Source: Nitratiruptor sp. YY08-10
Lineage (GTDB): Bacteria > Campylobacterota > Campylobacteria > Campylobacterales > Nitratiruptoraceae
Assembly: GCF_016629565.1 (NCBI RefSeq)
Contig: NZ_AP023057.1
Span: 744,001-808,000, forward strand
Length of the DNA: 64,000 bases
Direction: 5' to 3'
How positions within the stretch are numbered: the stretch's first letter is position 1; the number at the start of each line of letters is the position of its first letter. Position numbers and translations under genes: made by a program. Positions 1 to 64,000 of the stretch are shown here, piece by piece. The notes under the pieces were generated by a model, which worked only from the letters and a program-made list of their open reading frames with translations, searched no databases and was not told the origin of the DNA.

Positions 1-1
1 T

Positions 2-364
2 AATCCTACCATTTTTGCCAAGAGGATTGGATCCAAAGCGGTAGAGAGAGTGGTGTATCATGGAAAAAACAACAGCGCTTGTACCACGTATAAAGATTAT
101 GTAGTCTATTCAAGCAGAGAAACGGACAATGCTTTTGGTAGCAATACGTTCAATCTCTATCTCACTTCTACAACGAGCGATTATATACGAAGATTGACAG
201 CAAATGGTATCAATATCTTTCCGCGTTTTGCCGCAGACGGTGAGACGATTCTATTTATTAAAATGTTCAAACGTCAAAGTGCACTGGGTGTTATCCGGCT
301 TCAATATAACAAAAGCTATATCTATCCGCTCCATGTTGGAAGGATACAGTCGATAGATTGGTAA
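2..364 (+). CDS. tolB: TolB C-terminal fragment (5' end outside window)
   Basis: The frame is open from base 2 to the TAA at 362-364, giving about 120 residues of C-terminus. The visible part has the pattern of TolB beta-propeller blades: a DYVVYSSR strand, then NLYLTST, then ITRLT-like RRLTANGIN, then FPRFAADGETILFIK. TolB is the periplasmic propeller of the Tol-Pal system and binds Pal. The next gene is pal, followed by a YbgF/CpoB-like gene, which is the usual tol-pal order and is the main support for the call. The N-terminal signal peptide and earlier blades lie outside the window. Confidence 0.85.
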   Translation, partial: NPTIFAKRIGSKAVERVVYHGKNNSACTTYKDYVVYSSRETDNAFGSNTFNLYLTSTTSDYIRRLTANGINIFPRFAADGETILFIKMFKRQSALGVIRLQYNKSYIYPLHVGRIQSIDW

Positions 365-386
365 CACTTTTTAAGTAAAATATTGA

Positions 387-392
387 TACAAT
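387..392 (+). promoter_or_regulatory. Candidate -10 box upstream of pal
   Basis: TACAAT lies 29 bases before the pal ATG in a T/A-rich stretch between tolB and pal. Campylobacterota housekeeping promoters often have only a -10 box with upstream T-rich periodicity, which fits. It could provide extra pal transcription beyond read-through from tolB. Prediction only. Confidence 0.4.
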
Positions 393-420
393 ATCAAAAA
401 TTTGAAAAAAAGGATGGTCA

Positions 421-969
421 ATGAAGGCAAGAGATATACTGACTTCAGCCGTAATTATCGGCTTTTTAATCAGTGGTTGTGCGAAAAAGGTAGAAGTGGA
501 AGCTCCTCAAACACAAGCTACAGAGCAGCAAGAGGCTACTGAAGTTACGGAAGGTTCAGGCATACAGACAATCGGAAATGATCAAGAGATGATGGAAGAA
601 GCGAAACTTAGAAAAATGAAGGCTATAGAAGCGCAAAGCAAAAAGATCTACTTCGATTTTGACAAATACAACATTCGTCCGGATCAACAGCCGAGAGTTG
701 AGTTTGATGCAAAACTGTTCAATTCCGAAGAAGCAAAACCATTCAATATCAAAGTGGAAGGGAACTGTGACGAGTGGGGGACAGATGAGTACAACTACGC
801 TCTTGGCCTCAAACGAGCCAAAAGTGTACGAGACGCGCTTGCTGCGAGAGGTGTGGCAAAAGATCGCATGACGCTTATCAGTTACGGAGAATCTAATCCA
901 GTCTGTACAGAACATACCAAAGAGTGCTGGGCAAAAAATAGACGCGTTGAATTTGAACTCATTCCATAA
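421..969 (+). CDS. pal: Peptidoglycan-associated lipoprotein Pal
   Basis: A 182-residue outer-membrane lipoprotein that holds the outer membrane to peptidoglycan and works with TolB during constriction. The N-terminus is a lipoprotein signal ending in the lipobox LISGC (Cys near residue 20). A low-complexity Glu/Thr-rich linker follows, and then an OmpA-like domain from about residue 75 to the end, with IYFDFDKYNIRPD and the peptidoglycan-binding region NYALGLKRAKSVRDAL and NRRVEFELIP. It starts at ATG 421 after an AAAAGGATGG ribosome-binding region. The gene sits directly after tolB and 9 bases before the CpoB-like gene, so the three form one operon. Confidence 0.95.
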   Translation: MKARDILTSAVIIGFLISGCAKKVEVEAPQTQATEQQEATEVTEGSGIQTIGNDQEMMEEAKLRKMKAIEAQSKKIYFDFDKYNIRPDQQPRVEFDAKLFNSEEAKPFNIKVEGNCDEWGTDEYNYALGLKRAKSVRDALAARGVAKDRMTLISYGESNPVCTEHTKECWAKNRRVEFELIP

Positions 970-978
970 GGATTTTTT

Positions 979-1821
979 GTGCGATATTTGGTGCTCTTTC
1001 TTGCTTCAATACTAATGGCTGCAGAGCCATCGGTATTTGAAGCGGGCAATCTTGATTCTGATCAGCCATACGGATTGACTCAAAGTGAAAAGCATATTCT
1101 GCAGAACAAGAAAGCCATCAAAAAACTGCAGGAGAATCTTTATACAGTCCAATCAAAAGTTGACAGAATCGATGAAAGAGTCAAAGGGTTAGAGAGTATC
1201 GTAGAAGGATTGGATGAGAATATTCGTGAACTCAAAAAGAGATTGAAAGAAAAAAGTGGCAATGATGAAAGGATCGCTCAGCTTCAAAAAGATCTCAATG
1301 CCTCAATGAGTATACAAAAAGAGAATTTCGAGCAGATCAAAAAGATCCTCAAAGAGCTATCGTCCCTCATCGATCAGATCAACTCCACATATGTAACGAA
1401 AGATGAGCTCAAATCGGAACTTTCCAAAATCTATGCATTGATCAAAAAGCAAAATGTTAGTAAAAAAAGTGGAGCGCAACTTTTTAAAGAGGCTTTGCAC
1501 AGTTTTCGAAAAAAAGAGTATGAGAAAGCCAAAGAACTTTTTGGATACGCCATTCAGAAACACTACAAGCCTGCGACAAGTAATTTTTATATAGCTGAGT
1601 CGTGCTATTATCAAAAAAACTATGCTTGCGCTGTGAAACATTATAAAAAGAGTGCCTCTTTGTATCAAAAAGCTTCCTATATGCCGACCCTTTTACTTCA
1701 TACAGCCGTTTCATTGGAAAAACTTGGACGAAAAAAAGAGGCAAAGAAATTTTATAGAAATCTAGTGAGTCTCTATCCAAAAAGCAAAGCCGCGAAAATA
1801 GCGAAAAAAAAGTTAAAATAG
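979..1821 (+). CDS. cpoB: CpoB/YbgF-like periplasmic TPR protein
   Basis: A 280-residue exported protein with a GTG start and AAGGATT upstream, 9 bases after pal. A short signal peptide (residues 1 to about 15, ending in AAEPS) is followed by a long coiled coil (about 40-160, with heptad-like stretches around VDRIDERVKGLE and LKKRLKEK). The C-terminal half (about 165-280) has TPR helices: LFKEALHSFRKKEYEKAKEL, then CAVKHYKKS, then KLGRKKEAKKFYRNLVSLYP. This coiled-coil plus TPR layout is that of CpoB/YbgF, which links Tol-Pal to septal peptidoglycan synthesis. Its place as third gene of tolB-pal-cpoB supports this. Confidence 0.85.
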   Translation: MRYLVLFLASILMAAEPSVFEAGNLDSDQPYGLTQSEKHILQNKKAIKKLQENLYTVQSKVDRIDERVKGLESIVEGLDENIRELKKRLKEKSGNDERIAQLQKDLNASMSIQKENFEQIKKILKELSSLIDQINSTYVTKDELKSELSKIYALIKKQNVSKKSGAQLFKEALHSFRKKEYEKAKELFGYAIQKHYKPATSNFYIAESCYYQKNYACAVKHYKKSASLYQKASYMPTLLLHTAVSLEKLGRKKEAKKFYRNLVSLYPKSKAAKIAKKKLK

Positions 1822-1833
1822 AGACAACTAGTG

Positions 1834-1866
1834 GGTACCATTAAAGTGGTATCAAGTTTATTTTGT
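1834..1866 (+). terminator. Stem-loop ending the tol-pal operon
   Basis: GGTACCA (1834-1840) pairs with TGGTATC (1847-1853) around a 6-base loop with one G-U pair, followed by a T-rich stretch. It lies 12 bases after the cpoB stop and before the slyD promoter, so it fits a rho-independent terminator of moderate strength. Confidence 0.5.
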
Positions 1867-1872
1867 TACAAT
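1867..1872 (+). promoter_or_regulatory. Candidate -10 box for slyD
   Basis: TACAAT, 30 bases before the slyD ATG and right after the terminator stem. Upstream is the T-rich TTTATTTTG. It is consistent with independent transcription of slyD. Confidence 0.45.
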
Positions 1873-1902
1873 CTACATTGCAATTTCACAAAAGGACAAT
1901 AT

Positions 1903-2409
1903 ATGGCAATCGAAGACAATAAAGTAGTAGGCATCGAATATACGGTAAAAGATGCAAAAACAGGTGAAGTGATTGACAGTAATGTTGGTCATAAACCATT
2001 ACGATTTATCACTGGAAAAGGTCAGATTATTCCAGGACTCGAATCGAAAATCAAAGAGATGAATGTAGGCGAAAACGCAGACGTTCTTGTTAAAGCAGAA
2101 GAAGCATATGGTCAAAAAGACGAAAATGCTGTTCAGACGCTTCCACGAGAGCAGTTCCAAGGAATCGATCTTCAAGAAGGGATGACACTCTATGGACAGG
2201 GAGAAAATGGAGAAACTGTTCAAGTAACAGTGCAATCTTTCAATGATAACGAAGTAACTATTGATTTTAACCATCCTTTGGCCGGAAAAGACCTTATGTT
2301 TACTGTAGCGATCAAAGAAGTTCGAGAAGCAACTCCAGAAGAGGTGATGACAGGCCAAGTTCAAGAAGACGAACACTGCGGAAGCGGCAGCTGCGGCTGT
2401 AGCCACTAA
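1903..2409 (+). CDS. slyD: FKBP-type prolyl isomerase SlyD
   Basis: A 168-residue peptidyl-prolyl cis-trans isomerase and chaperone that also carries metal for nickel enzymes in other bacteria. I chose ATG 1903 because AAAGGAC precedes it and SlyD proteins begin at this point; an upstream in-frame GTG at 1831 would add residues with no SlyD similarity and would span the promoter. The FKBP core is split (1-70 and about 130-150, with LRFITGKGQIIPGLE) by the chaperone insert-in-flap domain. The C-terminus is a short His/Cys tail (EDEHCGSGSCGCSH), a probable metal site, much shorter than in E. coli SlyD. Monocistronic. Confidence 0.93.
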   Translation: MAIEDNKVVGIEYTVKDAKTGEVIDSNVGHKPLRFITGKGQIIPGLESKIKEMNVGENADVLVKAEEAYGQKDENAVQTLPREQFQGIDLQEGMTLYGQGENGETVQVTVQSFNDNEVTIDFNHPLAGKDLMFTVAIKEVREATPEEVMTGQVQEDEHCGSGSCGCSH

Positions 2410-2415
2410 TCCTTC

Positions 2416-2428
2416 GGGGCTTTGCCCC
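2416..2428 (+). terminator. GC stem-loop after slyD
   Basis: GGGGC-TTT-GCCCC directly after the slyD stop, followed by ATTTAAAC. The stem is strong but the T-run is poor, so termination is likely but incomplete. Confidence 0.5.
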
Positions 2429-2457
2429 ATTTAAACACTTCCAAAAGATCCCCTTGA

Positions 2458-2463
2458 TATAAT
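2458..2463 (+). promoter_or_regulatory. Candidate -10 box for fabD
   Basis: TATAAT with a TG extension (TTGATATAAT), 24 bases before the fabD start. This is one of the better housekeeping -10 matches in the window. Confidence 0.55.
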
Positions 2464-2486
2464 ACTTCTCAAAAAGAGGAGTATCT

Positions 2487-3416
2487 ATGCAACAATTCAC
2501 TTTTTTATTTCCAGGACAAGGTAGTCAGAAAATCGGTATGGGAAAAGATTTCGTCGAAAATTCTCCTATGGCGAAAGAACTTGTAGAAGCAGCGAGCGAT
2601 CGATTGCACGTTGATTTTCAAAAGCTGCTTTTCGAAGAAAACGATCTTATCAATCAGACCCAATATACCCAACCTGCCATTTTGCTTGTCAGTACCATCG
2701 CTCATGCACTCTTTCGATCCAGCTGTGATCAAAAACCAAAATATACTTTAGGCCACTCTTTGGGCGAATTCAGCGCACTTGTCGCTTCAGGGGCCCTCGA
2801 TCCTATTGATGCGGTGGAACTGGTACATATGAGAGGGAAATTTATGCAAGAAGCCGCGAAAGAGGCGGATGGCGGCATGATGGTTGTGATGGGTTTAGAG
2901 GATGCTGTGGTAGAGGCGATTTGTGAAGAGGCAAGATCACAAGGAAAAAGAGTATGGCCCGCAAACTACAACAGTGATGGTCAGATTGTCGTTGCAGGAA
3001 TCAAGGCTGATTTGAATGCAGTTGCTCCGCTCTTTAAAGAAAAAGGCGCAAAAAGAGCACTCCTTCTTAACATGAGTGTAGCGAGTCACTGTCCGTTGAT
3101 GGAGCCGGCGAGAGAACCTTTGAGAGAATATCTCGAAAAATTTATCCGAAACGCCTTTGAAGTTCCTGTGGTAGCTAATGTTGATGCAAAACCCTATAAT
3201 ACAAAAACAGAGGCTATTCGTAAGCTTGATGAGCAGCTCGTCAAACCTGTTTTGTACAAACAATCGATCAAATCGATCGAAAATGAGAACGATCTCTTCA
3301 TTGAACTTGGTGAAGGATGTGTACTCAGCGGTATCAATAGAAGGGTAACAAAAGTACCTACGCTTTGTATCAAAGATATGAAAAGCCTCGAAGAGACTCT
3401 CCAAAAACTCTCCTAA
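2487..3416 (+). CDS. fabD: Malonyl-CoA:ACP transacylase FabD
   Basis: A 309-residue cytoplasmic enzyme that moves malonyl from CoA to acyl carrier protein for fatty acid synthesis. It begins with the family signature FLFPGQGSQ, has the nucleophile motif GHSLGE (Ser about 91), the malonyl-binding MRGKFMQEA arginine, and the catalytic His in ASHCPLM. The length matches the family (about 310). The start is ATG with AAGAGGAG upstream. It has its own promoter and terminator, so it appears to be transcribed alone and not with other fab genes. Confidence 0.96.
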   Translation: MQQFTFLFPGQGSQKIGMGKDFVENSPMAKELVEAASDRLHVDFQKLLFEENDLINQTQYTQPAILLVSTIAHALFRSSCDQKPKYTLGHSLGEFSALVASGALDPIDAVELVHMRGKFMQEAAKEADGGMMVVMGLEDAVVEAICEEARSQGKRVWPANYNSDGQIVVAGIKADLNAVAPLFKEKGAKRALLLNMSVASHCPLMEPAREPLREYLEKFIRNAFEVPVVANVDAKPYNTKTEAIRKLDEQLVKPVLYKQSIKSIENENDLFIELGEGCVLSGINRRVTKVPTLCIKDMKSLEETLQKLS

Positions 3417-3419
3417 TTT

Positions 3420-3436
3420 GGTGCGTTTTTCGCACC
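3420..3436 (+). terminator. Stem-loop terminator after fabD
   Basis: GGTGCG-TTTTT-CGCACC, a perfect 6-base stem immediately after the fabD stop, followed by ATCTTATAAAA. A good candidate rho-independent terminator. Confidence 0.6.
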
Positions 3437-3525
3437 ATCTTATAAAAAAGATAACGAAAATTAATCTATCTTTTTAAATGCTTATTATTTGAATTTCGTT
3501 ACTATTCTTAAAAAAAGGAGCGAAA

Positions 3526-4125
3526 ATGAAGAGATTTGCAATCAGTATGATGCTACTTGGATCAATTGCCGCTTTTGCACAGATGAGTTCCAAAGAGGCT
3601 TTTTTTCATATGAAAAAGGTTTTACCTGGCAAATGGACGCTCTCACCTGCTAGCAAGCAGATCGATACTACTGGCGCCCATAACCATCCGGCGGTAAAAA
3701 GGCTTTTGGGGACAGATAAAACGGGTGTGGAATATACGGTGATTGGATCGGGCTCTGCGATAAAAGAGGAGCTTTTGCCGGACACCATTCGTTGGATGGT
3801 AACTATGTATCACTGTGATCACTATCCGGAGTGTAATACTCTTTTGGCGACGCACTATTGCGCGAAAAAGAATCAACCAAGCTTTATTTTCAATGAAAAA
3901 GAGAGTACGCCCAATAAGCTCATTTTTGATTGTGATGAGGAACGAAGCGAGGTGTGTGACAGTGACGAATCGCATGTTCATCATATCATTTTAGAACTCT
4001 CCAATAACAACAAGCATCTTAAGGCGAGCTACATTGTCTACAAAAATGGTGAACGTGCAAACAAACATACCATCTATCATTTCGATAAAGGTCCTGTTGC
4101 CAAAAGCAACAATCTTTGGAAATAA
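3526..4125 (+). CDS. Exported protein of unknown function, Cys/His-rich
   Basis: A 199-residue protein that I do not recognise. It has a clear signal peptide (MKRFAISMMLLGSIAAFAQ, cleavage probably near residue 18), so the mature form is periplasmic. The mature part holds five Cys (YHCDHYPEC, HYC, FDCDEERSEVC) and many His, suggesting disulphides or a metal site. An early LPGKWTLSP segment and alternating hydrophobic strands suggest a mainly beta, perhaps lipocalin-like, fold; that is a guess. A good AAAGGAG ribosome site precedes ATG 3526. It stands alone between two terminators. Confidence 0.75.
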   Translation: MKRFAISMMLLGSIAAFAQMSSKEAFFHMKKVLPGKWTLSPASKQIDTTGAHNHPAVKRLLGTDKTGVEYTVIGSGSAIKEELLPDTIRWMVTMYHCDHYPECNTLLATHYCAKKNQPSFIFNEKESTPNKLIFDCDEERSEVCDSDESHVHHIILELSNNNKHLKASYIVYKNGERANKHTIYHFDKGPVAKSNNLWK

Positions 4126-4141
4126 GAGGGTTTAAGCCCTC
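4126..4141 (+). terminator. Stem-loop after the exported protein
   Basis: GAGGG-TTTAAG-CCCTC starting at the base after the stop codon, then CTTATCCCCTTCTTT. A likely terminator with a moderate T-rich tail. Confidence 0.55.
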
Positions 4142-4158
4142 CTTATCCCCTTCTTTGC

Positions 4159-4164
4159 TACAAT
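4159..4164 (+). promoter_or_regulatory. Candidate -10 box for the mtnN operon
   Basis: TACAAT preceded by T-rich sequence, 25 bases before the mtnN ATG. It is the probable promoter for the mtnN-ttcA chain and possibly for the coupled downstream genes. Confidence 0.45.
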
Positions 4165-4188
4165 CTACTAAAAAAGCTGGAGAATAGC

Positions 4189-4932
4189 ATGAAAATAGCG
4201 ATTATGGGCGCTATGATTGAAGAGATCGAGCCTATTTTGAGTAGGCTTGATTCGACGCTGAATGCGGATGAGCCTCTTGAGTATATTATCGAACATATGC
4301 AAAATATCAAACTGCACTATATTGCCGGAAACAGATATTTTGAAGCAAAGTATAAGGGCCATGAAATTATCGTTGCGTATAGTAAAATAGGAAAAGTATA
4401 CGCTTCTTTGACGGCGAATGTGTTGATTCAGCATTTCAAAGTTGAAAAACTGCTTTTTAGCGGTGTTGCCGGAGCTATCAGCGAAGATTTGCACATTGGC
4501 GATCTTATAATGGCAAAGAGACTGTGCCAGCACGATCTTGATATCACGGCTTTTGGTCATCCGTACGGGTATGTACCAGAGGGCAAAGTGTACGTGGAGA
4601 GTGATCCCGTTTTACGAGAGATCGCAAAAGATGTGGCAAAGCAGATGCAAGTACCTTTGAAAGAGGGTACTATCGCAACAGGTGATCAGTTTATTGCCGA
4701 TCCCAAAAGGAAAGAGTGGATTCAAAAGACCTTTGATGCGGATGCTTTGGAGATGGAAGGAGCTGCTGTGGCAGTTGTCTGTGATGCTTTTGATATCCCT
4801 TTTTTTATCCTACGATCCATCAGTGATGCAGCGGATATGGATGCGAGTTTTGATTTTGACACATTCTTGAAAAGCTCTTCCAAACGAAGTGCGGAGTTTA
4901 TCTTAAAAATGGTGGATGCGATCATACAATGA
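4189..4932 (+). CDS. mtnN: MTA/SAH (aminofutalosine) nucleosidase
   Basis: A 247-residue cytoplasmic nucleosidase that removes adenine from methylthioadenosine and S-adenosylhomocysteine. In Campylobacterota the same enzyme also cleaves aminodeoxyfutalosine for menaquinone synthesis, which is likely here. Visible motifs are MKIAIMGAMIEEIEP at the start, SGVAGAI, ATGDQFIAD, the purine/ribose-binding ALEMEGAAVAVVC and RSISDAAD with the catalytic Asp. It is slightly longer than the usual 230 residues because of an insert near residues 24-45. A GGAGAA site precedes ATG 4189. Its end overlaps ttcA by ATGA. Confidence 0.93.
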   Translation: MKIAIMGAMIEEIEPILSRLDSTLNADEPLEYIIEHMQNIKLHYIAGNRYFEAKYKGHEIIVAYSKIGKVYASLTANVLIQHFKVEKLLFSGVAGAISEDLHIGDLIMAKRLCQHDLDITAFGHPYGYVPEGKVYVESDPVLREIAKDVAKQMQVPLKEGTIATGDQFIADPKRKEWIQKTFDADALEMEGAAVAVVCDAFDIPFFILRSISDAADMDASFDFDTFLKSSSKRSAEFILKMVDAIIQ

Positions 4933-5690
4933 AGCGGGCAGAATTTACGAAAAAGCTGATCAAACAGATTGCTCGGACGAATGTGGAGTTTGAACTGCTC
5001 AAAGAAGGCGACAGAGTCTTAGTGGGACTGAGCGGTGGCAAAGATTCTTTGACGCTCGTACATGCCCTCAAGCATATCCAAAGAGTGGCACCATATGATT
5101 TTACCTTCAAAGCTGTGACGATCAGCTATGGCATGGGAGAAAATTACGACTTTTTAACGAAGCATTGCGAAGAGTATGGTATCGAGCATACCGTGTATGA
5201 AACGGAGATTTTTGATCTGGCTAAAGAGAAGATCCGCACCAACTCATCCTATTGCAGCTTTTTTTCAAGGATGAGGCGAGGGGCACTCTATACATACGCG
5301 TTGCAAAACGGATTTAACAAGCTGGCTCTTGGACATCATCTTGATGATGCGATTGAGAGTTTCTTTATGAATATGTTTTATAACGGAGCGATGCGCTCTA
5401 TGCCTCCAATCTATAAAAGCTCGAAAGGACTCTACGTTATTCGACCACTCATCGAGACCCGTGAAAAGCAGCTTCAAGGATTTGTAGAGCGAAACGGTTT
5501 TATGGCGATCGGTGATGAGATGTGTCCTGCCATGCGTTTTGATATCAAAGAGCCATATGTTCGCGAAAATATGAAAGCTTTTGTTTCGGAGTTAGAGGGG
5601 CGGTTTCGTGATGTGGTAAAATATATCAGAGCCTCATTTCGTCATATTCATGACGATACTTTTTTTGATAAAGAGCGTCTGAAGGTCTGA
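4929..5690 (+). CDS. ttcA: TtcA-family tRNA thiolation protein, altered Fe-S motif
   Basis: A 253-residue PP-loop ATPase of the TtcA/TtuA family, which makes 2-thiocytidine at tRNA position 32. The PP-loop SGGKDS (35-40) is intact, and ALGHHLDDAIESFFMN is the family's second conserved block. In E. coli TtcA the [4Fe-4S] cluster is held by a CxxC pair plus a distal Cys. Here the pair reads CSFFSRMRRG (Cys109, Phe112), so the second Cys is missing, while the distal one (Cys199 in DEMCPAM) remains. The start overlaps mtnN (ATGA). Family assignment is firm; the exact cluster chemistry is uncertain. Confidence 0.85.
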   Translation: MKRAEFTKKLIKQIARTNVEFELLKEGDRVLVGLSGGKDSLTLVHALKHIQRVAPYDFTFKAVTISYGMGENYDFLTKHCEEYGIEHTVYETEIFDLAKEKIRTNSSYCSFFSRMRRGALYTYALQNGFNKLALGHHLDDAIESFFMNMFYNGAMRSMPPIYKSSKGLYVIRPLIETREKQLQGFVERNGFMAIGDEMCPAMRFDIKEPYVRENMKAFVSELEGRFRDVVKYIRASFRHIHDDTFFDKERLKV

Positions 5691-5691
5691 T

Positions 5692-7119
5692 ATGCAACCC
5701 CATCTGCCTCCACTCAATGTGGAGAATGTTCTCAAAGAACAGACATTTTTCAAACTGCCGCAGGTCTCACTCAATCTCAAAGTCAATGGAACTGTACGGG
5801 CCGAAGTAGTCGACGTGCTGCCAAGCGGTTCCGTTTTGGTTCGTATCAATGGCCAAGAGCTTGAGATGCGAACAGAAATCCCTTTGCAAAAAGATACGAC
5901 GCTTCTTCTCAAAGTCCTTGGAATGCCAGGCAGCGAAAAAGCGATCAAACTTCAGTTGCTTGAAATTCTCAGTCCAAAAAAAGAGAAAGTTGAGAAAAAA
6001 CTGCAATCTTTGGATTTGACAAAAGATCTTCAACTAGCTCTTCGAATAGCCCTTGGAAACAAAGATGACGAAACAGTGCAGATTTTGCTCCAAAAAGGAC
6101 TCAATGAGCAGTTGCAACGGATGAACGAAGAGATTATTCAAACACTCAAACCTGAAAGTTTCGTAGCCCTGTCCTCCTCACAAGATTTTAAAACGCTCAT
6201 TGCTCAGGCAAAGGAGCTGATCAAAAAAGGTGCAAAAAACGAACTTGAAGAAGTTTTGAAAAATGTAAAAAATCTTCCTCAGCTAAAAAATGCCGATACG
6301 CCGCTTCTGCGCTATATCGCACGTGCAAATGATGCGCAAACACTCGTACAACGATTTGAGCAGATCAATGATATATTTTTCCCGGCTGAACAGTTCAACT
6401 CAATGCTGACTCAAGATATTCAACAACTGATTCTCAACAGTGGAACTTTTTTGGAAAAGAGACTCGACACTCTTGTCAAGCAGTTTACGCTTTTACAAAA
6501 TGTTCAAGAGCAGTTGGATGTTAAAACCCCAAAAGAGATCAAAGAGTTTGTGCTCAATGCGACTGTTTTGGATGAACATATCAAAGCACTCTTTAGCAAT
6601 GAAACACAAAAGCCTTTGCAGATTCTCATACAACAAGCTCTACATACTCTTCACACGAAAGCACAGGAGATTATCACCCATGACCTCAAGGTATTGGTAG
6701 CACAGATGAAAGAATCCTTGGGCGATGACAAAAAAGTATCTACGCTTTATCACAATCTCCAAAATTTTCAACTCTATTCGTTGGTGAGCGGGATGGTATA
6801 CACCTACCTTCCGGTTGTTTGGCAGGATCTAAAAGAAGGATCATTGCGGGTATGGGCAGATAAAAAACACTATTTTTGTCAGATAGATCTCGATTTTGAA
6901 GACATTGGAAAAGCACAAGTAGATCTTTTGATGATACACAATAGTCTCAAAGTGGAGTTTTTTATAGAAGATGCCGTTTTTCGTGAAATTCTCAGAGATG
7001 GCGTTACACAATTGATAGAAGATCTGGAAGATTTCGAGGATGTTTTTGTGACTTTTGTATCACATTCGGGTGAAAAAACGCGTTATACTACAACAGATGG
7101 AATCAATATAACAGTATGA
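5692..7119 (+). CDS. FliK-like protein (possible hook-length control family)
   Basis: A 475-residue protein starting 1 base after the ttcA stop. I do not recognise it by signature alone. The N-terminus (20-90) looks like a small beta-barrel (LKVNGTVRAEVVDVLPSGSV), the middle is long and helical and rich in Gln/Leu, and the last 110 residues (SLRVWADKKHYFCQIDLDFE to FVSHSGEK) resemble a FliK C-terminal hook domain. The next gene encodes a free FlhB C-terminal domain, and such pairs (YlqG/YlqH in Bacillus) are known. No membrane segment or signal peptide is seen. It overlaps the next gene by 4 bases. Confidence 0.6.
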   Translation: MQPHLPPLNVENVLKEQTFFKLPQVSLNLKVNGTVRAEVVDVLPSGSVLVRINGQELEMRTEIPLQKDTTLLLKVLGMPGSEKAIKLQLLEILSPKKEKVEKKLQSLDLTKDLQLALRIALGNKDDETVQILLQKGLNEQLQRMNEEIIQTLKPESFVALSSSQDFKTLIAQAKELIKKGAKNELEEVLKNVKNLPQLKNADTPLLRYIARANDAQTLVQRFEQINDIFFPAEQFNSMLTQDIQQLILNSGTFLEKRLDTLVKQFTLLQNVQEQLDVKTPKEIKEFVLNATVLDEHIKALFSNETQKPLQILIQQALHTLHTKAQEIITHDLKVLVAQMKESLGDDKKVSTLYHNLQNFQLYSLVSGMVYTYLPVVWQDLKEGSLRVWADKKHYFCQIDLDFEDIGKAQVDLLMIHNSLKVEFFIEDAVFREILRDGVTQLIEDLEDFEDVFVTFVSHSGEKTRYTTTDGINITV

Positions 7120-7373
7120 AAAAAAAGGCAGTAGCACTTCAATATGACAAAAAGAGTTCGAATGCGCCAAAGGTTATTGCAAAAGGGGAAGGGTACAGGG
7201 CACAAAAAATTATCGAACTAGCACAAGAACATGGTATCGAGCTCTATGAGGATCCTGAACTGATTGAGGTTCTTTCAAAAGTTGAATTGGATGAAGAGAT
7301 ACCACAAAAACTCTATGTGGCAGTAGCCAAAATATTGGCTTATATCTATAGAAAGAAAAAGGAGAAACGATGA
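7116..7373 (+). CDS. FhlB: stand-alone FlhB C-terminal domain protein
   Basis: An 85-residue cytoplasmic protein matching the C-terminal part of the flagellar type III export switch FlhB: AVALQYDKKSSNAPKVIAKG, then a helical RAQKIIELAQEHGI, then LYEDPELIEVL. It has no membrane domain and lacks the NPTH self-cleavage site, as expected for FhlB/YlqH-type homologs that can substitute for part of FlhB. It overlaps the FliK-like gene upstream (ATGA) and the unknown gene downstream (ATGA), so all three are translationally coupled. Confidence 0.85.
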   Translation: MKKKAVALQYDKKSSNAPKVIAKGEGYRAQKIIELAQEHGIELYEDPELIEVLSKVELDEEIPQKLYVAVAKILAYIYRKKKEKR

Positions 7374-8053
7374 ACGTATCAGTCGCAGGAAAAGCAAAAA
7401 TCGTAAAAATATATAACATATCACGACTGGAGATGGAAGGTATCGAGTGGGATGCGTTTGATTTGGAATCTGCTGAAGATGTCAAAGAGCTTTTTGAAAT
7501 CGCCAAAGAATATGTCGAGAGCGCAGAAGCAGATGCTATCGAAGCACCTGAAGAGATACATTGCGCCGATCCGGACGAATCTTCCATAGAGATCGATTCG
7601 AAAACATACTATACCGATGATGTGATATTGAAAAACAAAAATATTGTCGATCTTCTACCATTGATTCAAAATGCCAAAGTGGGTGATATTTTCTTCGTTG
7701 TTGTTCAAGAGGGTGATGGCCGTTGGGATTTGGTAGCAGATATCGAGCATGCCGAGTCCAATGAAGTAGAGTTTGGGTATGTGGATTGTTCTGTGCTTTT
7801 TGATCAATACGACATATTACGAGAAGGTTATCTTGATGTACTATGCGATACACTTCTTCCGGAAACCTTGAAGGTAAAGGATGCGGCAGTAGAGCTTCAG
7901 GATTTTGTTTTTCATCCTGTTCAAAGTTACGGACAGCTCTATGTCGTAAAAAAAGATCCGGTAGGAGATGTGAAAGTATTGCAAAAAATCGATTACGGTG
8001 GAAGGATGCTGAGCGGGACAGATATGATCGTAGATGATTTTGAAGCAAATTAG
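7370..8053 (+). CDS. Acidic soluble protein of unknown function coupled to FhlB
   Basis: A 227-residue protein with no family I recognise. It is very acidic, has no signal peptide or membrane segment, and alternates short strands (VGDIFFVVVQEGDGRWDLVA, EVEFGYVDCSVLF) with helices. A strong GGAGAAACG site precedes ATG 7370, which overlaps the FhlB stop. Its position at the end of the FliK-like/FhlB cluster suggests a link to flagellar export or envelope function, but nothing in the sequence proves this. Confidence 0.7.
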   Translation: MNVSVAGKAKIVKIYNISRLEMEGIEWDAFDLESAEDVKELFEIAKEYVESAEADAIEAPEEIHCADPDESSIEIDSKTYYTDDVILKNKNIVDLLPLIQNAKVGDIFFVVVQEGDGRWDLVADIEHAESNEVEFGYVDCSVLFDQYDILREGYLDVLCDTLLPETLKVKDAAVELQDFVFHPVQSYGQLYVVKKDPVGDVKVLQKIDYGGRMLSGTDMIVDDFEAN

Positions 8054-8245
8054 TTTTTCCTTTTTTCCCTTATGAGTCTCCGCATGTCCTCGTTTTGAGG
8101 GCGATTTTATCCATTATTTCTTTCTATAGTATGATATAAGCATGATATTACCATTGAGTAAACTCTATTTAAGATATTTTAGTTATCATTTTTTATTATG
8201 AAATATTTTTTTGCTTCAAAAAATATGTGTCAAGGATATTAAAAC
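8054..8245 (+). other. AT-rich intergenic region before the signalling operon
   Basis: The longest gene-free stretch in the window (192 bases). It begins with T-runs and a weak CCTC-GTTTT-GAGG stem (about 8089-8100) that could end the upstream operon. Further on there are TATAGTATGATATAAG-like AT blocks (near 8124-8142) usable as -10 boxes. I found no sigma-54 GG/GC pair at correct spacing and no clear sigma-28 pattern. No small ORF is convincing. Confidence 0.5.
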
Positions 8246-9919
8246 TTGAAAAGTCTCAATCAGCAGCTTCAAGAGTGTATCGTCCATCTCTTTGAACATG
8301 TTTTTGAAGGAATTATTTTTATTGAAGTTGATGGAACGATTCTATATGCCAACGGCAGTGCTGCAAAAATAGTAGGATATCAAAAAGAAGAGCTTGTAGG
8401 GAAAAACGTATTTGAATTTGTTGATGATAATTGCAAAAGTATTGTACAAAACCATATTGGAAAAAATTATAGCAAACCCTACAAAGTCAAGGTTAAAAAA
8501 AGAGACGGTTCGAATGCCTGGGTTTTGGTGAAGGGGAGAAGTATCCAGTTATTCGGTACTGTTTTGCGTATCGTTTCCATTTTTGATATTTCCGAAATCG
8601 TAGAAAAAGATAACCTTATTGACTACCTGTCCAATTACGATTTGCTTACAGGACTTTACAACAGAAAGTTTTTTTTAGAGTATATCCAAGAAGTACTTTC
8701 CTTTTATACGAGTCATTCTCTTTATGGGACAATCTTTTTTATCGATATCGACGATTTTCGAGAGATCAATGAGATTCGTGGACATGAAATTGGAGATCTT
8801 CTTTTAAAAGAGATCAAAAAAAGACTACAAGCCCTTGTGAAAACGGAGGCTTTGATAGCCAGAGCCGGAGGTGATGAATTTCTTATCTTTTGTGATTTAA
8901 AAGAAAAAAATAGAGAGAGAGCTCGGATTTTCAGTGTCACGTTTGCAAATCGGCTGCGAAAAGAGTTGGAAAAGCCTTATTGTATCGAGGATCAGACTAT
9001 CAACATAACAGTCAGCATCGGTATTGCACTGATTGAGCCAAATTTAGATATCGCCACTTTGTTAAAACAGGTTGATGTCGCTTTGTACAACGCGAAAGAG
9101 AAGCGAAGAAATCGCATTATCGTTTTTAATTCCAGATATCTTGAGATGGTAAAAGAGAAGAGCGCATTAAAAGAAAAAATCAAAGCCGGACTGAAAAGAG
9201 GCGAATTTTTTCTAGCCTTTCAAAAAAAAGTCCGTTTACAAAACGGTTCCCCACATATTGTTGGATATGAAGCGTTGATACGATGGGAACGAGACGGAGA
9301 GATAATTTCTCCAGCCAAATTCATACCTATAGCTGAAGAGAATGGATTGATTATCGAAATAGGTGAGTATGTTTTGCGTGCGGTCTGCTCCTATCTTCAA
9401 AATAGTGATACGAAGATTTCGGTCAATATCAGTCCAAGACAATTTGAGGACGAGCTTTTCGTCAAGCGAGTGAAAGAAATTATCAATGAATATAGCATCG
9501 AGCCAAATAATCTTATCTTTGAGATAACAGAAAATATTTTATTGGAAAATATCAAGGAAGCGATTGTTAAAATAATTCAACTAAAAAAATTTGGTATATC
9601 ATTTAGCATCGATGATTTTGGAACGGGGTTTTCTTCCTTTGAATATCTAAAAACGCTTCCGCTGTCTGAGCTGAAAATCGATCAAATGTTTGTAAAAAAT
9701 ATTGTCGATAATTCCAATGATTATGCAATTGTGGAAGCGATGACAAAAATTGGTCATATTTTTGAGTTGCAAGTAGTTGCAGAGGGTGTTGAGACAAAGG
9801 AGCAGCTGCAAATTTTACAAAAGATCGGGGTAGATGTGTATCAAGGATACTATTTTGGCAAACCCGAAATCAATCAATTTATAAGGAGTATAAATGGGAT
9901 TTATAAAGAAACATTTTGA
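8246..9919 (+). CDS. PAS-GGDEF-EAL cyclic-di-GMP enzyme
   Basis: A 557-residue soluble protein with TTG start and AAGGATATT upstream. It has a PAS sensor (about 12-118: GIIFIEVDGTILYANGSAA), a diguanylate cyclase domain (about 125-295) with DLLTGLYNR, FIDIDDFREIN and an intact AGGDEF (208-212), and an EAL phosphodiesterase domain (about 305-550) with EALIRW, NISPRQF, ITEN, DDFGTG, LKIDQMF, VAEGVET and QGYYFGKP. All catalytic motifs of both domains are present. The inhibitory I-site RxxD is absent (KTEA instead). No membrane segment. It overlaps the next gene by 26 bases, so it is co-translated with a receptor and a CheW protein. Confidence 0.93.
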   Translation: MKSLNQQLQECIVHLFEHVFEGIIFIEVDGTILYANGSAAKIVGYQKEELVGKNVFEFVDDNCKSIVQNHIGKNYSKPYKVKVKKRDGSNAWVLVKGRSIQLFGTVLRIVSIFDISEIVEKDNLIDYLSNYDLLTGLYNRKFFLEYIQEVLSFYTSHSLYGTIFFIDIDDFREINEIRGHEIGDLLLKEIKKRLQALVKTEALIARAGGDEFLIFCDLKEKNRERARIFSVTFANRLRKELEKPYCIEDQTINITVSIGIALIEPNLDIATLLKQVDVALYNAKEKRRNRIIVFNSRYLEMVKEKSALKEKIKAGLKRGEFFLAFQKKVRLQNGSPHIVGYEALIRWERDGEIISPAKFIPIAEENGLIIEIGEYVLRAVCSYLQNSDTKISVNISPRQFEDELFVKRVKEIINEYSIEPNNLIFEITENILLENIKEAIVKIIQLKKFGISFSIDDFGTGFSSFEYLKTLPLSELKIDQMFVKNIVDNSNDYAIVEAMTKIGHIFELQVVAEGVETKEQLQILQKIGVDVYQGYYFGKPEINQFIRSINGIYKETF

Positions 9920-11774
9920 AAACCAGGGAATAACAGAAAATTCGAATAATACGCAACAGGATGAAACGCAAAACAGTATAGATTTAAATACAGCAACTAT
10001 CGAGGAAATTTCTCACAAACTGACTGAAAAAACGGCAGAAGGTTTGGCGGCAATTGAAGAAATCAAAGGAACAATGGAGCAGATTGCTGCAGCGGCAGAA
10101 GAGAATGCTGGGGCGGCTGAAGAGAGTCTGAGTGCAATTGAAGAGATCAATAAAAATGCCCAAACTCTGGAAAATGACAGTAACTTTATATTAGAGATTT
10201 CTGAAAAATTTATGGAGCTCATCAAAGGAGCGAATCAAAGTATCTTAGAAGATAAAGAGAAGATGCGTGTTACTGCAAATTTTGCAGAAGAGATTGCAAA
10301 GAAGGCAAATCTTTTATACGATTCATCCAAAGAGATCGATAATGCAGTCAATTTGATTACAAAACTGGCAAAGAAAACCTCATTATTGGCACTCAATGCT
10401 GCTATCGAAGCTGCCAGAGCTAAAGAAAAAGGCAAAAGCTTCACTATTATGGCTTCTGAGATTCGCCAGATTGCTTCAAAATCCAATAGATACGTGGTCA
10501 ATATCAAAGAGATTGTCCAAATAACGCAAGAAAAGATTGCTGTAGCAAAAGATGTGATGAATACACTTCATACTTCGATGCAAGAGGCCGAAAAAATTGC
10601 TCTTGACAGCTCAAATAACATGTATAGCATCATGAATTTGATCAAAAAGACAAATGAGTTGACAATGAGTATTGTTGATGCAGTAAAACGAACGGCAAAA
10701 GAGGTGAGTGCTATGCATCAAAGTGCGGAGATTATTGCCAGTGCTGCAGAAGAGAGTGCCAGTGCAGTCAGTGAGATCACCAATACAATTTCTCAGCAGG
10801 TTGAAGCCTTCGCGCAAGCTGAAGTTGCAGCAAAAATGATCAAAGATCTTATCGACAAGATGGAAGGAGGCGATAAAAAAGCGGTAGTAGATGAGTTGGC
10901 ATCTGCTTCAGAAGAGCTAACCAGCACCAATGAGGAGATCGAGCGTTCGATGGAGCAGACTGTTGAAGCATTGGAACAGATAGAAGAGGCAGCCAATATT
11001 GCCAAAGAGGATGCTAAAAGAGCGGAAGAAATAACAATAAAAACTTTGCAAGAGGCATCTCATGCAAAGGATCTATTGAACAATCTTTTTGAAGATTTGA
11101 AAAAAATTGATCAGATTTTTGATAGTGTGATACAAGATCTAAAAAGAATAAAAGCGATGGCTTTGGAAAATACAAAATCATCCGAAGATATCATTCCTTC
11201 ACTTGATTTTATCAACTCAAAAATCAATGCTCTCAATGATATGATTCGCAAAATTGAACTCTCCATCGTTCAAATTTCGGCCCTTTCAATCAATGGTTCA
11301 GTAGAAGCAATACGAGCTGGTGAATTTGGTAGCGGTTTTAGTGAAGTGAGTCGCGATATTAAAGAGCTTGCCAACAGTTCAGAAGAGAATCTTGACAAGG
11401 TTATTCAGACAATCAACAAAGTAAAAGAGGAAAATGACCAAATCAATGTATTGGTCAATAATATTATTCTTACCCAACGTGCGGAAAACGAGAAGCTTGA
11501 TAGAATCGAATATGAACTTGCCAACAATAAAGAGAATTTGACAAAAGTGCTAGAAGCGGTGGAAAAAGGTGTTACACTTGTCGAAAATATCGTACAGGCG
11601 CTCGAGCAGAGTAAAATTGCTGCAGAACAGATTTTAGAAGCCGGAGAACTATCTCACAAAAATGCTGCTGAATCGAAAGAGGCTGCAAATATCATTTTAC
11701 AAATCAGTAGAGATATGAAAGAGCTTTCTGCAAAACTGTATGAAATAGCATCAGCATTGGCTGGAGAAGCGTAA
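9894..11774 (+). CDS. Soluble chemoreceptor with two tandem MCP signalling hairpins
   Basis: A 626-residue, almost fully helical protein with no signal peptide, membrane segment or recognisable sensor domain. The first hairpin (about 40-315) has a typical tip, SLLALNAAIEAARAKEKG, at 163-180. The second (about 330-625) has a divergent tip, ALSINGSVEAIRAGEFGSGF (463-482), that keeps the Asn, Glu and Arg positions. Each is flanked by AAAEENAGAAEES- or ASASEELTSTNEE-like bundle repeats. Start at ATG 9894 follows a strong AAGGAG inside the end of the GGDEF-EAL gene. The stop overlaps the CheW gene as TAATG. It probably takes its input from the partner proteins. Confidence 0.9.
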   Translation: MGFIKKHFENQGITENSNNTQQDETQNSIDLNTATIEEISHKLTEKTAEGLAAIEEIKGTMEQIAAAAEENAGAAEESLSAIEEINKNAQTLENDSNFILEISEKFMELIKGANQSILEDKEKMRVTANFAEEIAKKANLLYDSSKEIDNAVNLITKLAKKTSLLALNAAIEAARAKEKGKSFTIMASEIRQIASKSNRYVVNIKEIVQITQEKIAVAKDVMNTLHTSMQEAEKIALDSSNNMYSIMNLIKKTNELTMSIVDAVKRTAKEVSAMHQSAEIIASAAEESASAVSEITNTISQQVEAFAQAEVAAKMIKDLIDKMEGGDKKAVVDELASASEELTSTNEEIERSMEQTVEALEQIEEAANIAKEDAKRAEEITIKTLQEASHAKDLLNNLFEDLKKIDQIFDSVIQDLKRIKAMALENTKSSEDIIPSLDFINSKINALNDMIRKIELSIVQISALSINGSVEAIRAGEFGSGFSEVSRDIKELANSSEENLDKVIQTINKVKEENDQINVLVNNIILTQRAENEKLDRIEYELANNKENLTKVLEAVEKGVTLVENIVQALEQSKIAAEQILEAGELSHKNAAESKEAANIILQISRDMKELSAKLYEIASALAGEA

Positions 11775-13123
11775 TGGTCTCCGTCTGTACATTTAAATTA
11801 AACAACTCCATTTTCGGCGTCAATGTTGACAATGTGAAGTGGATTGTGGATGTGGAGAAGGTGTATGATGTTGCTTTTATGCCGGAGTATATTATAGGAG
11901 AGATCAAACAAAATGATGATGTCTATTTTTTGGTGTGCCTCAAAAAGCTGTTGAAGCTTGGAGACTGTGAAGATCTGAAAAACAAGAGCGCCATAATTTT
12001 AAGCATCAAAGATAAAGATTTTGCCATCCTTGTGGATGAAATCCATAAGATCGAAGAGATAGAAAATATAAAATATAACAATGACAAAATCGAAGTGATC
12101 AATTTTGATGAAGAAGTGGTGGAAATTTTGAAAGAGGATTTCTTTTATAGCAGTGTCGATGTCCCGACGATCAAGCCATCCTATCAAAAGCAAAAAGAGG
12201 AACTTCTAGATAACACTTTGGAAACAGATCAAGATGAGACAAGTTTGATTCTGTTTAAACTAGGGAAAGAGATTTTTGCCGTGGATGCTTCTATGGTGCA
12301 GTTTGTCGAAGTTTTGGAAGATGCAAAAAAGGGTATGTATATTCCGAAAGAGGAGTTTATAGAAGGTGTTTATTTGGTGAAAAATAGGCTATTGCATCTT
12401 ATCAATCTTGGGAAACTGCTACATGTTGATAGTAAGCTTGGTGAAAATATTTTTATTTTTAAAAAAGAGAATCTTCATTTGGGACTCAGTGTCGGTGAGA
12501 TTCTCAATATAGTCAATGTCCAAACAGAAAACATCAATATTGCAAGAGGAGAAGAGATTCTCGACCGTTTTTTTATATATGAAAACCAGGTGATATCCAT
12601 CATTAGTAATGAATATCTGCAAAATCTTATCGAGATGTACGGTATTACCTCTCATGACAAAAACGAAGTTTCAAAAAGGGTGCATGAATATGAAGAGTTC
12701 TTGATCGTCAGTGTGGACGGAAAAAGATTGGCGATTAAAATGGAAAATATCAAAGGTATTCATGAAGAGCATGAAGTGCATATCACACGATCTTTGGAAC
12801 ATAGAGAAGGGGTTGAAGGAATTGTTGCTATCGATTCAAGAAGTTATCTGCTTTTTGATTTGGAATATCTGGCAACCAAAACAGAAAGTCAAGGAAAGGA
12901 TGGACTGATCCTTATCATGCAAACGGAAGTTGAGAACAGACTCTTCGATTATGCCCTGCTTATTGGTTCTATTCAAGAAATCATACAAGTTCCAAAAGAT
13001 GATGTGCATATCGTTGTTTCAGAAAAAGAGCATTTTATTAAAGGGACGGTAGAGTATCATGATGAAGTCTATAACATTATCAATACAAAATGGATAGTGG
13101 AACAATTACAAAAGAATGCATAA
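11774..13123 (+). CDS. Triple CheW-domain adaptor protein
   Basis: A 449-residue soluble protein made of three CheW-like folds: about 2-125 (CTFKLNNSIFGVNVDNVKWI), 156-289 (LILFKLGKEIFAVDASMVQ) and 307-446 (FLIVSVDGKRLAIKMENIKG). Linkers are acidic and Lys/Glu-rich. All three are divergent and none keeps the usual NLRG stretch, so binding to ordinary CheA or receptors is not assured. CheW proteins couple receptors to CheA. The start codon lies inside the stop of the tandem MCP gene (TAATG), so the receptor and adaptor are made in a fixed ratio. No CheA or CheY gene is nearby. Confidence 0.85.
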   Translation: MVSVCTFKLNNSIFGVNVDNVKWIVDVEKVYDVAFMPEYIIGEIKQNDDVYFLVCLKKLLKLGDCEDLKNKSAIILSIKDKDFAILVDEIHKIEEIENIKYNNDKIEVINFDEEVVEILKEDFFYSSVDVPTIKPSYQKQKEELLDNTLETDQDETSLILFKLGKEIFAVDASMVQFVEVLEDAKKGMYIPKEEFIEGVYLVKNRLLHLINLGKLLHVDSKLGENIFIFKKENLHLGLSVGEILNIVNVQTENINIARGEEILDRFFIYENQVISIISNEYLQNLIEMYGITSHDKNEVSKRVHEYEEFLIVSVDGKRLAIKMENIKGIHEEHEVHITRSLEHREGVEGIVAIDSRSYLLFDLEYLATKTESQGKDGLILIMQTEVENRLFDYALLIGSIQEIIQVPKDDVHIVVSEKEHFIKGTVEYHDEVYNIINTKWIVEQLQKNA

Positions 13124-13126
13124 GTA

Positions 13127-13741
13127 TTATAGTCCCTCTTCGATGAGGCTCCATAGAGCCTCTATCTCATCCTCTTCAAAAAACTGTGTATCGAAATGGG
13201 TAAAAAGATACTCTACCTTTTTTTGATCAAAACTTCTTTTAGGGATACATTCACTGTGCGCTTGTAAAAAAGCTCGCACCAATACAGGGTCTCGTTTGAT
13301 TTTTGATTCACACACGAAACAGACAGGTTCAGTATGAAGTCTTCCCTCAAAATACAGCAGCTTCAAATAGCCTTCTATCATTGCGCGTTTGGGATTTTGT
13401 CTTTCTAGGCGTTTTGAAAGATCGCAAAGCAGATCATAGTAAAATGGATCAATTGCTTCTATATCAAAAAGATGGGCATGTAGCAGTTTGATAAACTTTT
13501 GCCAAAGCAGTGTTGTATGCATCGATTTAAGCCAGGGTGTACCTAAATGGGTGATGTGCCTCATTTTGGGAAGATAACCGATATCATGCTCTATTTCAAA
13601 GTCCACTTTGTAGCCCAAATTGATCGTACTGTGCCTTGCACCATAGAATCGATACAGTGTATACACTCTTTTTTGAGTGAGGACTTTTACGATGAGGTCT
13701 TCATTTTTTACTTTGGTAATATGGAGTATGAATCCTTGCAT
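13127..13741 (-). CDS. recO: RecO-like recombination mediator
   Basis: About 204 residues, transcribed against its neighbours and ending 3 bases after the CheW gene. The N-terminus (MQGFILHITKVKNEDLIVKVLT) matches the RecO OB-fold start, and the middle is helical with VCFVCESKI as a possible zinc knuckle. It is shorter than E. coli RecO (about 240), as is usual in Campylobacterota. RecO works with RecR (encoded at 36982) to load RecA on SSB-coated DNA. I chose ATG 13741; a TTG one codon upstream is possible. Confidence 0.75.
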   Translation of the reverse strand: MQGFILHITKVKNEDLIVKVLTQKRVYTLYRFYGARHSTINLGYKVDFEIEHDIGYLPKMRHITHLGTPWLKSMHTTLLWQKFIKLLHAHLFDIEAIDPFYYDLLCDLSKRLERQNPKRAMIEGYLKLLYFEGRLHTEPVCFVCESKIKRDPVLVRAFLQAHSECIPKRSFDQKKVEYLFTHFDTQFFEEDEIEALWSLIEEGL

Positions 13742-13781
13742 CAACAGCTCATTTATAAGTAGTTTTTAACGAAATTTAGGA

Positions 13782-13787
13782 TAAAAT
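13782..13787 (+). promoter_or_regulatory. Candidate -10 box for the gltB operon
   Basis: TAAAAT in the divergent recO/gltB gap, within AT-rich sequence and 60 bases before the gltB ATG. It is the probable start of the long gltB-gltD-IMPase-accD chain. Confidence 0.4.
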
Positions 13788-13846
13788 AATTTCAACTTAT
13801 ACTAAAAAAAATATTAAAAGTTGTTTAAAGTAAGAAAGGTGGACGG

Positions 13847-16800
13847 ATGGATTTTTTAACTTCCTACAAAGACAACTGTGGGTTTGGTTTGCTTGCCAGT
13901 ATTGACAACAAGCCTTCCCACAAAAATGTTAATGACGCGATTCAGTCGCTTGAGAGAATGATGCACAGAGGTGCCATTGCGGCAGATGGAAAGAGTGGTG
14001 ATGGAAGCGGACTACTTTTTTCCATGCCTCATAAATTTTTCAAAAGAATAGCAAAAGAAGAGGGGTTTGTTCTTCCTTCTAAATATGCTGTGGCAATGGT
14101 TTTTTATAAAAATGAGGAAAATCTTACTGTCATTAAAGAGCAGTGTAAAAAGAACGACCTCAAAGTCCTTCATACGAGAAAGGTTCCTGTCAATACCGAA
14201 GCTCTCGGGGAACTGGCGCTGAAAACCCTCCCAAATATTGTTCAAATCTTTGTTGCTCCAAACTCTTTGATCGCGACAAAACGATTTGAAGCTCTTTTAT
14301 ATCTCACAAGAAGAGAGATCGAACACGCTTTGGAAGATGATGAAGATTTTTATATCCCAAGTTTTTCGAGTAAAACGGTCTCCTATAAAGGGCTTGTTAT
14401 GCCCACCTATATCAAAATGTTCTATCCTGATCTCCAAGATGAGGATTTTGAAGCCAGTTTCGTTCTTTTCCATCAGCGATTTTCCACCAATACGTTGCCA
14501 AAATGGAAGCTTGCCCAGCCTTTTAGAATGATTGCACACAATGGTGAGATCAATTCCGTTTCCGCCAACAGATACAACGTTCTGGCTAAATGCGAATCAC
14601 TTAAAAGCGAAGTTTTCAGCCCTGAAGAGATCGAGAGAATCCTACCGGTTCTTGAAAAAGAGGCAAGTGACAGTAAAAGTTTGGATAACTTTTTTGAATT
14701 TTTGATTGTCAATGGTATGGAGTTTTTCAAAGCAACTCGCGCACTTATTCCGGCTCCTTGGCAAAATGCTCCGCATATGGATGCGCACCTCAGGGCCTAT
14801 TATGAATATTCCAGTACCTGTTTTGAAGCATGGGATGGTCCAGCGGCTGTGAGTATGACCGATGGGCGTTATATTGGATGTGTACTCGATAGAAACGGCC
14901 TTCGCCCGGCAAAATATATCATCACGAAAGATAAACGGCTGATCATTGCGAGTGAATATGGAATTTTGGGTGTTCCGGAAGAAAATATTTTGGAGCGTGG
15001 AAGACTGCAAAGTGGTGAGATGATAGCGCTTGATCTCAAATATGGTGTCATTCTTAAAAACGAAGATATCAACGATTACCTCAAAAACTCCAATCCATAT
15101 GCCCAGTGGCTCAATGAAAATATGGTCTATTTGCAAGAGCATATCGAAACGCCATTTAGCAATATTGATGATTACAAACTTGAAGATATCGTTCACAAAC
15201 AGCGTTATTACAATATCACCCATGAGCTAGTAGAGCAGGTGATTGAGCCGATGATCAAAGAGGGAAAAGAAGCAGTTGGCTCTATGGGTGACGATACGCC
15301 TATGGCGGCCTTTAGTCAAAAGCAAAGAGCCTTTGTTGATTTTTTCAAACAAAAATTTGCCCAGGTGACAAACCCTCCGATCGATCCGATTCGAGAGAAG
15401 ATTGTTATGAGTCTCAATACCGGCTTTGGCGAGATCCACAATATTTTGGATGAAGACCCAAATCACGCGATACGCCTCAAAGCAGTATCGCCTATTCTGA
15501 TTCGAGAAAAACTCGATGTCCTTCTATCCTATGGCGATCCGAAACATCCGCGCTATCAGGCTTGCTTTAAAAATAGAACGTTTTCGACAGCTTTTGAAAA
15601 AGATCTCAAAGCAAGCCTTGAAAAGCTGTGCGATGAGGTGATCGATGCCGTTGTCAACGAAGGGGTGCGAATCATCGTCTTAGATGACAGAGAACTCAGT
15701 CCAAATAAAAAGACGATGCCTATGGCGATGGTAATAGGCCGGCTCAATAAGCGATTGCTTGAAGCCAAGGTTCGGCATCTTGTCTCTACCGTTGCAATCA
15801 CCGGTGAAGTGTATGACTCACACTCTGCCGCAGTTATGATAGGTTATGGTGCAAGTGCGGTCTATCCGTATCTGCTTTTTGCCACAGTCTATGAGAAACT
15901 TAAAAAAGAGGATCTGACTCCTTTTGAACTAAGAAACAGGTTTAAAAATGTGGTCAATGCCTTGAATGCCGGATTTTTGAAAATCATGTCAAAAATGGGT
16001 ATCTCTACTATTGCATCCTATAGAAACTCTGGTCTTTTCGATGTTTTGGGCCTAAGTGAAGAGATCGTGAATGAATGCTTTTCCAATTCGGCTTGCCTGC
16101 TTCCAGGACTAACCTATGAAGATATAGAGGAGCGGCTCAACAGGTATCATGAAAAAGCGTATGAGATCGATATAGAAAAGAGAATCTTTCCATTGGAACT
16201 TGGAGGCTATTACAAATATATCGACGGCAGTGAATATCACGACTTCAATCCAAATACTGTCAATCAGATCCATAAAGTCTCGATTACTGGAGACTGGAGT
16301 GATTATGAGCAGCTTAAAAAGATGGTGGATGGCAGAGGTTTTCGGTTTATTCGAGACTTTTTCGAATTTCAAAGCGATCGAAAGCCAGTAAGCCTCGATG
16401 AAGTAGAACCGATCGAGAATATCTTCAAGCGATTTGACAGTGCTGCGATGAGTCTTGGATCCATTTCGCCGGAAGCGCATGAGTGTATTGCTGAAGCGAT
16501 GAACAAAATCGGTGCGCAAAGCAACTCAGGTGAAGGTGGTGAAGATGCAAGACGTTTTGGAACCATCAAAAACTCAAAAATCAAACAGGTTGCAAGTGGA
16601 CGCTTTGGCGTAACCCCGGCCTATCTTAGAAGTGCAAAAGAGATTCAGATCAAAATCGCTCAAGGAGCAAAACCGGGTGAGGGTGGTCAGCTTCCAGGAC
16701 ATAAAGTGACAGCGCTTATCGCTAAGCTAAGACATACGATGCCAGGCGTCACCCTTATCTCGCCTCCACCACACCACGATATCTACTCTATTGAGGATCT

Positions 16801-18271
16801 GGCACAGCTTATCTTCGATCTCAAGCAGGTCAATCCGGATGCGAAAGTGGCTGTCAAACTTGTTTCTACTGCTGGAGTTGGAACTATTGCAACAGGTGTG
16901 GCGAAAGCCTATGCAGACAAGATCATAATAAGCGGTGGCGATGGAGGTACGGGAGCTGCACCACTCACATCTATCAAATTTGCCGGAAACCCCTGGGAGC
17001 TGGGGCTAAGTGAAGCGCACAACGCACTCAAAGCCAACCACTTAAGAGAGTTTGTGCAGCTTCAAACGGATGGTGGACTCAAAACCGGTCTTGATATTGT
17101 CAAAGCGGCAATTTTGGGAGCTGAAAGCTATGCTTTTGGTACAGGTGTGCTCACTATCATTGGATGTAAGATTTTGCGAGTATGCCATTTGAACCGATGT
17201 ACTGTGGGCATTGCAACACAAAATGAGTTTTTACGTGAGCACTATGTTGGAACGGTTGACAGACTCATCAACTACTTTACGTTGATTGCAGAAGATGTGC
17301 GAAAAATTTTGGCAACACTAGGCTATACAAAACTTGAAGATATTATCGGACGAACGGATCTTTTGAGAGTTGTAGAAAATGAACTGGCTCAAAAATTTGA
17401 TTTTAGTTCTGTACTTATGAGACTTGATGGCGTAGATACCTGTCAAGTTCCATCCAATGAGCCGTTTGACAGTAACGAGTATGAAAAAGAGATTTTGAAA
17501 GAGGTCTATCCAGCGATCGAAAATCCTGGAAAGCAAGTGATTGTCAATAAAACCATTACCAATGTCAACAGAAGTTTCGGAGCCAGAATCAGTGGTGAGA
17601 TTGCAAAATATTATGGCGATGAGGGTCTAAAAGAAGATAGTATCCGAATCAATCTTCAAGGAGTTGCAGGACAGAGCCTTGGAGCCTTTTTAATTAATGG
17701 TGTGACAATCAATCTTGTGGGTGCTGGAAACGACTATGTGGGAAAAGGAATGAATGGCGGTAAGATCGTCATAACATCTAAAACCCACAATGAAGGCTTG
17801 AGTCTTGCTGGAAATACCTGTTTGTATGGTGCAACAGGAGGAACGCTGTTTGTCGCCGGAGAAGTGGGTGAACGATTTGCTGTTCGAAACTCTGGAGCAT
17901 TGGCAGTGGTAGAAGGCACAGGTGATCATGCCTGTGAATATATGACTGGCGGGATCGTAGTGATTCTTGGTGATACGGGTATCAATTTTGGTGCGGGTAT
18001 GACTGGAGGTCTTGCATTTGTGTATGATACGCACCACACTTTTATCGAGAAAATCAACCAAGAACTCATCGAAGCTAGACGTATCGATATCGACGAGTTT
18101 GACGAGGCACGACACTATCTTAAAAAGCTGCTACAATCTTTTTATGATGAGACAGGAAGTAAAAAAGCCAAATTTATCTTGGACAACTTCAGAATGGAGA
18201 TACGAAATTTTTGGATGGTACGGCCAAAAGAGCTTCGAAAAGTGCCTTTGAACCTAGAGGAAGGGGAATAA
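13847..18271 (+). CDS. gltB: Glutamate synthase large subunit
   Basis: A 1474-residue cytoplasmic enzyme that makes two glutamates from glutamine and 2-oxoglutarate. It has a 10-residue propeptide before the catalytic N-terminal Cys (DNCGFGLLAS, Cys11), a class II glutaminase domain (11 to about 430), a central domain, the FMN synthase domain (about 860-1230, with SGEGGEDARRFG and PPPHHDIYSIEDLA), the 3Fe-4S motif CKILRVCHLNRC and a C-terminal beta-helix of Gly-rich turns. Length matches the family. It is followed after 1 base by gltD. Confidence 0.98.
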   Translation: MDFLTSYKDNCGFGLLASIDNKPSHKNVNDAIQSLERMMHRGAIAADGKSGDGSGLLFSMPHKFFKRIAKEEGFVLPSKYAVAMVFYKNEENLTVIKEQCKKNDLKVLHTRKVPVNTEALGELALKTLPNIVQIFVAPNSLIATKRFEALLYLTRREIEHALEDDEDFYIPSFSSKTVSYKGLVMPTYIKMFYPDLQDEDFEASFVLFHQRFSTNTLPKWKLAQPFRMIAHNGEINSVSANRYNVLAKCESLKSEVFSPEEIERILPVLEKEASDSKSLDNFFEFLIVNGMEFFKATRALIPAPWQNAPHMDAHLRAYYEYSSTCFEAWDGPAAVSMTDGRYIGCVLDRNGLRPAKYIITKDKRLIIASEYGILGVPEENILERGRLQSGEMIALDLKYGVILKNEDINDYLKNSNPYAQWLNENMVYLQEHIETPFSNIDDYKLEDIVHKQRYYNITHELVEQVIEPMIKEGKEAVGSMGDDTPMAAFSQKQRAFVDFFKQKFAQVTNPPIDPIREKIVMSLNTGFGEIHNILDEDPNHAIRLKAVSPILIREKLDVLLSYGDPKHPRYQACFKNRTFSTAFEKDLKASLEKLCDEVIDAVVNEGVRIIVLDDRELSPNKKTMPMAMVIGRLNKRLLEAKVRHLVSTVAITGEVYDSHSAAVMIGYGASAVYPYLLFATVYEKLKKEDLTPFELRNRFKNVVNALNAGFLKIMSKMGISTIASYRNSGLFDVLGLSEEIVNECFSNSACLLPGLTYEDIEERLNRYHEKAYEIDIEKRIFPLELGGYYKYIDGSEYHDFNPNTVNQIHKVSITGDWSDYEQLKKMVDGRGFRFIRDFFEFQSDRKPVSLDEVEPIENIFKRFDSAAMSLGSISPEAHECIAEAMNKIGAQSNSGEGGEDARRFGTIKNSKIKQVASGRFGVTPAYLRSAKEIQIKIAQGAKPGEGGQLPGHKVTALIAKLRHTMPGVTLISPPPHHDIYSIEDLAQLIFDLKQVNPDAKVAVKLVSTAGVGTIATGVAKAYADKIIISGGDGGTGAAPLTSIKFAGNPWELGLSEAHNALKANHLREFVQLQTDGGLKTGLDIVKAAILGAESYAFGTGVLTIIGCKILRVCHLNRCTVGIATQNEFLREHYVGTVDRLINYFTLIAEDVRKILATLGYTKLEDIIGRTDLLRVVENELAQKFDFSSVLMRLDGVDTCQVPSNEPFDSNEYEKEILKEVYPAIENPGKQVIVNKTITNVNRSFGARISGEIAKYYGDEGLKEDSIRINLQGVAGQSLGAFLINGVTINLVGAGNDYVGKGMNGGKIVITSKTHNEGLSLAGNTCLYGATGGTLFVAGEVGERFAVRNSGALAVVEGTGDHACEYMTGGIVVILGDTGINFGAGMTGGLAFVYDTHHTFIEKINQELIEARRIDIDEFDEARHYLKKLLQSFYDETGSKKAKFILDNFRMEIRNFWMVRPKELRKVPLNLEEGE

Positions 18272-18272
18272 T

Positions 18273-19652
18273 ATGCAAAATTTTATTTTCAATGAACGAA
18301 TCGAACCGAAAAAACGATCAGTCAATGAGAGAATTAAAGATTTTCGAGAAATTTATGAGATTTACAATCCCAATGAAGCTGCCACCCAGGCAGACAGGTG
18401 TGTGCAGTGTGGGGATCCATACTGTCACAACGCCTGTCCTTTGCACAACTTCATCCCTCACTGGCTCAAAACGGTAGCAGAGAAAGACCTTGAGCTTGCT
18501 TTCAAAATCTCAAATGAATCTTCTCCGTTTCCAGAAATCATGGGGAGAGTATGTCCTCAAGATAGACTTTGCGAAGGTGCGTGTACTCTCAATGAAGGGT
18601 ATGGAGCTATTACCATTGGAGCCATTGAGACCTTTATCAGTGAAGAGGGTTTCAAAAAAGGAATGAGGCCGGAGTTTGAAAAGAAAAAAACCGGCAAAAA
18701 AGTAGCGATTGTCGGAAGCGGTCCTGCGGGTCTCAGTTGTGCGACATATCTCCTTCGACATGGTATCGAACCGCATGTATATGAGCGCTCTGATCGAGCA
18801 GGGGGGCTTTTGACATACGGTATTCCAAACTTTAAACTGGACAAAAAAGTTGTGCAAAGAAGGATCGACTGGCTTGTAGAAGCCGGTATGAAACTCAATC
18901 TTAATATCGAGGTAGGGAAAAATATCGATTTTGAAGAATTGCTGGAGAATTTCGATGCCGTCTTTTTGGGAATTGGGGCTACAAAACCAAGACGAGCAAA
19001 TATTCCTGGCGAAGATGCCAAAGGTGCTTTTATGGCGATGGATTTTCTCACCAATGTACAAAGAAAAGTGTTTGGTGATGCCTATGACAGCTCTATGGAA
19101 GTAAAAGATAAGCGTGTGATCGTCATCGGTGGTGGTGATACTGCTATGGACTGTGTGAGAACTTCACTTCGTGAAGGTGCAGCCAAAGCGATCTGTGCAT
19201 ATCGAAGAGATGCTGCCAGCATGCCAGGGAGCAAAAAAGAGGTGAAAAACGCTCAGGAAGAGGGTGCAGAATTTGTCTATAACGTTGCTCCAACGAAGAT
19301 CTTGACAGATGAAGAGAATAAAGTGATCGGTGTGGAATTTGTCAAAACGATTTCGACTGTTTCCAAAGATGGATCAAGAAAATTGGAGACGATTAAAAAC
19401 AGTGAGTTTACAATGGAAGCAGACGTGGTGATTTTTGCTTTGGGTTTCGAAAACACACCTCTTGAATTTCTCTCAAAACATGGAATCGAGACCAATCAGT
19501 GGGGTGCGGTGAAAATTGATCAAAACTACGAAACGACAAAACCGGGTGTATTTGCCGGAGGTGACTGCTATAGAGGGGCGCATCTGGTTGTAACTGCGGC
19601 TTATGATGGAAGAGAAGCGGCAAAATCGATTGTGAGAAAGTTGATTGGATAG
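18273..19652 (+). CDS. gltD: Glutamate synthase small subunit
   Basis: A 459-residue flavoprotein that passes NADPH electrons to GltB. It carries two N-terminal Cys clusters for 4Fe-4S centres (CVQCGDPYCHNACP and CPQDRLCEGAC), an FAD Rossmann motif IVGSGPAGLSCA and an NADPH motif VIGGGDTAMDC, then the C-terminal GGDCYRGAHLVVTAA FAD contact. It starts 1 base after gltB and its stop overlaps the next gene's GTG. Complete and of normal length. Confidence 0.97.
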   Translation: MQNFIFNERIEPKKRSVNERIKDFREIYEIYNPNEAATQADRCVQCGDPYCHNACPLHNFIPHWLKTVAEKDLELAFKISNESSPFPEIMGRVCPQDRLCEGACTLNEGYGAITIGAIETFISEEGFKKGMRPEFEKKKTGKKVAIVGSGPAGLSCATYLLRHGIEPHVYERSDRAGGLLTYGIPNFKLDKKVVQRRIDWLVEAGMKLNLNIEVGKNIDFEELLENFDAVFLGIGATKPRRANIPGEDAKGAFMAMDFLTNVQRKVFGDAYDSSMEVKDKRVIVIGGGDTAMDCVRTSLREGAAKAICAYRRDAASMPGSKKEVKNAQEEGAEFVYNVAPTKILTDEENKVIGVEFVKTISTVSKDGSRKLETIKNSEFTMEADVVIFALGFENTPLEFLSKHGIETNQWGAVKIDQNYETTKPGVFAGGDCYRGAHLVVTAAYDGREAAKSIVRKLIG

Positions 19653-20374
19653 TGCAAAACTTTATCACTGATCTACGATCGGCACTCAAGGAGATCTATC
19701 GTACCGTGCGGTACGATATGATCGATGAACTCTATCAATACAACGGATACGGAGCCGGAGGGGATCTTTCATCCAATGTGGATCTGCTTGCAGAAAAAAT
19801 CTACATAAAATATCTTTCGCATTATGGTCAGATAATATCTGAAGAGTCTGGAATCATCGGAAAAGGGGAGTGGAAACTGATTATCGATCCGATTGACGGA
19901 AGTGACAATCTCCTTTCATCTTTTCCCTACTATGGAACTTCTATAGCTGTACAAAAAGATGGAGAGATGCTTTTATCCTGTGTTGCCAACTTTGCAAACG
20001 GAGATCTTTTTATCAAATATGATGGAGGCTTTTTCAAAGGGAAGATTCTCGAATCAGATATGAAACCTGTAAAGTATCATCCTTTCTCCAAAATAGGCCT
20101 CTTTGAAAAGGCCTATGCAAATCCGAAGATTGTTGCAAGACTTAATGCCAATGGTTTGAAATTTCGAAGTCCAGGAGCTGTAGCTCTTTCGCTGGCGTAT
20201 GCCTATTCAGTCAAGTATGTCCTGTTTGTAGGCAAGATCAGAGAGTATGACATTGCAGCGGGTCTGCATCTTTGCAGTGATTGTTATATCTATCAAGATA
20301 CTACCACAATCATAGTCAGTAAGGACAAAGCAATTTTTGATAAGATTAAAGAAATAGTTTTAAAGGATGAGTAG
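19652..20374 (+). CDS. Inositol monophosphatase/FBPase-family phosphatase
   Basis: A 240-residue, metal-dependent sugar phosphatase of the IMPase superfamily. The metal site is visible: SEESG, then [12 protein letters not shown], then [12 protein letters not shown]. The start is GTG overlapping the gltD stop. The motif DPIDGSDN instead of the usual DPLDGT is a variant seen in some family members. Substrate cannot be told from sequence; candidates are inositol phosphate, fructose bisphosphate or PAP. Its GTG start and overlap with both gltD and accD show tight coupling to the chain. Confidence 0.85.
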
Positions 20375-21231
20375 TGGGGATCAGCGATTTTTTCAAAATA
20401 CGTCGCTCTCAGCCAAGCACAAAAGAACAGCCAAGCCACTGGATAAAGTGTCCCAGCTGTAATGCACTCATGTACTACAAAGAGGTACAAAATCGATACA
20501 ACGTATGTCCAAAATGCGGATACCATTTTCGCATAGGTGCACAGGAGCGTCTGGAGATTTTGTGTGATGAAGGAACTTTTGTCGAATATGACGCCGAGTT
20601 GGAACCAGTTGATCCGCTCAAATTTGTCGATAAAAAGAGCTACAAAAAGCGTATCGAAGAAGGTAAGAAAAAAACAGGGAGAGCCAGTTCCGCTATCAGT
20701 GGCGAATGTACGATAGAAGGAGTTCCTACGCAGATCGTGGTTTTTGATTTCGCCTTTATGGGAGGAAGTCTCGGTTCTGTGGAAGGAGAAAAGATCGTTC
20801 GTGCCGTCAATAGAGCTCTCGAGAAGAAACAACCTTTGGTGATTGTCAGTGCCAGCGGTGGAGCGAGGATGCAAGAGAGTACTTTCAGCCTTATGCAGAT
20901 GAGCAAAACATGTGCGGCACTAGCAAAGCTTCATCAGGCAAAACTTCCTTATATTTCTGTACTCACAGATCCTACGATGGGGGGAGTGAGTGCTTCCTTT
21001 GCCATGATCGGAGATATCATTATGGCCGAGCCGGGTGCTCTCATAGGATTTGCAGGGCAACGGGTTATCAAACAGACTATAGGTGCTGATTTGCCGGAAG
21101 GGTTTCAGCGAAGCGAATTTTTGTTAGAACACGGTTTGATCGATATGATTGTCGAAAGACCTGCTATGAAAAAAACGATAGCAGATCTGTTGAAAATATT
21201 GTGGAAAGAGGAAAACGTTGTTTCCGAATGA
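20374..21231 (+). CDS. accD: Acetyl-CoA carboxylase carboxyltransferase beta subunit
   Basis: A 285-residue subunit of the enzyme that makes malonyl-CoA, feeding FabD (2487). The N-terminus holds a four-Cys zinc ribbon ([20 protein letters not shown] then PKCGYHF). The carboxyltransferase core has [27 protein letters not shown] and [15 protein letters not shown] start at 20374 overlaps the preceding phosphatase. It overlaps the next gene by 14 bases. Confidence 0.97.
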
Positions 21232-21817
21232 TCTGTATGCTCTGTGTGATAGATCGCTATTAAAAAGATTTGAAATTGATCTGGATGGATTTTTATCCAT
21301 CGCCCAAAGATTTGGAGCCAAAATTATCCAATATCGCAACAAATCTGGGGAAATCGAAGAGAAAAAAAGGGATATACGGTATCTTCGAAAGAGATGGGAC
21401 GGGATACTCATTGTCAATGATGAACTGGCTTTGGCATCTTTGTGTGACGGTGTCCATATCGGCCAAGAAGATTTGCACAATGTGCTGGATTCTTTTGGTA
21501 TCCACTCAAAAAATGAAGCAGTAACTATCATAAAAAAGCTGTATGGTGCAAAAATGGTGGGTCTTTCTACCCATACATTACAAGAGATTCAAGAAGCCAA
21601 TGAACTTGATCTGGAATATGTGGGATTGGGAGCGTATCGTAGCAGCATCACAAAAGATGTGCAATATGTTTTGGGAGAGAGACTCAGCGAAATCGCATTA
21701 CAATCAAAACATAAGGTAGTAGCTATCGGAGGCATTCGACTGTTTGAGCCGATCGAAAATGTCTGGCTCAGAGCCATAGGAAGTGATCTTTTGATAAAAG
21801 GGCTGACATTTGCATAG
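21218..21817 (+). CDS. thiE: Thiamine-phosphate synthase-like protein
   Basis: A 199-residue TIM-barrel of the ThiE/TenI family, which joins the pyrimidine and thiazole halves of thiamine. The start is TTG with GAGGAAAACG upstream, inside the end of accD. Active-site positions are mostly present: QYRNK, the ND of [20 protein letters not shown] and a late ITKD lysine, but the usual GPIFPT stretch reads GAYRSS. That makes a divergent ThiE most likely, and a TenI-like role possible. No thiamine riboswitch was found. Confidence 0.72.
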
Positions 21818-22271
21818 GATTGCAATCTATTCAATCGGTAAAAAAGATGAAAAGTGCTATGAAGCCATCTATGAAGATTTGATCAAAAACAGCAAAAAAT
21901 TTGCCCTTATCGAGACGAAGAACATTTTCAATAAAAAGATCAATACAGCACAAAGCGATGCGAAAAAAGCTATGCAAGCTTATAGTGACACCTTCAAGCC
22001 GTATATACTCAGTGACGGCTTCAATATTGCATTGGATCCCGAAGGAAAATGTCTGGACTCCTTTGCGTTTGCACACCTTTTGAAAGAGCATACGAAAGTA
22101 GCGTTTTTTATCGGCGGAGCGTATGGGTTGCAAAGATCTTTTGTACAATCTTGTGATATGGCTTTGAGTCTGAGTCCATTGACAATGAGTCATAAAATTG
22201 CGAAAATGGTGTTGTTGGAGCAGCTGTTCCGAGGGCTCTCGATTATACACAACCATCCTTATCACAAATGA
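21810..22271 (+). CDS. rlmH: 23S rRNA pseudouridine 1915 N3-methyltransferase
   Basis: A 153-residue SPOUT methyltransferase acting on helix 69 of the assembled ribosome. TTG start at 21810 overlaps the thiE end by 8 bases. Motifs are FFIGGAYGL (SAM knot), SLSPLTMSHKIAKMVLLEQLFR and the C-terminal HNHPYHK, the last being diagnostic for RlmH. Normal length (about 155). Confidence 0.95.
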   Translation: MHRIAIYSIGKKDEKCYEAIYEDLIKNSKKFALIETKNIFNKKINTAQSDAKKAMQAYSDTFKPYILSDGFNIALDPEGKCLDSFAFAHLLKEHTKVAFFIGGAYGLQRSFVQSCDMALSLSPLTMSHKIAKMVLLEQLFRGLSIIHNHPYHK

Positions 22272-22284
22272 AAGAGGAGTGATT

Positions 22285-23289
22285 ATGCGTTTAAAAAAAT
22301 ATATTCTGTTTAGCCTTATTTTGATGGGCTTGGTGGGAGGTCTCATCTATACTCAGACAGAACAGACCTATACCTTGGAAGTGCTTGGTATTCCTGTGAC
22401 GTTACCGATAGCCGTATGGGTCATACTCCCGATGTTTTTGATGTTTGTGGCTTCCTTCTTTCATATGGCATATTATTCTTTTATCAATTTTATGCGGCTC
22501 AAACGGTACAAAAAAGATTACGATACGCTGATTGCATCATTTGTGAACGCTTTGTATCGAGAGCCAAAAGCGCTTCAGTACAAATCGAAAGAGGCTAAAA
22601 ATCTTGGAACGGTGAGCGATGCTTCCTATTTGATCCCGCAACATTTCAAAATAGATACAAAAGATGAGCGATTGCGAAAAGTGATCGATACATTGAAAGA
22701 TATCAACAATGGAATGTATGTGGAACTTGAAGGTGTTCAACTCTCTCCTAAAAATCCGATACTATTGCGCAATATCGAGAACAGAATGAAAGAGGAGCCG
22801 ACATACAGCGGTGTTGTTTTGAAAAACTGCAAAGAGTATCCAAAAGAGCTCTGCAAGAAAGCTTTACGTATTTTTATGGATTTCAGTGATATTGCGAAAA
22901 TAAAAGAGTATGCATCACTGTTTGATATAGAAACACTGATTTATCTCATCCAGCATGTAAAAGAAGAGAAAAAGAGCATCGAGTATCAAGATATTCTGTA
23001 TATCATTCAGCAAGCGCATATGGATTTAGATGGGAAAGATTATATTGCCATAGCGAGAGAAATTAAGGATGTTTTGGCACCTGATGAGCGATTGAAACTG
23101 TTTGAACTGCTCAAAGAAGAGGATGAAAAGAGTGAAGCAGCCTATCTGTATACACTGCTCGATCTTGAAATGATCGAAAAAGCAAGAGAGTTTCTTGAGA
23201 CGACCAACGAAGAGGAGTTACAAGAGTTCAAAGCCTATCTGGAACTCAAAGAGTGTGGTAAAAACTATCCGTTGGAGCTGTTCGTATAG
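22285..23289 (+). CDS. Membrane-anchored protein of unknown function
   Basis: 334 residues from ATG 22285, chosen because GAGGAGTGATT precedes it; an in-frame start at 22198 lies within rlmH and gives no plausible N-terminus. Two membrane segments (about 5-22 and 39-63) are followed by a long, mostly helical, charged cytoplasmic part (about 75-334) rich in Lys and Glu. I do not recognise the family. It lies between rlmH and dusB with the dusB start immediately after its stop, an arrangement I believe is common in this phylum. Confidence 0.75.
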   Translation: MRLKKYILFSLILMGLVGGLIYTQTEQTYTLEVLGIPVTLPIAVWVILPMFLMFVASFFHMAYYSFINFMRLKRYKKDYDTLIASFVNALYREPKALQYKSKEAKNLGTVSDASYLIPQHFKIDTKDERLRKVIDTLKDINNGMYVELEGVQLSPKNPILLRNIENRMKEEPTYSGVVLKNCKEYPKELCKKALRIFMDFSDIAKIKEYASLFDIETLIYLIQHVKEEKKSIEYQDILYIIQQAHMDLDGKDYIAIAREIKDVLAPDERLKLFELLKEEDEKSEAAYLYTLLDLEMIEKAREFLETTNEEELQEFKAYLELKECGKNYPLELFV

Positions 23290-24216
23290 ATGAAACTGGA
23301 TTTTTCGAAGCCTTTGTATGTTCTAGCGCCATTGGCAGGGTATACAGATCTTCCTTTTCGAAGTGTGGTAAAAAAGTTCGGGGCCGATCTGACCATCAGT
23401 GAGATGATCAGCTCCAATGCCCTTGTCTACGATAGTAAAAAAACCTATAAAATGCTTGAAAAATCTCCAGATGAGGATCCCTATTTTGTTCAGATTGCGG
23501 GAGGCGATCCAGCAGTTGTCAAAGAGGCTGTGGAAAGACTCAATGAACTGGAGGGGATTGACGGGATTGATCTCAATTGCGGGTGTCCTGTACCGAAAGT
23601 TGTCAAACAGGGAGCCGGCAGTGCGCTTCTTGAAGATCTTGATAGACTTGGAAAAATTGTCCAGACCATCAAAGAGACTTCCAATAAACATTATACAAGC
23701 GTCAAAATTCGCTTGGGATTTACCGAAAACAGAGTTGTCGAAATCGTAAAAGTAATAGAGGAAGCGGGAGCCGATTTTGTCACTATCCATGGTAGAACGC
23801 GAAGCGGCGGATTTAAAGCGAAAGTGGATTATAAAGCGATTGCCCAGGCCAAAGAGAGTGTGTCTATCCCGGTTATTGCCAATGGAGATATTACAGACTA
23901 TAAAAAAACGCAAGAGGTTTTATTGATAACAAAGGCAGATGGCGTGATGATTGGGCGGGGTGCCATAGGAAAGCCTTGGATTTTCTATCAGTTAAAACAT
24001 GGCAAAGAGGATGTGGATGCATCCTTGAAAAAAGAGATCATATTAGAGCATTTTCACCAAATGATCCGTTTTTATGGAGAGTATGGTGCGGTACTGTTTC
24101 GAAAACATCTGCATACCTATTCCAAAGGATATCCCGGTGCCACCCATTTTCGGACGAAAATCAATGAAGTGGAAAATCCTGAAGAGATGGAGCAGATGAT
24201 AAAAGATTTTTTCTAA
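23290..24216 (+). CDS. dusB: tRNA-dihydrouridine synthase
   Basis: A 308-residue flavoenzyme that reduces uridines in tRNA with NADPH. Motifs: LAPLAGYTDLPFR, VQIAGGDP, the catalytic Cys region LNCGCPVPKVVKQGAGSALL, VTIHGRTRSGGF, IANGDI and MIGRGAIGKPWIF. ATG follows directly after the stop of the membrane protein. The DusB group fits best by the PVPKVVKQGAGS stretch, though DusA/DusC-type specificity cannot be excluded. Confidence 0.93.
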   Translation: MKLDFSKPLYVLAPLAGYTDLPFRSVVKKFGADLTISEMISSNALVYDSKKTYKMLEKSPDEDPYFVQIAGGDPAVVKEAVERLNELEGIDGIDLNCGCPVPKVVKQGAGSALLEDLDRLGKIVQTIKETSNKHYTSVKIRLGFTENRVVEIVKVIEEAGADFVTIHGRTRSGGFKAKVDYKAIAQAKESVSIPVIANGDITDYKKTQEVLLITKADGVMIGRGAIGKPWIFYQLKHGKEDVDASLKKEIILEHFHQMIRFYGEYGAVLFRKHLHTYSKGYPGATHFRTKINEVENPEEMEQMIKDFF

Positions 24217-24995
24217 AACTTTCCACTCGCTTTTCTTTTATACTCCTCTATCGTCGTAAATATCTCCTCTTTTTCTTGTGGCGGCTCGCTTGGCTCAAAA
24301 TTGTGATTTTCAATGGCACTCTCAAAGGCCTCCATCGATTCGATTTCCCCCTCTTTGTATTTTCCAAGAAGAACGTTAGTGCTTCCTATCAAAACAAGAT
24401 AATCGATTCCTTTAAAGGAGATGAGAGCGATTTTATTGTGTTCATCCAGAGGCTTTTCAAATTTGATCGTAAACTCCTCTTCCTGTTTTGGAACTATCAC
24501 CTTTTTCTTTGCCACTTTGTTTGCCGAAGAGAGTTTTATCACAACGGCCAACATGATCAGTACAATGAAACCGCCGATAGAAATCAATATCCATATACCG
24601 GTATCTGTACTTTTATGGACTGTTCTTGCAAGCGTTTGGGTTGGTGCATAAATTTCAATTTTAAGGCTGAATCCATCTTTGGATTTCGCTGCACGCAGTT
24701 TGATCTTTTTTGTGGAGTAGATGATTACGTTGGATCCGTTTTTGGCCGGTAAAACATCGATTTGATACACATTTGGATTGTGCAGTTTTTTTTGCCATGG
24801 GGTTAGGATTTTAACGTCCTCAAGATAAAGAATAGTCTTGTCCTTTTCGTGTCTTTCGATGATCTTGCCATCAAAGGGAATATCAAAATTGAGCAAAAGA
24901 TCGATTCCTCTTTTCGTCTCTTTTACATTGAGGTTAAGGATCATCGTTGCAAAAAGTTGGAGCGTAAGAAATAGGAAAAGTATAATTTTTTTCAA
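24213..24995 (-). CDS. Signal-anchored protein resembling FliO
   Basis: A 260-residue protein on the minus strand converging with dusB (4-base overlap). It has a signal peptide (KIILFLFLTLQLFA), a periplasmic beta-rich domain (about 20-130), one membrane segment (about 133-156, GIWILISIGGFIVLIMLAVVI) and a cytoplasmic tail with LISFKGIDYLVLIGSTNVLLG. This layout fits Campylobacterota FliO, which has an extra periplasmic domain and belongs to the flagellar export gate. The tail motif resembles the FliO core, but the match is by eye only; other single-pass envelope proteins are possible. Confidence 0.55.
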   Translation of the reverse strand: MKKIILFLFLTLQLFATMILNLNVKETKRGIDLLLNFDIPFDGKIIERHEKDKTILYLEDVKILTPWQKKLHNPNVYQIDVLPAKNGSNVIIYSTKKIKLRAAKSKDGFSLKIEIYAPTQTLARTVHKSTDTGIWILISIGGFIVLIMLAVVIKLSSANKVAKKKVIVPKQEEEFTIKFEKPLDEHNKIALISFKGIDYLVLIGSTNVLLGKYKEGEIESMEAFESAIENHNFEPSEPPQEKEEIFTTIEEYKRKASGKF

Positions 24996-25070
24996 TGCTC
25001 ACTCCTGAGAGGTTTTACCAATTATAGTTTGATTTTGATAAATCCTTCATAAAATTTCTCTAAGTTTCGA

Positions 25071-25076
25071 TATAAT
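25071..25076 (+). promoter_or_regulatory. Candidate -10 box for the TauE-type gene
   Basis: A perfect TATAAT, 21 bases before the ATG at 25097, in the divergent gap. Upstream sequence is T-rich with a loose -35-like TTTGAT. Confidence 0.55.
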
Positions 25077-25096
25077 CCGAAAAAAAAAGTGTGCAC

Positions 25097-25825
25097 ATGG
25101 AACTGATTCTCGTTGGTATTCTTGTGGGTTTTCTTTCAGGTTTTTTCGGAATTGGCGGCGGAACGATTTTGGTGCCTATCCTTTTGTATTTAGGATTTGA
25201 TATTAAAGAGGCTGTAGGGATATCAGTTACGCAAATGGTATTTAGTTCGCTTTTTGGGTCCTATCTCAATTTCAAAAAAAATATTTTCAAGATTCATGAG
25301 GGGTTGGCTCTTGGCATTGGCGGATTTATAGGCGCTCTTGGCAGTGGATACTTTTTAAGTATCGTTTCAAGCCATGTGCTTGAGTGGATGTTTTTGGGAT
25401 TTGTTCTTTTTGCGATGTATCGCTTTTTCAAAGCCCCCACTATTGAAGGAGGAGCAAAGGAGATTCCTCCTCTAGTAATACTTGGAGTGGGAGTGATAGT
25501 TGGATTGTTGGCAATCAGTATAGGAGTTGGCGGGTCGATTCTCATTACACCAATCCTTGTTGGCTTTTTTCATATGGATGTGAAAAAAGCGGCTTCCATG
25601 GGTCTCTTTTTTGTGATTTTTTCGTCCATCAGCGGATTTTTGAGTTTGAGTCTCTTTGGACATATTGATTACAAAGATGGTTTGCTTGTGGGGGTATCTT
25701 CCCTTTTTGGGGTCTATTTTGGTATAAAGCTAGCCCATATGACACACCATGCGAAATTTAAAAAAGCTTTGATCGCTATCTATTCCATTATTTTGTTATT
25801 GGTTGTAAAAAAGATATTTTTTTAG
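25097..25825 (+). CDS. TauE/SafE-family sulfite or anion exporter
   Basis: About 242 residues and roughly eight membrane segments, with the internal repeat of the family: FLSGFFGIGGGTILVPILLY in the N half and ISIGVGGSILITPILVGFF in the C half. These proteins move sulfite, sulfoacetate or similar anions across the inner membrane, and the true substrate is unknown. A GTG two codons earlier (25091) is an alternative start; no good ribosome site favours either. It lies 9 bases before uvrA, so they may share a transcript. Confidence 0.85.
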   Translation: MELILVGILVGFLSGFFGIGGGTILVPILLYLGFDIKEAVGISVTQMVFSSLFGSYLNFKKNIFKIHEGLALGIGGFIGALGSGYFLSIVSSHVLEWMFLGFVLFAMYRFFKAPTIEGGAKEIPPLVILGVGVIVGLLAISIGVGGSILITPILVGFFHMDVKKAASMGLFFVIFSSISGFLSLSLFGHIDYKDGLLVGVSSLFGVYFGIKLAHMTHHAKFKKALIAIYSIILLLVVKKIFF

Positions 25826-25834
25826 AGGAGTTCA

Positions 25835-28654
25835 ATGAAAAATCATATAGAAATTTTTGGAGCAAAACAGCACAATCTCAAAAATATTAATCTAAAAATT
25901 CCAAAAAACTCGCTTGTTGTCTTTACAGGACTTTCCGGAAGCGGAAAATCTACACTTGCTTTTGATACGCTCTACGCTGAAGGGCAGAGGCGATATATCG
26001 AATCTCTTTCAAGTTATGCTAGGCAGTTTCTCGATAGACTCGATAAACCGGATGTGGATAAAATAGAGGGGCTGACGCCTGCGATTGCGATCGAACAAAA
26101 AACCACAAGCAAAAATCCTCGCTCGACTGTCGGAACGATAACGGAGATCTATGACTATCTCCGGCTTCTTTATGCAAGAATCGGTCAGCAGCACTGTCAC
26201 CTTTGTGGTAAACCTATTTCGCAAATGAATCCGCAAGATATTATCGATGAAGTGCTCAAGCTTCCTCAGAGTGCCAAAATGGTTATCACAGCACCTTTAG
26301 TCAAAGAGAAAAAGGGAAGTTTTGCAGATTTGTTGGAAGGACTTCGTCAAAAAGGGTATGTACGAGCCATGATCGATGGAGTGATGGTGCGACTCGATGA
26401 AGAGATTGAGCTGAGTAAAACGAAAAAGCACACTATTAAAGCGGTTGTGGATAGAGTTGTGATGAAAGAGGAGAATCGAAGCAGAATCGCCCAAGATATC
26501 GAAAAGGCTTTGCAAACGAGCTATGGGGAAGTGGAGATCGATATTTTGAATGCCGATGAGCTTGGTGTCAAATCGCATTATCACTACAGCGAGCATCTTG
26601 CCTGTTTTGATTGTAAAGTGAGTTTTGAACCCTTGGAACCTTTGAGCTTTTCGTTTAATTCCCCCAAAGGGGCTTGTGAGGAGTGTGATGGACTTGGTAT
26701 TCGCTATACGCTGGATCTCCAAAAGATTATCGACCAGCACAAATCGATAGAAAAAGGTGCTATCAAATTTTTATATGGGTATAATAAAAGTTACTACTAT
26801 AAGTTTTTGATGGCCTTTTGCGAGCAAGAGGGGATCGATACAACTGTTGCTTATGAAGAGTTGCCAGAACATCAGAAAAAAGCGATTTTATACGGAATGG
26901 GGCAGAAGGTCTCATTTAGATGGAAAAGCCATAACCTTGTCCGGGAGTGGCCAGGAATAGTGAAAATTGCCTATGATATGTTCCGCGATGAAACAGAGCT
27001 CGGTGAGTATATGAGTGAAAAGGTGTGTGACAAGTGTAGCGGCCACAGACTCAAGCAGGAGAGTTTAGCTGTCAGAGTTGCCGAAAAAGGGATAGCGGAT
27101 ATTCTGGATATGCCGATAGAGGAGGCGTATGAATTTTTTGCCAATGAGAGCAGTTTCTCCTATCTTTCTGAGCAAAAAGCGGCAATTGCCGCTCCAATTT
27201 TAAAAGAGATACGAGAGCGACTCTTTTTCTTGGTGGATGTAGGGCTTGGATATCTATCATTGGGAAGGGATGCCCGAACCATCAGTGGGGGAGAGGCGCA
27301 ACGGATACGGATTGCGAGCCAGATTGGAAGCGGACTAACCGGTGTGATGTATGTTTTGGATGAACCGAGTATCGGTTTGCATGAAAGAGATACGCTCAAA
27401 CTTATTCGAACACTGAAAAATCTTCAAAAAAAAGGCAACACTGTCATTGTCGTGGAACATGACAAAGAGACGATCGAGGCGGCCGATTTTATTGTGGATA
27501 TCGGACCAGGTGCCGGCAAGCATGGAGGCGAGGTTGTATTTGCAGGAAGCGTGGATGAACTGAAAAAGAGTTCCACACTCACCGCACAGTATCTCAGTGG
27601 TGCCAAGAAGATAGAGTATTTTCATAGACGCCCGCAAAAAGAGTGGCTTCATGTAAAAAACGTTACGATCAATAACATCAAAGATTTGAGTGTTTTCTTT
27701 CCTTTGAGAAATTTTGTAGCTGTTACGGGAGTGAGTGGCAGTGGAAAAAGCTCGCTTGTTCTGCAAACTCTTCTGCCTGTGGCAAAAGAGGCGTTGAATC
27801 ATGCAAAAAAGGTGCGTAAAGTAAGTGGTGTAACGATTGAAGGGTTGGAGCATCTCGATAAGGTGATCTATCTTGACCAGTCTCCAATCGGAAGAACCCC
27901 AAGGAGCAATCCCGCTACCTACACAGGAGTGATGGATGAGATTCGCGCTCTTTTTGCAAAAACGAAAGAGGCGCAAATTCGAGGGTATGGTCCGGGACGA
28001 TTCAGTTTCAACGTCAAAGGCGGACGATGTGAGAAGTGCCGGGGAGAAGGAGAACTCAAAATCGAGATGCATTTTTTGCCCGATATCATGATCAAGTGTG
28101 ATGCGTGTAAAGGGAAACGATACAATGAACAGACGCTAGAAGTGCACTATAAAGGGAAAAATATTGCCGACGTGCTTGCCATGAGTGTAGATGAAGCGCT
28201 GGAGTTTTTTAAAAATATTCCAAAAATCTATCAAAAACTCAAAACCTTGCAAGATGTTGGTCTTGGATACATCACTCTTGGACAAAATGCCGTAACTTTG
28301 AGCGGTGGAGAAGCGCAGAGGATAAAATTGGCAAAAGAGCTCAGTCGAAAAGATACGGGCAATACGCTTTATATTTTGGATGAGCCGACCACCGGACTTC
28401 ATTTTGCCGATGTGGACAGGCTTATCAAAGTATTGCACCATTTGGTAGAATTGGGAAACAGTGTTATCGTAATAGAACACAATCTGGATGTCATCAAAAA
28501 CGCAGACTATATCATCGACATGGGACCTGAAGGCGGGATACGGGGTGGAAAAGTCGTTGCCACCGGATCTCCCGAAGAGGTGGCTGCACATTATGAAAAG
28601 ACAGGAAGCTTTACAGGAGAATTTTTAGCAAAAGAGTTGAGAGATGAGAGATGA
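25835..28654 (+). CDS. uvrA: Excinuclease ABC subunit A
   Basis: A 939-residue DNA damage sensor of nucleotide excision repair. Two ABC ATPase modules are present: Walker [16 protein letters not shown] near residue 33 and [15 protein letters not shown] in the C half, each with an ABC signature (SGGEAQRI). Zinc sites are visible as CFDCKVSF and CEECDGLG in the N part and [16 protein letters not shown] with CDACKGKRY in the C part. Start ATG follows AGAGGAG. The end overlaps the HDOD gene by 11 bases. Confidence 0.97.
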
Positions 28655-29450
28655 AATCATAAGAAAAATACGGTCACTGCCACCACTGCCTAAAACGATC
28701 GAAGAGTTTGAGCAAGCGGTCAGTAAAGAAGATGTGGATTTAAATGAAGTGGTAACAATATTGCAAAAAGATCCGATGCTTGTTGCCGATATTTTGAAAC
28801 ATGTCAATTCGCCTTTTTACGGTCTCAGAGAAAAAATAGAGGATTTGGATAGAGCGCTCTCGTATCTTGGGTTGCAAGAGGTTCGGTCGATCGTCATGCA
28901 GCATTCCATAAAAAAACTTTTCAATATCGATATGGAACCATATGGAATAACAGCAGAGCAGTTTGCTCATATTTCACAAATGCAGTCAAAACTGATGGAG
29001 GTATGGTATAAAAAGATCAATCCTGCAAAGGTACGTTTTTTAAAACTGGCCGCATTTTTGCAAGAGCTTGGGAAAATTGTGATTGCAGATGTGATCATTC
29101 AAGAGGATATGGTCTACCCTTTCCGATCCGAGATCGAGATGACCAATGATATCGCTCATGTAGAGAAAAGTTTTATAGGTTCCTCAACAGCAGAAATCAC
29201 TGGTGCTATGTTTGAGTATTGGGGGTTTGAAAAAGATCTTGTAGAGGCTATCTCGTATGCTGATGACTATGAAAAAGCAGATGATTTTTTTGAAGAGTCT
29301 TTAGCGCTCCATCTTGTCAAAAGAGCAGTTCCTGTCAATAAACCATTACATGATATAAGTATCACGATTGCCAAAAACATTGCACAAAAAAATGGAGTTG
29401 AGATAACCTCTTTTGAAGAAGCGATTGAGGCGCTGAAGGCTATTGCGTAA
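28644..29450 (+). CDS. HDOD-domain signalling protein
   Basis: A 268-residue soluble protein. The HDOD core is clear: LPPLPKTIEEFEQAV, VVTILQKDPMLVADILKHVN, SPFYGLREKIEDLDRALSYLG and LQEVRSIVM. HDOD proteins are HD-fold relatives that usually lack full catalytic residues and act in signalling and motility. The gene overlaps uvrA by 11 bases and its 3' end overlaps the small minus-strand gene. Role unknown; in other bacteria HDOD proteins affect chemotaxis, competence or cell cycle. Confidence 0.85.
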   Translation: MRDEIIRKIRSLPPLPKTIEEFEQAVSKEDVDLNEVVTILQKDPMLVADILKHVNSPFYGLREKIEDLDRALSYLGLQEVRSIVMQHSIKKLFNIDMEPYGITAEQFAHISQMQSKLMEVWYKKINPAKVRFLKLAAFLQELGKIVIADVIIQEDMVYPFRSEIEMTNDIAHVEKSFIGSSTAEITGAMFEYWGFEKDLVEAISYADDYEKADDFFEESLALHLVKRAVPVNKPLHDISITIAKNIAQKNGVEITSFEEAIEALKAIA

Positions 29451-29765
29451 AACAGCTTTTTGCCTCTTTTTGTGTCATCGACTTTCCTATGCACAGTTTT
29501 TGTCTTTTAAGTTCGTTGATCGAACGATGCAGCTTCGCTTCATAGAAGCTTTGCGGAAAACTCATTAAAAAGACTCTGTCGCTTGTATCACTTTTTGGGT
29601 CCAGTGGATATTGTTGCAAACATTGATTGCCGCTTGATTTTTGCATGCATAGTATTCTTTGCTGTAAAATCGATATGATCGCGTCAATTTTTTTATCTCT
29701 TGCTGACGAAAAGAGTTTGCAAAAAGACTCATAAAACAAAGAGTTGTAAGAAAGAGAGTCCGCAT
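29440..29765 (-). pseudogene. Small exported Cys protein, apparently split by a frameshift
   Basis: Reading from ATG 29765, a signal peptide (MRTLFLTTLCFMSLFANS) leads into a charged helical segment (QQEIKKLTRSYRFYSKEYYA), a CX8C pair and then a stop at 29565-29567. The adjacent frame carries on without break from 29565 down to 29440 (MSFPQSFYEAKLHRS to KEAKSCFTQ) with more Cys. One extra base in the A5 run at 29567-29571 would join the two into about 108 residues. Either it is a frameshift, a real sequence variant, or two tiny TAATG-coupled genes. No family recognised. Confidence 0.5.
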
Positions 29766-29782
29766 CGCTATCCTTTTTTTTG

Positions 29783-29788
29783 TACAAT
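29783..29788 (+). promoter_or_regulatory. Candidate -10 box for polA
   Basis: TACAAT following a T-run, 28 bases before the polA ATG at 29816. It lies in the divergent gap upstream of the small minus-strand gene. Confidence 0.45.
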
Positions 29789-29815
29789 TATACTCAAGAT
29801 TTGTAAAGGGTTTGC

Positions 29816-32482
29816 ATGCAGACATTGACCATCATCGATACGTTTGGTTTTTTCTTTCGAAGTTACTATGCTTTGCCGCCGCTCAAAAGTAAAAAAGGTT
29901 TCCCAACAGGTCTTCTAACCGGCTTTATCAATTTTATCAATTCATTAGTGAGCGAAGAGAGAAGCGATTACATTGTATTTGCTTTAGATAGTGAGGGACC
30001 GAGTTTTCGAACGAAGATCGATCCAGAGTACAAAGCGCAAAGACCAGAACCCCCGGAAGAATTGAAAATGCAACTTCCCGTTGCCATCAAATGGATTGAA
30101 GAGATGGGGTTTAAAACATTGTCAAAAGAGGGATTTGAAGCCGATGACATTATCGCTTCACTTGTCAAGTGTGCAAAAGATCAGGGGATCAAGGTAAAAA
30201 TCGTCAGCCACGATAAAGATCTCTATCAACTCATCGATGACGGGAGAGTGGTGCTTTATGATCCGATTAAAAAAGAGGAGATTGACGAAACGAAAGCGAC
30301 AAAAAAATTTGGCATTCCTCCAAAACTCATTAAGGATTATCTGGCGTTAGTCGGAGACAGTGCTGACAATATTCCTGGTGTCAAAGGTATAGGTCCCAAA
30401 ACGGCAGTCAAGCTTTTAGAGCAGTTTGGATCTTTGGAAGGGATTTATGAACATTTGGATGAGGTGAGGCCAGAAAGAATCAAAAAGCTTCTTGAAGAGG
30501 GGAAAGAGAAAGCATTTTTGAGTAAAAAGCTGGTGGAACTTGATGAGAATGTTTTTGATCATTGCAATCTGCAAGAGTATCATCTGCCATCCATCAATCC
30601 TATTATAAAAATAGCGGATGAGCTGATTGATTATGATATAACAGCAATTTTACGGAAGCTCAAAGCAACTCCGATACAGCAAACAAAAAAACAGAGTGTC
30701 CGATTTGAAGCTGTCTGTCTCGATAGTTATGAAAAGTTAATCAATGTTATTCAATCCATTCCCGATGGGGCACTGGTTGCATTCGATACCGAAACAGATG
30801 ATCTGGATACAAAAAAAGCGAATCTGGTAGGTTTCAGTTTTGCCTATAACGAGGATAGAGCCTATTATGTACCTGTTGGACACAACTATCTTGGTGTGGG
30901 TGATCAGGTGCAACTCAATGAAGCGTTGGAAGCTATCGAAAAGATTTTTGAACACACCATTATCGGACATAATCTCAAATTTGATCTTTCCTTGCTGTAT
31001 CGATATGGCATTAATGAGAAAAAAGATATTATTGATACGATGGTACTAGCATGGCTTGTGGATCCTGGAAGCAGTGTGGGGCTTGAAAGTGTGGCGAAGC
31101 GGTTTTTGGATCATGATATGATCGCTTTCAAAGAGACGGTCAAGAAAGGGGAGGACTTTTCACAAGTCTCCATCGATGCTGCCTGCAAATATGCATCCGA
31201 AGATGCGATCATTACCTATCTGATTTATTTCAAACTCCTCGATGCTCTGCATAAAGAGGGAGCATCCCATTTAATCGACGAAGCCAAAAAGGTGGAGTTT
31301 CCTTTTGTCAATACCCTCATTCATATGGAGCAAGCCGGAATCAAAATCGATATACCATTTTTCGAGGAGTTGAAACGTTCGCTTGAAAAGCGAATTGATG
31401 AGATTACGCGACAGATTTACGAGTATGCCGGAGGCGAGTTCAATATCAACTCCACCAAACAGCTTGCAGCGATTCTTTTTGAAAAATTGAAACTTCCTCC
31501 ACTCAAAAAGACAAAATCGGGATACAGTACGAATGAAACGACACTCCAGGCACTCAAAGAGAAACATCCGATCATTCCTTTACTGCTGGAATATCGTGAG
31601 CTGTATAAACTCAAAAGTACCTATATCGATCCGTTGATCAAATATGCCAAAAAAGATCCTCATCACAGAATCTATACAAGTTTTATCCAAACGGGAACAG
31701 CAACAGGAAGATTGGCAAGTAAAAATCCAAACTTGCAAAATATTCCGGTAAAAACCGAATTAGGACGCAAAATCCGATACGGTTTTATCGCAGGGGAAGG
31801 CAATCTTTTGATCGGGATAGACTATTCTCAGATAGAACTGAGACTGCTTGCACATTTTTCCAAAGATCCGGCTCTATTGGAAGCTTTTCAGAATGGTCGA
31901 GATATCCATATGGAGACTGCAATCAAACTATTTGGAAAAGATCATGCAAAAGAGAAACGAAATATTGCCAAAAGTATCAATTTTGGACTGATTTATGGCA
32001 TGGGTAGCAGGAAACTTGCAGAGACGCTTGGTATCTCTACAAAAGAGGCAAAATCGATTATCGAAAACTATTTTGCTTCTTTTCCTACTGTCAAAAATTA
32101 TCTCGAATCGATTGAGAATTTTGCGAAAACGCATGGGTATGTGGAAACACTGCTCAAAAGGAGACGCTATTTTGATTTTGCCCATGCAAACGGAGCACAA
32201 TTAGCTGCATATTTGAGGGAAGCGACAAATACGGTCTTTCAAGGAAGTGCAGCGGATCTGATCAAAATGGCTATGAATACAATCAAATCGACAATCGATG
32301 AGCAGGAGCTTGAAGCAAAAATTCTGCTTCAGATTCACGACGAACTCATTTTTGAAGTACGAGAGGAACTTGCCCAGGAGCTGGCTCAAAAGTTTCAACA
32401 TATTATGCAAACCATCTATCCACTCAATGTACCTATTGAGTGTTCTGTACAGATTGCCCGTAACTGGGGAGATTTAAAGTAG
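29816..32482 (+). CDS. polA: DNA polymerase I
   Basis: An 888-residue repair and Okazaki-fragment polymerase with all three domains. The 5'-nuclease domain (1 to about 270) has LSKEGFEADDIIASL and GDSADNIPGVKGIGPKTA. The 3'-5' exonuclease (about 300-470) keeps FDTETD, IGHNLKFDLSLL and YASEDA, so proofreading should be active. The polymerase domain has DYSQIELRLLAHFS, KRNIAKSINFGLIYGMG and QIHDELIFEV. Complete, normal length and monocistronic. Confidence 0.97.
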   Translation: MQTLTIIDTFGFFFRSYYALPPLKSKKGFPTGLLTGFINFINSLVSEERSDYIVFALDSEGPSFRTKIDPEYKAQRPEPPEELKMQLPVAIKWIEEMGFKTLSKEGFEADDIIASLVKCAKDQGIKVKIVSHDKDLYQLIDDGRVVLYDPIKKEEIDETKATKKFGIPPKLIKDYLALVGDSADNIPGVKGIGPKTAVKLLEQFGSLEGIYEHLDEVRPERIKKLLEEGKEKAFLSKKLVELDENVFDHCNLQEYHLPSINPIIKIADELIDYDITAILRKLKATPIQQTKKQSVRFEAVCLDSYEKLINVIQSIPDGALVAFDTETDDLDTKKANLVGFSFAYNEDRAYYVPVGHNYLGVGDQVQLNEALEAIEKIFEHTIIGHNLKFDLSLLYRYGINEKKDIIDTMVLAWLVDPGSSVGLESVAKRFLDHDMIAFKETVKKGEDFSQVSIDAACKYASEDAIITYLIYFKLLDALHKEGASHLIDEAKKVEFPFVNTLIHMEQAGIKIDIPFFEELKRSLEKRIDEITRQIYEYAGGEFNINSTKQLAAILFEKLKLPPLKKTKSGYSTNETTLQALKEKHPIIPLLLEYRELYKLKSTYIDPLIKYAKKDPHHRIYTSFIQTGTATGRLASKNPNLQNIPVKTELGRKIRYGFIAGEGNLLIGIDYSQIELRLLAHFSKDPALLEAFQNGRDIHMETAIKLFGKDHAKEKRNIAKSINFGLIYGMGSRKLAETLGISTKEAKSIIENYFASFPTVKNYLESIENFAKTHGYVETLLKRRRYFDFAHANGAQLAAYLREATNTVFQGSAADLIKMAMNTIKSTIDEQELEAKILLQIHDELIFEVREELAQELAQKFQHIMQTIYPLNVPIECSVQIARNWGDLK

Positions 32483-32535
32483 TTTAAATAAAAATTGTAA
32501 TTAAAAAAAATGCATGAAATTTTTCAATATTTCTA

Positions 32536-32541
32536 TACAAT
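32536..32541 (+). promoter_or_regulatory. Candidate -10 box for ccsBA
   Basis: Two overlapping TACAAT boxes (32536-32541 and 32541-32546) in an AT-rich stretch about 30 bases before the ccsBA start. Confidence 0.4.
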
Positions 32542-32569
32542 ACAATAATTTTGCATAAAAGGTCTATTG

Positions 32570-35500
32570 ATGTTCAAAGTCCTACAAAAAGGCTTTTTCT
32601 CCATAAAATCTGCAATTGTCATGATGTTCATTTTTGCTGTAAGCATTGGTGTGGCTACTTTTATAGAGAATGATTATGGCTCTGAAACTGCATGGGCTCT
32701 TGTCTATACGGCAAAGTGGTTTGAAATACTTCTTGTACTGCTTTCGCTCAATCTTTTGTATAACATCTTTCGATTCAGACTTTTTCGCAAAGAGAAGTTT
32801 TTTACGGGGCTCTTTCATATGGCATTTCTCATTATTCTCATCGGTGCTGCTGTGACAAGATATTTTGGATATGAAGGGACGATGCACATTCGAGAAGGTT
32901 CAAGCAGCGATACGATTCTCAGTGCCCGAAATTATCTTCAAGTGAAATTGGAAAAGAATGGCAAATATTATCTGTATGAAGAGCCGATTTATTTATCAAA
33001 ACTTGGTACGAACAGATGGAAAAGAACTATCCGCTTTGGTGATGAAAAAGTGGATATAAAGTTGAAAAAGTATCTTCCAAACGCTTCAGTCGAACTTGTT
33101 CCATCTAAAAACGGACCGGCTTACATTCAGGTAGTTTTATCTGCTTCCGGAAGTGGCAAAATTGAAAAGAACATCAAAGAGGGAGAATTTTTAGACATCG
33201 GTGACGCTATCATCGCCTTTGATACCTCTCTTGACTCCAAAAAACCTCTTATCAAAATAGTACGAAAGAACGGAAAACTTTTTATTCAAGCTCCCTATGC
33301 AATAGAGACGTTGCGTATGGAGGATATGTCCAAAGAGCATTACAAGGCAGAAGAAATTGTTCCTTTTGTAAAAGGGCGTCTGTATGAGATTGCCGGACTC
33401 AATATCGTTTTGAAAAACTTCTTGCCGCATGCGAAAACAAAAATTGTTTCCAAAAATCCTTTGGCTAAAAAGAGTGAAAATCCGGATCTTTTACTTTTTG
33501 AGATAGATACTGGAAAGAGTAAAAAAGAGGTACAGGTTTTTGGAAAAAGCGGAACGGAAGGAGAGCCGGTTCATGTACGAGTCGGGGATCTGGATGTAAC
33601 GATAACCTATGGAGCCAAACGCATCAAACTGCCTTTTGCTATAAAACTGAAAGATTTTCAGCTTGAGCGCTATCCCGGATCGATGAGTCCAAGTTCTTAT
33701 GCGAGCGAGGTTGTTGTGATCGATAAAGAACAAAAAAAGGTTTTTCCGTATCGTATCTATATGAATCATGTTTTGGATTATAGAGGATATCGCTTTTTCC
33801 AAAGTTCGTATGATTTAGATGAACATGGAACAATACTTTCAGTCAACCATGACCCAGGGACATTGATAACCTATATCGGATATTTTCTATTGGGGCTTGG
33901 GATGCTGCTGCACTTTTTTATGCCGCAAAGCCGTTTCCAAAAATTGGCACGCTTGACGAGGAAAGTTCAGGAAGAGAGAAAACTTATTTTGCAAAACATG
34001 GCAGTATTGATGATGATCTTTGCTTTTCAGCTTCACGCTGGGGATCACTATCTTGATATGGCCAAGAAAATAAACAAAGCTCATGCTGATAAGTTTGGAG
34101 CAACTATTTTGGTTCAGGACAATGGAGGACGAATAGAACCCATTGATACATTATCACGGGAAGTTTTAGCAAAGATTGCGAGAAAAGAGGAACTGTATGG
34201 ACTTGATGCCAACCAATATTTTCTTGGGATGACGGTGCGACCGGATATTTTCCAAAAAATAGATATGATCTATGTGCATCATCCAAAACTCAAAAAAATT
34301 TTAGGTATCCCTACAAAACAGAAGTATGCCTCCTTTGATGATTTTTTTGATCAAAATAACAAAGTCAACCCGTACAAACTAGCTCCTTATGTTCAGGAAG
34401 CTGTTGCCAAAAAGCCGGCCGAGCGTAATCAGTTTGATAAGGATGTTTTAAAAGTTGATGAGCGTGTCAATGTGGCTTACATGGTCTATACCGGTGCATT
34501 GCTTCGCATCATTCCAAATTCCCATGATAAACATGGAAAATGGCTCTCTCCCGTTGATGCTATCAAAACTTTTCCACCCAAAGAAGCGAATCTCATTCGG
34601 CTTATTATCGCCAGCTATTTCCAAAACGTCGATGAGGGGATCAAAAGTGGCGATTGGAGCAAAGCGGATAAATCATTGGAAGTGATCAAAGAGCTTCAGC
34701 ACTATTATGGATCTTCGATGATCCCTTCTAAAACAAAGATCGAAGCAGAACTGCTTTACAACAAACTCGATATCTTCAACCGGCTTGTCGGATATTATAT
34801 GTTCATCGGCTTCGTTCTTTTGGTCTTGATACTGGCAAATCTTATCAATCCAAAGATAAAAATAGGACCCGTTGTCAAAATAGGTGTAGGCCTCATCGCT
34901 CTTGGATTCTTGGCTCATACGTTTGGTATGGCTTTAAGGTGGTATGTGGCTGGCCACGCACCATGGAGCGATGGATATGAGTCGATGATCTATATCGCCT
35001 GGGCGACGATCTTTGCAGGTTTTTTCTTTGCAAAAAAGAGCCCTATTGCATTTGCGGCTACCGCTTTGCTTGGAGGTCTTATCCTTTTTGTAGCCCATTT
35101 GAACTGGCTCGATCCGCAAATCACCAATCTCGTACCGGTTTTAAAAAGCTATTGGCTTATGATCCATGTTTCTGTGATCACTGCAAGTTATGGATTTTTG
35201 GGGCTCAGTGCACTTCTTGCTTTCATCGTTTTGATTCTTTTTATTTTTATCAATGAAAACAACAAACAGATGATGACACTTACTTTCAAAGAGCTTACCT
35301 ATATCAACGAGATGAGCCTTATTATCGGCCTTGTTCTTGTGACGCTCGGAAACTTTTTGGGCGGCGTATGGGCGAACGAGAGCTGGGGGCGATATTGGGG
35401 ATGGGATCCAAAAGAGACATGGGCTGCTGTGACGATTTTGGTTTATGCATGTATCGAGCATATCAGACTCATTCCAAAAATGAACCGACTCTTTTTGTAT

Positions 35501-35704
35501 AATGTTCTTGCGCTGTTAGGGTACTCCAGTGTCATTATGACCTATTTTGGAGTCAATTTTTATCTGAGTGGAATGCACTCTTACGCTTCGGGTGATCCTG
35601 TGCCTATCCCTGAGTGGGTTTATTGGGCAATAGGGATTGTTTTTGTCATTATTGCCTTGGCGTACTGGAAAAAAAGAAAGTATCAAATCGATTTGAAGAT
35701 ATAA
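32570..35704 (+). CDS. ccsBA: Fused cytochrome c synthetase CcsBA (System II)
   Basis: A membrane protein of 1044 residues from ATG 32570 (a TTG one codon earlier is possible) that carries heme out and attaches it to apocytochrome c. The N half is the ResB/CcsB part: membrane segments in the first 90 residues, a large periplasmic domain, then another near 430-450. A periplasmic linker (about 480-730) follows. The C half is CcsA with the WWD heme-binding signature ESWGRYWGWDPKETW and several membrane helices with conserved His. Fusion of CcsB and CcsA into one chain is typical of Campylobacterota and implies a c-type cytochrome respiratory chain. Confidence 0.95.
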   Translation: MFKVLQKGFFSIKSAIVMMFIFAVSIGVATFIENDYGSETAWALVYTAKWFEILLVLLSLNLLYNIFRFRLFRKEKFFTGLFHMAFLIILIGAAVTRYFGYEGTMHIREGSSSDTILSARNYLQVKLEKNGKYYLYEEPIYLSKLGTNRWKRTIRFGDEKVDIKLKKYLPNASVELVPSKNGPAYIQVVLSASGSGKIEKNIKEGEFLDIGDAIIAFDTSLDSKKPLIKIVRKNGKLFIQAPYAIETLRMEDMSKEHYKAEEIVPFVKGRLYEIAGLNIVLKNFLPHAKTKIVSKNPLAKKSENPDLLLFEIDTGKSKKEVQVFGKSGTEGEPVHVRVGDLDVTITYGAKRIKLPFAIKLKDFQLERYPGSMSPSSYASEVVVIDKEQKKVFPYRIYMNHVLDYRGYRFFQSSYDLDEHGTILSVNHDPGTLITYIGYFLLGLGMLLHFFMPQSRFQKLARLTRKVQEERKLILQNMAVLMMIFAFQLHAGDHYLDMAKKINKAHADKFGATILVQDNGGRIEPIDTLSREVLAKIARKEELYGLDANQYFLGMTVRPDIFQKIDMIYVHHPKLKKILGIPTKQKYASFDDFFDQNNKVNPYKLAPYVQEAVAKKPAERNQFDKDVLKVDERVNVAYMVYTGALLRIIPNSHDKHGKWLSPVDAIKTFPPKEANLIRLIIASYFQNVDEGIKSGDWSKADKSLEVIKELQHYYGSSMIPSKTKIEAELLYNKLDIFNRLVGYYMFIGFVLLVLILANLINPKIKIGPVVKIGVGLIALGFLAHTFGMALRWYVAGHAPWSDGYESMIYIAWATIFAGFFFAKKSPIAFAATALLGGLILFVAHLNWLDPQITNLVPVLKSYWLMIHVSVITASYGFLGLSALLAFIVLILFIFINENNKQMMTLTFKELTYINEMSLIIGLVLVTLGNFLGGVWANESWGRYWGWDPKETWAAVTILVYACIEHIRLIPKMNRLFLYNVLALLGYSSVIMTYFGVNFYLSGMHSYASGDPVPIPEWVYWAIGIVFVIIALAYWKKRKYQIDLKI

Positions 35705-35711
35705 GGAGTGA

Positions 35712-35744
35712 ACATTGGACATTGACTAAACCAATGTCCAATGT
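35712..35744. repeat. Perfect 13-bp inverted repeat between convergent ccsBA and dnaJ
   Basis: ACATTGGACATTG (35712-35724) is the exact reverse complement of CAATGTCCAATGT (35732-35744), with a 7-base loop. Both arms contain a nested TCCAATGT-like repeat, and another partial copy (ATATCCAATT) follows. It lies between two convergent genes, so it may be a bidirectional terminator. It lacks the usual T-runs, so a repetitive element remnant is also possible. Confidence 0.6.
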
Positions 35745-35755
35745 CAAATATCCAA

Positions 35756-36877
35756 TTACTTTTTAAACCAATTTTTCACTTTTTCAAAAATGGATGAGAA
35801 TTTCTCTTCGTGTGGCTTGCTCTCTACTCCAAAACTCTCTTGCAGTTTGTGTAGCAGCTCTTTTTGTTCATCATTGAGCGATGTGGGATAGATGATCCTA
35901 ACTTGGGCGATCAAGTTGCCTTTTTGCCCCGTATGGACATTCTTAAATCCTTCCCCTTTGAAAACGAACTGCTCTTTATCTTTTGTCCCTACATGAAGAT
36001 GAAGTTCACGCTCTCCTCTTGGGGTTGGAATGGTGATCGTTTCTCCTAGAGCAGCTTGTGTGAAAAATATCGGAACTTCCATATAGATATCATCGTTGTA
36101 TCGTACGAAGTGATCATCTTCTTGTACAAAAATCGTGATGTACAGATCTCCTCTCATTCCGGAAGCCGAGACATTCCCACGGTTTTGGACGCGGATTCTG
36201 TTTCCACTGTCGATACCTTCAGGAATATCGATGGTTATCTTCTCTTTTTCGATACGATATCCTTTTCCACTACAGGTTGTACACTTCTCTTGGGCGATTT
36301 CTCCTTGTCCATGGCATTTTGGACATGTTTGGGAAAAGGTCATGAAACCTTGCCTGTAGTAGATCTGGCCACGTCCATGGCATTCTGGACAAGTAGTCAG
36401 CCTGCCATCTTTTGCGCCTGTTCCTTTGCATTCACTACATGGTACTTTGAAGCTGTATTGAACCTCTTTTTGTGTACCAAAAAGAGCTTCTTGAAAACTG
36501 ATCTCCATTTCGATGGAGAGATCGAGCGGATACTTTTCCTCACTTCTCCTTCTGTTTCCGAAACCTCCGCCAAATGTCTCTCCGAAAACGGATTCAAAAA
36601 AGTCCATAATATCATCGAAGCTTTTTTGATGGAAGCCGTTAAAGCCCTGATTTTCAAGGCCTGCTTTGCCATACTGGTCATACAGTGCTCTTTTCTCTTC
36701 GTCGCTCAGTACCTGATAGGCTTCGTTGATGAGTTTGAATTTCTCTTCTGCCTCTTTGTTGTCTGGATTTCTATCTGGGTGGTACTTGAGAGCGAGCTTT
36801 CTATACGCTTTTTTAATCTCTTCAAAACTTGCGTTTCTGTCAACTTCCAACAATTCATAATAATCGATATCTACCAA
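35756..36877 (-). CDS. dnaJ: Chaperone DnaJ
   Basis: A 373-residue Hsp40 partner of DnaK. The J domain (1-70) has the HPD in [11 protein letters not shown] Gly/Phe region ([11 protein letters not shown] to GGGFGNRRR) follows, then four CXXCXGXG zinc repeats: [24 protein letters not shown] and CTTCSGKG. The C-terminal substrate domains end normally. It runs alone on the minus strand, divergent from recR. Confidence 0.97.
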
Positions 36878-36900
36878 TTTGCTTTCCTTTTAAGCAATGT

Positions 36901-36914
36901 TTAAGTCGGCTTAA
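36901..36914. promoter_or_regulatory. Near-palindrome in the dnaJ/recR divergent gap
   Basis: TTAAGTCGGCTTAA is a palindrome with one mismatch at the centre flank. It sits 24 bases upstream of the dnaJ start, between the two promoters. It could bind a heat-shock or other repressor; it does not match CIRCE or the HspR HAIR consensus. It could also be chance. Confidence 0.3.
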
Positions 36915-36953
36915 GTTTATCAAAAGAATCGTTATAGAAAGTTGAATTTTTGA

Positions 36954-36959
36954 TATAAT
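36954..36959 (+). promoter_or_regulatory. Candidate -10 box for recR
   Basis: TATAAT in TGATATAATT, 23 bases before the recR TTG start. It implies a very short leader. Confidence 0.5.
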
Positions 36960-36981
36960 TTTGCAAAAAAGTGGGGGAGTT

Positions 36982-37554
36982 TTGAAGGGGAAACTAAAAA
37001 AATTCCACAAACTCATTGAGTCTTTGGAAACGCTGCCATCCATTGGAAAGAAGAGCGCTGGGCGTCTTGCTTTTTACATGGTTCTTCACAGTCCCATGGA
37101 TGCTCTCAAACTTGCCCATGCCATAGAAGATGCTGTCAGTTCCATTCACAGATGCAGCCAATGCGGAGGGCTCAGCGAAGATGAACTATGCTATATCTGC
37201 AGTGACGAGTTACGAGATCGTACATCTGTATGCCTCGTAGAGAGTGCCCGTGATATCTATGTGATTGAAGAGAGCGGGGAGTATCACGGACTCTATTTTG
37301 TTTTTGAATCTCTTAATGAACGGACTTTGGAGAGTCTCAAAGAGATGATCAAAAACAATGACGTTCAAGAGGTCATTTTTGCTTTTACTCCTTCGATGCA
37401 GAGTGATGCCACAATGCTTTATATCGAAGATCAGCTCCAAGAATTTGATCTACATTTTACAAAAATCGCACAGGGAGTCCCTACTGGGGTTCATCTGGAA
37501 AATGTAGACATGCTTTCTCTATCCAAAGCAATAAGTGAACGAGTTAAGATATAA
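36982..37554 (+). CDS. recR: Recombination protein RecR
   Basis: A 190-residue repair protein that forms a clamp with RecO to load RecA. Start at TTG 36982 follows a strong GGGGGAG; an in-frame TTG at 36961 would overlap the promoter. Domains: helix-hairpin-helix LETLPSIGKKSAGRLAFYM, a four-Cys zinc finger (CSQCGGLSEDELC then C at YIC), and a Toprim domain (CLVESARDIYVIEES to GVPTGVHLENVD). Complete, and it matches the RecO found at 13127. Confidence 0.95.
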   Translation: MKGKLKKFHKLIESLETLPSIGKKSAGRLAFYMVLHSPMDALKLAHAIEDAVSSIHRCSQCGGLSEDELCYICSDELRDRTSVCLVESARDIYVIEESGEYHGLYFVFESLNERTLESLKEMIKNNDVQEVIFAFTPSMQSDATMLYIEDQLQEFDLHFTKIAQGVPTGVHLENVDMLSLSKAISERVKI

Positions 37555-37571
37555 CTTGCCCCTTTTTTTGG

Positions 37572-37577
37572 TATAAT
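37572..37577 (+). promoter_or_regulatory. Candidate -10 box for the DAHP synthase gene
   Basis: TATAAT preceded by a T-run and G (TTTTTTTGGTATAATG), 27 bases before ATG 37604. One of the best -10 matches in the window. Confidence 0.55.
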
Positions 37578-37603
37578 GTGCCAAATTTTTAAAAGAGGTT
37601 ATC

Positions 37604-38953
37604 ATGAGTTGGAGTCCAAGCAGTTGGAGAAAATTCCCTATAAAACAGCAACCAGTTTATAAAGATGAAGAGCAACTCCGAAAAATCGAAGAGGAGATCA
37701 AAACTTTTCCTCCTCTCATTTTTGCCGGAGAAGCAAGGGAACTAAAATCGAAGCTAGCTAAAGTCGCCAAAGGCGAAGCGATTTTGCTCCAGGGTGGAGA
37801 TTGTGCAGAGAGCTTTGCAAATTTTAATGCGGCCAATATTCGGGAGCTTTTTAAAGTACTGTTGCAGATGAATATGGTGATGATGTACGCTACGGGAAAA
37901 CCTGTTGTCAAAATTGGCCGAATAGCGGGGCAGTATGCAAAACCAAGAAGCAGCGATTTTGAAGAGATCAACGGCGTTAAGCTGCCAAGTTACAGAGGAG
38001 ATATTGTTAATGATATTGATTTTACTGCTGAAGCGAGGGAGCCTAAACCACAGAAACTTTTGGAAGCATATTACAAGTCCGCTGCAACGTTAAATCTAAT
38101 CCGAGCCTATGCAAGAGGTGGATTTGCCGACCTTCGCGCGATTCATAAGTGGAATCTGGAATTTTTAAAAGGGAATGAACTGGAAAACAAGTTTAAAGAA
38201 CTTGCAGATAAGATCACCCAGGCACTTCACTTCATGGAGGCTTGTGGAATCGATCCAGACAATACGCCGCAACTGAAGCAAACGACACTCTATACCAGTC
38301 ACGAAGCGCTTCTTTTGGGATATGAGGAGGCTTTGACTAGAAAAGATAGTTTTACAGGTGAGTGGTATGATTGTAGTGCCCACTTTCTTTGGATTGGCGA
38401 TAGGACACGAGATCTTGATGGTGCGCATGTCGAGTTTTTTCGAGGGATAAAAAATCCGATTGGCGTTAAAGTCGGTCCATCTATGCAAAAAGATGAGTTG
38501 CTTGCTCTTATAAACAAGCTCAATCCGGAAAACGAGCCGGGAAGATTGACTTTGATTGTTCGTATGGGTGCCGAAAAAATCGCTGATATTTTTCCTCCGC
38601 TGCTTCGAGCCGTTAAAGAAGCAGGCAAAGAGGTGGTATGGAGCATCGACCCGATGCACGGTAATACCTATAAAACAGAGTCCGGTCTGAAAACAAGAGA
38701 TTTTGAAAAGATTTTAAGCGAAGTGAAACAGTTTATCCAGATCCATCAAAGTGAAGGGACAATTCCTGGTGGTATGCATCTTGAGATGACGGGAAGCAAT
38801 GTTACGGAATGTACGGGAAGTATCAGTGCTTCCATCACCGAAGAGGGACTTCAAAGCAGATATCATACGCAGTGCGATCCAAGATTGAACGCGGATCAGG
38901 CGTTGGAGCTTGCCTTTATGGTTGCAGAGACATTCAAAGATTTGCAAAAATGA
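37604..38953 (+). CDS. aroF: Class II DAHP synthase
   Basis: A 449-residue enzyme for the first step of the shikimate pathway (PEP plus erythrose 4-phosphate). It is the plant/type II family, not the AroFGH type [11 protein letters not shown] near the start, [52 protein letters not shown] and [18 protein letters not shown]. Catalytic metal ligands (Cys, His, Glu, Asp) are within these motifs. The stop overlaps the rhodanese ATG (ATGA). AroE and TrpE lie nearby on the other strand. Confidence 0.96.
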
Positions 38954-39312
38954 GAATTTTGTTTGCCTCGCTTTTTTTAATATCGGCGCTCTTTGCATAT
39001 ACAGATCTGGATGCCAAGAGCTTTTACAAGCTTACACAACAAAAGGGTGTGATCCTTCTTGATGTACGGACACCGCAAGAGTATCAAGAGGGTCATATTC
39101 CCGGTGCAAACCTTATTCCCCTTCAGCTCTTTCGATATATTTTTCTAGGAGGAAAAGGAATAGCAGACAAAAAGATACTGGTGTATTGCCGCAGTGGCAA
39201 CAGAAGTGCAGAAGCGAGTAGAATGCTGGAATCCTGGGGCATAAAACATGTCTACAATCTAAAATATGGCATATTGGATTGGAAAAAGCACTCTTTACCG
39301 CTTCAAAAATGA
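38950..39312 (+). CDS. Periplasmic rhodanese-like protein
   Basis: 120 residues from ATG 38950; the frame is open further upstream, but that part lies inside the DAHP synthase gene. A signal peptide ([17 protein letters not shown]) is followed by a single rhodanese domain with [18 protein letters not shown] and the active loop CRSGNRS (Cys80). It is expected to act in the periplasm on sulfane sulfur. It is coupled to the DAHP synthase by ATGA, with no obvious functional link. Confidence 0.88.
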
Positions 39313-39445
39313 GTTGTAAATCCGTACTTATACAAAACTATTGAAAAGAATCGATTCAGGTTCCATGATTTCTCTCGTATAAGAGTTATTTTTGGAAAAT
39401 ATCAAAGTGAATGGGGTACTTTGGCTGGCAAAAAATAGGATCGTG

Positions 39446-40240
39446 CTAGCCGAGTAATTCTAAACTTTTTCTCATCAATGCTTCAATTCTTTTTTTATCA
39501 ATTGAAAAATCGGTAAATATCTCATTTGCCAAAATACCTTGATACAAAAGCATTTCAGTACCGTCTTTTGTGATGAGTCCCATATCGTTTGCAAGTTGTA
39601 AAAAGGGTGTCTCTTTGTTGTAAATAACATCTACTGCATATCGTGCATGAGAAAAAATTTTTTCCAGTAACTCTTTGGGGGCAGGAAGATTGTTGTCAGA
39701 TAATCCCGCTGAAGTTGTATTAATGACAAGATCAAAACTTTTTTCTTTCAATTCATCCCATGTGTATGCGTGAAAGTTTTTTTCCAAGAAATATCCCACT
39801 CTTTTGGCACTTCTGTTGAGTATAACCGGTTCATATCCTTTATGCCTGAAATACAGAGCGATCGCTTTTGCAGTTCCTCCGGCTCCAAGTATCAAGACCT
39901 TTTGGAAATCAAAGTTTCGTACACTTTCAAAAAAACCGGGAGCATCGGTATTGTATGCAACGATTTTGCCATTGTCGTTATACCATGTATTGACAGCACC
40001 AATCTCTCGTGCAATTCCCAAAACTTCATCGGCTAGCCGATATGCCCACTCTTTATGCGGTACCGTGATATTTGCACCTTTGATTTGCAGAGTGAGAAAG
40101 ATATCTTTAAGTTTCTCTCCCTCTTCGACCAGTATTTTGGTGTAACATCCATTGTATCCGGTGTGTTTGAAGACAAAGTTATGCAAAATTGGTGAGATGG
40201 AGTGATGGACAGGATTTCCAAATATTGTATACAGATTCAT
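39446..40240 (-). CDS. aroE: Shikimate dehydrogenase
   Basis: A 264-residue NADPH enzyme converting 3-dehydroshikimate to shikimate. N-terminal substrate motif FGNPVHHSISPILHN, then ANITVPHKEWA with the catalytic Lys, Rossmann LILGAGGTAKAIALYF and NRSAKR, and a late YNKETPFL plus DGTEMLLYQG. Complete. Its ATG overlaps the trpE stop by 4 bases, giving a SPOR-trpE-aroE operon. A weak GGCTGGC/GCTAGCC stem overlaps its stop. Confidence 0.96.
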   Translation of the reverse strand: MNLYTIFGNPVHHSISPILHNFVFKHTGYNGCYTKILVEEGEKLKDIFLTLQIKGANITVPHKEWAYRLADEVLGIAREIGAVNTWYNDNGKIVAYNTDAPGFFESVRNFDFQKVLILGAGGTAKAIALYFRHKGYEPVILNRSAKRVGYFLEKNFHAYTWDELKEKSFDLVINTTSAGLSDNNLPAPKELLEKIFSHARYAVDVIYNKETPFLQLANDMGLITKDGTEMLLYQGILANEIFTDFSIDKKRIEALMRKSLELLG

Positions 40241-41643
40241 TCGGCAAGCTCCTCTAAAGCTCTTTTCAAGGCGCCAAGTTTGTTGTTGACCTCAAGGTAT
40301 TCCAATTCTGGTTTGCTATCTGCTACGATACCTGCTCCAGCTTGGAAAATCACTTCATCTTTTTTTAACATTGCTGTTCGTATCGTAATGGCACTGTCCA
40401 TATCTCCGGTAAATCCAAAATATCCCACGCTGCCGCTGTAAAATCCCCGTTTGAGCTGTTCGAACTCGGCAATAAGTTCCATTGCTCTGATTTTAGGTGC
40501 TCCTGTCATTGTCCCTGCTGTGAATGTTGCCATAAATAGGTCAAACATATCATATTTTTCATCCAGTCTGGCTACAACATCGCTGACCATGTGCATTACA
40601 TGGCTATAGCGTTCCACTCGCATGACTTCAGGCACCTTGACTGTTCCAGGTTTTGCAACTCTGCCCACATCATTTCGACCAAGATCGATAAGCATGACGT
40701 GTTCTGCTACCTCTTTTGGATCGTTGAGCATCTCAAGTTCAAGTTCTTTATCTCGTGTGGGGGTATTTCCTCTTTTTCTCGTCCCTGCTATCGGTCGCAG
40801 CAAAATCTCGCCATCTGTCAATCGCACCATCACTTCTGGGCTGCTTCCGGCAATGGCAAAATCTTGAAACTCGAGCAAAAAGAGATATGGTGATGGATTG
40901 AGGCTTCGCAGTTTTCTATAAAAACTGAATCGGTCAACCACTGCTTGTTGTTTAAGACGATTGGAGATAACGATCTGAAAAACATCTCCGCTTCGTATCA
41001 TCTCTTTTGATTTTTTTACCATTTCAAAAAATCGCTCTTTTGAGTGGGCAAAGGTAGGTGCTCCCAGCAGCTTCGCTTTTTTTAAAGGCGTATAGCTGTA
41101 ACTGTCTTTTATCTCTTTTTCCAAAAGATCAAAATAGCTCTTTTTTGTCTCTTCGTCACTACACAAAAGCGTGAGTGTGGAATTTTTATGAGAATATGCG
41201 ATGATCAGTTTTGGACGGATCATATAAAAATCGGGGGTATGAAGTTCATCTTTTAAATTTTCCATAAACGGTTTGAGGACAGGTTCAAACTCCTGGACCA
41301 TATCGTAGCCAATGTAGCCAATAAAACCGTCAATAAAGCCGACTCCAAGCTCTTTTGATATCTTTTTGTGGTAAGCAAAATCGATATTTTGATAGTATCT
41401 TTTCATAAAGAGGAGGGGATTGGAATCAATCTCTTCTGTTTCACCATCTTTTTTATAGTAGCTTTTCCCGTCTTGTGACCAGATGGCCTCTTTCTCTCCT
41501 GCAATGATATAACTGAAGTTTCCATCACTTGTATTGACGACGCTTTCAAACAGAAAAGTTTTTTGATCAAAATGGTTTTTTATCTTTTCATATAGGGCGA
41601 TCGGCGTAAATTCATCAAGCATAAACTGTTTTGCAAAAATCAT
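40237..41643 (-). CDS. trpE: Anthranilate synthase component I
   Basis: A 468-residue chorismate-using enzyme for tryptophan synthesis. The chorismate-binding domain has AGSSPEVMV, PIAGTRKRG, LIDLGRNDVGRVA and ATFTAGTMTGAPKIRAMELI. Tryptophan feedback positions are present (FLFES for LLES, and LNPSPYLFLLEF), which favours TrpE over PabB. No trpG or trpD is adjacent, so the glutaminase subunit must be elsewhere. Translation overlaps the SPOR gene stop by one base and aroE by four. Confidence 0.88.
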   Translation of the reverse strand: MIFAKQFMLDEFTPIALYEKIKNHFDQKTFLFESVVNTSDGNFSYIIAGEKEAIWSQDGKSYYKKDGETEEIDSNPLLFMKRYYQNIDFAYHKKISKELGVGFIDGFIGYIGYDMVQEFEPVLKPFMENLKDELHTPDFYMIRPKLIIAYSHKNSTLTLLCSDEETKKSYFDLLEKEIKDSYSYTPLKKAKLLGAPTFAHSKERFFEMVKKSKEMIRSGDVFQIVISNRLKQQAVVDRFSFYRKLRSLNPSPYLFLLEFQDFAIAGSSPEVMVRLTDGEILLRPIAGTRKRGNTPTRDKELELEMLNDPKEVAEHVMLIDLGRNDVGRVAKPGTVKVPEVMRVERYSHVMHMVSDVVARLDEKYDMFDLFMATFTAGTMTGAPKIRAMELIAEFEQLKRGFYSGSVGYFGFTGDMDSAITIRTAMLKKDEVIFQAGAGIVADSKPELEYLEVNNKLGALKRALEELAE

Positions 41644-42371
41644 CAGCGAACCTTCGTTATAAATGCTTGTTTGTTGATTGACTTTCTCACTTTCACCAAT
41701 GCTTCTCGTGCATCCGATTTTGAAACGAATGGACCTACGTACACTCTTTTGATTTTTTTACCGTTTATTGTAAATGATTTGATAACATAATGAAAACCAA
41801 GCTTTTTGATTTTACGTAAAAGGCTTTGATCGGGTGAAGAGCGTAAAAATGCTCCTACTTGGATATAGATGTTTTCTTTGATACTTTTGGCGCTGGTTTT
41901 AGACTTTGTGGTTTTTACGCTCTGTTGTACTGCTTTTGGTTGTACTATTTCCTTTTTGACGCTATTTTTTTGGGTCTTTTGTGCTGTCGATTTCGGTTGC
42001 GGTTTTGCAGCAGGTCGTTCCTTATTTTCTGTTTCTTTGACCTCTTTGAGTACTTTTTGGATCGGTTTTTCTTCTGTAGCTGCTTTTGGTTGGCTCTCTT
42101 CGCTCTTTTGAATAGGGACCTCTTGGAACTCGTCGTTCATTGGCTCTTCATCTAAAAATTTTTCGTTTTCTGTCAAAACTTCTTGATAGTTTGGTGTTGT
42201 ATTATTGAACATTTTAACAATTGTTAGGATAATAATAAAAACAAGAAGAAGAGAGCCTATAAGCAAGAGATATTTTTTCAATTTTTCACGCTTTTCATCC
42301 TGTTGGAGTATGATATTATCCAAGTTGTCCGTCTCTTTCTCTTCGTTCAATGGAAACTCTTCTTGACCCAT
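41643..42371 (-). CDS. SPOR-domain membrane protein
   Basis: A 242-residue single-pass protein: an acidic cytoplasmic N-terminus, one membrane segment (about 34-52, LLIGSLLLVFIIILTIV), a long Lys/Glu/Gln/Pro-rich linker in the periplasm, and a C-terminal SPOR domain (about 165-242: IYIQVGAFLRSSPDQSLLRK, YVGPFVSKSDAREALVKV). SPOR domains bind denuded peptidoglycan at division sites. It is first in an operon with trpE and aroE, which is metabolically unexpected. Confidence 0.88.
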   Translation of the reverse strand: MGQEEFPLNEEKETDNLDNIILQQDEKREKLKKYLLLIGSLLLVFIIILTIVKMFNNTTPNYQEVLTENEKFLDEEPMNDEFQEVPIQKSEESQPKAATEEKPIQKVLKEVKETENKERPAAKPQPKSTAQKTQKNSVKKEIVQPKAVQQSVKTTKSKTSAKSIKENIYIQVGAFLRSSPDQSLLRKIKKLGFHYVIKSFTINGKKIKRVYVGPFVSKSDAREALVKVRKSINKQAFITKVR

Positions 42372-42405
42372 AGGGAATCCTTTAGTGATGTTTGGAGGTG
42401 AAAAT

Positions 42406-42411
42406 ATTATA
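42406..42411 (-). promoter_or_regulatory. Candidate -10 box for the SPOR-trpE-aroE operon
   Basis: TATAAT on the minus strand, 35 bases upstream of the SPOR gene start, preceded by an A/T-rich stretch. This fits an operon promoter. Confidence 0.45.
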
Positions 42412-42446
42412 ATGATTTTTTTCTAAAAGGGAGCTTGAAAGAGGAG

Positions 42447-42465
42447 AGACCTAGTAGGTAGGTCT
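42447..42465 (-). terminator. Stem-loop overlapping the glyA stop
   Basis: AGACCTA pairs perfectly with TAGGTCT around a 5-base loop and includes the glyA stop codon. It would end the gatC-to-glyA transcript before the SPOR promoter. There is no real T-run, so it may be weak. Confidence 0.35.
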
Positions 42466-43698
42466 ATCGTAGATGACAAACTTTCGAGCTAGTGCCACCA
42501 TCTCCTCTTTTATTTTTTCATGCAGATTCACATCATGGATATTGTCAAGAACATCTGCAATTTTGTTGGCAATGAGTTCAAATTCTGCCTCTTTCATACC
42601 TCTTGCAGTGAGTGCCGGGCTTCCGATACGGATACCGCTTGTAACAAACGGACTTCTTGTCTCTCCGGGAACTGTATTTTTATTGACTGTAATTCCGGCG
42701 CGTCCTAGAGCCTCATCAGCCTCTTTCCCACTAAAATCTTTATCCAGAAAACTCACAAGCACGAGATGGTTGTCTGTTCCGCCACTGACAACGTTGTAGC
42801 CTCTGTTCATCAAAACGGTTGCGAGCGTAGAAGCGTTGATTCGCATCTGTTTTGCATACTCTTTCCATTCCGGTTTCAAATTTTCACCAAACCCTACCGC
42901 TTTGGCTGCTATGACGTGAACAAGTGGACCGCCTTGGATTCCAGGGAATATTGCGCTATTGATCTTTTTGGCGATATCGGCATCATTGGTCATAATCATA
43001 CCGCCTCTTGGACCTCGAAGGGTCTTGTGAGTCGTTGTAGTCACAACATCACAATATGGAAAAGGACTCGGATGTTCGCCTGCTGCTACAAGACCGGCAA
43101 TATGGGCTATATCCGCCATCAAAAGTGCACCTACTTCATCCGCAATTTCGCGAAACTTTTTAAAATCGATCACTCTTGGATATGCACTTGCACCGCAGAC
43201 GATCAGTTTTGGTTTTACAATTTTCGCAATATCTAAAACTCTGTCATAGTCGATCCATCCTTCATCATTTACCCCATAAAAGAAGCTTTGATAGATTTTT
43301 CCGCTGGCATTGACTTTGGCTCCGTGAGTCAAGTGACCACCATGGCTTAGATCCATCCCCAAAATTTTGTCATATGGTTTAAGTAGAGCGAGATAGACGC
43401 CTTGATTGGCCTGAGAGCCGGAGTGGGGTTGGACATTGACAAATTCACATCCAAAGAGCTTTTTTGCCCGTTCAATTGCAAGCTCCTCTATGGCATCAGC
43501 ATATTCACAACCGCCATAGTACCGTTTCCCAGGATATCCTTCAGCATATTTATTGGTAAACACACTGCCCATGGCTTCCATGACAGCAGGGCTTGTAAAG
43601 TTTTCACTGGCGATCATTTCAAGATGGTCTGTCTGTCTTTGCAACTCTTTTTCGAAAATTTCATATACAGCAGGGTCTTGGTTTTTCAGAAAATCCAT
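42451..43698 (-). CDS. glyA: Serine hydroxymethyltransferase
   Basis: 415 residues from ATG 43698; an ATG seven codons earlier lies inside lysS, while AAGGAGAG at the lysS end is ideally placed for 43698. The PLP enzyme makes glycine and methylene-THF from serine. Motifs: [44 protein letters not shown], and the PLP lysine in [16 protein letters not shown]. Complete. Last gene of the gatC-pilT-cvpA-lysS-glyA chain. Confidence 0.97.
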
Positions 43699-43702
43699 TT
43701 TT

Positions 43703-45211
43703 TTACTCTCCTTTTTCATTTTTTTGTATCGGTTTCATAGCTGGGAATAATATCACATCTCTGATAGAGTGTTGGTTTGTAAGAAGCATGACGAGTCTAT
43801 CGATTCCAATACCTTCCCCTGCAGTGGGAGGCATACCGTATCCAAGGGCACGGATAAAATCTTCATCCATATGCATCGCTTCGTCATCCACCTCTTTCGC
43901 TTGTACTTGCGCTTTGAAACGCTCATACTGATCCAGTGGGTCGTTTAGCTCATTGAAGCCGTTTGCGATCTCTTTGCCGGCAATGAAAAGTTCAAATCTT
44001 TCGGCAATATCCGGATTTTCATCACTTCTTCTGGCAAGTGGGCTGATATCGATCGGAAAATGGGTAATGAATGTTGGATTGATGAGTCGCTCTTCTACGA
44101 AATTGTCAAAAAGTTCGGCTTGAAGAGCCCCGAGGCTCATTTTGTGTGCGAATTCTAATTCAATGCCTTTTTCTTTCAAAAACGCAATAATCTTTTCTTT
44201 ATCTTCCACCACATCTTCGGGCACTTCACCGATTTCAATGATGGCATCTTTATATTTTATTTTGCTAAATGGAGTGGAGAAGTCGATCGTATGTTCACCA
44301 TAGGTGAGCTTTTTCGGTAAAGAAAGTTTTTCAAATAGATAATCAAAAAGATCTTCAGTGAGTTTCATCAAATCTTCATAGGTATGGTATGCCCAGTAAA
44401 ACTCAATCATTGTAAATTCTGGGTTGTGTGTTGCATCCATCCCTTCATTTCTAAAGTTTCTGTTGATTTCAAAGACTGCTTCGAATCCTCCGACAATGAG
44501 CCGTTTGAGATAGAGTTCAGGCGCGATTCTTAGATATCTGTCTACACCTAATGCATTATGGTGAGTAATGAAAGGACGTGCATTTGCACCGCCTGGAATC
44601 GGATGCATCATAGGAGTTTCCACTTCCAAAAAGCCGTGGCTTTCAAAGAAATCTCGAATGAGGCTGACGATACGGCTTCGAAGCATGAAGACTTTTTTTA
44701 CTTCAGGGTTCATGATAAGGTCTACATAGCGCTGTCTATATCGAAGCTCTTTATCTTGCAAACCGTGAAATTTTTCTGGAAGCGGAACGATAGCTTTTGT
44801 TACAAGGTTTAATTCATTTGCGTGAAGCGTCAATTCTCCCGTTTTCGTTACGAAAGGATATCCTTTGGCTTCGATAATATCGCCCACTTCAATGAGTTTT
44901 TTCACCTTTTTGAACCACTCATCCCCCAATGAGTCACGATTGAAGTAGATTTGGACAATTCCGCTTTCATCTTCGATCTTTGCAAAAGCCGCTTTGCCCA
45001 TATGGCGTAAAAATTTGATTCGGCCATTGAGTTTTACACACGCTTTTTCATCCTTTCTTTCTTCAAGATCTTTGACATATGCATATTTTTCTAAAAATTC
45101 ACTATTGGAAATCTCTTTACAAAAACCGTGCCCGTAAGGATTAATACCTGATTCTTTGAGTTCTTGTGCTTTTTGAATACGTAACTGTTCATATTGATTG
45201 TCAAATATCAA
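43703..45211 (-). CDS. lysS: Lysyl-tRNA synthetase (class II)
   Basis: A 502-residue class II synthetase. The N-terminal OB anticodon domain has [19 protein letters not shown]. Motif 2 is [20 protein letters not shown] and motif 3 is [20 protein letters not shown]. Complete. Its last codons contain the glyA ribosome site. It starts 3 bases after the CvpA gene. Confidence 0.97.
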
Positions 45212-45213
45212 TG

Positions 45214-45834
45214 CTACTCCTTGTTATTGTTGAGTTTTTTTGCTGTTGAATCGATTGTTTGATGGATCGCTTCTGTTTGCAGATCTTTTTTGGTATTTTG
45301 CATGAGTTTGGAACTTTTCTCCTGAACATTTTGGGAAACAAAATCTTCCGGTTTCAATTTGATGATATATGCACCGGTTTTCATCATAAGAGGATAGAGG
45401 ATGGAATCTTTTGTATATTTTTCAAGAACCCTTTTGGTAATCTCCATGCTCGAAATCGCATAGACAATAACAGCAAAAATCAAAAAGATCTTTGCCCAAC
45501 CGAACAACACTCCAAAAAGTCTATTGAAAAAGCCAAGGCCACTCATATGGGTAAGTTTTGTAACGATATTACCCAAAAGGGCCATGGCTATCCAGATTCC
45601 AAAAAGCCCTACAAGAAACCCGACGAAAGTTAGAGCCGCTTCATTTTTTATCGTGATGATGTTGTGATCGATAAAGTTTCCAACAGTATCGGCATAGCGT
45701 GATCCAAAATAGATCCCTCCAATGATTCCGGCAAGTCCAAAAAGCTCTTTGATAAAGCCGTCGATGAGGCCTTTAAGACCTAGAATGAAAATGATCAGTG
45801 CGATAACGATATCGAAACTTGTAATATGTTCCAT
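45214..45834 (-). CDS. CvpA-family membrane protein
   Basis: A 206-residue inner-membrane protein with about four segments: [53 protein letters not shown] and [12 protein letters not shown]. This is the CvpA layout (colicin V production/envelope family), with FGLAGIIGG as a conserved piece. The C-terminal 50 residues are charged and cytoplasmic. Function in this phylum is unknown. It is between pilT and lysS in the operon. Confidence 0.85.
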
Positions 45835-45846
45835 CTCGTTCCTTGA

Positions 45847-46911
45847 TTATAGATGTTTTATATAGTTGAGTAACTCTTCCGGGCGGTTTGCATATTGCAA
45901 AGCGGTCTCTTTGTCAATGACATGCTGCATAAGCAGCTTTTGCAAAACTTTTGTTTGGGTTTGCATTTCCGTCTCTTGCTGGTTGAGTTGCATTTGTGAA
46001 TAGATCTGGTGTACTTTATTTTCTCTAATGAGGTTCGCTATGGCTGGTGTGTTGATCAATATTTCGTGCACCGCTATCCTTCCTCCTCCAATTTTAGGCA
46101 AAAGAGATTGGGCTATTGCGGCGACAAGGCTTCCTGCGAGCTGTGCTCTGATTTGTGGTTGCATATCACCAGGAAAAACATCGATAATTCTGTTGATGGT
46201 ACCAGGTGCGGAGTTTGTATGCAAGGTTCCAAAAACCAGGTGCCCTGTTTCAGCAGCGGTGAGTGCTGCGTGAATCGTTTCTCTATCTCGCATCTCCCCG
46301 ATGAGGATGACATCCGGATCTTCACGTAGCGCATATTTCAAAGCATTGGCGTAGCTTTTCGTATCGAGACCCAATTCTCTGTGGGAAAAAAGAGATTGTT
46401 TGTTTTTATGCAAGAATTCTACCGGATCTTCGATGGTAATAATATGTTTGCGCTCGCTTTCATTGATTTCGTTGAGCATGGCAGCAAGTGTGGTTGATTT
46501 ACCGCTTCCTGTCGGACCGGTAATGAGAATAAGCCCTTTTTCACGTTTGACGAGTTTTTTAAAAACCTGTGGAGCTCCCAAATCATCCAGAGTAGGGATT
46601 TCCATAGGAATGATACGGAAAGCCCCTGCCGGAGCACCGAGAGTTCTATAGTAGTTTGCCCGAAAACGTCCCACATTTGGAACGGTAAAAGAGAAATCGA
46701 GCTCAAACTCCTCTTCATAGGTTTTTTTCTGTTTTTCTGTCAGTAGACTGTATAGGAGTTCTTGTACCTCTTTGGGTTCCAGTTTTGGAAGATTGAGCGG
46801 AACAAGCCTCCCATCGATACGAATTTGTGGTTCGCTGCCTGCAACAAGGTGTAAATCGGAAGCTTTGTGGGCAACGACGGTTTTAAACAAAGAGGTGAGT
46901 TCGATTTGCAT
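45847..46911 (-). CDS. pilT: PilT-type retraction ATPase
   Basis: A 354-residue hexameric ATPase for type IV pilus retraction. Motifs: N-terminal ASDLHLVAGSEPQIRIDG, Walker A GPTGSGKSTTLAAM, Asp-box region, Walker B EDPDVILIGEMRD, His-box HLVFGTLHTNSAPGTINRI, and the retraction-specific AIANLIRENK near the C-terminus. No other pilus gene is in the window. ATG 46911 begins 9 bases after gatC. Confidence 0.92.
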   Translation of the reverse strand: MQIELTSLFKTVVAHKASDLHLVAGSEPQIRIDGRLVPLNLPKLEPKEVQELLYSLLTEKQKKTYEEEFELDFSFTVPNVGRFRANYYRTLGAPAGAFRIIPMEIPTLDDLGAPQVFKKLVKREKGLILITGPTGSGKSTTLAAMLNEINESERKHIITIEDPVEFLHKNKQSLFSHRELGLDTKSYANALKYALREDPDVILIGEMRDRETIHAALTAAETGHLVFGTLHTNSAPGTINRIIDVFPGDMQPQIRAQLAGSLVAAIAQSLLPKIGGGRIAVHEILINTPAIANLIRENKVHQIYSQMQLNQQETEMQTQTKVLQKLLMQHVIDKETALQYANRPEELLNYIKHL

Positions 46912-46919
46912 AGGGCATC

Positions 46920-47213
46920 CTATTCTATAATTTTTGGAACGATGAAAAAGTTATCGGCTGATTTCGGTGCATTTTGCAGGATTTTTTGTCCGATTTCCGG
47001 ATGCAGACTCGGCTCATCTTTTCTGAGTGGTGCAGATGCTTCAATCGGAGAAAATGTGGCTTCCACTCCAGAATAATCCAGTTCATCTAAAATATCTACA
47101 AATTCCAAAAATTTATTGAGCTCCTCGAGTATTTGATCTTTTTTTGCTTCGTCCACTTCAACCATGGAGAGTGTTTGGAGACGTTTTAGGAGTTGATGAT
47201 CGATTTTTTGCAT
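46920..47213 (-). CDS. gatC: Asp/Glu-tRNA amidotransferase subunit C
   Basis: A 97-residue subunit that stabilises GatA for making Gln-tRNA and Asn-tRNA. It has the family pattern: helical N-terminus, ILEELNKFLEFVDILDELD, then VEATFSPIEASAPLRKDEP. gatA and gatB are not here, as is common. It is first of a five-gene minus-strand chain and divergent from the YfgM-like gene. Confidence 0.9.
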   Translation of the reverse strand: MQKIDHQLLKRLQTLSMVEVDEAKKDQILEELNKFLEFVDILDELDYSGVEATFSPIEASAPLRKDEPSLHPEIGQKILQNAPKSADNFFIVPKIIE

Positions 47214-47314
47214 TTTTTCTATGCCTTCATGAATTTTTTTGATAGCATTTTACCATAAAATAATCTTTTCTTTGATAAGATTAAAACATTCAAAACGATT
47301 TGAAAGGCCTGATT

Positions 47315-47917
47315 TTGGGAACAAAAGAGAACATCGATTTTATCAAACAGGAACTAAGTAACGAAGAGAAACTGTTGGAGTCGGTTATCCGACTGGAAAA
47401 ATGGTATAAAAAATATAGCAAAATTATCGTTTCAGCCGTTGTCTTGCTCCTTGTAGCAGGTGTGGGATACAGTGTATATGAGTGGAAAAAACAGAGTGAT
47501 CTGGAAGAATCCAATATCGCATATCTTAAACTTTTAAAAAATCCAAAGGATGCAACATCCTTACAGATTTTGCAAGACAGAAATCCAAAACTTTATATGC
47601 TCTATCTTTATCAAATCGGTGTAAAACACAAGAATGCAAAAAATCTTGAAACAGTAAAAAAGGGAGGTGATACGGTTTTGTCCGATCTTGCTACCTATCA
47701 TTTAGCTGTTATCAACAAAGATCAAAAGGCTCTGCAGGTGTATGCAAACAAAGAGACTATCTTAAAAGAGTTTGCCATTTTGGACCGAGGATATGCTCTA
47801 TTGGCACGAAACAGCATCAAAGAGGCTCATAAGGTTTTGGATAGTATCGGACAAAATTCTCAGGGCTATCTTTATGCGAAGATTCTCAAACATTATGGTG
47901 TGAAGGAAAATAGATGA
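47315..47917 (+). CDS. YfgM-like membrane-anchored TPR protein
   Basis: 200 residues from TTG 47315, 7 bases after GAAAGG; a TTG at 47300 is an alternative. A short cytoplasmic N-terminus is followed by one membrane segment (about 37-55, IIVSAVVLLLVAGVGYSVY) and a periplasmic helical repeat region. The layout matches YfgM, an inner-membrane chaperone partner of SecYEG. In E. coli yfgM is next to bamB; here it also overlaps a BamB-like gene by 4 bases, which supports the call. Confidence 0.75.
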   Translation: MGTKENIDFIKQELSNEEKLLESVIRLEKWYKKYSKIIVSAVVLLLVAGVGYSVYEWKKQSDLEESNIAYLKLLKNPKDATSLQILQDRNPKLYMLYLYQIGVKHKNAKNLETVKKGGDTVLSDLATYHLAVINKDQKALQVYANKETILKEFAILDRGYALLARNSIKEAHKVLDSIGQNSQGYLYAKILKHYGVKENR

Positions 47918-48918
47918 AACAATGGATATATGGAATCGGTATTGCAGCGGCTCTTATACTTACAGGTTGTAGTTCAAAACAGTATTTCCAACCTGAGGAT
48001 ATTGCAGGAGCCGTAAGTTTTGACGGAAACTTGCCAGCTCCTATTACAGATGTTTTGCGAGACGGAGCGACGCTTGCTGACGGTGAGTTTATTTCACAAG
48101 AGGGTCTGGAACATTATAAGATGCCCAAAAATTTTCTATTTATTAAAAAAAGTGAGGGCAAATATCTTATCGCTGACAGATGTAAGAGAGTTGAAGTTGT
48201 TGATGCCTCATCAAAAAAGATCATTTTCAAAAAAGATTTTGATATGAAAAGTGCGGTAGCTGCCAATATCAACGGTGATTTTCTTGCTTTAGTTTTTGAT
48301 GACAATTCCCTTGGGCTTATCGATATACGAAGCGGTGAAGTGCTCTATTCATCCAGACAAAAACCGGCGATTGCCAATGATACAAAAATAGCCAATCCCT
48401 ATTTTTTGGGAAAACTTGTCATTTTCCCTACGTTAGACGGGAAACTTGTAGTGGTCGATCCGGAAAGAAAAAAAGAGCTCCGTACGATTATTGTTGGGAC
48501 GCATGAGAATTTTAACAATGTTATCTTTTTGAATGTCATCGATGACAAACTGATTGCCGCAACGCCAAACCGTATCATCTCTGTTACACCCCAATTCACC
48601 AATGCTTTGGATCTAGAGCTCAGTGATGTAGTATATGTCAAAAATAGAGTCTATCTTCTAGCAAAAGACGGCACGATCACACTTACAGATCCTTCACTGA
48701 ATGTTTTAAAACAAAGAAAGTACAATTTTGCCCACTATACCGGCGCTATCTATGGCCAATATCTCTATATCATAGAAAGAGGCGGCTATATTATCGCTTT
48801 GGATAAAGATTTGAGAGCTTCCAATATTTTCGAATTCCCATCCAAAATTGAAGAGTATATCTTTACTGCCAAAGACAAAGTATTTTATGATGATAAATAT
48901 TTCACGCTTAATCGATGA
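47914..48918 (+). CDS. BamB-like outer-membrane lipoprotein
   Basis: A 334-residue lipoprotein with signal and lipobox LILTGC (Cys about 19). The rest is beta-propeller-like with repeated strands such as LIADRCKRVEVVDASSKK, LGLIDIRSGEVLYSS and LVVVDPERKKELRTII, like BamB and PQQ-repeat proteins. BamB is a scaffold of the BAM complex. Position after yfgM is as in E. coli. Divergence from E. coli BamB is large, so the name is by layout. Confidence 0.75.
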   Translation: MKQWIYGIGIAAALILTGCSSKQYFQPEDIAGAVSFDGNLPAPITDVLRDGATLADGEFISQEGLEHYKMPKNFLFIKKSEGKYLIADRCKRVEVVDASSKKIIFKKDFDMKSAVAANINGDFLALVFDDNSLGLIDIRSGEVLYSSRQKPAIANDTKIANPYFLGKLVIFPTLDGKLVVVDPERKKELRTIIVGTHENFNNVIFLNVIDDKLIAATPNRIISVTPQFTNALDLELSDVVYVKNRVYLLAKDGTITLTDPSLNVLKQRKYNFAHYTGAIYGQYLYIIERGGYIIALDKDLRASNIFEFPSKIEEYIFTAKDKVFYDDKYFTLNR

Positions 48919-49241
48919 AAAAGCTAGTGGAAAAACTGAAAAACAAAGAGCTCTTTCAACAGCTGCGCCAAATTGATCTCTCCTCTTTTGGCATCAAAAA
49001 GAGATGGGAGCTGTTTGAAGGAGTCAACGAAAAAAAAGAGTACATTCTAGTTGTTCGTATAGCGCGCAAAAGTCGATTTTTGCTTAAAGATGCTCAAGAG
49101 CTTGAAAGTGTGAGTGCATCGGTTGCGAACGAGTTGGGCCACAATTTTAAAAAGAGATATCTTTTGCTGCAGGCACCTCTGTGTTCAAAAGCGGCCGAGT
49201 ATCTCAAAAAAAGAGGCTGGAAAATCGATGCTTCTTTGTGA
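48915..49241 (+). CDS. Small soluble protein of unknown function
   Basis: A 108-residue basic protein with no recognisable family. It overlaps the BamB-like gene by ATGA and the coaX start (49228) lies within its 3' end. Predicted alternating helices and strands with YILVVRIARKSRFLLKD and KKRGWKIDASL. Codon use looks like its neighbours and it is tightly coupled, so it is probably a real gene. Confidence 0.65.
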   Translation: MKKLVEKLKNKELFQQLRQIDLSSFGIKKRWELFEGVNEKKEYILVVRIARKSRFLLKDAQELESVSASVANELGHNFKKRYLLLQAPLCSKAAEYLKKRGWKIDASL

Positions 49242-49836
49242 TATAGGAAATACCAATATAAAAATATACAATGACGGATTGGTGCAAATAGTATCTCAAG
49301 AGGAACTTTTGTCCTATCAGGATCAAAGGCTTTTCTATCTTAGCGTCCATCCCTCTTTACAAAGTTTTCCGGATTGCAAGAAGTGGATCAATCTTGAACC
49401 ATTTGTTTCTGTAAAGAGTAGTTATAACGGATTGGGAGTGGATAGAAAAGCATTATGTTCTCTTGTGGATGAAGGAACTGTGATTGACGCAGGGAGTGCC
49501 ATTACGGTTGATGTGATGCAAGACAATATTCATACGGGTGGATTTATCTATCCTGGGAAAAAAGCTTTTTTTGAAGCTTTTAGAAATATTTCACCAAGGC
49601 TCGATTTTTCTTATCAGGATATTTTGAAAGATCGATTGCCTCAAGAGACACGTTCGGCACTGAGTTACGGTTTTATAGCTCCTTTGGTGGCGCTGGTCGA
49701 AAAACTTCCAAAGCCGTGGTATGTGACAGGGGGTGATGGAGGATTGCTGTTGCAATATTTGCCAGATGCGATATACAGACCTCATATGATTTTTGAAGCG
49801 ATGAAGCAAATAATACAAAGGAATGGATTATGCTAA
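49228..49836 (+). CDS. coaX: Type III pantothenate kinase
   Basis: 202 residues from ATG 49228; the frame is open upstream but that part lies inside the preceding gene. The enzyme phosphorylates pantothenate for CoA. ASKHA motifs: LLCDIGNTNIKIYND, GLGVDRKALC, VIDAGSAITVDVM, TGGFIYPGKKAF and YVTGGDGGLL. A bit shorter than most CoaX (about 250), as in other Campylobacterota. Confidence 0.9.
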   Translation: MLLCDIGNTNIKIYNDGLVQIVSQEELLSYQDQRLFYLSVHPSLQSFPDCKKWINLEPFVSVKSSYNGLGVDRKALCSLVDEGTVIDAGSAITVDVMQDNIHTGGFIYPGKKAFFEAFRNISPRLDFSYQDILKDRLPQETRSALSYGFIAPLVALVEKLPKPWYVTGGDGGLLLQYLPDAIYRPHMIFEAMKQIIQRNGLC

Positions 49837-50447
49837 CGATTGCACTTCCAAAGGGTCGGATTGGTGAGGATTCTTTAGCTCTTTTTGAAAAAATTTTTGA
49901 TGAGAAATTTGAGTTTGGAAAAAGAAAACTGATTTTGGAAGCAGGTGGCTTTCGGTTTATGAAAGTGAGAAACCAAGATGTTCCAACCTATGTATATCAT
50001 CAAGCGGCTGATCTTGGTATTGTCGGATTGGATGTGTTGGAGGAGAAACGGCTTGATATTATGAGACTGCTTGATCTCGGTTTTGGCAAATGTGACATAT
50101 GTATCGGGATCAAAGCGGAAGAGGAGCTGGATTTTTCGAAGCCAAGTTATAAAGTCGCAACTAAGATGGAAAATATTACAAGAGATTTTTTTAGCAAAAA
50201 GGCGATACCCGTTGAGATCATTAAACTGTATGGTTCTATTGAGTTGGCACCTCTTGTAGGATTAGCCGATATGATCGTAGATATTGTCGAAACGGGAGAG
50301 ACAATGCGTCAAAATGGATTGAAGCCTGCTTTGAAGATTATGGAAAGCAGTGCTTTTTTGATAGCCAATAAAAACAGCTTTTATCAGAAAAAAGCACAAA
50401 TTTTGCATTTACGTGAGCAGATGAGTAAGGTTTTATATGGGGCTTGA
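49830..50447 (+). CDS. hisG: ATP phosphoribosyltransferase, short form
   Basis: A 205-residue first enzyme of histidine synthesis. Motifs: LTIALPKGRIGEDSL, the DLGIVGLDVLEE region, YGSIELAPLVGLADMIVDIVETG and the end LKIMESSAFLIANK. It lacks the regulatory C-terminal domain, so it is the short form that needs HisZ. HisZ is not in this window. It overlaps coaX and the next methyltransferase. Confidence 0.95.
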   Translation: MLTIALPKGRIGEDSLALFEKIFDEKFEFGKRKLILEAGGFRFMKVRNQDVPTYVYHQAADLGIVGLDVLEEKRLDIMRLLDLGFGKCDICIGIKAEEELDFSKPSYKVATKMENITRDFFSKKAIPVEIIKLYGSIELAPLVGLADMIVDIVETGETMRQNGLKPALKIMESSAFLIANKNSFYQKKAQILHLREQMSKVLYGA

Positions 50448-51117
50448 ACTCTATGCGAAAATTGAACCTTTTTTGGGATTTGAACAAGAAAAACAGAAAC
50501 TTTATCAAATCTACATCGATAAACTACAGAGTTTAGGAATAAAAAATTTTCTTGATTTGGGATGCGGTAGCGGTACATTCATGCAATTGGCCCTTGATAA
50601 GGGGTTGGAGCCTTTTGGTATCGATTTGAGTACGGAGATGGTTCGTCGATGTCAAAACAAAGGTTTAAAAGCAAAAGCGATCGATATATGCGATATGCAG
50701 GAGAGGTTTGAGGCTGTTACTGCAGTGTTTGATGTGCTTAATTATATTGAACCGAAACATTTGGAGAGGTTTTTTGACTGTATTGCAAAACGGCTCCCAA
50801 TCGGCGGCTATTTTCTTTGTGATATCAATACGCTTTTTGGATTTGAAGAGATTGCACAAGGTTCGCTCATTCTTGATCAAGAAACAGTTTGCATCGGTAT
50901 TGATGCAGAGTTTGATAGGGAAAAGCTTATGACAAAATTTATTCTTTTTGAACAAAAAGATAACTGTTTTACAAAATCTGTCGATAATATAGTGCAATAT
51001 TATCATGATGTTGCCGACCTGAAAAAATTTGCGTTACAGTTGGTTGATATAGATTTGATATCGTTGTATGCAGATCAGTCAGATAAGGCGTTATTGACGT
51101 TTCAAAAGGGTAGATGA
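50437..51117 (+). CDS. SAM-dependent methyltransferase
   Basis: A 226-residue class I methyltransferase. Motif I is FLDLGCGSGTFMQLAL near residue 40, followed by FGIDLSTEMVRRC and a VFDVLNYIEP motif. Substrate unknown. It overlaps hisG by 11 bases and the PilZ-HDOD gene follows without a gap, so it is part of a coupled chain. Confidence 0.8.
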   Translation: MGLELYAKIEPFLGFEQEKQKLYQIYIDKLQSLGIKNFLDLGCGSGTFMQLALDKGLEPFGIDLSTEMVRRCQNKGLKAKAIDICDMQERFEAVTAVFDVLNYIEPKHLERFFDCIAKRLPIGGYFLCDINTLFGFEEIAQGSLILDQETVCIGIDAEFDREKLMTKFILFEQKDNCFTKSVDNIVQYYHDVADLKKFALQLVDIDLISLYADQSDKALLTFQKGR

Positions 51118-52955
51118 TGGGGTTGTTTGGTTTTGGTAAAAAGAAAAAGGAGCAGGTTGCTGTCAGCGAAACGAATGAAATTGAACATATTGCCATTAAT
51201 CATCGAAAAGAGAATCGGTATATTGCAAAGTCTGGTACCACTTGCAATTATGGTGAGGTTGTCGATTTTTCAAAAAAGAGTCTTGCTGTAGCTGTTACGA
51301 AAGGGTCCCATGAAACGGGTGAATCTTTGCAACTGGAGCTTGAAGGAATCAGTATTGATGCAAAAGTATTACGGGTTGCTCCGAAAAAAATGGCTTTAAA
51401 ATTGGAAAATGATCTTGCCGAATCTGTAGCAAAACGGATAAAAACCAAACTCAAAGAGAGTGAAATTGAACCAAAATCTTTACTCGATTTTCAAAATATG
51501 GAACATGACCCTGATATGGAGAAAAAAAGAGCGATCATTAATCTTATGCTTGAACTAGAAGATCCCAATACAAGTGTAGAAAAATTTAAAGATAGTATTC
51601 ATGCTATCCCTGAGATACGGGACCATCTTATTGCTCAAGCCAATTCGCTGGAAAACAGCAGACTGGGTGAAGTAAAAGATGAGGGAGGAGCCGTTACGAG
51701 GCTCGGTTTTGATAGAGTAAAGGCTATTGTGTATGACTATATTATGCAAGAGAGTACGAAAGCGGATGAATCCCTTTCGCATTTTAAAGATTTCGATATA
51801 TATAAAATTGTTTTAGGGGCTTATTTTAAAAAGTTTGCGCCTCTGTTTGGTTTTAAAGACAGAAACAATGAAGCGATACACTTTTTAAGTACGCTCAATA
51901 TAGGAGCGGAATATCTTGCGAAACAGAGTGGACGTTTAGCCGAACTTTACAAATCTCCGTATGAACTCTTTAGTTTTGAGATGCGGTTCATGGAATATCG
52001 TGAGTTTGGAACGGATCTTTTCGAAATTAACAAATATTACTTTGTCGATTCACTCAATATTTTTCGCTATATCTATGATGGATTTGTATTGGCAAACATG
52101 ATGCTTTATCCCAAATACACGCCTCACTATACAATAGAACTGAGTGAAAGAAAGATGCGCTTTGGGTTTATTGTCTATCTTTGTATTTTGGCCCTTCGCT
52201 TTATTCTTTCAAAAGACAAATACAGTGGAGTCATTTTTTATAATAGACTCAAACGGTTGGGATATGATGCGGTAAGTGCGAAAGAATTTATCAACGAAAC
52301 AAACGCCCTTATCAACCAGCAGTTGATTCGTTTGGGAATTGACAAAAAGATTCAGCAGCCAGATCTTGGAAGCGGATATGCGTTTTCATTGGAAAATTAC
52401 ATTGGGTCAGGGATCTATTATGAGTATGTCCATAGAATGCTTGTTTTATTCGATGACAAAGCTACAAGAATGGCATTACGGTTTGAAGATGAGTATTACA
52501 CGATGGATGTACTGGAAAAAGTGCTCAATTTTGATGAATTTGGATTTAAAAACAGCGCTTTTGTTATAGTGCCTTGCAGTGCCCTGGCCGATGATGAAGT
52601 CCCAATGGATCAATTCAAAGCATTCAATCTTGTCGTTTTTAAAGATGTAGACAAACTTCCAAAAAAATTACAAAAAGATTTTCTTAAAATATGGAAAGAT
52701 TACGAAGATAAGATTATTTGTACATTTAGCAGCGATTCGATGATAGAGTATGAGAACAAAGAGCTTTTTGAAGCATTACAGCCTTATATTGTCGATTTCC
52801 CAAGCTACTACCAAAGTCCGCTTCTTTATACCAAAATGCTTACCAATACAGCACAGCAAATCAATAAATTTCTTGGCACATCTGCTTGTGATATTGCATT
52901 GTTCAAAAACGATTATGTGACGCAAAAGAGTGTATATGTAGAGTGTTTAAAGTAA
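51117..52955 (+). CDS. PilZ-HDOD signalling protein with long unknown C-terminus
   Basis: About 612 residues from the second of two adjacent ATGs (51114, 51117). A PilZ-like domain (about 30-108) has RKENR, fitting RxxxR, then VDFSKKS in place of DxSxxG (last Gly replaced by Ser). An HDOD-like region follows (about 130-330: IINLMLELEDPNTSVEKF, IRDHLIAQANS, AVTRLGFDRVKAIV). The C-terminal 280 residues are not recognised. No signal peptide or clear transmembrane segment. It may bind c-di-GMP with reduced affinity. Ends at a strong bidirectional terminator. Confidence 0.8.
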   Translation: MGLFGFGKKKKEQVAVSETNEIEHIAINHRKENRYIAKSGTTCNYGEVVDFSKKSLAVAVTKGSHETGESLQLELEGISIDAKVLRVAPKKMALKLENDLAESVAKRIKTKLKESEIEPKSLLDFQNMEHDPDMEKKRAIINLMLELEDPNTSVEKFKDSIHAIPEIRDHLIAQANSLENSRLGEVKDEGGAVTRLGFDRVKAIVYDYIMQESTKADESLSHFKDFDIYKIVLGAYFKKFAPLFGFKDRNNEAIHFLSTLNIGAEYLAKQSGRLAELYKSPYELFSFEMRFMEYREFGTDLFEINKYYFVDSLNIFRYIYDGFVLANMMLYPKYTPHYTIELSERKMRFGFIVYLCILALRFILSKDKYSGVIFYNRLKRLGYDAVSAKEFINETNALINQQLIRLGIDKKIQQPDLGSGYAFSLENYIGSGIYYEYVHRMLVLFDDKATRMALRFEDEYYTMDVLEKVLNFDEFGFKNSAFVIVPCSALADDEVPMDQFKAFNLVVFKDVDKLPKKLQKDFLKIWKDYEDKIICTFSSDSMIEYENKELFEALQPYIVDFPSYYQSPLLYTKMLTNTAQQINKFLGTSACDIALFKNDYVTQKSVYVECLK

Positions 52956-52975
52956 AACGGGCTCAGGCCCGTTTT
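52954..52975. terminator. Bidirectional terminator between PilZ-HDOD gene and rpsR
   Basis: AAAACGGGC pairs perfectly with GCCCGTTTT around TCAG. The A/T ends give T-runs in both directions, and the stem serves the plus-strand PilZ-HDOD gene and the minus-strand rpsF-ssb-rpsR operon. Confidence 0.85.
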
Positions 52976-52981
52976 ACTTTA

Positions 52982-53257
52982 TTATTTGTAGATTGGCTGA
53001 AGTTCTTCAAATGGGTTTGGAATTACCCGTTTTCTATCAACGATATATGGAACAAGTGCAGCGTGTCTCGCTCTCTTAATCGCTTCTTCTACCATGACTT
53101 GATGTTTTTTACAGTTCCCTGTGAGTCGTCTTGGCATGATTTTGTATCGTTCGCTTAGACTATGTTTGATCAATTCGATATCTTTGTAATCGATAAATGT
53201 AACTTTTTGTTCACAATATTTGCAAGTTCTTTTTTTAAATCTTCTTTTTTCTGCCAC
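52982..53257 (-). CDS. rpsR: 30S ribosomal protein S18
   Basis: A 91-residue small-subunit protein. It has the C+ form: [17 protein letters not shown] with a later Cys, then LLKHSLSER-like [20 protein letters not shown]. Last gene of rpsF-ssb-rpsR. Complete. Confidence 0.96.
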
Positions 53258-53270
53258 TGTCTAATCCTTT

Positions 53271-53723
53271 CTAAAATGGAATTTCATCATCATCGATGTT
53301 TATTTCTGGAATTTCTGGCTTTTGTACCGGTTGGGATGGAGTGGGTTGAGGCTGAGCACTCGCTCTTGGCTCATTTGGCACAGCCGTTGTTCCTTCTTCA
53401 CGTCCTCCAAGCATCTGCAGATTATCCACTGCGATAGAGTGCTTGCTTCGTCTGTTTCCGTTTTGATCTACCCACTGCTCATACACGAGTCGGCCCTCGA
53501 TCAGTACTTTTCTCCCTTTGGAGAGATACTGGTTGGCAATTTCTGCAGCTCGTCCAAAAAGTGTGATGTCAATAAAACAGGTCTCCTCTTTTTGTTCGCC
53601 GCTTTGGGTTTTGTAGCGCCTGTTTGTTGCTATAGCGCTTTTTGCAATAGCCATACCAGACCCGGTATATCGCAGTTCGATATCGCGGGTGAGGTTGCCG
53701 ACCATTATGACTTTATTAAACAT
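53271..53723 (-). CDS. ssb: Single-stranded DNA-binding protein
   Basis: A 150-residue SSB: OB fold (1-105) with [19 protein letters not shown] and EEKTCFIDI-like [14 protein letters not shown], a Pro/Gln-rich linker and the acidic tip DDDEIPF for partner binding. ATG overlaps the rpsF end by 8 bases. It would work with the RecO and RecR encoded here. Confidence 0.96.
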
Positions 53724-54102
53724 TTTCGTTTGCTTCTTCTTTTGCTTCGCTGTTTGTTTGTCCGCTTAGTTTTTTTGCTCTTTCAACCATCTTTTCCCAA
53801 GCGCTAATATCTTTTTTTGTTTCATATTTGATAGTCAAGAATCGGATGACATCTTCAGTGATTCGATAGATTCTTTCAAGCTCCAAAACAGTATGAGAAG
53901 GTGCGGTAAAGTAGATGATATAGTAGTGTCCCCGCTCAAATTTTTGAATAGGATACGCAAGTTTTCTTACACCAAGATCCTCAGTCGCAACGATTTCACC
54001 ACCGTTGTTTTGGATCACCTCTTTGATAAACTCAAATTTCGCCTTGGACTCTTCATCCGTCAAAGTAGGCTTGAGCACGAAAAGTGTCTCGTAATGTCTC
54101 AT
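53716..54102 (-). CDS. rpsF: 30S ribosomal protein S6
   Basis: A 128-residue protein: [37 protein letters not shown] and [16 protein letters not shown] are the S6 pattern. Partner of S18 in the ribosome. AAGGAGAAG precedes the ATG. First gene of the operon. Confidence 0.96.
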
Positions 54103-54143
54103 TTCTTCTCCTTATGGCTATATATCCGAGTTTCCCCGGCAAG

Positions 54144-54167
54144 GCTTTTTTCTCAATATAAAAAAGC
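54144..54167 (-). terminator. AT-rich stem-loop downstream of holA
   Basis: GCTTTTTT pairs with AAAAAAGC around an 8-base loop, 12 bases after the holA stop and upstream of rpsF. Its T-run lies in the stem, so it could end holA transcription. rpsF's own promoter probably lies between it and 54103. Confidence 0.4.
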
Positions 54168-54179
54168 GCCCTTATACTA

Positions 54180-55139
54180 TCAAAAAAAAGCTTGTATTTT
54201 TATTAAGTAAGAAAACAAGGTTGCTTCTTTGTCGATATTGGTTTTTGTCTTTAAAAGGAGTTCGCACTCTTGAAGCAAGAGAAAAATTTCCGGATATTTT
54301 TTGATACGTATAGCCAGTTGTACGCGTTCCTCTTCTATCTGTTTTGGGAGTTTATAACCCAAAATGGCTTTGGAGTCGCTTTTGCCATGGAGCCGAATAT
54401 AGCTGTAAAATAAAAAGAGCTGTTGAAGGAAATTTTCAAAACCAAGCAAAATTTTCATCTCATTTTGCTCTTCTTCCAAAATCTTTTGGAGTTGTTCTTC
54501 GATGGGCTCCTTTTTTATGATTGACTTATACAAATGTTCCAGTTTCAATGGATTGAGAGGAAAAACCAAAGCATCTATCTCTTTGGAGCCAATCGGACCT
54601 TCTATCAAGGAGAGTTTTGCAAGTTCTTGAATAGCAAGCGAGAGATTATTTTGCAAAGTGGCTAAAAGATGTTCGATACTATGGTTATCGATATCGATGT
54701 TTTGCTCTTTGGCATAGTGCAAAAGTTCGTTTTTCGCTTCATGTAAAGAGGGTTTGAAAAAACGGACATGTACAGCACTATTTTTAGGACCAAAAAGCGT
54801 TTCAAGTTTTTTGCCCTCATTGGAATCGAGTTGATAGATGAAAAAGGAGTTGGGATTTTTGTTGCAAAGTTGGATAAGCGTTTCGATCTCTTTTTTGGGT
54901 AACGCTTTGTCATGTTTGATAATCAAAAGATTGGTGTCGCCAAACAAAGAAGCTTGCGAAAGGTAATTCTTGGCCGCTTCAAAATCATATTCGTCAAAAT
55001 AGAGTTGTAAGCGATTCTCTTTCGGGGTAATGGAGTCAGCTGTTTTTTTGGTGTACTTTTGTGTGAAGTAGGGTTCTTCACCCCAAAAAAGATATGCATT
55101 GTATGTTTTTTTTTGGGTGTCGAACTCTTTTTTATACAT
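54180..55139 (-). CDS. holA: DNA polymerase III delta subunit
   Basis: A 319-residue clamp-loader subunit. The N-terminal AAA-like region has NAYLFWGEEPYFTQKYTK and LLIIKHDKALPKKE, and the C-terminal part is helical (LLGFENFLQQLFLFYSYIRL). Divergent in sequence, as is normal for this family. The start overlaps the rnr stop by 8 bases. Confidence 0.85.
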   Translation of the reverse strand: MYKKEFDTQKKTYNAYLFWGEEPYFTQKYTKKTADSITPKENRLQLYFDEYDFEAAKNYLSQASLFGDTNLLIIKHDKALPKKEIETLIQLCNKNPNSFFIYQLDSNEGKKLETLFGPKNSAVHVRFFKPSLHEAKNELLHYAKEQNIDIDNHSIEHLLATLQNNLSLAIQELAKLSLIEGPIGSKEIDALVFPLNPLKLEHLYKSIIKKEPIEEQLQKILEEEQNEMKILLGFENFLQQLFLFYSYIRLHGKSDSKAILGYKLPKQIEEERVQLAIRIKKYPEIFLLLQECELLLKTKTNIDKEATLFSYLIKIQAFF

Positions 55140-57063
55140 CCAATACTTCCACTACTTTTGCATAGATTTTTGTGGTGGCAATATTGACGTCGATGATTTC
55201 AACGATGATTGTATCAAAAAGTTCTACCTGGGCTTTTGGCAAAAATATTCGGGCTCCTTTTATCTCATCATCAATTTGGGCGATTGGCGTAGATTCAGGA
55301 TCAGTGACAATGGCTCGAAACCGCTTGCCCAGATTTCTTTTTGCCCATCTGGCAAATTTCCTATCCATAAAGTCCCACTCCACTTTTGCCGCCTCTCGCT
55401 CAAGTTCGCTGATACGAACGGTCAACGGTTCAATGTTTCGCAAAATAAAATCGAGCTGCTTTGTATTTTCTTGGATCAATGCTTTAAGCAGTCTATGGAG
55501 TGTCAAATCGCTGTACCTTCGAATAGGGGAAGTGAAATGGGTATATTTTTCAAAACCAAGTCCAAAATGTCCAATATTTTCGGCGGTGTAGCCTGCCTGT
55601 TTTTGGGTTCTGATAAGAAGCCTGTCCACATGCTCTTTGATGCCCAGTTTCTCGGCCTCTTTTTGGATATGCAAAAAGAGTTCGTGAATGGTGTTGTACT
55701 CTTTTGTGAAGATCCCAACTTGCGCCAAATCGTTTAATAGCTCTTCGATCTTTTCCATGGAAGGCTCTTCATGGGTTCGAAAGATTCCATAATCAAACAT
55801 CTTGGCAGTCGCTTTGTTCGCTAAAAGCATACAATCCTCGATCAGTGCATGACTGGGTGTTTCTGTTTCTATAACAGTTTCAACAAGTTCTTGGTTTTCG
55901 TCAAGAACGAGTCTGATTTCAGGATTGGTAAATTCAAACCCTTTTTGGAGCCGTTTTTTTCGAAGTTCTTTGGTCACTTTAAAAAGCGGCATCAGCCATG
56001 CCAAAATCTCTTCATCTGTGCTGTCAACACCGATTCGTTTGCCTTCTATAAACTCGTCCACACGGTCATAGCTATATTTTCGTCTACTTTTGATAATTGC
56101 ATCGAAGAGTTCTTCTTTGATAGGCTCATACGATTTATTGAGTGTGATTTTACTCACAAAGGCCAAGCGCTCTTCATTTTCTTTGAGTGAGCAGATCCCT
56201 TCACTCAGGCTTCTTGGCAGCATAGGGATCGATTTGTGTGGAAGGTAGATACTAAAGCCCCGCTCTTTTGCCTCTTTGTCGATTGGTCCCATAGCGCTGA
56301 CATATTCGCTTACATCGGCAATGGCAACATAGAGTGTATTTGAATTTTGATCAAAGTAAATGGCATCGTCGTGATCTTTCGCGGTAACTGGATCGATAGT
56401 GCAAAAGGGCAGATGAGTCAGATCGACTCGATTGGGATAGAGACTTTTGTCTACAACATTGCCATATGCGCTTGCTTCGAGTTCTGCTTCTTTACTAAAC
56501 TCCTCCTTTTTGTTGTAAAGAGCTAATGAAATCTTTTCATCTACAAATGGATCGTCTAAAACACCAAGGACTTCGACGATAAAGGCTGCATCATTGTCAA
56601 TTTTCACAACGGTACCATCTGGAAGGTTTTTAAGTGACTTTTTTGATGCTTTTACACTAAGCGGCATCTCGTTTTTCACATTGAAAAAGATGTTGTTTTC
56701 TTTGTCATAGTAGGCTACGCTAAAGCGGAAAGCTTTTTCAAGGATGTAGACCACTTTTGCTTTTGGGCGACCTCCGCCTTTAAATATTCGCTTGGCGACC
56801 ACAAGATCGCCTTTGGTGGCACCATTGAGATCTTGGGGTTCTATGAGAAGATCTTTGGCTTTGATGCCAAGAACCTCTAAAAATCCAGTGCCATTTCTTG
56901 CAATGTCAATTTTTCCGACACGATATTTTGAACTGATTGTATAGATTTTGCCGTCTACCTTTATGATTTTATGGCGTAGAAGATCATCCACTAAAGGCAG
57001 ATACTCTCTTGGAATATCTTTTTTATCGATTCCTCGAATGAGTTTGAGTATAAATTCTTTCAA
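55132..57063 (-). CDS. rnr: RNase II/R family exoribonuclease
   Basis: A 643-residue processive 3'-5' exoribonuclease. Cold-shock/OB regions in the N-terminus (GTGFLEVLGIKAKDLL), the RNB domain with the four-Asp motif DPVTAKDHDDAI, EDCMLLANKATA, HTSPIRRYSDLTLHR-like FTSPIRRYSDLTLHR, and a short S1-like C-terminus. It is shorter than E. coli RNase R (about 813), as in other Campylobacterota. Overlaps holA. Confidence 0.93.
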   Translation of the reverse strand: MKEFILKLIRGIDKKDIPREYLPLVDDLLRHKIIKVDGKIYTISSKYRVGKIDIARNGTGFLEVLGIKAKDLLIEPQDLNGATKGDLVVAKRIFKGGGRPKAKVVYILEKAFRFSVAYYDKENNIFFNVKNEMPLSVKASKKSLKNLPDGTVVKIDNDAAFIVEVLGVLDDPFVDEKISLALYNKKEEFSKEAELEASAYGNVVDKSLYPNRVDLTHLPFCTIDPVTAKDHDDAIYFDQNSNTLYVAIADVSEYVSAMGPIDKEAKERGFSIYLPHKSIPMLPRSLSEGICSLKENEERLAFVSKITLNKSYEPIKEELFDAIIKSRRKYSYDRVDEFIEGKRIGVDSTDEEILAWLMPLFKVTKELRKKRLQKGFEFTNPEIRLVLDENQELVETVIETETPSHALIEDCMLLANKATAKMFDYGIFRTHEEPSMEKIEELLNDLAQVGIFTKEYNTIHELFLHIQKEAEKLGIKEHVDRLLIRTQKQAGYTAENIGHFGLGFEKYTHFTSPIRRYSDLTLHRLLKALIQENTKQLDFILRNIEPLTVRISELEREAAKVEWDFMDRKFARWAKRNLGKRFRAIVTDPESTPIAQIDDEIKGARIFLPKAQVELFDTIIVEIIDVNIATTKIYAKVVEVLDV

Positions 57064-57090
57064 AATATATTTCCTTAAATCTTTTTAAGA

Positions 57091-57096
57091 ATTATA
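57091..57096 (-). promoter_or_regulatory. Candidate -10 box for rnr
   Basis: TATAAT on the minus strand, 28 bases upstream of the rnr ATG at 57063. It suits an rnr-holA promoter. Confidence 0.5.
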
Positions 57097-57110
57097 ACAA
57101 AAGTAGTAGA

Positions 57111-57162
57111 GGAATTTGGAAAGAATTTATTTACTCATTCCTAATTCCCTATTTCCAGTTCC
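57111..57162. repeat. ATTCC-rich imperfect repeat and inverted repeat in the rnr/ilvC gap
   Basis: Several imperfect copies of ATTCC/TTTCC on the plus strand (57137-57162), and GGAATTTGGAAA (57111-57122) can pair with TTTCCAGTTCC (57152-57162) with a bulge. It lies between divergent promoters, so it is unlikely to be a terminator. It could be an operator region or a decayed repeat. Confidence 0.45.
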
Positions 57163-57193
57163 AACTTTTATCCAGACATAAAGAAGTTTTAAG

Positions 57194-57199
57194 TAAAAT
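57194..57199 (+). promoter_or_regulatory. Candidate -10 box for ilvC
   Basis: TAAAAT after TTTTAAG, 28 bases before the ilvC ATG. AAAGGATG is a good ribosome site just before the start. Confidence 0.4.
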
Positions 57200-57202
57200 T
57201 AG

Positions 57203-58249
<1,047 letters not shown>

Positions 58250-58250
58250 A

Positions 58251-58271
58251 ACATAGGGCTCCTCCCTATGT
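58251..58271 (+). terminator. Stem-loop after ilvC
   Basis: ACATAGGG pairs exactly with CCCTATGT around CTCCT, 1 base after the ilvC stop and very close to the start of the next gene. It lacks a T-run. It may lower read-through or mask the next ribosome site. Confidence 0.5.
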
Positions 58272-58283
58272 TATATGCGCTTT

Positions 58284-59279
58284 ATGGCTAAAAAACGCTC
58301 CACAAAAAAGAGGAAAAAAAAGAGTTCAAAAGAGTTTCTTTATACCATTCTCATAGCACTACTTCTATTGGGCATTGCCGGAACGGGTTTTTTCCTCTAT
58401 ACACTTGGATACGAACAAGGCTATAAGCAGGCACAGGAGGAGTATAAAAAAAAAGCCGAACAGACCAAAGTAAAAACTCTTCAAAAAAAGAAACCAAAGA
58501 CAAAAACTGTTCGTAACGTTGAAAAAAAACATCAGGCGGCACTTTCAGAAATAGAAGATTACAAAAGAAACAGTGAACAGATGAAAGAGCCTTCCGTTTT
58601 GCAACCAAAACATGAAAAAGCCATAGATACAGACAAACCAAAACTTGCCATTATTATCGACGATGTTGCTTATGGATACCAGGCAAAAGCGATCAAAAAC
58701 CTTGGTATTCCTATTAATCCTTCCTTCTTCCCGCCATCTCCAAGACACCCAAAAACGCCTCAATATGCGGCGATGTTTTCCCATTACATGATCCATTTAC
58801 CGATGGAAGCAAACCACTATTTGCATGAAGAGCCAGATACGTTGCGAATCACATCTTCTCTCCAGACAATCGAGAGAGTCATTGCAAAAATACGAAAAGA
58901 GTTTCCAAAAGCGAAAGTGATCAACAACCATACAGGAAGCCGCTTTACAGCAAATTATGAAGCGATGAAACGATTATACAAGATTTTGGATAAGTACCAT
59001 TTCGTTTTTTTAGACAGCAGAACCACTGCACAGACCGTCGTGCCAAAAATAGACAGAGAACTTGGACGGACCTATCTTGCAAGAAATGTTTTTTTGGATA
59101 ATGAACAAAATGTTCCTTATATCAAAAATCAGTTGCGTCAAGCCATTGCACTTGCAAAAAAACGAGGGCTTGCCATTGCAATAGGCCATCCTCATCCTGC
59201 AACATTGAAGGCTCTTCGGGAATCTAAAGATATTTTAAATCAAGTTCAACTAATATATATAGATAGTCTGCTCAAATAA
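58284..59279 (+). CDS. YibQ-family divergent polysaccharide deacetylase
   Basis: About 331 residues from ATG 58284 (an ATG 9 bases earlier is possible). A highly basic N-terminus, one signal-anchor (about 18-42, LYTILIALLLLGIAGTGFFL), a Lys/Gln-rich linker and a periplasmic deacetylase-like domain (about 115-331) with LAIIIDDVAYG, HLPMEA, NNHTGSRFT, FLDSRTT and AIAIGHPHPAT. The family keeps the NodB-like fold and may act on peptidoglycan. Substrate unknown. Confidence 0.85.
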   Translation: MAKKRSTKKRKKKSSKEFLYTILIALLLLGIAGTGFFLYTLGYEQGYKQAQEEYKKKAEQTKVKTLQKKKPKTKTVRNVEKKHQAALSEIEDYKRNSEQMKEPSVLQPKHEKAIDTDKPKLAIIIDDVAYGYQAKAIKNLGIPINPSFFPPSPRHPKTPQYAAMFSHYMIHLPMEANHYLHEEPDTLRITSSLQTIERVIAKIRKEFPKAKVINNHTGSRFTANYEAMKRLYKILDKYHFVFLDSRTTAQTVVPKIDRELGRTYLARNVFLDNEQNVPYIKNQLRQAIALAKKRGLAIAIGHPHPATLKALRESKDILNQVQLIYIDSLLK

Positions 59280-59288
59280 AGGGTTGCT

Positions 59289-60623
59289 GTGCGACATCTA
59301 TTGATTTCTATTGGGGTGGGGATCACTCTTTTCGTTCTTTCATTGATGCTTTTTACAACAAAGCAGTCTTTTTTAGTCGGAGTTGTCGGTATGCTCGTAT
59401 ATCTTTGGAGCAGTGAGGCGTTGCCGCTTGGTGTTGTTTCTTTGCTCCCACTCATACTTTTTCCTCTCTTTGGCATACTCGATATGAAAAGTACTGCTCC
59501 AAACTATTCAAAATCGATTATCTTTCTTTTCATAGGAGGGTTTTTACTGGCTATTGGAATGCAAAAGACCTTGTTGCACCAAATTATTGCCAACAGATTG
59601 CTACGATTTTTTCCAAAAAGTGCACGGGGTGTTATCTATGCTTTGGCAATAACATCGGCTGCTCTTAGTGCTTTTTTGTCCAATACCACTGTGACGATTA
59701 TGCTTGTACCAATCGCTCTTTTTTTGAGTGAGGATAATGTGCTTAAAGTCCGATATCTTTTGGCAACGGCTTATGGCGCAAGTATCGGTGGAATATTTAC
59801 TCCTATTGGAACTCCTCCAAACCTTATTCTCCTTGGATTTTTGGAAGACTGGAATATTCAAGAGCCTACTTTTTTGGAGTGGATGGGATTGACGCTGCCA
59901 GTGGTTTTGGGAATGCTCATTATTGTTCCTTGGATTCTCTCGTTACATCTCAAAGACAAAAATATCTCTTGTACACTTGAGCCGATACATCGTTTAACGA
60001 AAGAGCAAAAAAAGCTCCTTTGGATTTTGGGGACACTTGTTATGTTGCTGCTTGTAAATGCTGTTCTCAAGCCTCTTTTTGGGTGGAGCATGAATGAAAA
60101 AATGCTTTTATTGGGTTTTGGAGTGTTGCTCTTTCTCCCCGGTATCGATATCTTGCAATGGAGTGATACCAAAGAGATGCCTTATGAGATCGTTTTTTTA
60201 TTTGGAGCCGGTTTTGCAATCGCAAAAGCTTTTATCCAGACTGGACTTGCTGAGTCGATTGCAAAAGAGTTTGCTGTTTTTTCAGGATTGTCGTTACCAC
60301 TTTTACTTTTCGTTATCGCTCTTTTTGTCTCTTTTGCAACAGAAATTACCAGCAATACAGCACTCACTTCCATTATTTTGCCAATTCTGTATACGTTTGG
60401 TCAGCAATCGCATCTTCCGACACCTATTATCCTTTTTACAGCGACAATTGCGGCAAGTTATGCGTTTATGTTGCCGATTGCAACCCCACCAAATGCAATT
60501 GTCATGAGTTCTCGTGTTATCAAGATAAAAGAGATGGCCCGTATAGGTTTTTGGATCAATTTGCTTGGTGTTATCCTCGTTACTGCCGTCGCAACGACGA
60601 TTTGGAGACTCTATTTTGGTTGA
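59289..60623 (+). CDS. SLC13/DASS-family anion transporter
   Basis: 444 residues with a GTG start and about 11 membrane segments. It carries both signature halves: LSNTTVTIMLVPIAL and TSNTALTSIILPI (SNT motifs), with PIGTPPNLILLG and PIATPPNAIVMSS after each. The family transports sulfate, succinate, malate or citrate with sodium; the true substrate is unknown. Overlaps dprA by 8 bases. Confidence 0.9.
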   Translation: MRHLLISIGVGITLFVLSLMLFTTKQSFLVGVVGMLVYLWSSEALPLGVVSLLPLILFPLFGILDMKSTAPNYSKSIIFLFIGGFLLAIGMQKTLLHQIIANRLLRFFPKSARGVIYALAITSAALSAFLSNTTVTIMLVPIALFLSEDNVLKVRYLLATAYGASIGGIFTPIGTPPNLILLGFLEDWNIQEPTFLEWMGLTLPVVLGMLIIVPWILSLHLKDKNISCTLEPIHRLTKEQKKLLWILGTLVMLLLVNAVLKPLFGWSMNEKMLLLGFGVLLFLPGIDILQWSDTKEMPYEIVFLFGAGFAIAKAFIQTGLAESIAKEFAVFSGLSLPLLLFVIALFVSFATEITSNTALTSIILPILYTFGQQSHLPTPIILFTATIAASYAFMLPIATPPNAIVMSSRVIKIKEMARIGFWINLLGVILVTAVATTIWRLYFG

Positions 60624-61335
60624 GATCGAAGGTGTAAAGCATTACTATAAAGGAAATCTGCATCTTTTACAAAGACCAAAAATCTCTATTGTGGGGACAC
60701 GAAGGCCAAACAGCTACACCAAAGCCAAAACCATACAGCTTGCTGCTGCTTTGACCCAAAAAGGCTACGTAGTTGTCAGTGGCGCTGCCATGGGTGTGGA
60801 CGCCCTGGCTCATAAAGGAGCCGGATTTTCAAATACCATTGCCGTTGTTGCAACCGGTTTGGATATTCGCTATCCTGCGGTGAATGCAGGGCTGATTGAA
60901 AAGATTGAAAAAGAGGGTTTGATTCTTAGTCAGTTTGATTATGGGAAAAGGGCCACGAAATGGAGTTTCATCGTACGTAATGAAACGGTCGTCGCCCTCG
61001 GTGAATCTCTCATCATCACTCAGGCTGATAGAAACAGTGGAAGTATGCGAAGCGCTGAAATCGCACAAAAGTTGGGAAAAAAGATCTATGTCTTGCCCCA
61101 CAGAATGGGGGAAAGCGAAGGGACGAACGATTTAATCAAAGAGGGCTTGGCAGAAGTGATATGGGATATTGATCAATTTGTAGGAAAGGGGAAAAGCGAT
61201 CCTTTTATAGAGTATCTCAAAACGAATCCTTCCTATGAAGAGGCCTTACACCGCTATGGAGAAAAGATCTTCGAAGCAGAGATCCAAGGTTTGATTGCGA
61301 TACATAATCTTCAAATTATCTATAAAGGAGCATAA
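60616..61335 (+). CDS. dprA: Short DprA (DNA-processing protein A)
   Basis: 239 residues from TTG 60616, with GGAG 8 bases upstream; the open frame before it lies in the transporter gene. DprA protects single-stranded DNA in natural transformation and loads RecA. The Rossmann-like core is present: ISIVGTRRPNSYTKAK, VVSGAAMGVDALAHKGA, FIVRNETVVALG and ADRNSGSMRSAEIA. The N-terminal SAM domain is absent and the C-terminal winged helix is missing or very short. Confidence 0.88.
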   Translation: MVEIEGVKHYYKGNLHLLQRPKISIVGTRRPNSYTKAKTIQLAAALTQKGYVVVSGAAMGVDALAHKGAGFSNTIAVVATGLDIRYPAVNAGLIEKIEKEGLILSQFDYGKRATKWSFIVRNETVVALGESLIITQADRNSGSMRSAEIAQKLGKKIYVLPHRMGESEGTNDLIKEGLAEVIWDIDQFVGKGKSDPFIEYLKTNPSYEEALHRYGEKIFEAEIQGLIAIHNLQIIYKGA

Positions 61336-61691
61336 TGGAGCGCATTCCTTTGAGCAAATATGCGAAAATGAGAAAGATGAGCAGGGCACAAGTGATCCAT
61401 ATGATTGTCAAAGGAGAGATCGAAGCCGAAGAGGTTGTAGAGAACGGGAAGAAAGTTCGCTATGTCCTCGTTGAAAAAAAGCAGACACATCCTGTCCAAC
61501 AGCAAAAAAAAGATGTACCGCTTCCTGAAACTGTTTTGGTACATATACAAAAATTTGCCGATATCTCATCCATGAAGTATTGTTATGAAGGGATGCATGA
61601 TTACTATTTGGTGTTTGAGGATCAACTCATTATCTTCAATAAGGAGAGCGCTGTAGTGACAATGGTTCCAAAGTGTGAGGAAAAAGAATGA
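61335..61691 (+). CDS. Small protein of unknown function next to dprA
   Basis: 118 residues with no recognisable family. The N-terminus (LSKYAKMRKMSRAQVIHMIVKGEI) looks like a helix-turn-helix of the kind seen in excisionase or MerR N-termini, which would suggest DNA binding; a beta part follows. Start overlaps the dprA stop by one base and end overlaps the HtrA gene. The link to dprA is positional only. Confidence 0.6.
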   Translation: MERIPLSKYAKMRKMSRAQVIHMIVKGEIEAEEVVENGKKVRYVLVEKKQTHPVQQQKKDVPLPETVLVHIQKFADISSMKYCYEGMHDYYLVFEDQLIIFNKESAVVTMVPKCEEKE

Positions 61692-62779
61692 GAAAACAGA
61701 TATTTGCCGGTTTTTTGGCAGGGCTCTTGGTTCTGCTTTTGTGGCGGATGATTCCCCTTGTGGAAGTGATGATAGCGGCCAAACCAAAACCCGTCACTCC
61801 TCGGGGCGATTTGATGAGTATCGAAAAGAGCAACATCAAAATTTTCGAAGAGGCCAAACCGAGTGTCGTTTATATCTCCACGCTTCAAAAAGTGGTGGAC
61901 TACTGGAGTCTGAATGTATGGGATATTCCAAAGGGAACGGGAAGCGGGTTTGTTTGGGACAATTTCGGTCATATCGTTACCAATTTTCATGTGATCGAGG
62001 GTGCCAGCGAAGCGGTTGTGACACTCAGTAACGGTCTTGGCTATAAAGCTATCCTGGTAGGAGCCGACCCATCGCATGATTTGGCGGTACTGAAAATCAA
62101 ACCGATTCCAGGCATTATGAAGCCGGTTATCATTGGAGATAGCGATAAGCTGAGAGTTGGACAAATCGTGTATGCTATTGGCAATCCCTTTGGGTTGGAT
62201 TGGACGATGACGATGGGCATCATCTCAGCACTCAATCGTGTCATCGATGAGGAGAGCGGAGCCAAAATCAAAGGGGCCATCCAAACCGATGCTCCTATCA
62301 ATCCCGGAAACTCCGGAGGACCACTTCTAGATAGTGCTGGCAGAGTAATCGGTGTCAATACCGCAATATACAGTCCCAGCGGTGCGAGTGCCGGGATCGG
62401 CTTTGCCATTCCCATCAATACAGTCAATAGGGTAGTGAGTTCACTTATTGCGTATGGTCGTTATCTGCCTCCAAGGCTTGGTGTAGAGAGTGATGATCGT
62501 ATCAATAGAGTTTTGCAAAAAAGATTTGGAATAGAAGGGGTTGCGGTTTTAAAAGTCGATCCTCAAAGCCCGGCGGCAGTAGCGGGGCTCAAACCGACTA
62601 TACTCTATCCTGATGGACGAATAGTTTTTGGCGATATTATCGTGGCTGTCAATGGCAAAAAGGTGCACAGTTTCCAAGAACTGCAAGATATGTTGGAGCA
62701 GTTTAACCATGGAGATGAAATTACTCTAACAGTTCTACGGGGCAGAGAAACAGTACATATCAAGGTACGTTTACAATAA
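61688..62779 (+). CDS. HtrA/DegS-like periplasmic serine protease
   Basis: A 363-residue S1C protease: signal anchor (about 5-30), protease domain with catalytic triad His101 (TNFHVIEG), Asp131 (SHDLAVLKI) and Ser209 (NPGNSGGPLL), and one PDZ domain (about 262-363: GVAVLKVDPQSPAAVAGLKP). One PDZ and an anchor give a DegS-like layout. It protects or signals in the envelope. Overlaps the small unknown gene by 4 bases. Confidence 0.92.
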   Translation: MRKQIFAGFLAGLLVLLLWRMIPLVEVMIAAKPKPVTPRGDLMSIEKSNIKIFEEAKPSVVYISTLQKVVDYWSLNVWDIPKGTGSGFVWDNFGHIVTNFHVIEGASEAVVTLSNGLGYKAILVGADPSHDLAVLKIKPIPGIMKPVIIGDSDKLRVGQIVYAIGNPFGLDWTMTMGIISALNRVIDEESGAKIKGAIQTDAPINPGNSGGPLLDSAGRVIGVNTAIYSPSGASAGIGFAIPINTVNRVVSSLIAYGRYLPPRLGVESDDRINRVLQKRFGIEGVAVLKVDPQSPAAVAGLKPTILYPDGRIVFGDIIVAVNGKKVHSFQELQDMLEQFNHGDEITLTVLRGRETVHIKVRLQ

Positions 62780-62809
62780 GATATAATAGAAAAAAAGCAA
62801 GGAGCAGTT

Positions 62810-63076
62810 ATGCTAAAAGATATGTTGACGCTCGGAATCGGCAGTGCACTGCTTGCTAAAGAGAAGGTGGAAGCGGAGATACAAAAGCTTGCTGAAAAGG
62901 GGAAGGTCTCAAAAGAGGAGGTAAAAAAAATTATTGAAGAGGCGAAAGAGAAGGGAGAAGAGCAAGAAATCAGGGCCAAACAAGAGCTCAAAAAATTGCT
63001 CAAAGAGGTTGTTTCTGAATTGGGACTTGCAACAAAAAAGGATATCGAAGAGTTGAAGAAGCTCCTTGAAAAATAA
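62810..63076 (+). CDS. Phasin-like coiled-coil protein
   Basis: An 88-residue, Lys/Glu-rich helical protein with a hydrophobic start (MLKDMLTLGIGSALLAKEKV) and two coiled-coil stretches. It resembles small phasin-like proteins that sit before ABC1 kinases. AAGGAG precedes the ATG. Its last codons overlap the TTG start of the kinase. Function unknown. Confidence 0.75.
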   Translation: MLKDMLTLGIGSALLAKEKVEAEIQKLAEKGKVSKEEVKKIIEEAKEKGEEQEIRAKQELKKLLKEVVSELGLATKKDIEELKKLLEK

Positions 63077-64000
63077 CTATTCACTTGGAAGAATTTATAA
63101 GATCTTTCTATTGTTACTCTCTTTTTTCCTATTGATAAAAAAGAGACCTTCATTTTTAGGAATACAACCATATAAACCTCAAAAAATGCGACAAGTCATT
63201 GTCGAACTGGGACCAAGTTTCATTAAACTTTCCCAGGTTCTGGCTACTAGAGCAGACTTTTTCGACGAGTCGTATCTCAAAGAGCTCAAAACCTTGCATG
63301 ATGAATTACCACCGATGCAAGAAGATGAGTTTCGCAAGGTGTTCCAAAAAGCTTTTACAAACTCTCCATTTGCCTACTTTGACTCAAATCCAATAGCAAG
63401 CGCTTCGATTGGACAGGTGCATAAAGCTATCTTGAAGAGTGGAGAAGAGGTTGCCGTCAAACTGAGACGTTACAACATAGAAAAACGTATTCGAAGCGAT
63501 ATCAGGATCTTAAAAGGGATCAATCTTCTCTTTCGTCCGCTTTTTAGCGAATATACAAAAAACTCAATAGAGGCTGTGATAAACGAATTTTCCGATATGA
63601 TTATCCAAGAGGTGAGTCTTACAAAAGAGCTGCAAAACCTTAAAAAGTTTGCAAAAACCTATGCGCATTGCAAGATTTTATTTCCCAAACCTTATGAATA
63701 TTATTGCAGCGACGATGCACTTGTCATGAGTTTTATGGATGGTGTTCGGTTCGATGACAAAAAGGCGCTCCAGCGGATGGGTATCGACTTCCATCAGATA
63801 TTGGAGCGGCTCATCGAATTTTATGCGGAACAGATGCTTATCGTCGGTTTTTTTCATGCCGATCCCCATCCGGGAAATCTTTTGATCAATGAAAGAGGTG
63901 AGCTTATACTGCTTGATTTTGGAATGGTCAAAAGAATTCCAAATGACGTGCGAGTCGCTATTATCGAGATGGTGAAATCTGCTTATGAAAAAGATTATGA
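63066..64000 (+). CDS. ABC1/UbiB-family atypical kinase, 3' end outside window
   Basis: The frame is open from TTG 63066 to the end of the window (about 311 residues). I chose 63066 because the hydrophobic stretch IYKIFLLLLSFFLLIKKRP belongs to the family N-terminus; ATG 63186 would remove it. Motifs: ELGPSFIKLSQVLATRADFF, ASASIGQVHKA (Ala-rich loop), VAVKLRR, HADPHPGNLLI and LILLDFGM. UbiB/COQ8 proteins act in lipid quinone pathways; in this menaquinone-using phylum the role is unclear. Coupled to the phasin-like gene. Confidence 0.88.
   Translation, partial: MKNNYSLGRIYKIFLLLLSFFLLIKKRPSFLGIQPYKPQKMRQVIVELGPSFIKLSQVLATRADFFDESYLKELKTLHDELPPMQEDEFRKVFQKAFTNSPFAYFDSNPIASASIGQVHKAILKSGEEVAVKLRRYNIEKRIRSDIRILKGINLLFRPLFSEYTKNSIEAVINEFSDMIIQEVSLTKELQNLKKFAKTYAHCKILFPKPYEYYCSDDALVMSFMDGVRFDDKKALQRMGIDFHQILERLIEFYAEQMLIVGFFHADPHPGNLLINERGELILLDFGMVKRIPNDVRVAIIEMVKSAYEKDY

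Follow-up and report, generated by a model that had tools for sequence, protein, structure and literature searches.

A three-gene operon in the window, by which we mean the whole 64-kb stretch of DNA analysed here (744-808 kb of the 1.82 Mb genome of a vent bacterium, G000), joins the gene of a PAS-GGDEF-EAL protein to those of a DosM-type double chemoreceptor and a triple CheW protein (CheW3). The reading favoured here, to which we assign a probability of about one half, is that the trio represents an F9 lattice uncoupled from the kinase, which positions or tunes the c-di-GMP phosphodiesterase encoded in the same operon. The operon linkage of lattice genes with a c-di-GMP enzyme suggests that the lattice controls c-di-GMP; if true, a chemoreceptor lattice can operate without a histidine kinase.

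The operon and its relation to the F9 class

The three open reading frames were confirmed on the + strand (Table 1), and both the operon and the domains proposed for its products in an earlier note on this DNA were borne out. The genes overlap as described there, by 26 nt between the enzyme gene and dosM and then through TAATG between dosM and cheW3. The accompanying claim that they are co-translated was only partly upheld: the overlaps are real, but they do not make co-translation a necessity. As dosM has a strong ribosome-binding site of its own, translational coupling is not proven by the overlap alone, and co-translation of the enzyme gene and dosM is plausible rather than required. Nor is the 26-nt overlap conserved: G051 and G149 have gaps of 18 and 27 nt, respectively, between the corresponding genes. 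Scans for promoters and repeats gave nothing clearly over chance.

Table 1 Coordinates of the features of the operon in the window, and of one gene at locus L010
Feature	Position	Strand	Description	Basis
PAS-GGDEF-EAL gene	8246..9919	+	557 aa, TTG start	
AAGGAG ribosome-binding site of dosM	9883..9888	+	within the 3' end of the GGDEF-EAL gene	direct reading of sequence
DosM-type receptor gene	9894..11774	+	626 aa, tandem pair of MCP hairpins, sensor domain absent	Pfam, AlphaFold2, DosM tree
First DosM hairpin tip	10353..10466	+	38 residues; clade-specific KKTS replaces DQTN	
Second DosM hairpin tip	11250..11363	+	KIELSIVQISALSINGSVEAIRAGEFGSGFSEVSRDIK; GFSEVS replaces GFxVVS	
CheW3 gene	11774..13123	+	449 aa, three CheW domains	Pfam, AlphaFold2, Foldseek, domain alignment
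Protein without Pfam match beside cheB/cheR	L010:5627-6169	+	180 aa in G000; equivalents L157-L163, L081-L085	

Pfam resolves the enzyme into PAS (aa 14-117, 1.4e-12), GGDEF (aa 130-290, 1.6e-36) and EAL (aa 311-540, 4.5e-69) domains, with an intact AGGDEF motif and all EAL catalytic residues in place. A heme-type PAS domain was rejected, as the sole candidate His varies among orthologues. DosM contains two MCPsignal stretches by Pfam; its AlphaFold2 model is all-helical (pLDDT 88; helices 36-175, 177-324 and 328-624), and its sequence profile matches solved MCPs. Foldseek searches with the long coiled coil of DosM returned MCP matches and nothing informative beyond these. In CheW3, three CheW stretches (aa 3-117, 156-261 and 307-443) are modelled by AlphaFold2 as three CheW-type folds (pLDDT 82), for which the best PDB matches in Foldseek are CheW chains, e.g. 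2ch4_W.

The F9 class is marked by the pair DosM and CheW3 (PMC9321776, PMC7534058), which in V. cholerae form two-layered cytosolic arrays for which the F9 CheA is not needed. The window DosM is homologous to the DosMs of full F9 clusters. With F9 cluster I of V. cholerae (DosM VC1403, triple CheW VC1402) the window set shares a double-hairpin cytosolic receptor that adjoins a concatenated triple CheW, the lack of a receptor sensor domain and the tip-to-tip length. It differs in the absence of CheA and CheY, in the GGDEF-EAL gene within the operon, in the loss of the Arg62 equivalent from CheW3 and in a DosM that falls in a separate clade with altered tips. The tandem MCP receptor, the adjacent triple CheW and the rod length of F9 are all present, whereas the cluster has no CheA or CheY of its own, and the set is therefore filed only as partial, or CheA-less, F9.

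A wholly new system was accordingly rejected, DosM and CheW3 being published F9 parts. The earlier note knew of no described system with this composition. That is mistaken as regards DosM and CheW3, since CheA-less sets, termed 'partial F9', have already been published, those of Nitratiruptor among them (PMC9321776, PMC7534058), and the partial F9 sets of Nitratiruptor, Nautilia and Aquificota (PMC9321776) belong to the same CheA-less dosM-cheW3 lineage. The main text of PMC9321776 does not contain the terms 'GGDEF', 'diguanylate' or 'c-di-GMP', and the single-clade result and the Arg62 loss described below are likewise absent from it. Among the open-access papers searched, no report of an operon link between CheA-less F9 sets and c-di-GMP enzymes was found; relative to these papers the single CheA-less clade, the enzyme linkage, the Arg62 loss and the insertion of the trio are apparently new.

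That no CheA is near, as had been remarked, holds for the entire window. The only CheA of the genome lies ~152 kb before the window start (C1:592 kb). Its cluster also contains CheW, CheV, CheY, flagellar genes and a CZB-type MCP, a composition that matches the F14 class described for Nitratiruptor (PMC9321776). The parallel remark on CheR and CheB is correct at the trio but not for the paralogous dosM-cheW3 pair of G000, which lies tail-to-tail (convergent) with cheB and cheR and fits the partial F9 set described in PMC9321776. In the other Nitratiruptor DosM lineage (L010:8287-10179, L076, L078), the four residues KKTS are missing beside the first hairpin tip. A protein of 120-215 aa without Pfam match adjoins cheB/cheR in most CheA-less F9 operons (Table 1). 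Elsewhere in G000, a CheB methylesterase domain is found inside a 1212-residue open frame (G000:C1:884822-885358), in addition to three shorter frames with a CheB domain.

Kinase-coupling residues in the CheA-less clade

DosM loci were gathered from Campylobacterota, Aquificota and others, and their gene neighbourhoods were examined. In a tree of 57 DosMs, obtained by a quick tree search, the 26 CheA-less sequences, which stem from Campylobacterota and Aquificota, formed one clade (SH-aLRT 100, branch 1.33). Locus L088 (G030), which has no CheA in view but falls outside this clade and comes from a genome with four CheAs, was counted among the other F9 loci.

The clade is distinguished by its adaptor. 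The signalling complex reportedly needs Arg62 of CheW in order to function but can assemble without it (PMC3828127). An equivalent residue is present in only 8 of the 77 CheW3 domains of the CheA-less clade, compared with 77/83 in the other F9 sets, and not one of 26 CheA-less CheW3 proteins retains two such residues, as opposed to 28/29 of the others. The three domains of the window protein carry N, K and D, respectively, at this position. An apparent loss of the motif in the full F9 sets of Aquificales, suggested by a strict NLRG count, was rejected, since the domain alignment reads NLRN with the Arg kept. Both DosM tips also carry clade-specific changes, and the tip-to-tip length is 288-300 residues in the CheA-less clade vs 300-301 in the other F9 sets. 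From these substitutions, and from the tip-to-tip length and methylation-like sites that most members keep, we infer that the clade fits a lattice that would still assemble but would no longer drive a kinase.

These observations bear directly on the main rival of the favoured reading, a hybrid array in which DosM and CheW3 recruit the sole CheA of the cell, that of the F14 cluster, to cytosolic arrays and signal via CheY to the flagellum; the enzyme would then be a separate though co-regulated activity that adjusts c-di-GMP levels for the same choice between motile and sessile life. Mo et al. 2022 already proposed that the partial F9 of Nitratiruptor uses the F14 CheA (PMC9321776). The proposal agrees with the presence of exactly one CheA in 22 of the 24 genomes checked, and with the retention of methylation consensus sites in most DosMs. 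Furthermore, the CheB of the Nitratiruptor and Hydrogenothermaceae F9 operons retains an intact phospho-acceptor (receiver) domain, from which it follows that some kinase link persists. Taken with the single CheB of G299, G369, G383, G388, G138 and G048, in most cases the F9-operon copy, this intact receiver implies that the F9 operon is tied into the main pathway, which speaks for a hybrid array. Against such an array speak the Arg62 equivalent, gone from nearly all CheW3 domains of the clade yet kept in the other F9 sets and in the CheW, CheV and CheA-P5 of G000, and the remodelling of both receptor tips. We regard the hybrid array as possible, though not probable.

Linkage of CheA-less loci to EAL enzymes

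A GGDEF-EAL or EAL gene is located in the operon, or abuts it, at 13 of the 26 CheA-less loci and at none of the 30 other F9 loci, three of which have such a gene one or more genes farther upstream. Fisher's test returned 5.5e-6 for this comparison and 1.2e-3 when the three are counted, values that are descriptive only, since the CheA-less state is essentially one event on the tree and the loci are not phylogenetically independent. The linked loci comprise both copies in G432, three Nitratiruptoraceae trios and eight loci of Hydrogenothermaceae type. Among the CheA-less loci examined, every one of the latter type is linked; in these the enzyme gene follows cheR, in places lying between cheR and cheB. 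The neighbourhoods of the trio loci do not place the trio always next to cheA/cheY, an arrangement that the earlier note had regarded as contrary to its reading.

Descent of the enzymes at all CheA-less F9 loci from one ancestor was rejected, as the 14 linked enzymes do not form one clade, those of G432 being no kin of the others (AU p 1.7e-8). A single origin of the Nitratiruptor and Hydrogenothermaceae enzymes was not rejected (p 0.386). Together these two results support at least two independent recruitments to F9 operons, but not a claim of four.

Every F9-linked enzyme has the full set of EAL catalytic residues (ExLxR, N, E, DDFG, K, E, Q), while the GGDEF motif is degenerate in 7/8 of the linked Hydrogenothermaceae enzymes and canonical in the window enzyme. 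Breakdown of c-di-GMP is consequently the shared predicted activity, i.e. the linked enzymes are putative c-di-GMP phosphodiesterases, and the window enzyme could be bifunctional as well. Its three Nitratiruptoraceae orthologues are all encoded directly upstream of dosM-cheW3, and among 22 family genomes no orthologue was found apart from this pair.

In the genus, the trio sits between a conserved gene and recO in 2 of 16 genomes (G000 and G051). In the other 14, the left-flank gene is not followed by the trio, and in 13 it abuts recO directly, which marks the trio as an insertion there, confined to G000 and G051. The GC content of the trio is 35-38%, compared with 40% for the window and about 41-45% on the right side. 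An orthologous trio in another genus (G149) has a different neighbourhood. The resemblance to a gained insertion would also be expected if the GGDEF-EAL gene merely travelled with a dosM-cheW3 cassette or shared its promoter, with no functional tie. The absence of a GGDEF-EAL gene beside the closely related G231 dosM, the frameshift within the PAS domain of the enzyme gene in G051, and the abundance of EAL genes (19 in G000, 10 in G432 and 10-23 in the genomes carrying the link) all lend weight to such passive carriage. Nevertheless, EAL genes make up only ~1% of the genes in the linked genomes (gene totals being estimated), yet unrelated ones repeatedly abut F9 operons, including both copies in G432; the linkage is retained across genera at different sites, and every linked EAL active site is intact. 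Mere co-transport is for these reasons improbable.

The frameshift in G051 (L077, about 11297-11327, - strand) falls in A-rich sequence that includes a long run of A, and possibly reflects a pseudogene, phase variation or a sequencing error. Positions 5692-8053 of the window, ahead of the insertion site, encode a divergent FliK-like protein and a protein of 227 aa with no match in Pfam, the latter found in all 16 genus genomes.

The operon could also be a relic, a decaying F9 set that has lost its CheA and is drifting towards loss. The missing CheA, the loss of Arg62 and the patchy presence of dosM-cheW3 (6/22 family genomes) would fit such decay. On the other hand, the proteins are without exception full-length and open throughout a deep clade, the tip-to-tip length, the methylation sites and the EAL residues have been maintained, and new EAL partners have been acquired, which makes a relic very improbable.

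Proposed c-di-GMP output and comparison with known arrays

In the favoured, kinase-uncoupled reading, DosM rods and CheW3 would assemble into a two-layered cytosolic lattice, by analogy with V. cholerae F9; that such a lattice could form without CheA is inferred because the V. cholerae arrays do so without the F9 CheA. CheW3 of the CheA-less clade would no longer couple the receptors to a kinase. The lattice might instead concentrate the EAL phosphodiesterase, tune its conformation, or both, with the enzyme receiving its signal via the PAS domain and/or the lattice, and the output would be local breakdown of c-di-GMP. CheR and CheB, encoded elsewhere in G000, would determine which state the receptor helices adopt.

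The earlier note had proposed an output in c-di-GMP and not in CheY phosphorylation. What was speculation in this part of its reading is now an idea open to test, for which the genomes surveyed provide comparative support, namely the recurrent EAL linkage, the recruitment of enzymes on at least two occasions and the clade-wide loss of residues predicted to couple to the kinase. Against it stand the enzyme gene missing from the operon in half of the CheA-less loci, including the second copy of G000 and all Nautiliaceae loci, its absence at G231 and its frameshift in G051. The one CheA present in nearly every such genome, the intact CheB receiver and the single enzyme origin that is not rejected for Nitratiruptor and Hydrogenothermaceae likewise speak against the favoured reading. 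A broader claim, that in an F9 clade of vent Campylobacterota and Aquificota an EAL phosphodiesterase has taken the place of CheA as the output enzyme, so that the array of this clade signals without a histidine kinase and via c-di-GMP breakdown, seems possible but not probable. The output of F9 arrays has been described as poorly understood; under standard conditions, no phenotype was detected on deletion of the F9 CheA in V. cholerae (PMC7534058). A CheA-less clade with Arg62 loss and repeated gain of phosphodiesterases would provide a direct test of that output.

Arrays tied to c-di-GMP enzymes are known from other bacteria. Wsp is a chemosensory array that controls the diguanylate cyclase WspR, with c-di-GMP as output, a CheA of its own and a receiver-GGDEF cyclase. 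The window trio would resemble it as a chemosensory array with a c-di-GMP output; it differs in that the cluster has no CheA, the enzyme has no receiver domain that such a kinase could phosphorylate, and it is the EAL domain, which serves breakdown, that is conserved and intact. With the array-tied phosphodiesterase Pch/DipA of Pseudomonas aeruginosa (PMC3861689), a precedent for the favoured reading, the window enzyme shares PAS, GGDEF and EAL domains and an intact EAL site. Pch (PAS/degenerate-GGDEF/EAL), however, depends on CheA both for its activity and for its place at the cell pole (PMC3861689), whereas the window enzyme shares an operon with the genes of a putative kinase-less lattice and has a canonical GGDEF motif.

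At one locus of a Hydrogenothermaceae MAG (L019:285-2674), dosM is split into two overlapping frames and is directly followed by cheR, with no cheW3 between. In the full F9 clusters of Campylobacterota (L091-L095, L176), a PAS protein of 135-166 aa is encoded directly upstream of dosM, and in those of one Aquificota group (L166, L173, L174) a receiver-domain protein is found upstream of dosM; these proteins are possible input modules, located where the window has the PAS-GGDEF-EAL gene.

Follow-up and report, generated by a model that had tools for sequence, protein, structure and literature searches.

Known c-di-GMP outputs are mostly enzymes, DNA-binding proteins or motor brakes, and the HDOD domain has been reported without catalytic activity. 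Four groups of described systems share parts with the 612-residue protein considered here. According to parts of PMC6543031, SadB of Pseudomonas fluorescens is a c-di-GMP-binding regulator of flagellar synthesis with a YbaK-like N-terminal domain, and its effect on motility is described as negative. The PilZ domains of YcgR, Alg44 and BcsA carry an RxxxR motif just before the first strand. Sigma-54 activators (FlrC, FleQ, VpsR and NtrC1) contain an AAA+ domain, and FleQ and VpsR are c-di-GMP structure entries by their titles. Stand-alone HDOD proteins of ~270 residues occur in Campylobacterota.

The gene (51117-52955, forward strand) lies in the window, by which we mean the whole analysed stretch of 64,000 nucleotides from Nitratiruptor sp. 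YY08-10, and is a single open frame of 612 amino acids plus stop. Like SadB of Pseudomonas, its product places an HDOD domain in a regulator, but where SadB starts with the YbaK-like domain this protein has a PilZ domain by fold, plus an AAA+-like end. It shares the fold and the position of RxxxR with YcgR, Alg44 and BcsA, whereas its DxSxxG motif is altered, its partner domains are others and it falls below the Pfam PilZ threshold. Residues 422-612 have the predicted fold of the sigma-54 activator AAA+ domain, but the protein has no Walker A motif, GAFTGA loop, receiver domain or DNA-binding domain. The stand-alone HDOD proteins (an example in the window is at 28644-29450) are alike in the N-terminal HDOD half but have neither a PilZ nor an AAA+-like part. 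The novelty is therefore the combination of known folds in a family-specific gene. None of the titles and abstract openings listed for HDOD, PilZ, SadB and Nitratiruptor describes the protein or its architecture, and the terms HDOD, PilZ and c-di-GMP did not turn up in a search of the main text of PMC10092412.

A family-specific gene under purifying selection

The gene follows two others of the same conserved run on the forward strand: one at 49830-50447, presumably hisG, the name given in the earlier note, and a SAM-dependent methyltransferase gene at 50437-51117 (Pfam Methyltransf_25, E 7.4e-11). That the three genes follow each other without gaps, as noted earlier, holds to the base: hisG and the methyltransferase gene overlap by 11 bp, and the methyltransferase stop shares one base with the ATG at 51117 (an in-frame ATG at 51114 is an alternative start). 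Downstream, a terminator-like hairpin at 52948-52981 (forward strand; 15 pairs, 4-base loop, T-rich tail) separates the gene from a convergent one, presumably rpsR as judged from its translation; the hairpin is weak as a statistic because five such sites occur in the region and shuffled sequence gives 4.0 on average. None of the identified neighbours is a motility or biofilm gene.

Of 60 genomes searched at the protein level, 21 carry an orthologue, and all 21 belong to the window's own family (f1, the Nitratiruptor group), which contributed 22 genomes to the sample; in several draft f1 genomes the copy is cut by contig ends. When 397 genomes of the class were searched with a profile, at most three candidates being scored in each, 11 full-length copies came up, all in f1, and 14 more genomes showed only short matches over the HDOD core; neither search found a full-length copy outside f1. 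With the profile of the C-terminal domain alone, 6 of 200 genomes matched, again all in f1, and a genome-contig scan based on two peptide patterns gave 13 loci labelled Nitratiruptor, Campylobacterales, Campylobacterota or Epsilonproteobacteria. In the samples searched, the gene is restricted to one family. The carriers are a family of deep-sea-vent bacteria.

To the locus comparison, 19 genomes contributed 22 loci, some genomes being represented twice. The pair of hisG and methyltransferase genes stands upstream of the gene in 21 of these loci, the remaining one being cut by a contig end, and ssb and rpsF stand downstream in 19; of the three others, two stop at a contig end and the third (L031, genome G007) has ~3 kb of downstream sequence without ssb or rpsF and also without rpsR. 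G006, the only f1 genome in the sample that gave no match to the protein, has rpsR directly beside the methyltransferase gene, as do G043, G055 and G038 from other families; the matched parts are ~4 to 200 bases apart. Outside f1 the locus also takes other forms: G059 has a different 200-residue frame ahead of rpsR, G024 and G026 have other neighbours at the methyltransferase locus, and in G027 and G040 hisG was not seen beside the methyltransferase gene. In a joint hisG and methyltransferase tree of 28 rows, from which two of the original 30 were left out for want of hisG, G006 is nested in its genus with support of 100/98. Its assembly is 85% complete, and unbroken sequence crosses the junction of hisG-methyltransferase and rpsR without the gene. 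The most parsimonious history would be a single gain here in the f1 ancestor, followed by a loss in G006. A mobile origin was also considered and set aside: no relative was found in viral contigs (a pattern-limited search) or plasmids, and the best PHROGs match had E 0.02.

Since the genes overlap and their order is conserved in the family, the protein might serve its operon neighbours, either the methyltransferase or the ribosomal protein genes, in place of surface behaviour. We regard this as very improbable: in G006, G043, G055 and G038 the methyltransferase gene and rpsR-ssb adjoin without the gene, and the neighbours therefore do not need the protein.

The 18 full-length sequences align across their length. 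Against an orthologue of 98% identity, dN/dS was 0.05 overall (16 non-synonymous and 70 synonymous changes), with 0.09 for residues 1-126, 0.05 for residues 127-418 and, lowest of the three parts, 0.028 for residues 419-612 (2 non-synonymous and 15 synonymous changes). The gene is real and under purifying selection. Mean pairwise identity was 0.33 in the PilZ part, 0.53 in the HDOD core and 0.42 in the AAA+-like part.

A PilZ fold with an intact RxxxR and a changed DxSxxG

Pfam PilZ (PF07238) did not match the window protein and matched only 3 of the 18 orthologue sequences (best E 0.003); a search of PDB sequences with the PilZ profile gave 4q63 as the best match at E 0.03. The domain, at about residues 28-112 (51198-51452, forward strand), was delimited by a domain model and its structural list. 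Modelled alone, it reached pLDDT 82 and pTM 0.61, and PilZ proteins headed the list with Z from 10.2 down to 7.3, among them BcsA (10.2), c-di-GMP-bound YcgR (9.6) and Alg44 (9.0). Judging by title or protein name, 26 of the first 27 rows are PilZ proteins; the remaining one is 4q63 (Lpg0364), titled uncharacterised, and V-ATPase barrels take over from row 28, whose Z of 7.3 is the same as that of row 27. Foldseek on the same model also placed PilZ entries first, although none at E<=0.001 (best 1.6e-3).

The RxxxR motif, R30-K-E-N-R34 (51204-51218, forward strand), is present in all 18 aligned sequences. At the DxSxxG position the alignment places D50-F-S-K-K-S55 (51264-51281, forward strand). 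These results bear out the earlier note in its description of a PilZ-like start with RxxxR intact and DxSxxG changed to DFSKKS; it had also named a missing PilZ fold in the model, together with absent c-di-GMP binding, as grounds for giving up its c-di-GMP reading, and the model does show the fold. DxSxxG is intact in 6 of the 18 sequences, which are all six from genera g2 and g3, and the other 12 depart from it. In genus g1 the final glycine is serine in 10 of 12 sequences, glycine in one and threonine in one, while D50 is kept in 17 of 18. With the full motif in g2 and g3 and mostly a glycine-to-serine change in g1, the full DxSxxG was probably ancestral, as far as the alignment can tell.

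Two readings of these changes were weighed. In one, which is possible but doubtful, c-di-GMP sensing has been lost, the PilZ domain is a structural or protein-binding module only, and some other signal controls the HDOD and AAA+-like parts. The departure from DxSxxG in 12 of 18 sequences, the window protein included, speaks for such a loss, as does the low conservation of PilZ, which ranks last among the three domains. Against it stand the RxxxR motif and D50 at the frequencies given above, the full motif in the six g2 and g3 sequences, and the g1 pattern, in which the final glycine is serine in most sequences, threonine in one and kept in another. In the other reading, the domain still senses c-di-GMP. 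We assume here that the glycine-to-serine change is compatible with c-di-GMP binding, and on the predicted fold and the retained arginines such binding by the window protein is plausible.

An HDOD domain recognised in its first half by sequence

The only family match of the window protein was to Pfam HDOD (PF08668), at residues 141-241 (E 5.8e-6; 26.4 bits against a cut-off of 22.9), where the match spans only positions 9-110 of the 196 in the profile. Nothing else was found in Pfam, and nothing at all in NCBIfam, at E<=10, a level at which the search filters drop most matches above ~0.1. The HDOD-like core proposed in the earlier note is thereby above the family cut-off, and Pfam HDOD matches all 18 orthologue sequences. 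Because this is the only Pfam match, no sequence family covers the ~370 residues at the C-terminal end, a longer stretch than the 280 residues first described as unrecognised.

We place the HDOD domain at about residues 127-405 (51495-52331, forward strand), with residues 141-241 assigned by sequence and the rest by fold only. Alignment of the HDOD part to six stand-alone HDOD proteins with hhalign gave E 1.5e-10 over 63 columns, and since only those columns were aligned, the second half of the domain is unmatched by sequence to these proteins. The family profile found HDOD entries among PDB sequences (best E 0.0017). Structural comparison with the HDOD protein 3p3q gave Z 11.9 over 200 residues at 4.2 A (model residues 127-398); helical domains can reach such a Z by a common arrangement of helices, and the second HDOD half is for this reason assigned less surely. 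The genome itself has five HDOD matches, including the gene studied here and one frame that we take to be RNase Y-like.

An AAA+-like end without catalytic motifs

Structure prediction and a structural search of the C-terminal region, proposed alongside the original observation, pointed to an AAA+-like fold. The full protein model had pLDDT 88.7 and pTM 0.88, with residues 422-612 (52380-52952, forward strand) at pLDDT 82-97 by blocks of ten. In the structural comparison that defines this domain, these residues resembled FlrC (4qhs) most closely, with Z 12.7 and 182 of the last 189 residues aligned at 3.3 A, followed by FleQ (Z 12.4-10.8) and VpsR (11.9 and 11.6). Sigma-54 activators filled 39 of the first 40 rows (Z 12.7-11.0), row 18 being HDOD 3p3q, and after them came clamp loaders (11.0), ClpA (10.6) and the proteasome in the range of 11.0-10.5. 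As judged from the model, the "unrecognised" end would thus comprise the remainder of HDOD's helical domain and an AAA+-like domain without catalytic motifs. An unknown fold for the region was set aside after this comparison. Of the new output domain that the earlier note had suggested, the fold is probably not new, while the combination is.

The motifs of an active AAA+ protein are missing. GxxxxGK (Walker A) is absent anywhere in all 18 sequences, and at the P-loop position, given by the strand and helix order in the model as F-E-D-E-Y after the strand at 451-456 (52482-52496, forward strand), there is neither a glycine-rich loop nor a lysine, while D458 is invariant (18/18). The Walker B position is occupied by LVVFKDVD (residues 505-512; 52629-52652, forward strand), in which DE is replaced by KD; the lysine is found in 17 of 18 sequences and arginine in one. 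An active ATPase was rejected for lack of Walker A and of the Walker B DE. GAFT is found in none of the 18 sequences against 16 of 16 aligned sigma-54 activators, and the stretch between strands 2 and 3, where activators have the GAFTGA loop, counts 28 residues, whereas the three measured activators have 47 there. The invariant residues of the domain (R451, D458, F477, D492, F503, L514, F522, K524, D528, T536, L550 and P562) point to a conserved but different surface.

The AAA+ alpha/beta core plus lid is a feature of the predicted model. No sequence match to any AAA+ family was obtained with Pfam, with the C-terminal profile against the PDB (four matches, none AAA+; the best, mL100 at E 0.0018, arose from repeats of one weak stretch) or with hhalign against activators, where the result was not significant. 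With the sequence tests negative or not significant, the AAA+ assignment rests on the predicted fold. It is accordingly conceivable that the end is a different alpha/beta domain whose AAA+ likeness comes from a common layered arrangement, a view to which the missing sequence match lends weight. We consider it quite improbable because of the length and closeness of the FlrC superposition, and because LVVFKD falls on Walker B in two separate profile alignments, one with sigma-54 activators of Campylobacterota and one with a ClpB-like protein, neither of them significant alone.

Sigma-54 and the ancestry of the AAA+-like end

Sigma-54 (PF04552, E<=0.001) and its activators (E<=1e-15) were each found in 0 of 22 family genomes, the window's own included and some of them incomplete drafts, whereas both are present in the same 31 of 38 other genomes. 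According to parts of PMC9321776, the native flagellar genes of Nitratiruptor have been lost and an Aquificota-type set without RpoN and FlgRS has been acquired. As the 22 family genomes yielded neither sigma-54 nor an activator at these thresholds, the protein is unlikely to act through either, and a role as partner subunit of a sigma-54 activator hexamer was rejected for want of an activator in the family.

Together with the leading place of activators in the fold list, this absence and the flagellar replacement would fit an origin of the C-terminal domain as a relic of a sigma-54 activator such as FlgR, re-used as a c-di-GMP output after sigma-54 was lost. We judge such an origin unlikely. 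Sequence comparison failed to prove it: hhalign of the domain against sigma-54 activators gave E 0.089 and a score of 17.99, which 17 of 300 column shuffles reached (reversed control, 14.65), and a ClpB-like protein did equally well or better (E 0.094, score 19.6 against 18.0 for the activators). Further controls gave E 0.24 (MoxR-like), 0.61 (HolA) and 0.13 (HDOD); all four controls were single proteins or small profiles. Run against 31 genomes that have sigma-54, the domain profile did not reach an activator at a threshold as loose as E<=10; its one match (E 0.08) lay in a frame with four stops. A PF00158 (sigma-54 activator) match to the window protein was found neither in the Pfam search nor among the 13 places in its own genome at E<=0.1. 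With relaxed thresholds, the strongest PF00158 hit in that genome is a presumably ClpB-like frame. Generic AAA+ proteins are also within 2 Z units of the activators, and seven other genomes of the order are likewise without sigma-54 yet none of them has the protein. A bolder version, in which an enhancer-binding ATPase was kept catalytically dead after sigma-54 loss, is now a docking platform ruled by PilZ and HDOD, and may steer the Aquificota-derived flagella, is in our view decidedly unlikely.

A candidate c-di-GMP-controlled adaptor

We give about even credence to the protein being a c-di-GMP-controlled, enzyme-dead three-domain signalling adaptor. An ATPase-shaped domain without the usual ATP-binding parts suggests that it is probably a switchable docking protein and not an enzyme. 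In the mechanism that we propose, the PilZ domain would bind c-di-GMP via R30 and R34, the HDOD domain would relay the resulting change or hold a partner, and the AAA+-like end, without motifs for ATP binding or hydrolysis, would be a docking surface. Binding of c-di-GMP to PilZ would thereby alter the docking surface presented by HDOD and the dead AAA+ domain together. The most likely process would be the switch between motile and sessile life, by analogy with the HDOD protein SadB, which may serve as the closest working example. SadB (PDB 9qzk) was also the best whole-model Foldseek match (E 3.4e-4), a loose one with TM 0.24/0.31 and rmsd 16.0.

In the window's own genome GGDEF is matched 29 times and PilZ three times, the gene studied here not being among the PilZ matches. 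A particular link to the c-di-GMP gene at 8246, raised in the earlier note, is unsupported: that gene encodes a PAS-GGDEF-EAL protein 43 kb away, one of the 29 GGDEF matches, and only shared chemistry stands behind the link. If the adaptor reading is true, PilZ and HDOD joined to a catalytically dead ATPase fold would be a c-di-GMP output by docking alone, and the protein would be a candidate route from the diguanylate cyclases of the Nitratiruptor group to behaviour where no sigma-54 or activator was found.

The N-terminal tail MGLFGFGKKKK (residues 1-11; 51117-51149, forward strand) is conserved and predicted to be disordered (pLDDT 36). With a mean pairwise identity of 0.78, against 0.18 for residues 12-27, it is the best conserved of the stretches measured, and its hydrophobic-basic FGFGKKKK may tether the protein to a membrane or a partner. 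As a motif common to other proteins it was not seen in 31 genomes; a degenerate DNA pattern of the tail (at most two mismatches) occurred in 15 of these, always at the start of the 612-residue gene.

Conservation of genes flanking the PilZ-HDOD-AAA+-like gene

By comparing the genes with their counterparts in the closest genome, we found that the upstream methyltransferase (50437-51117, +) shares 85% identity, versus 98% for both hisG (49830-50447, +) and the PilZ-HDOD-AAA+-like protein itself (51117-52955, +). Among the printed loci with sequence past the gene, only in L031 (genome G007) are rpsR, ssb and rpsF not found downstream of it, and the junction is therefore rearranged in this genome.

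Co-occurrence of sigma-54 and its activators

Across the 60 genomes searched, sigma-54 (E<=0.001) and its activator (PF00158, E<=1e-15) either co-occur or are jointly missing, with neither found, besides the 22 genomes of the gene's own family, in seven further genomes of the order (G023, G026, G029, G032, G045, G047 and G058).

Other PilZ, HDOD and c-di-GMP proteins

Elsewhere in the genome of the window, the PilZ proteins above the cut-off are encoded at loci L071 (498-1842) and L072 (1459-2499). Two of these are products of neighbouring genes that overlap, and the remaining one likely has an N-terminal membrane segment and its gene adjoins a small coiled-coil gene.

The c-di-GMP gene in the window (8246-9919, +) encodes a 557-aa PAS-GGDEF-EAL protein with each of the three domains above its Pfam cut-off. 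The next frame, from 9894, reads like a chemoreceptor signalling protein.

A stand-alone HDOD protein is encoded at 28644-29450 (+), immediately after a UvrA-like gene, and this gene order recurs in two loci of other genomes (L061 and L054). At another locus of the window's own genome (L076, 865-2067), a 400-aa frame combines an HDOD match with an EAL-like start, and resembles EAL-HDOD proteins such as CdgJ.
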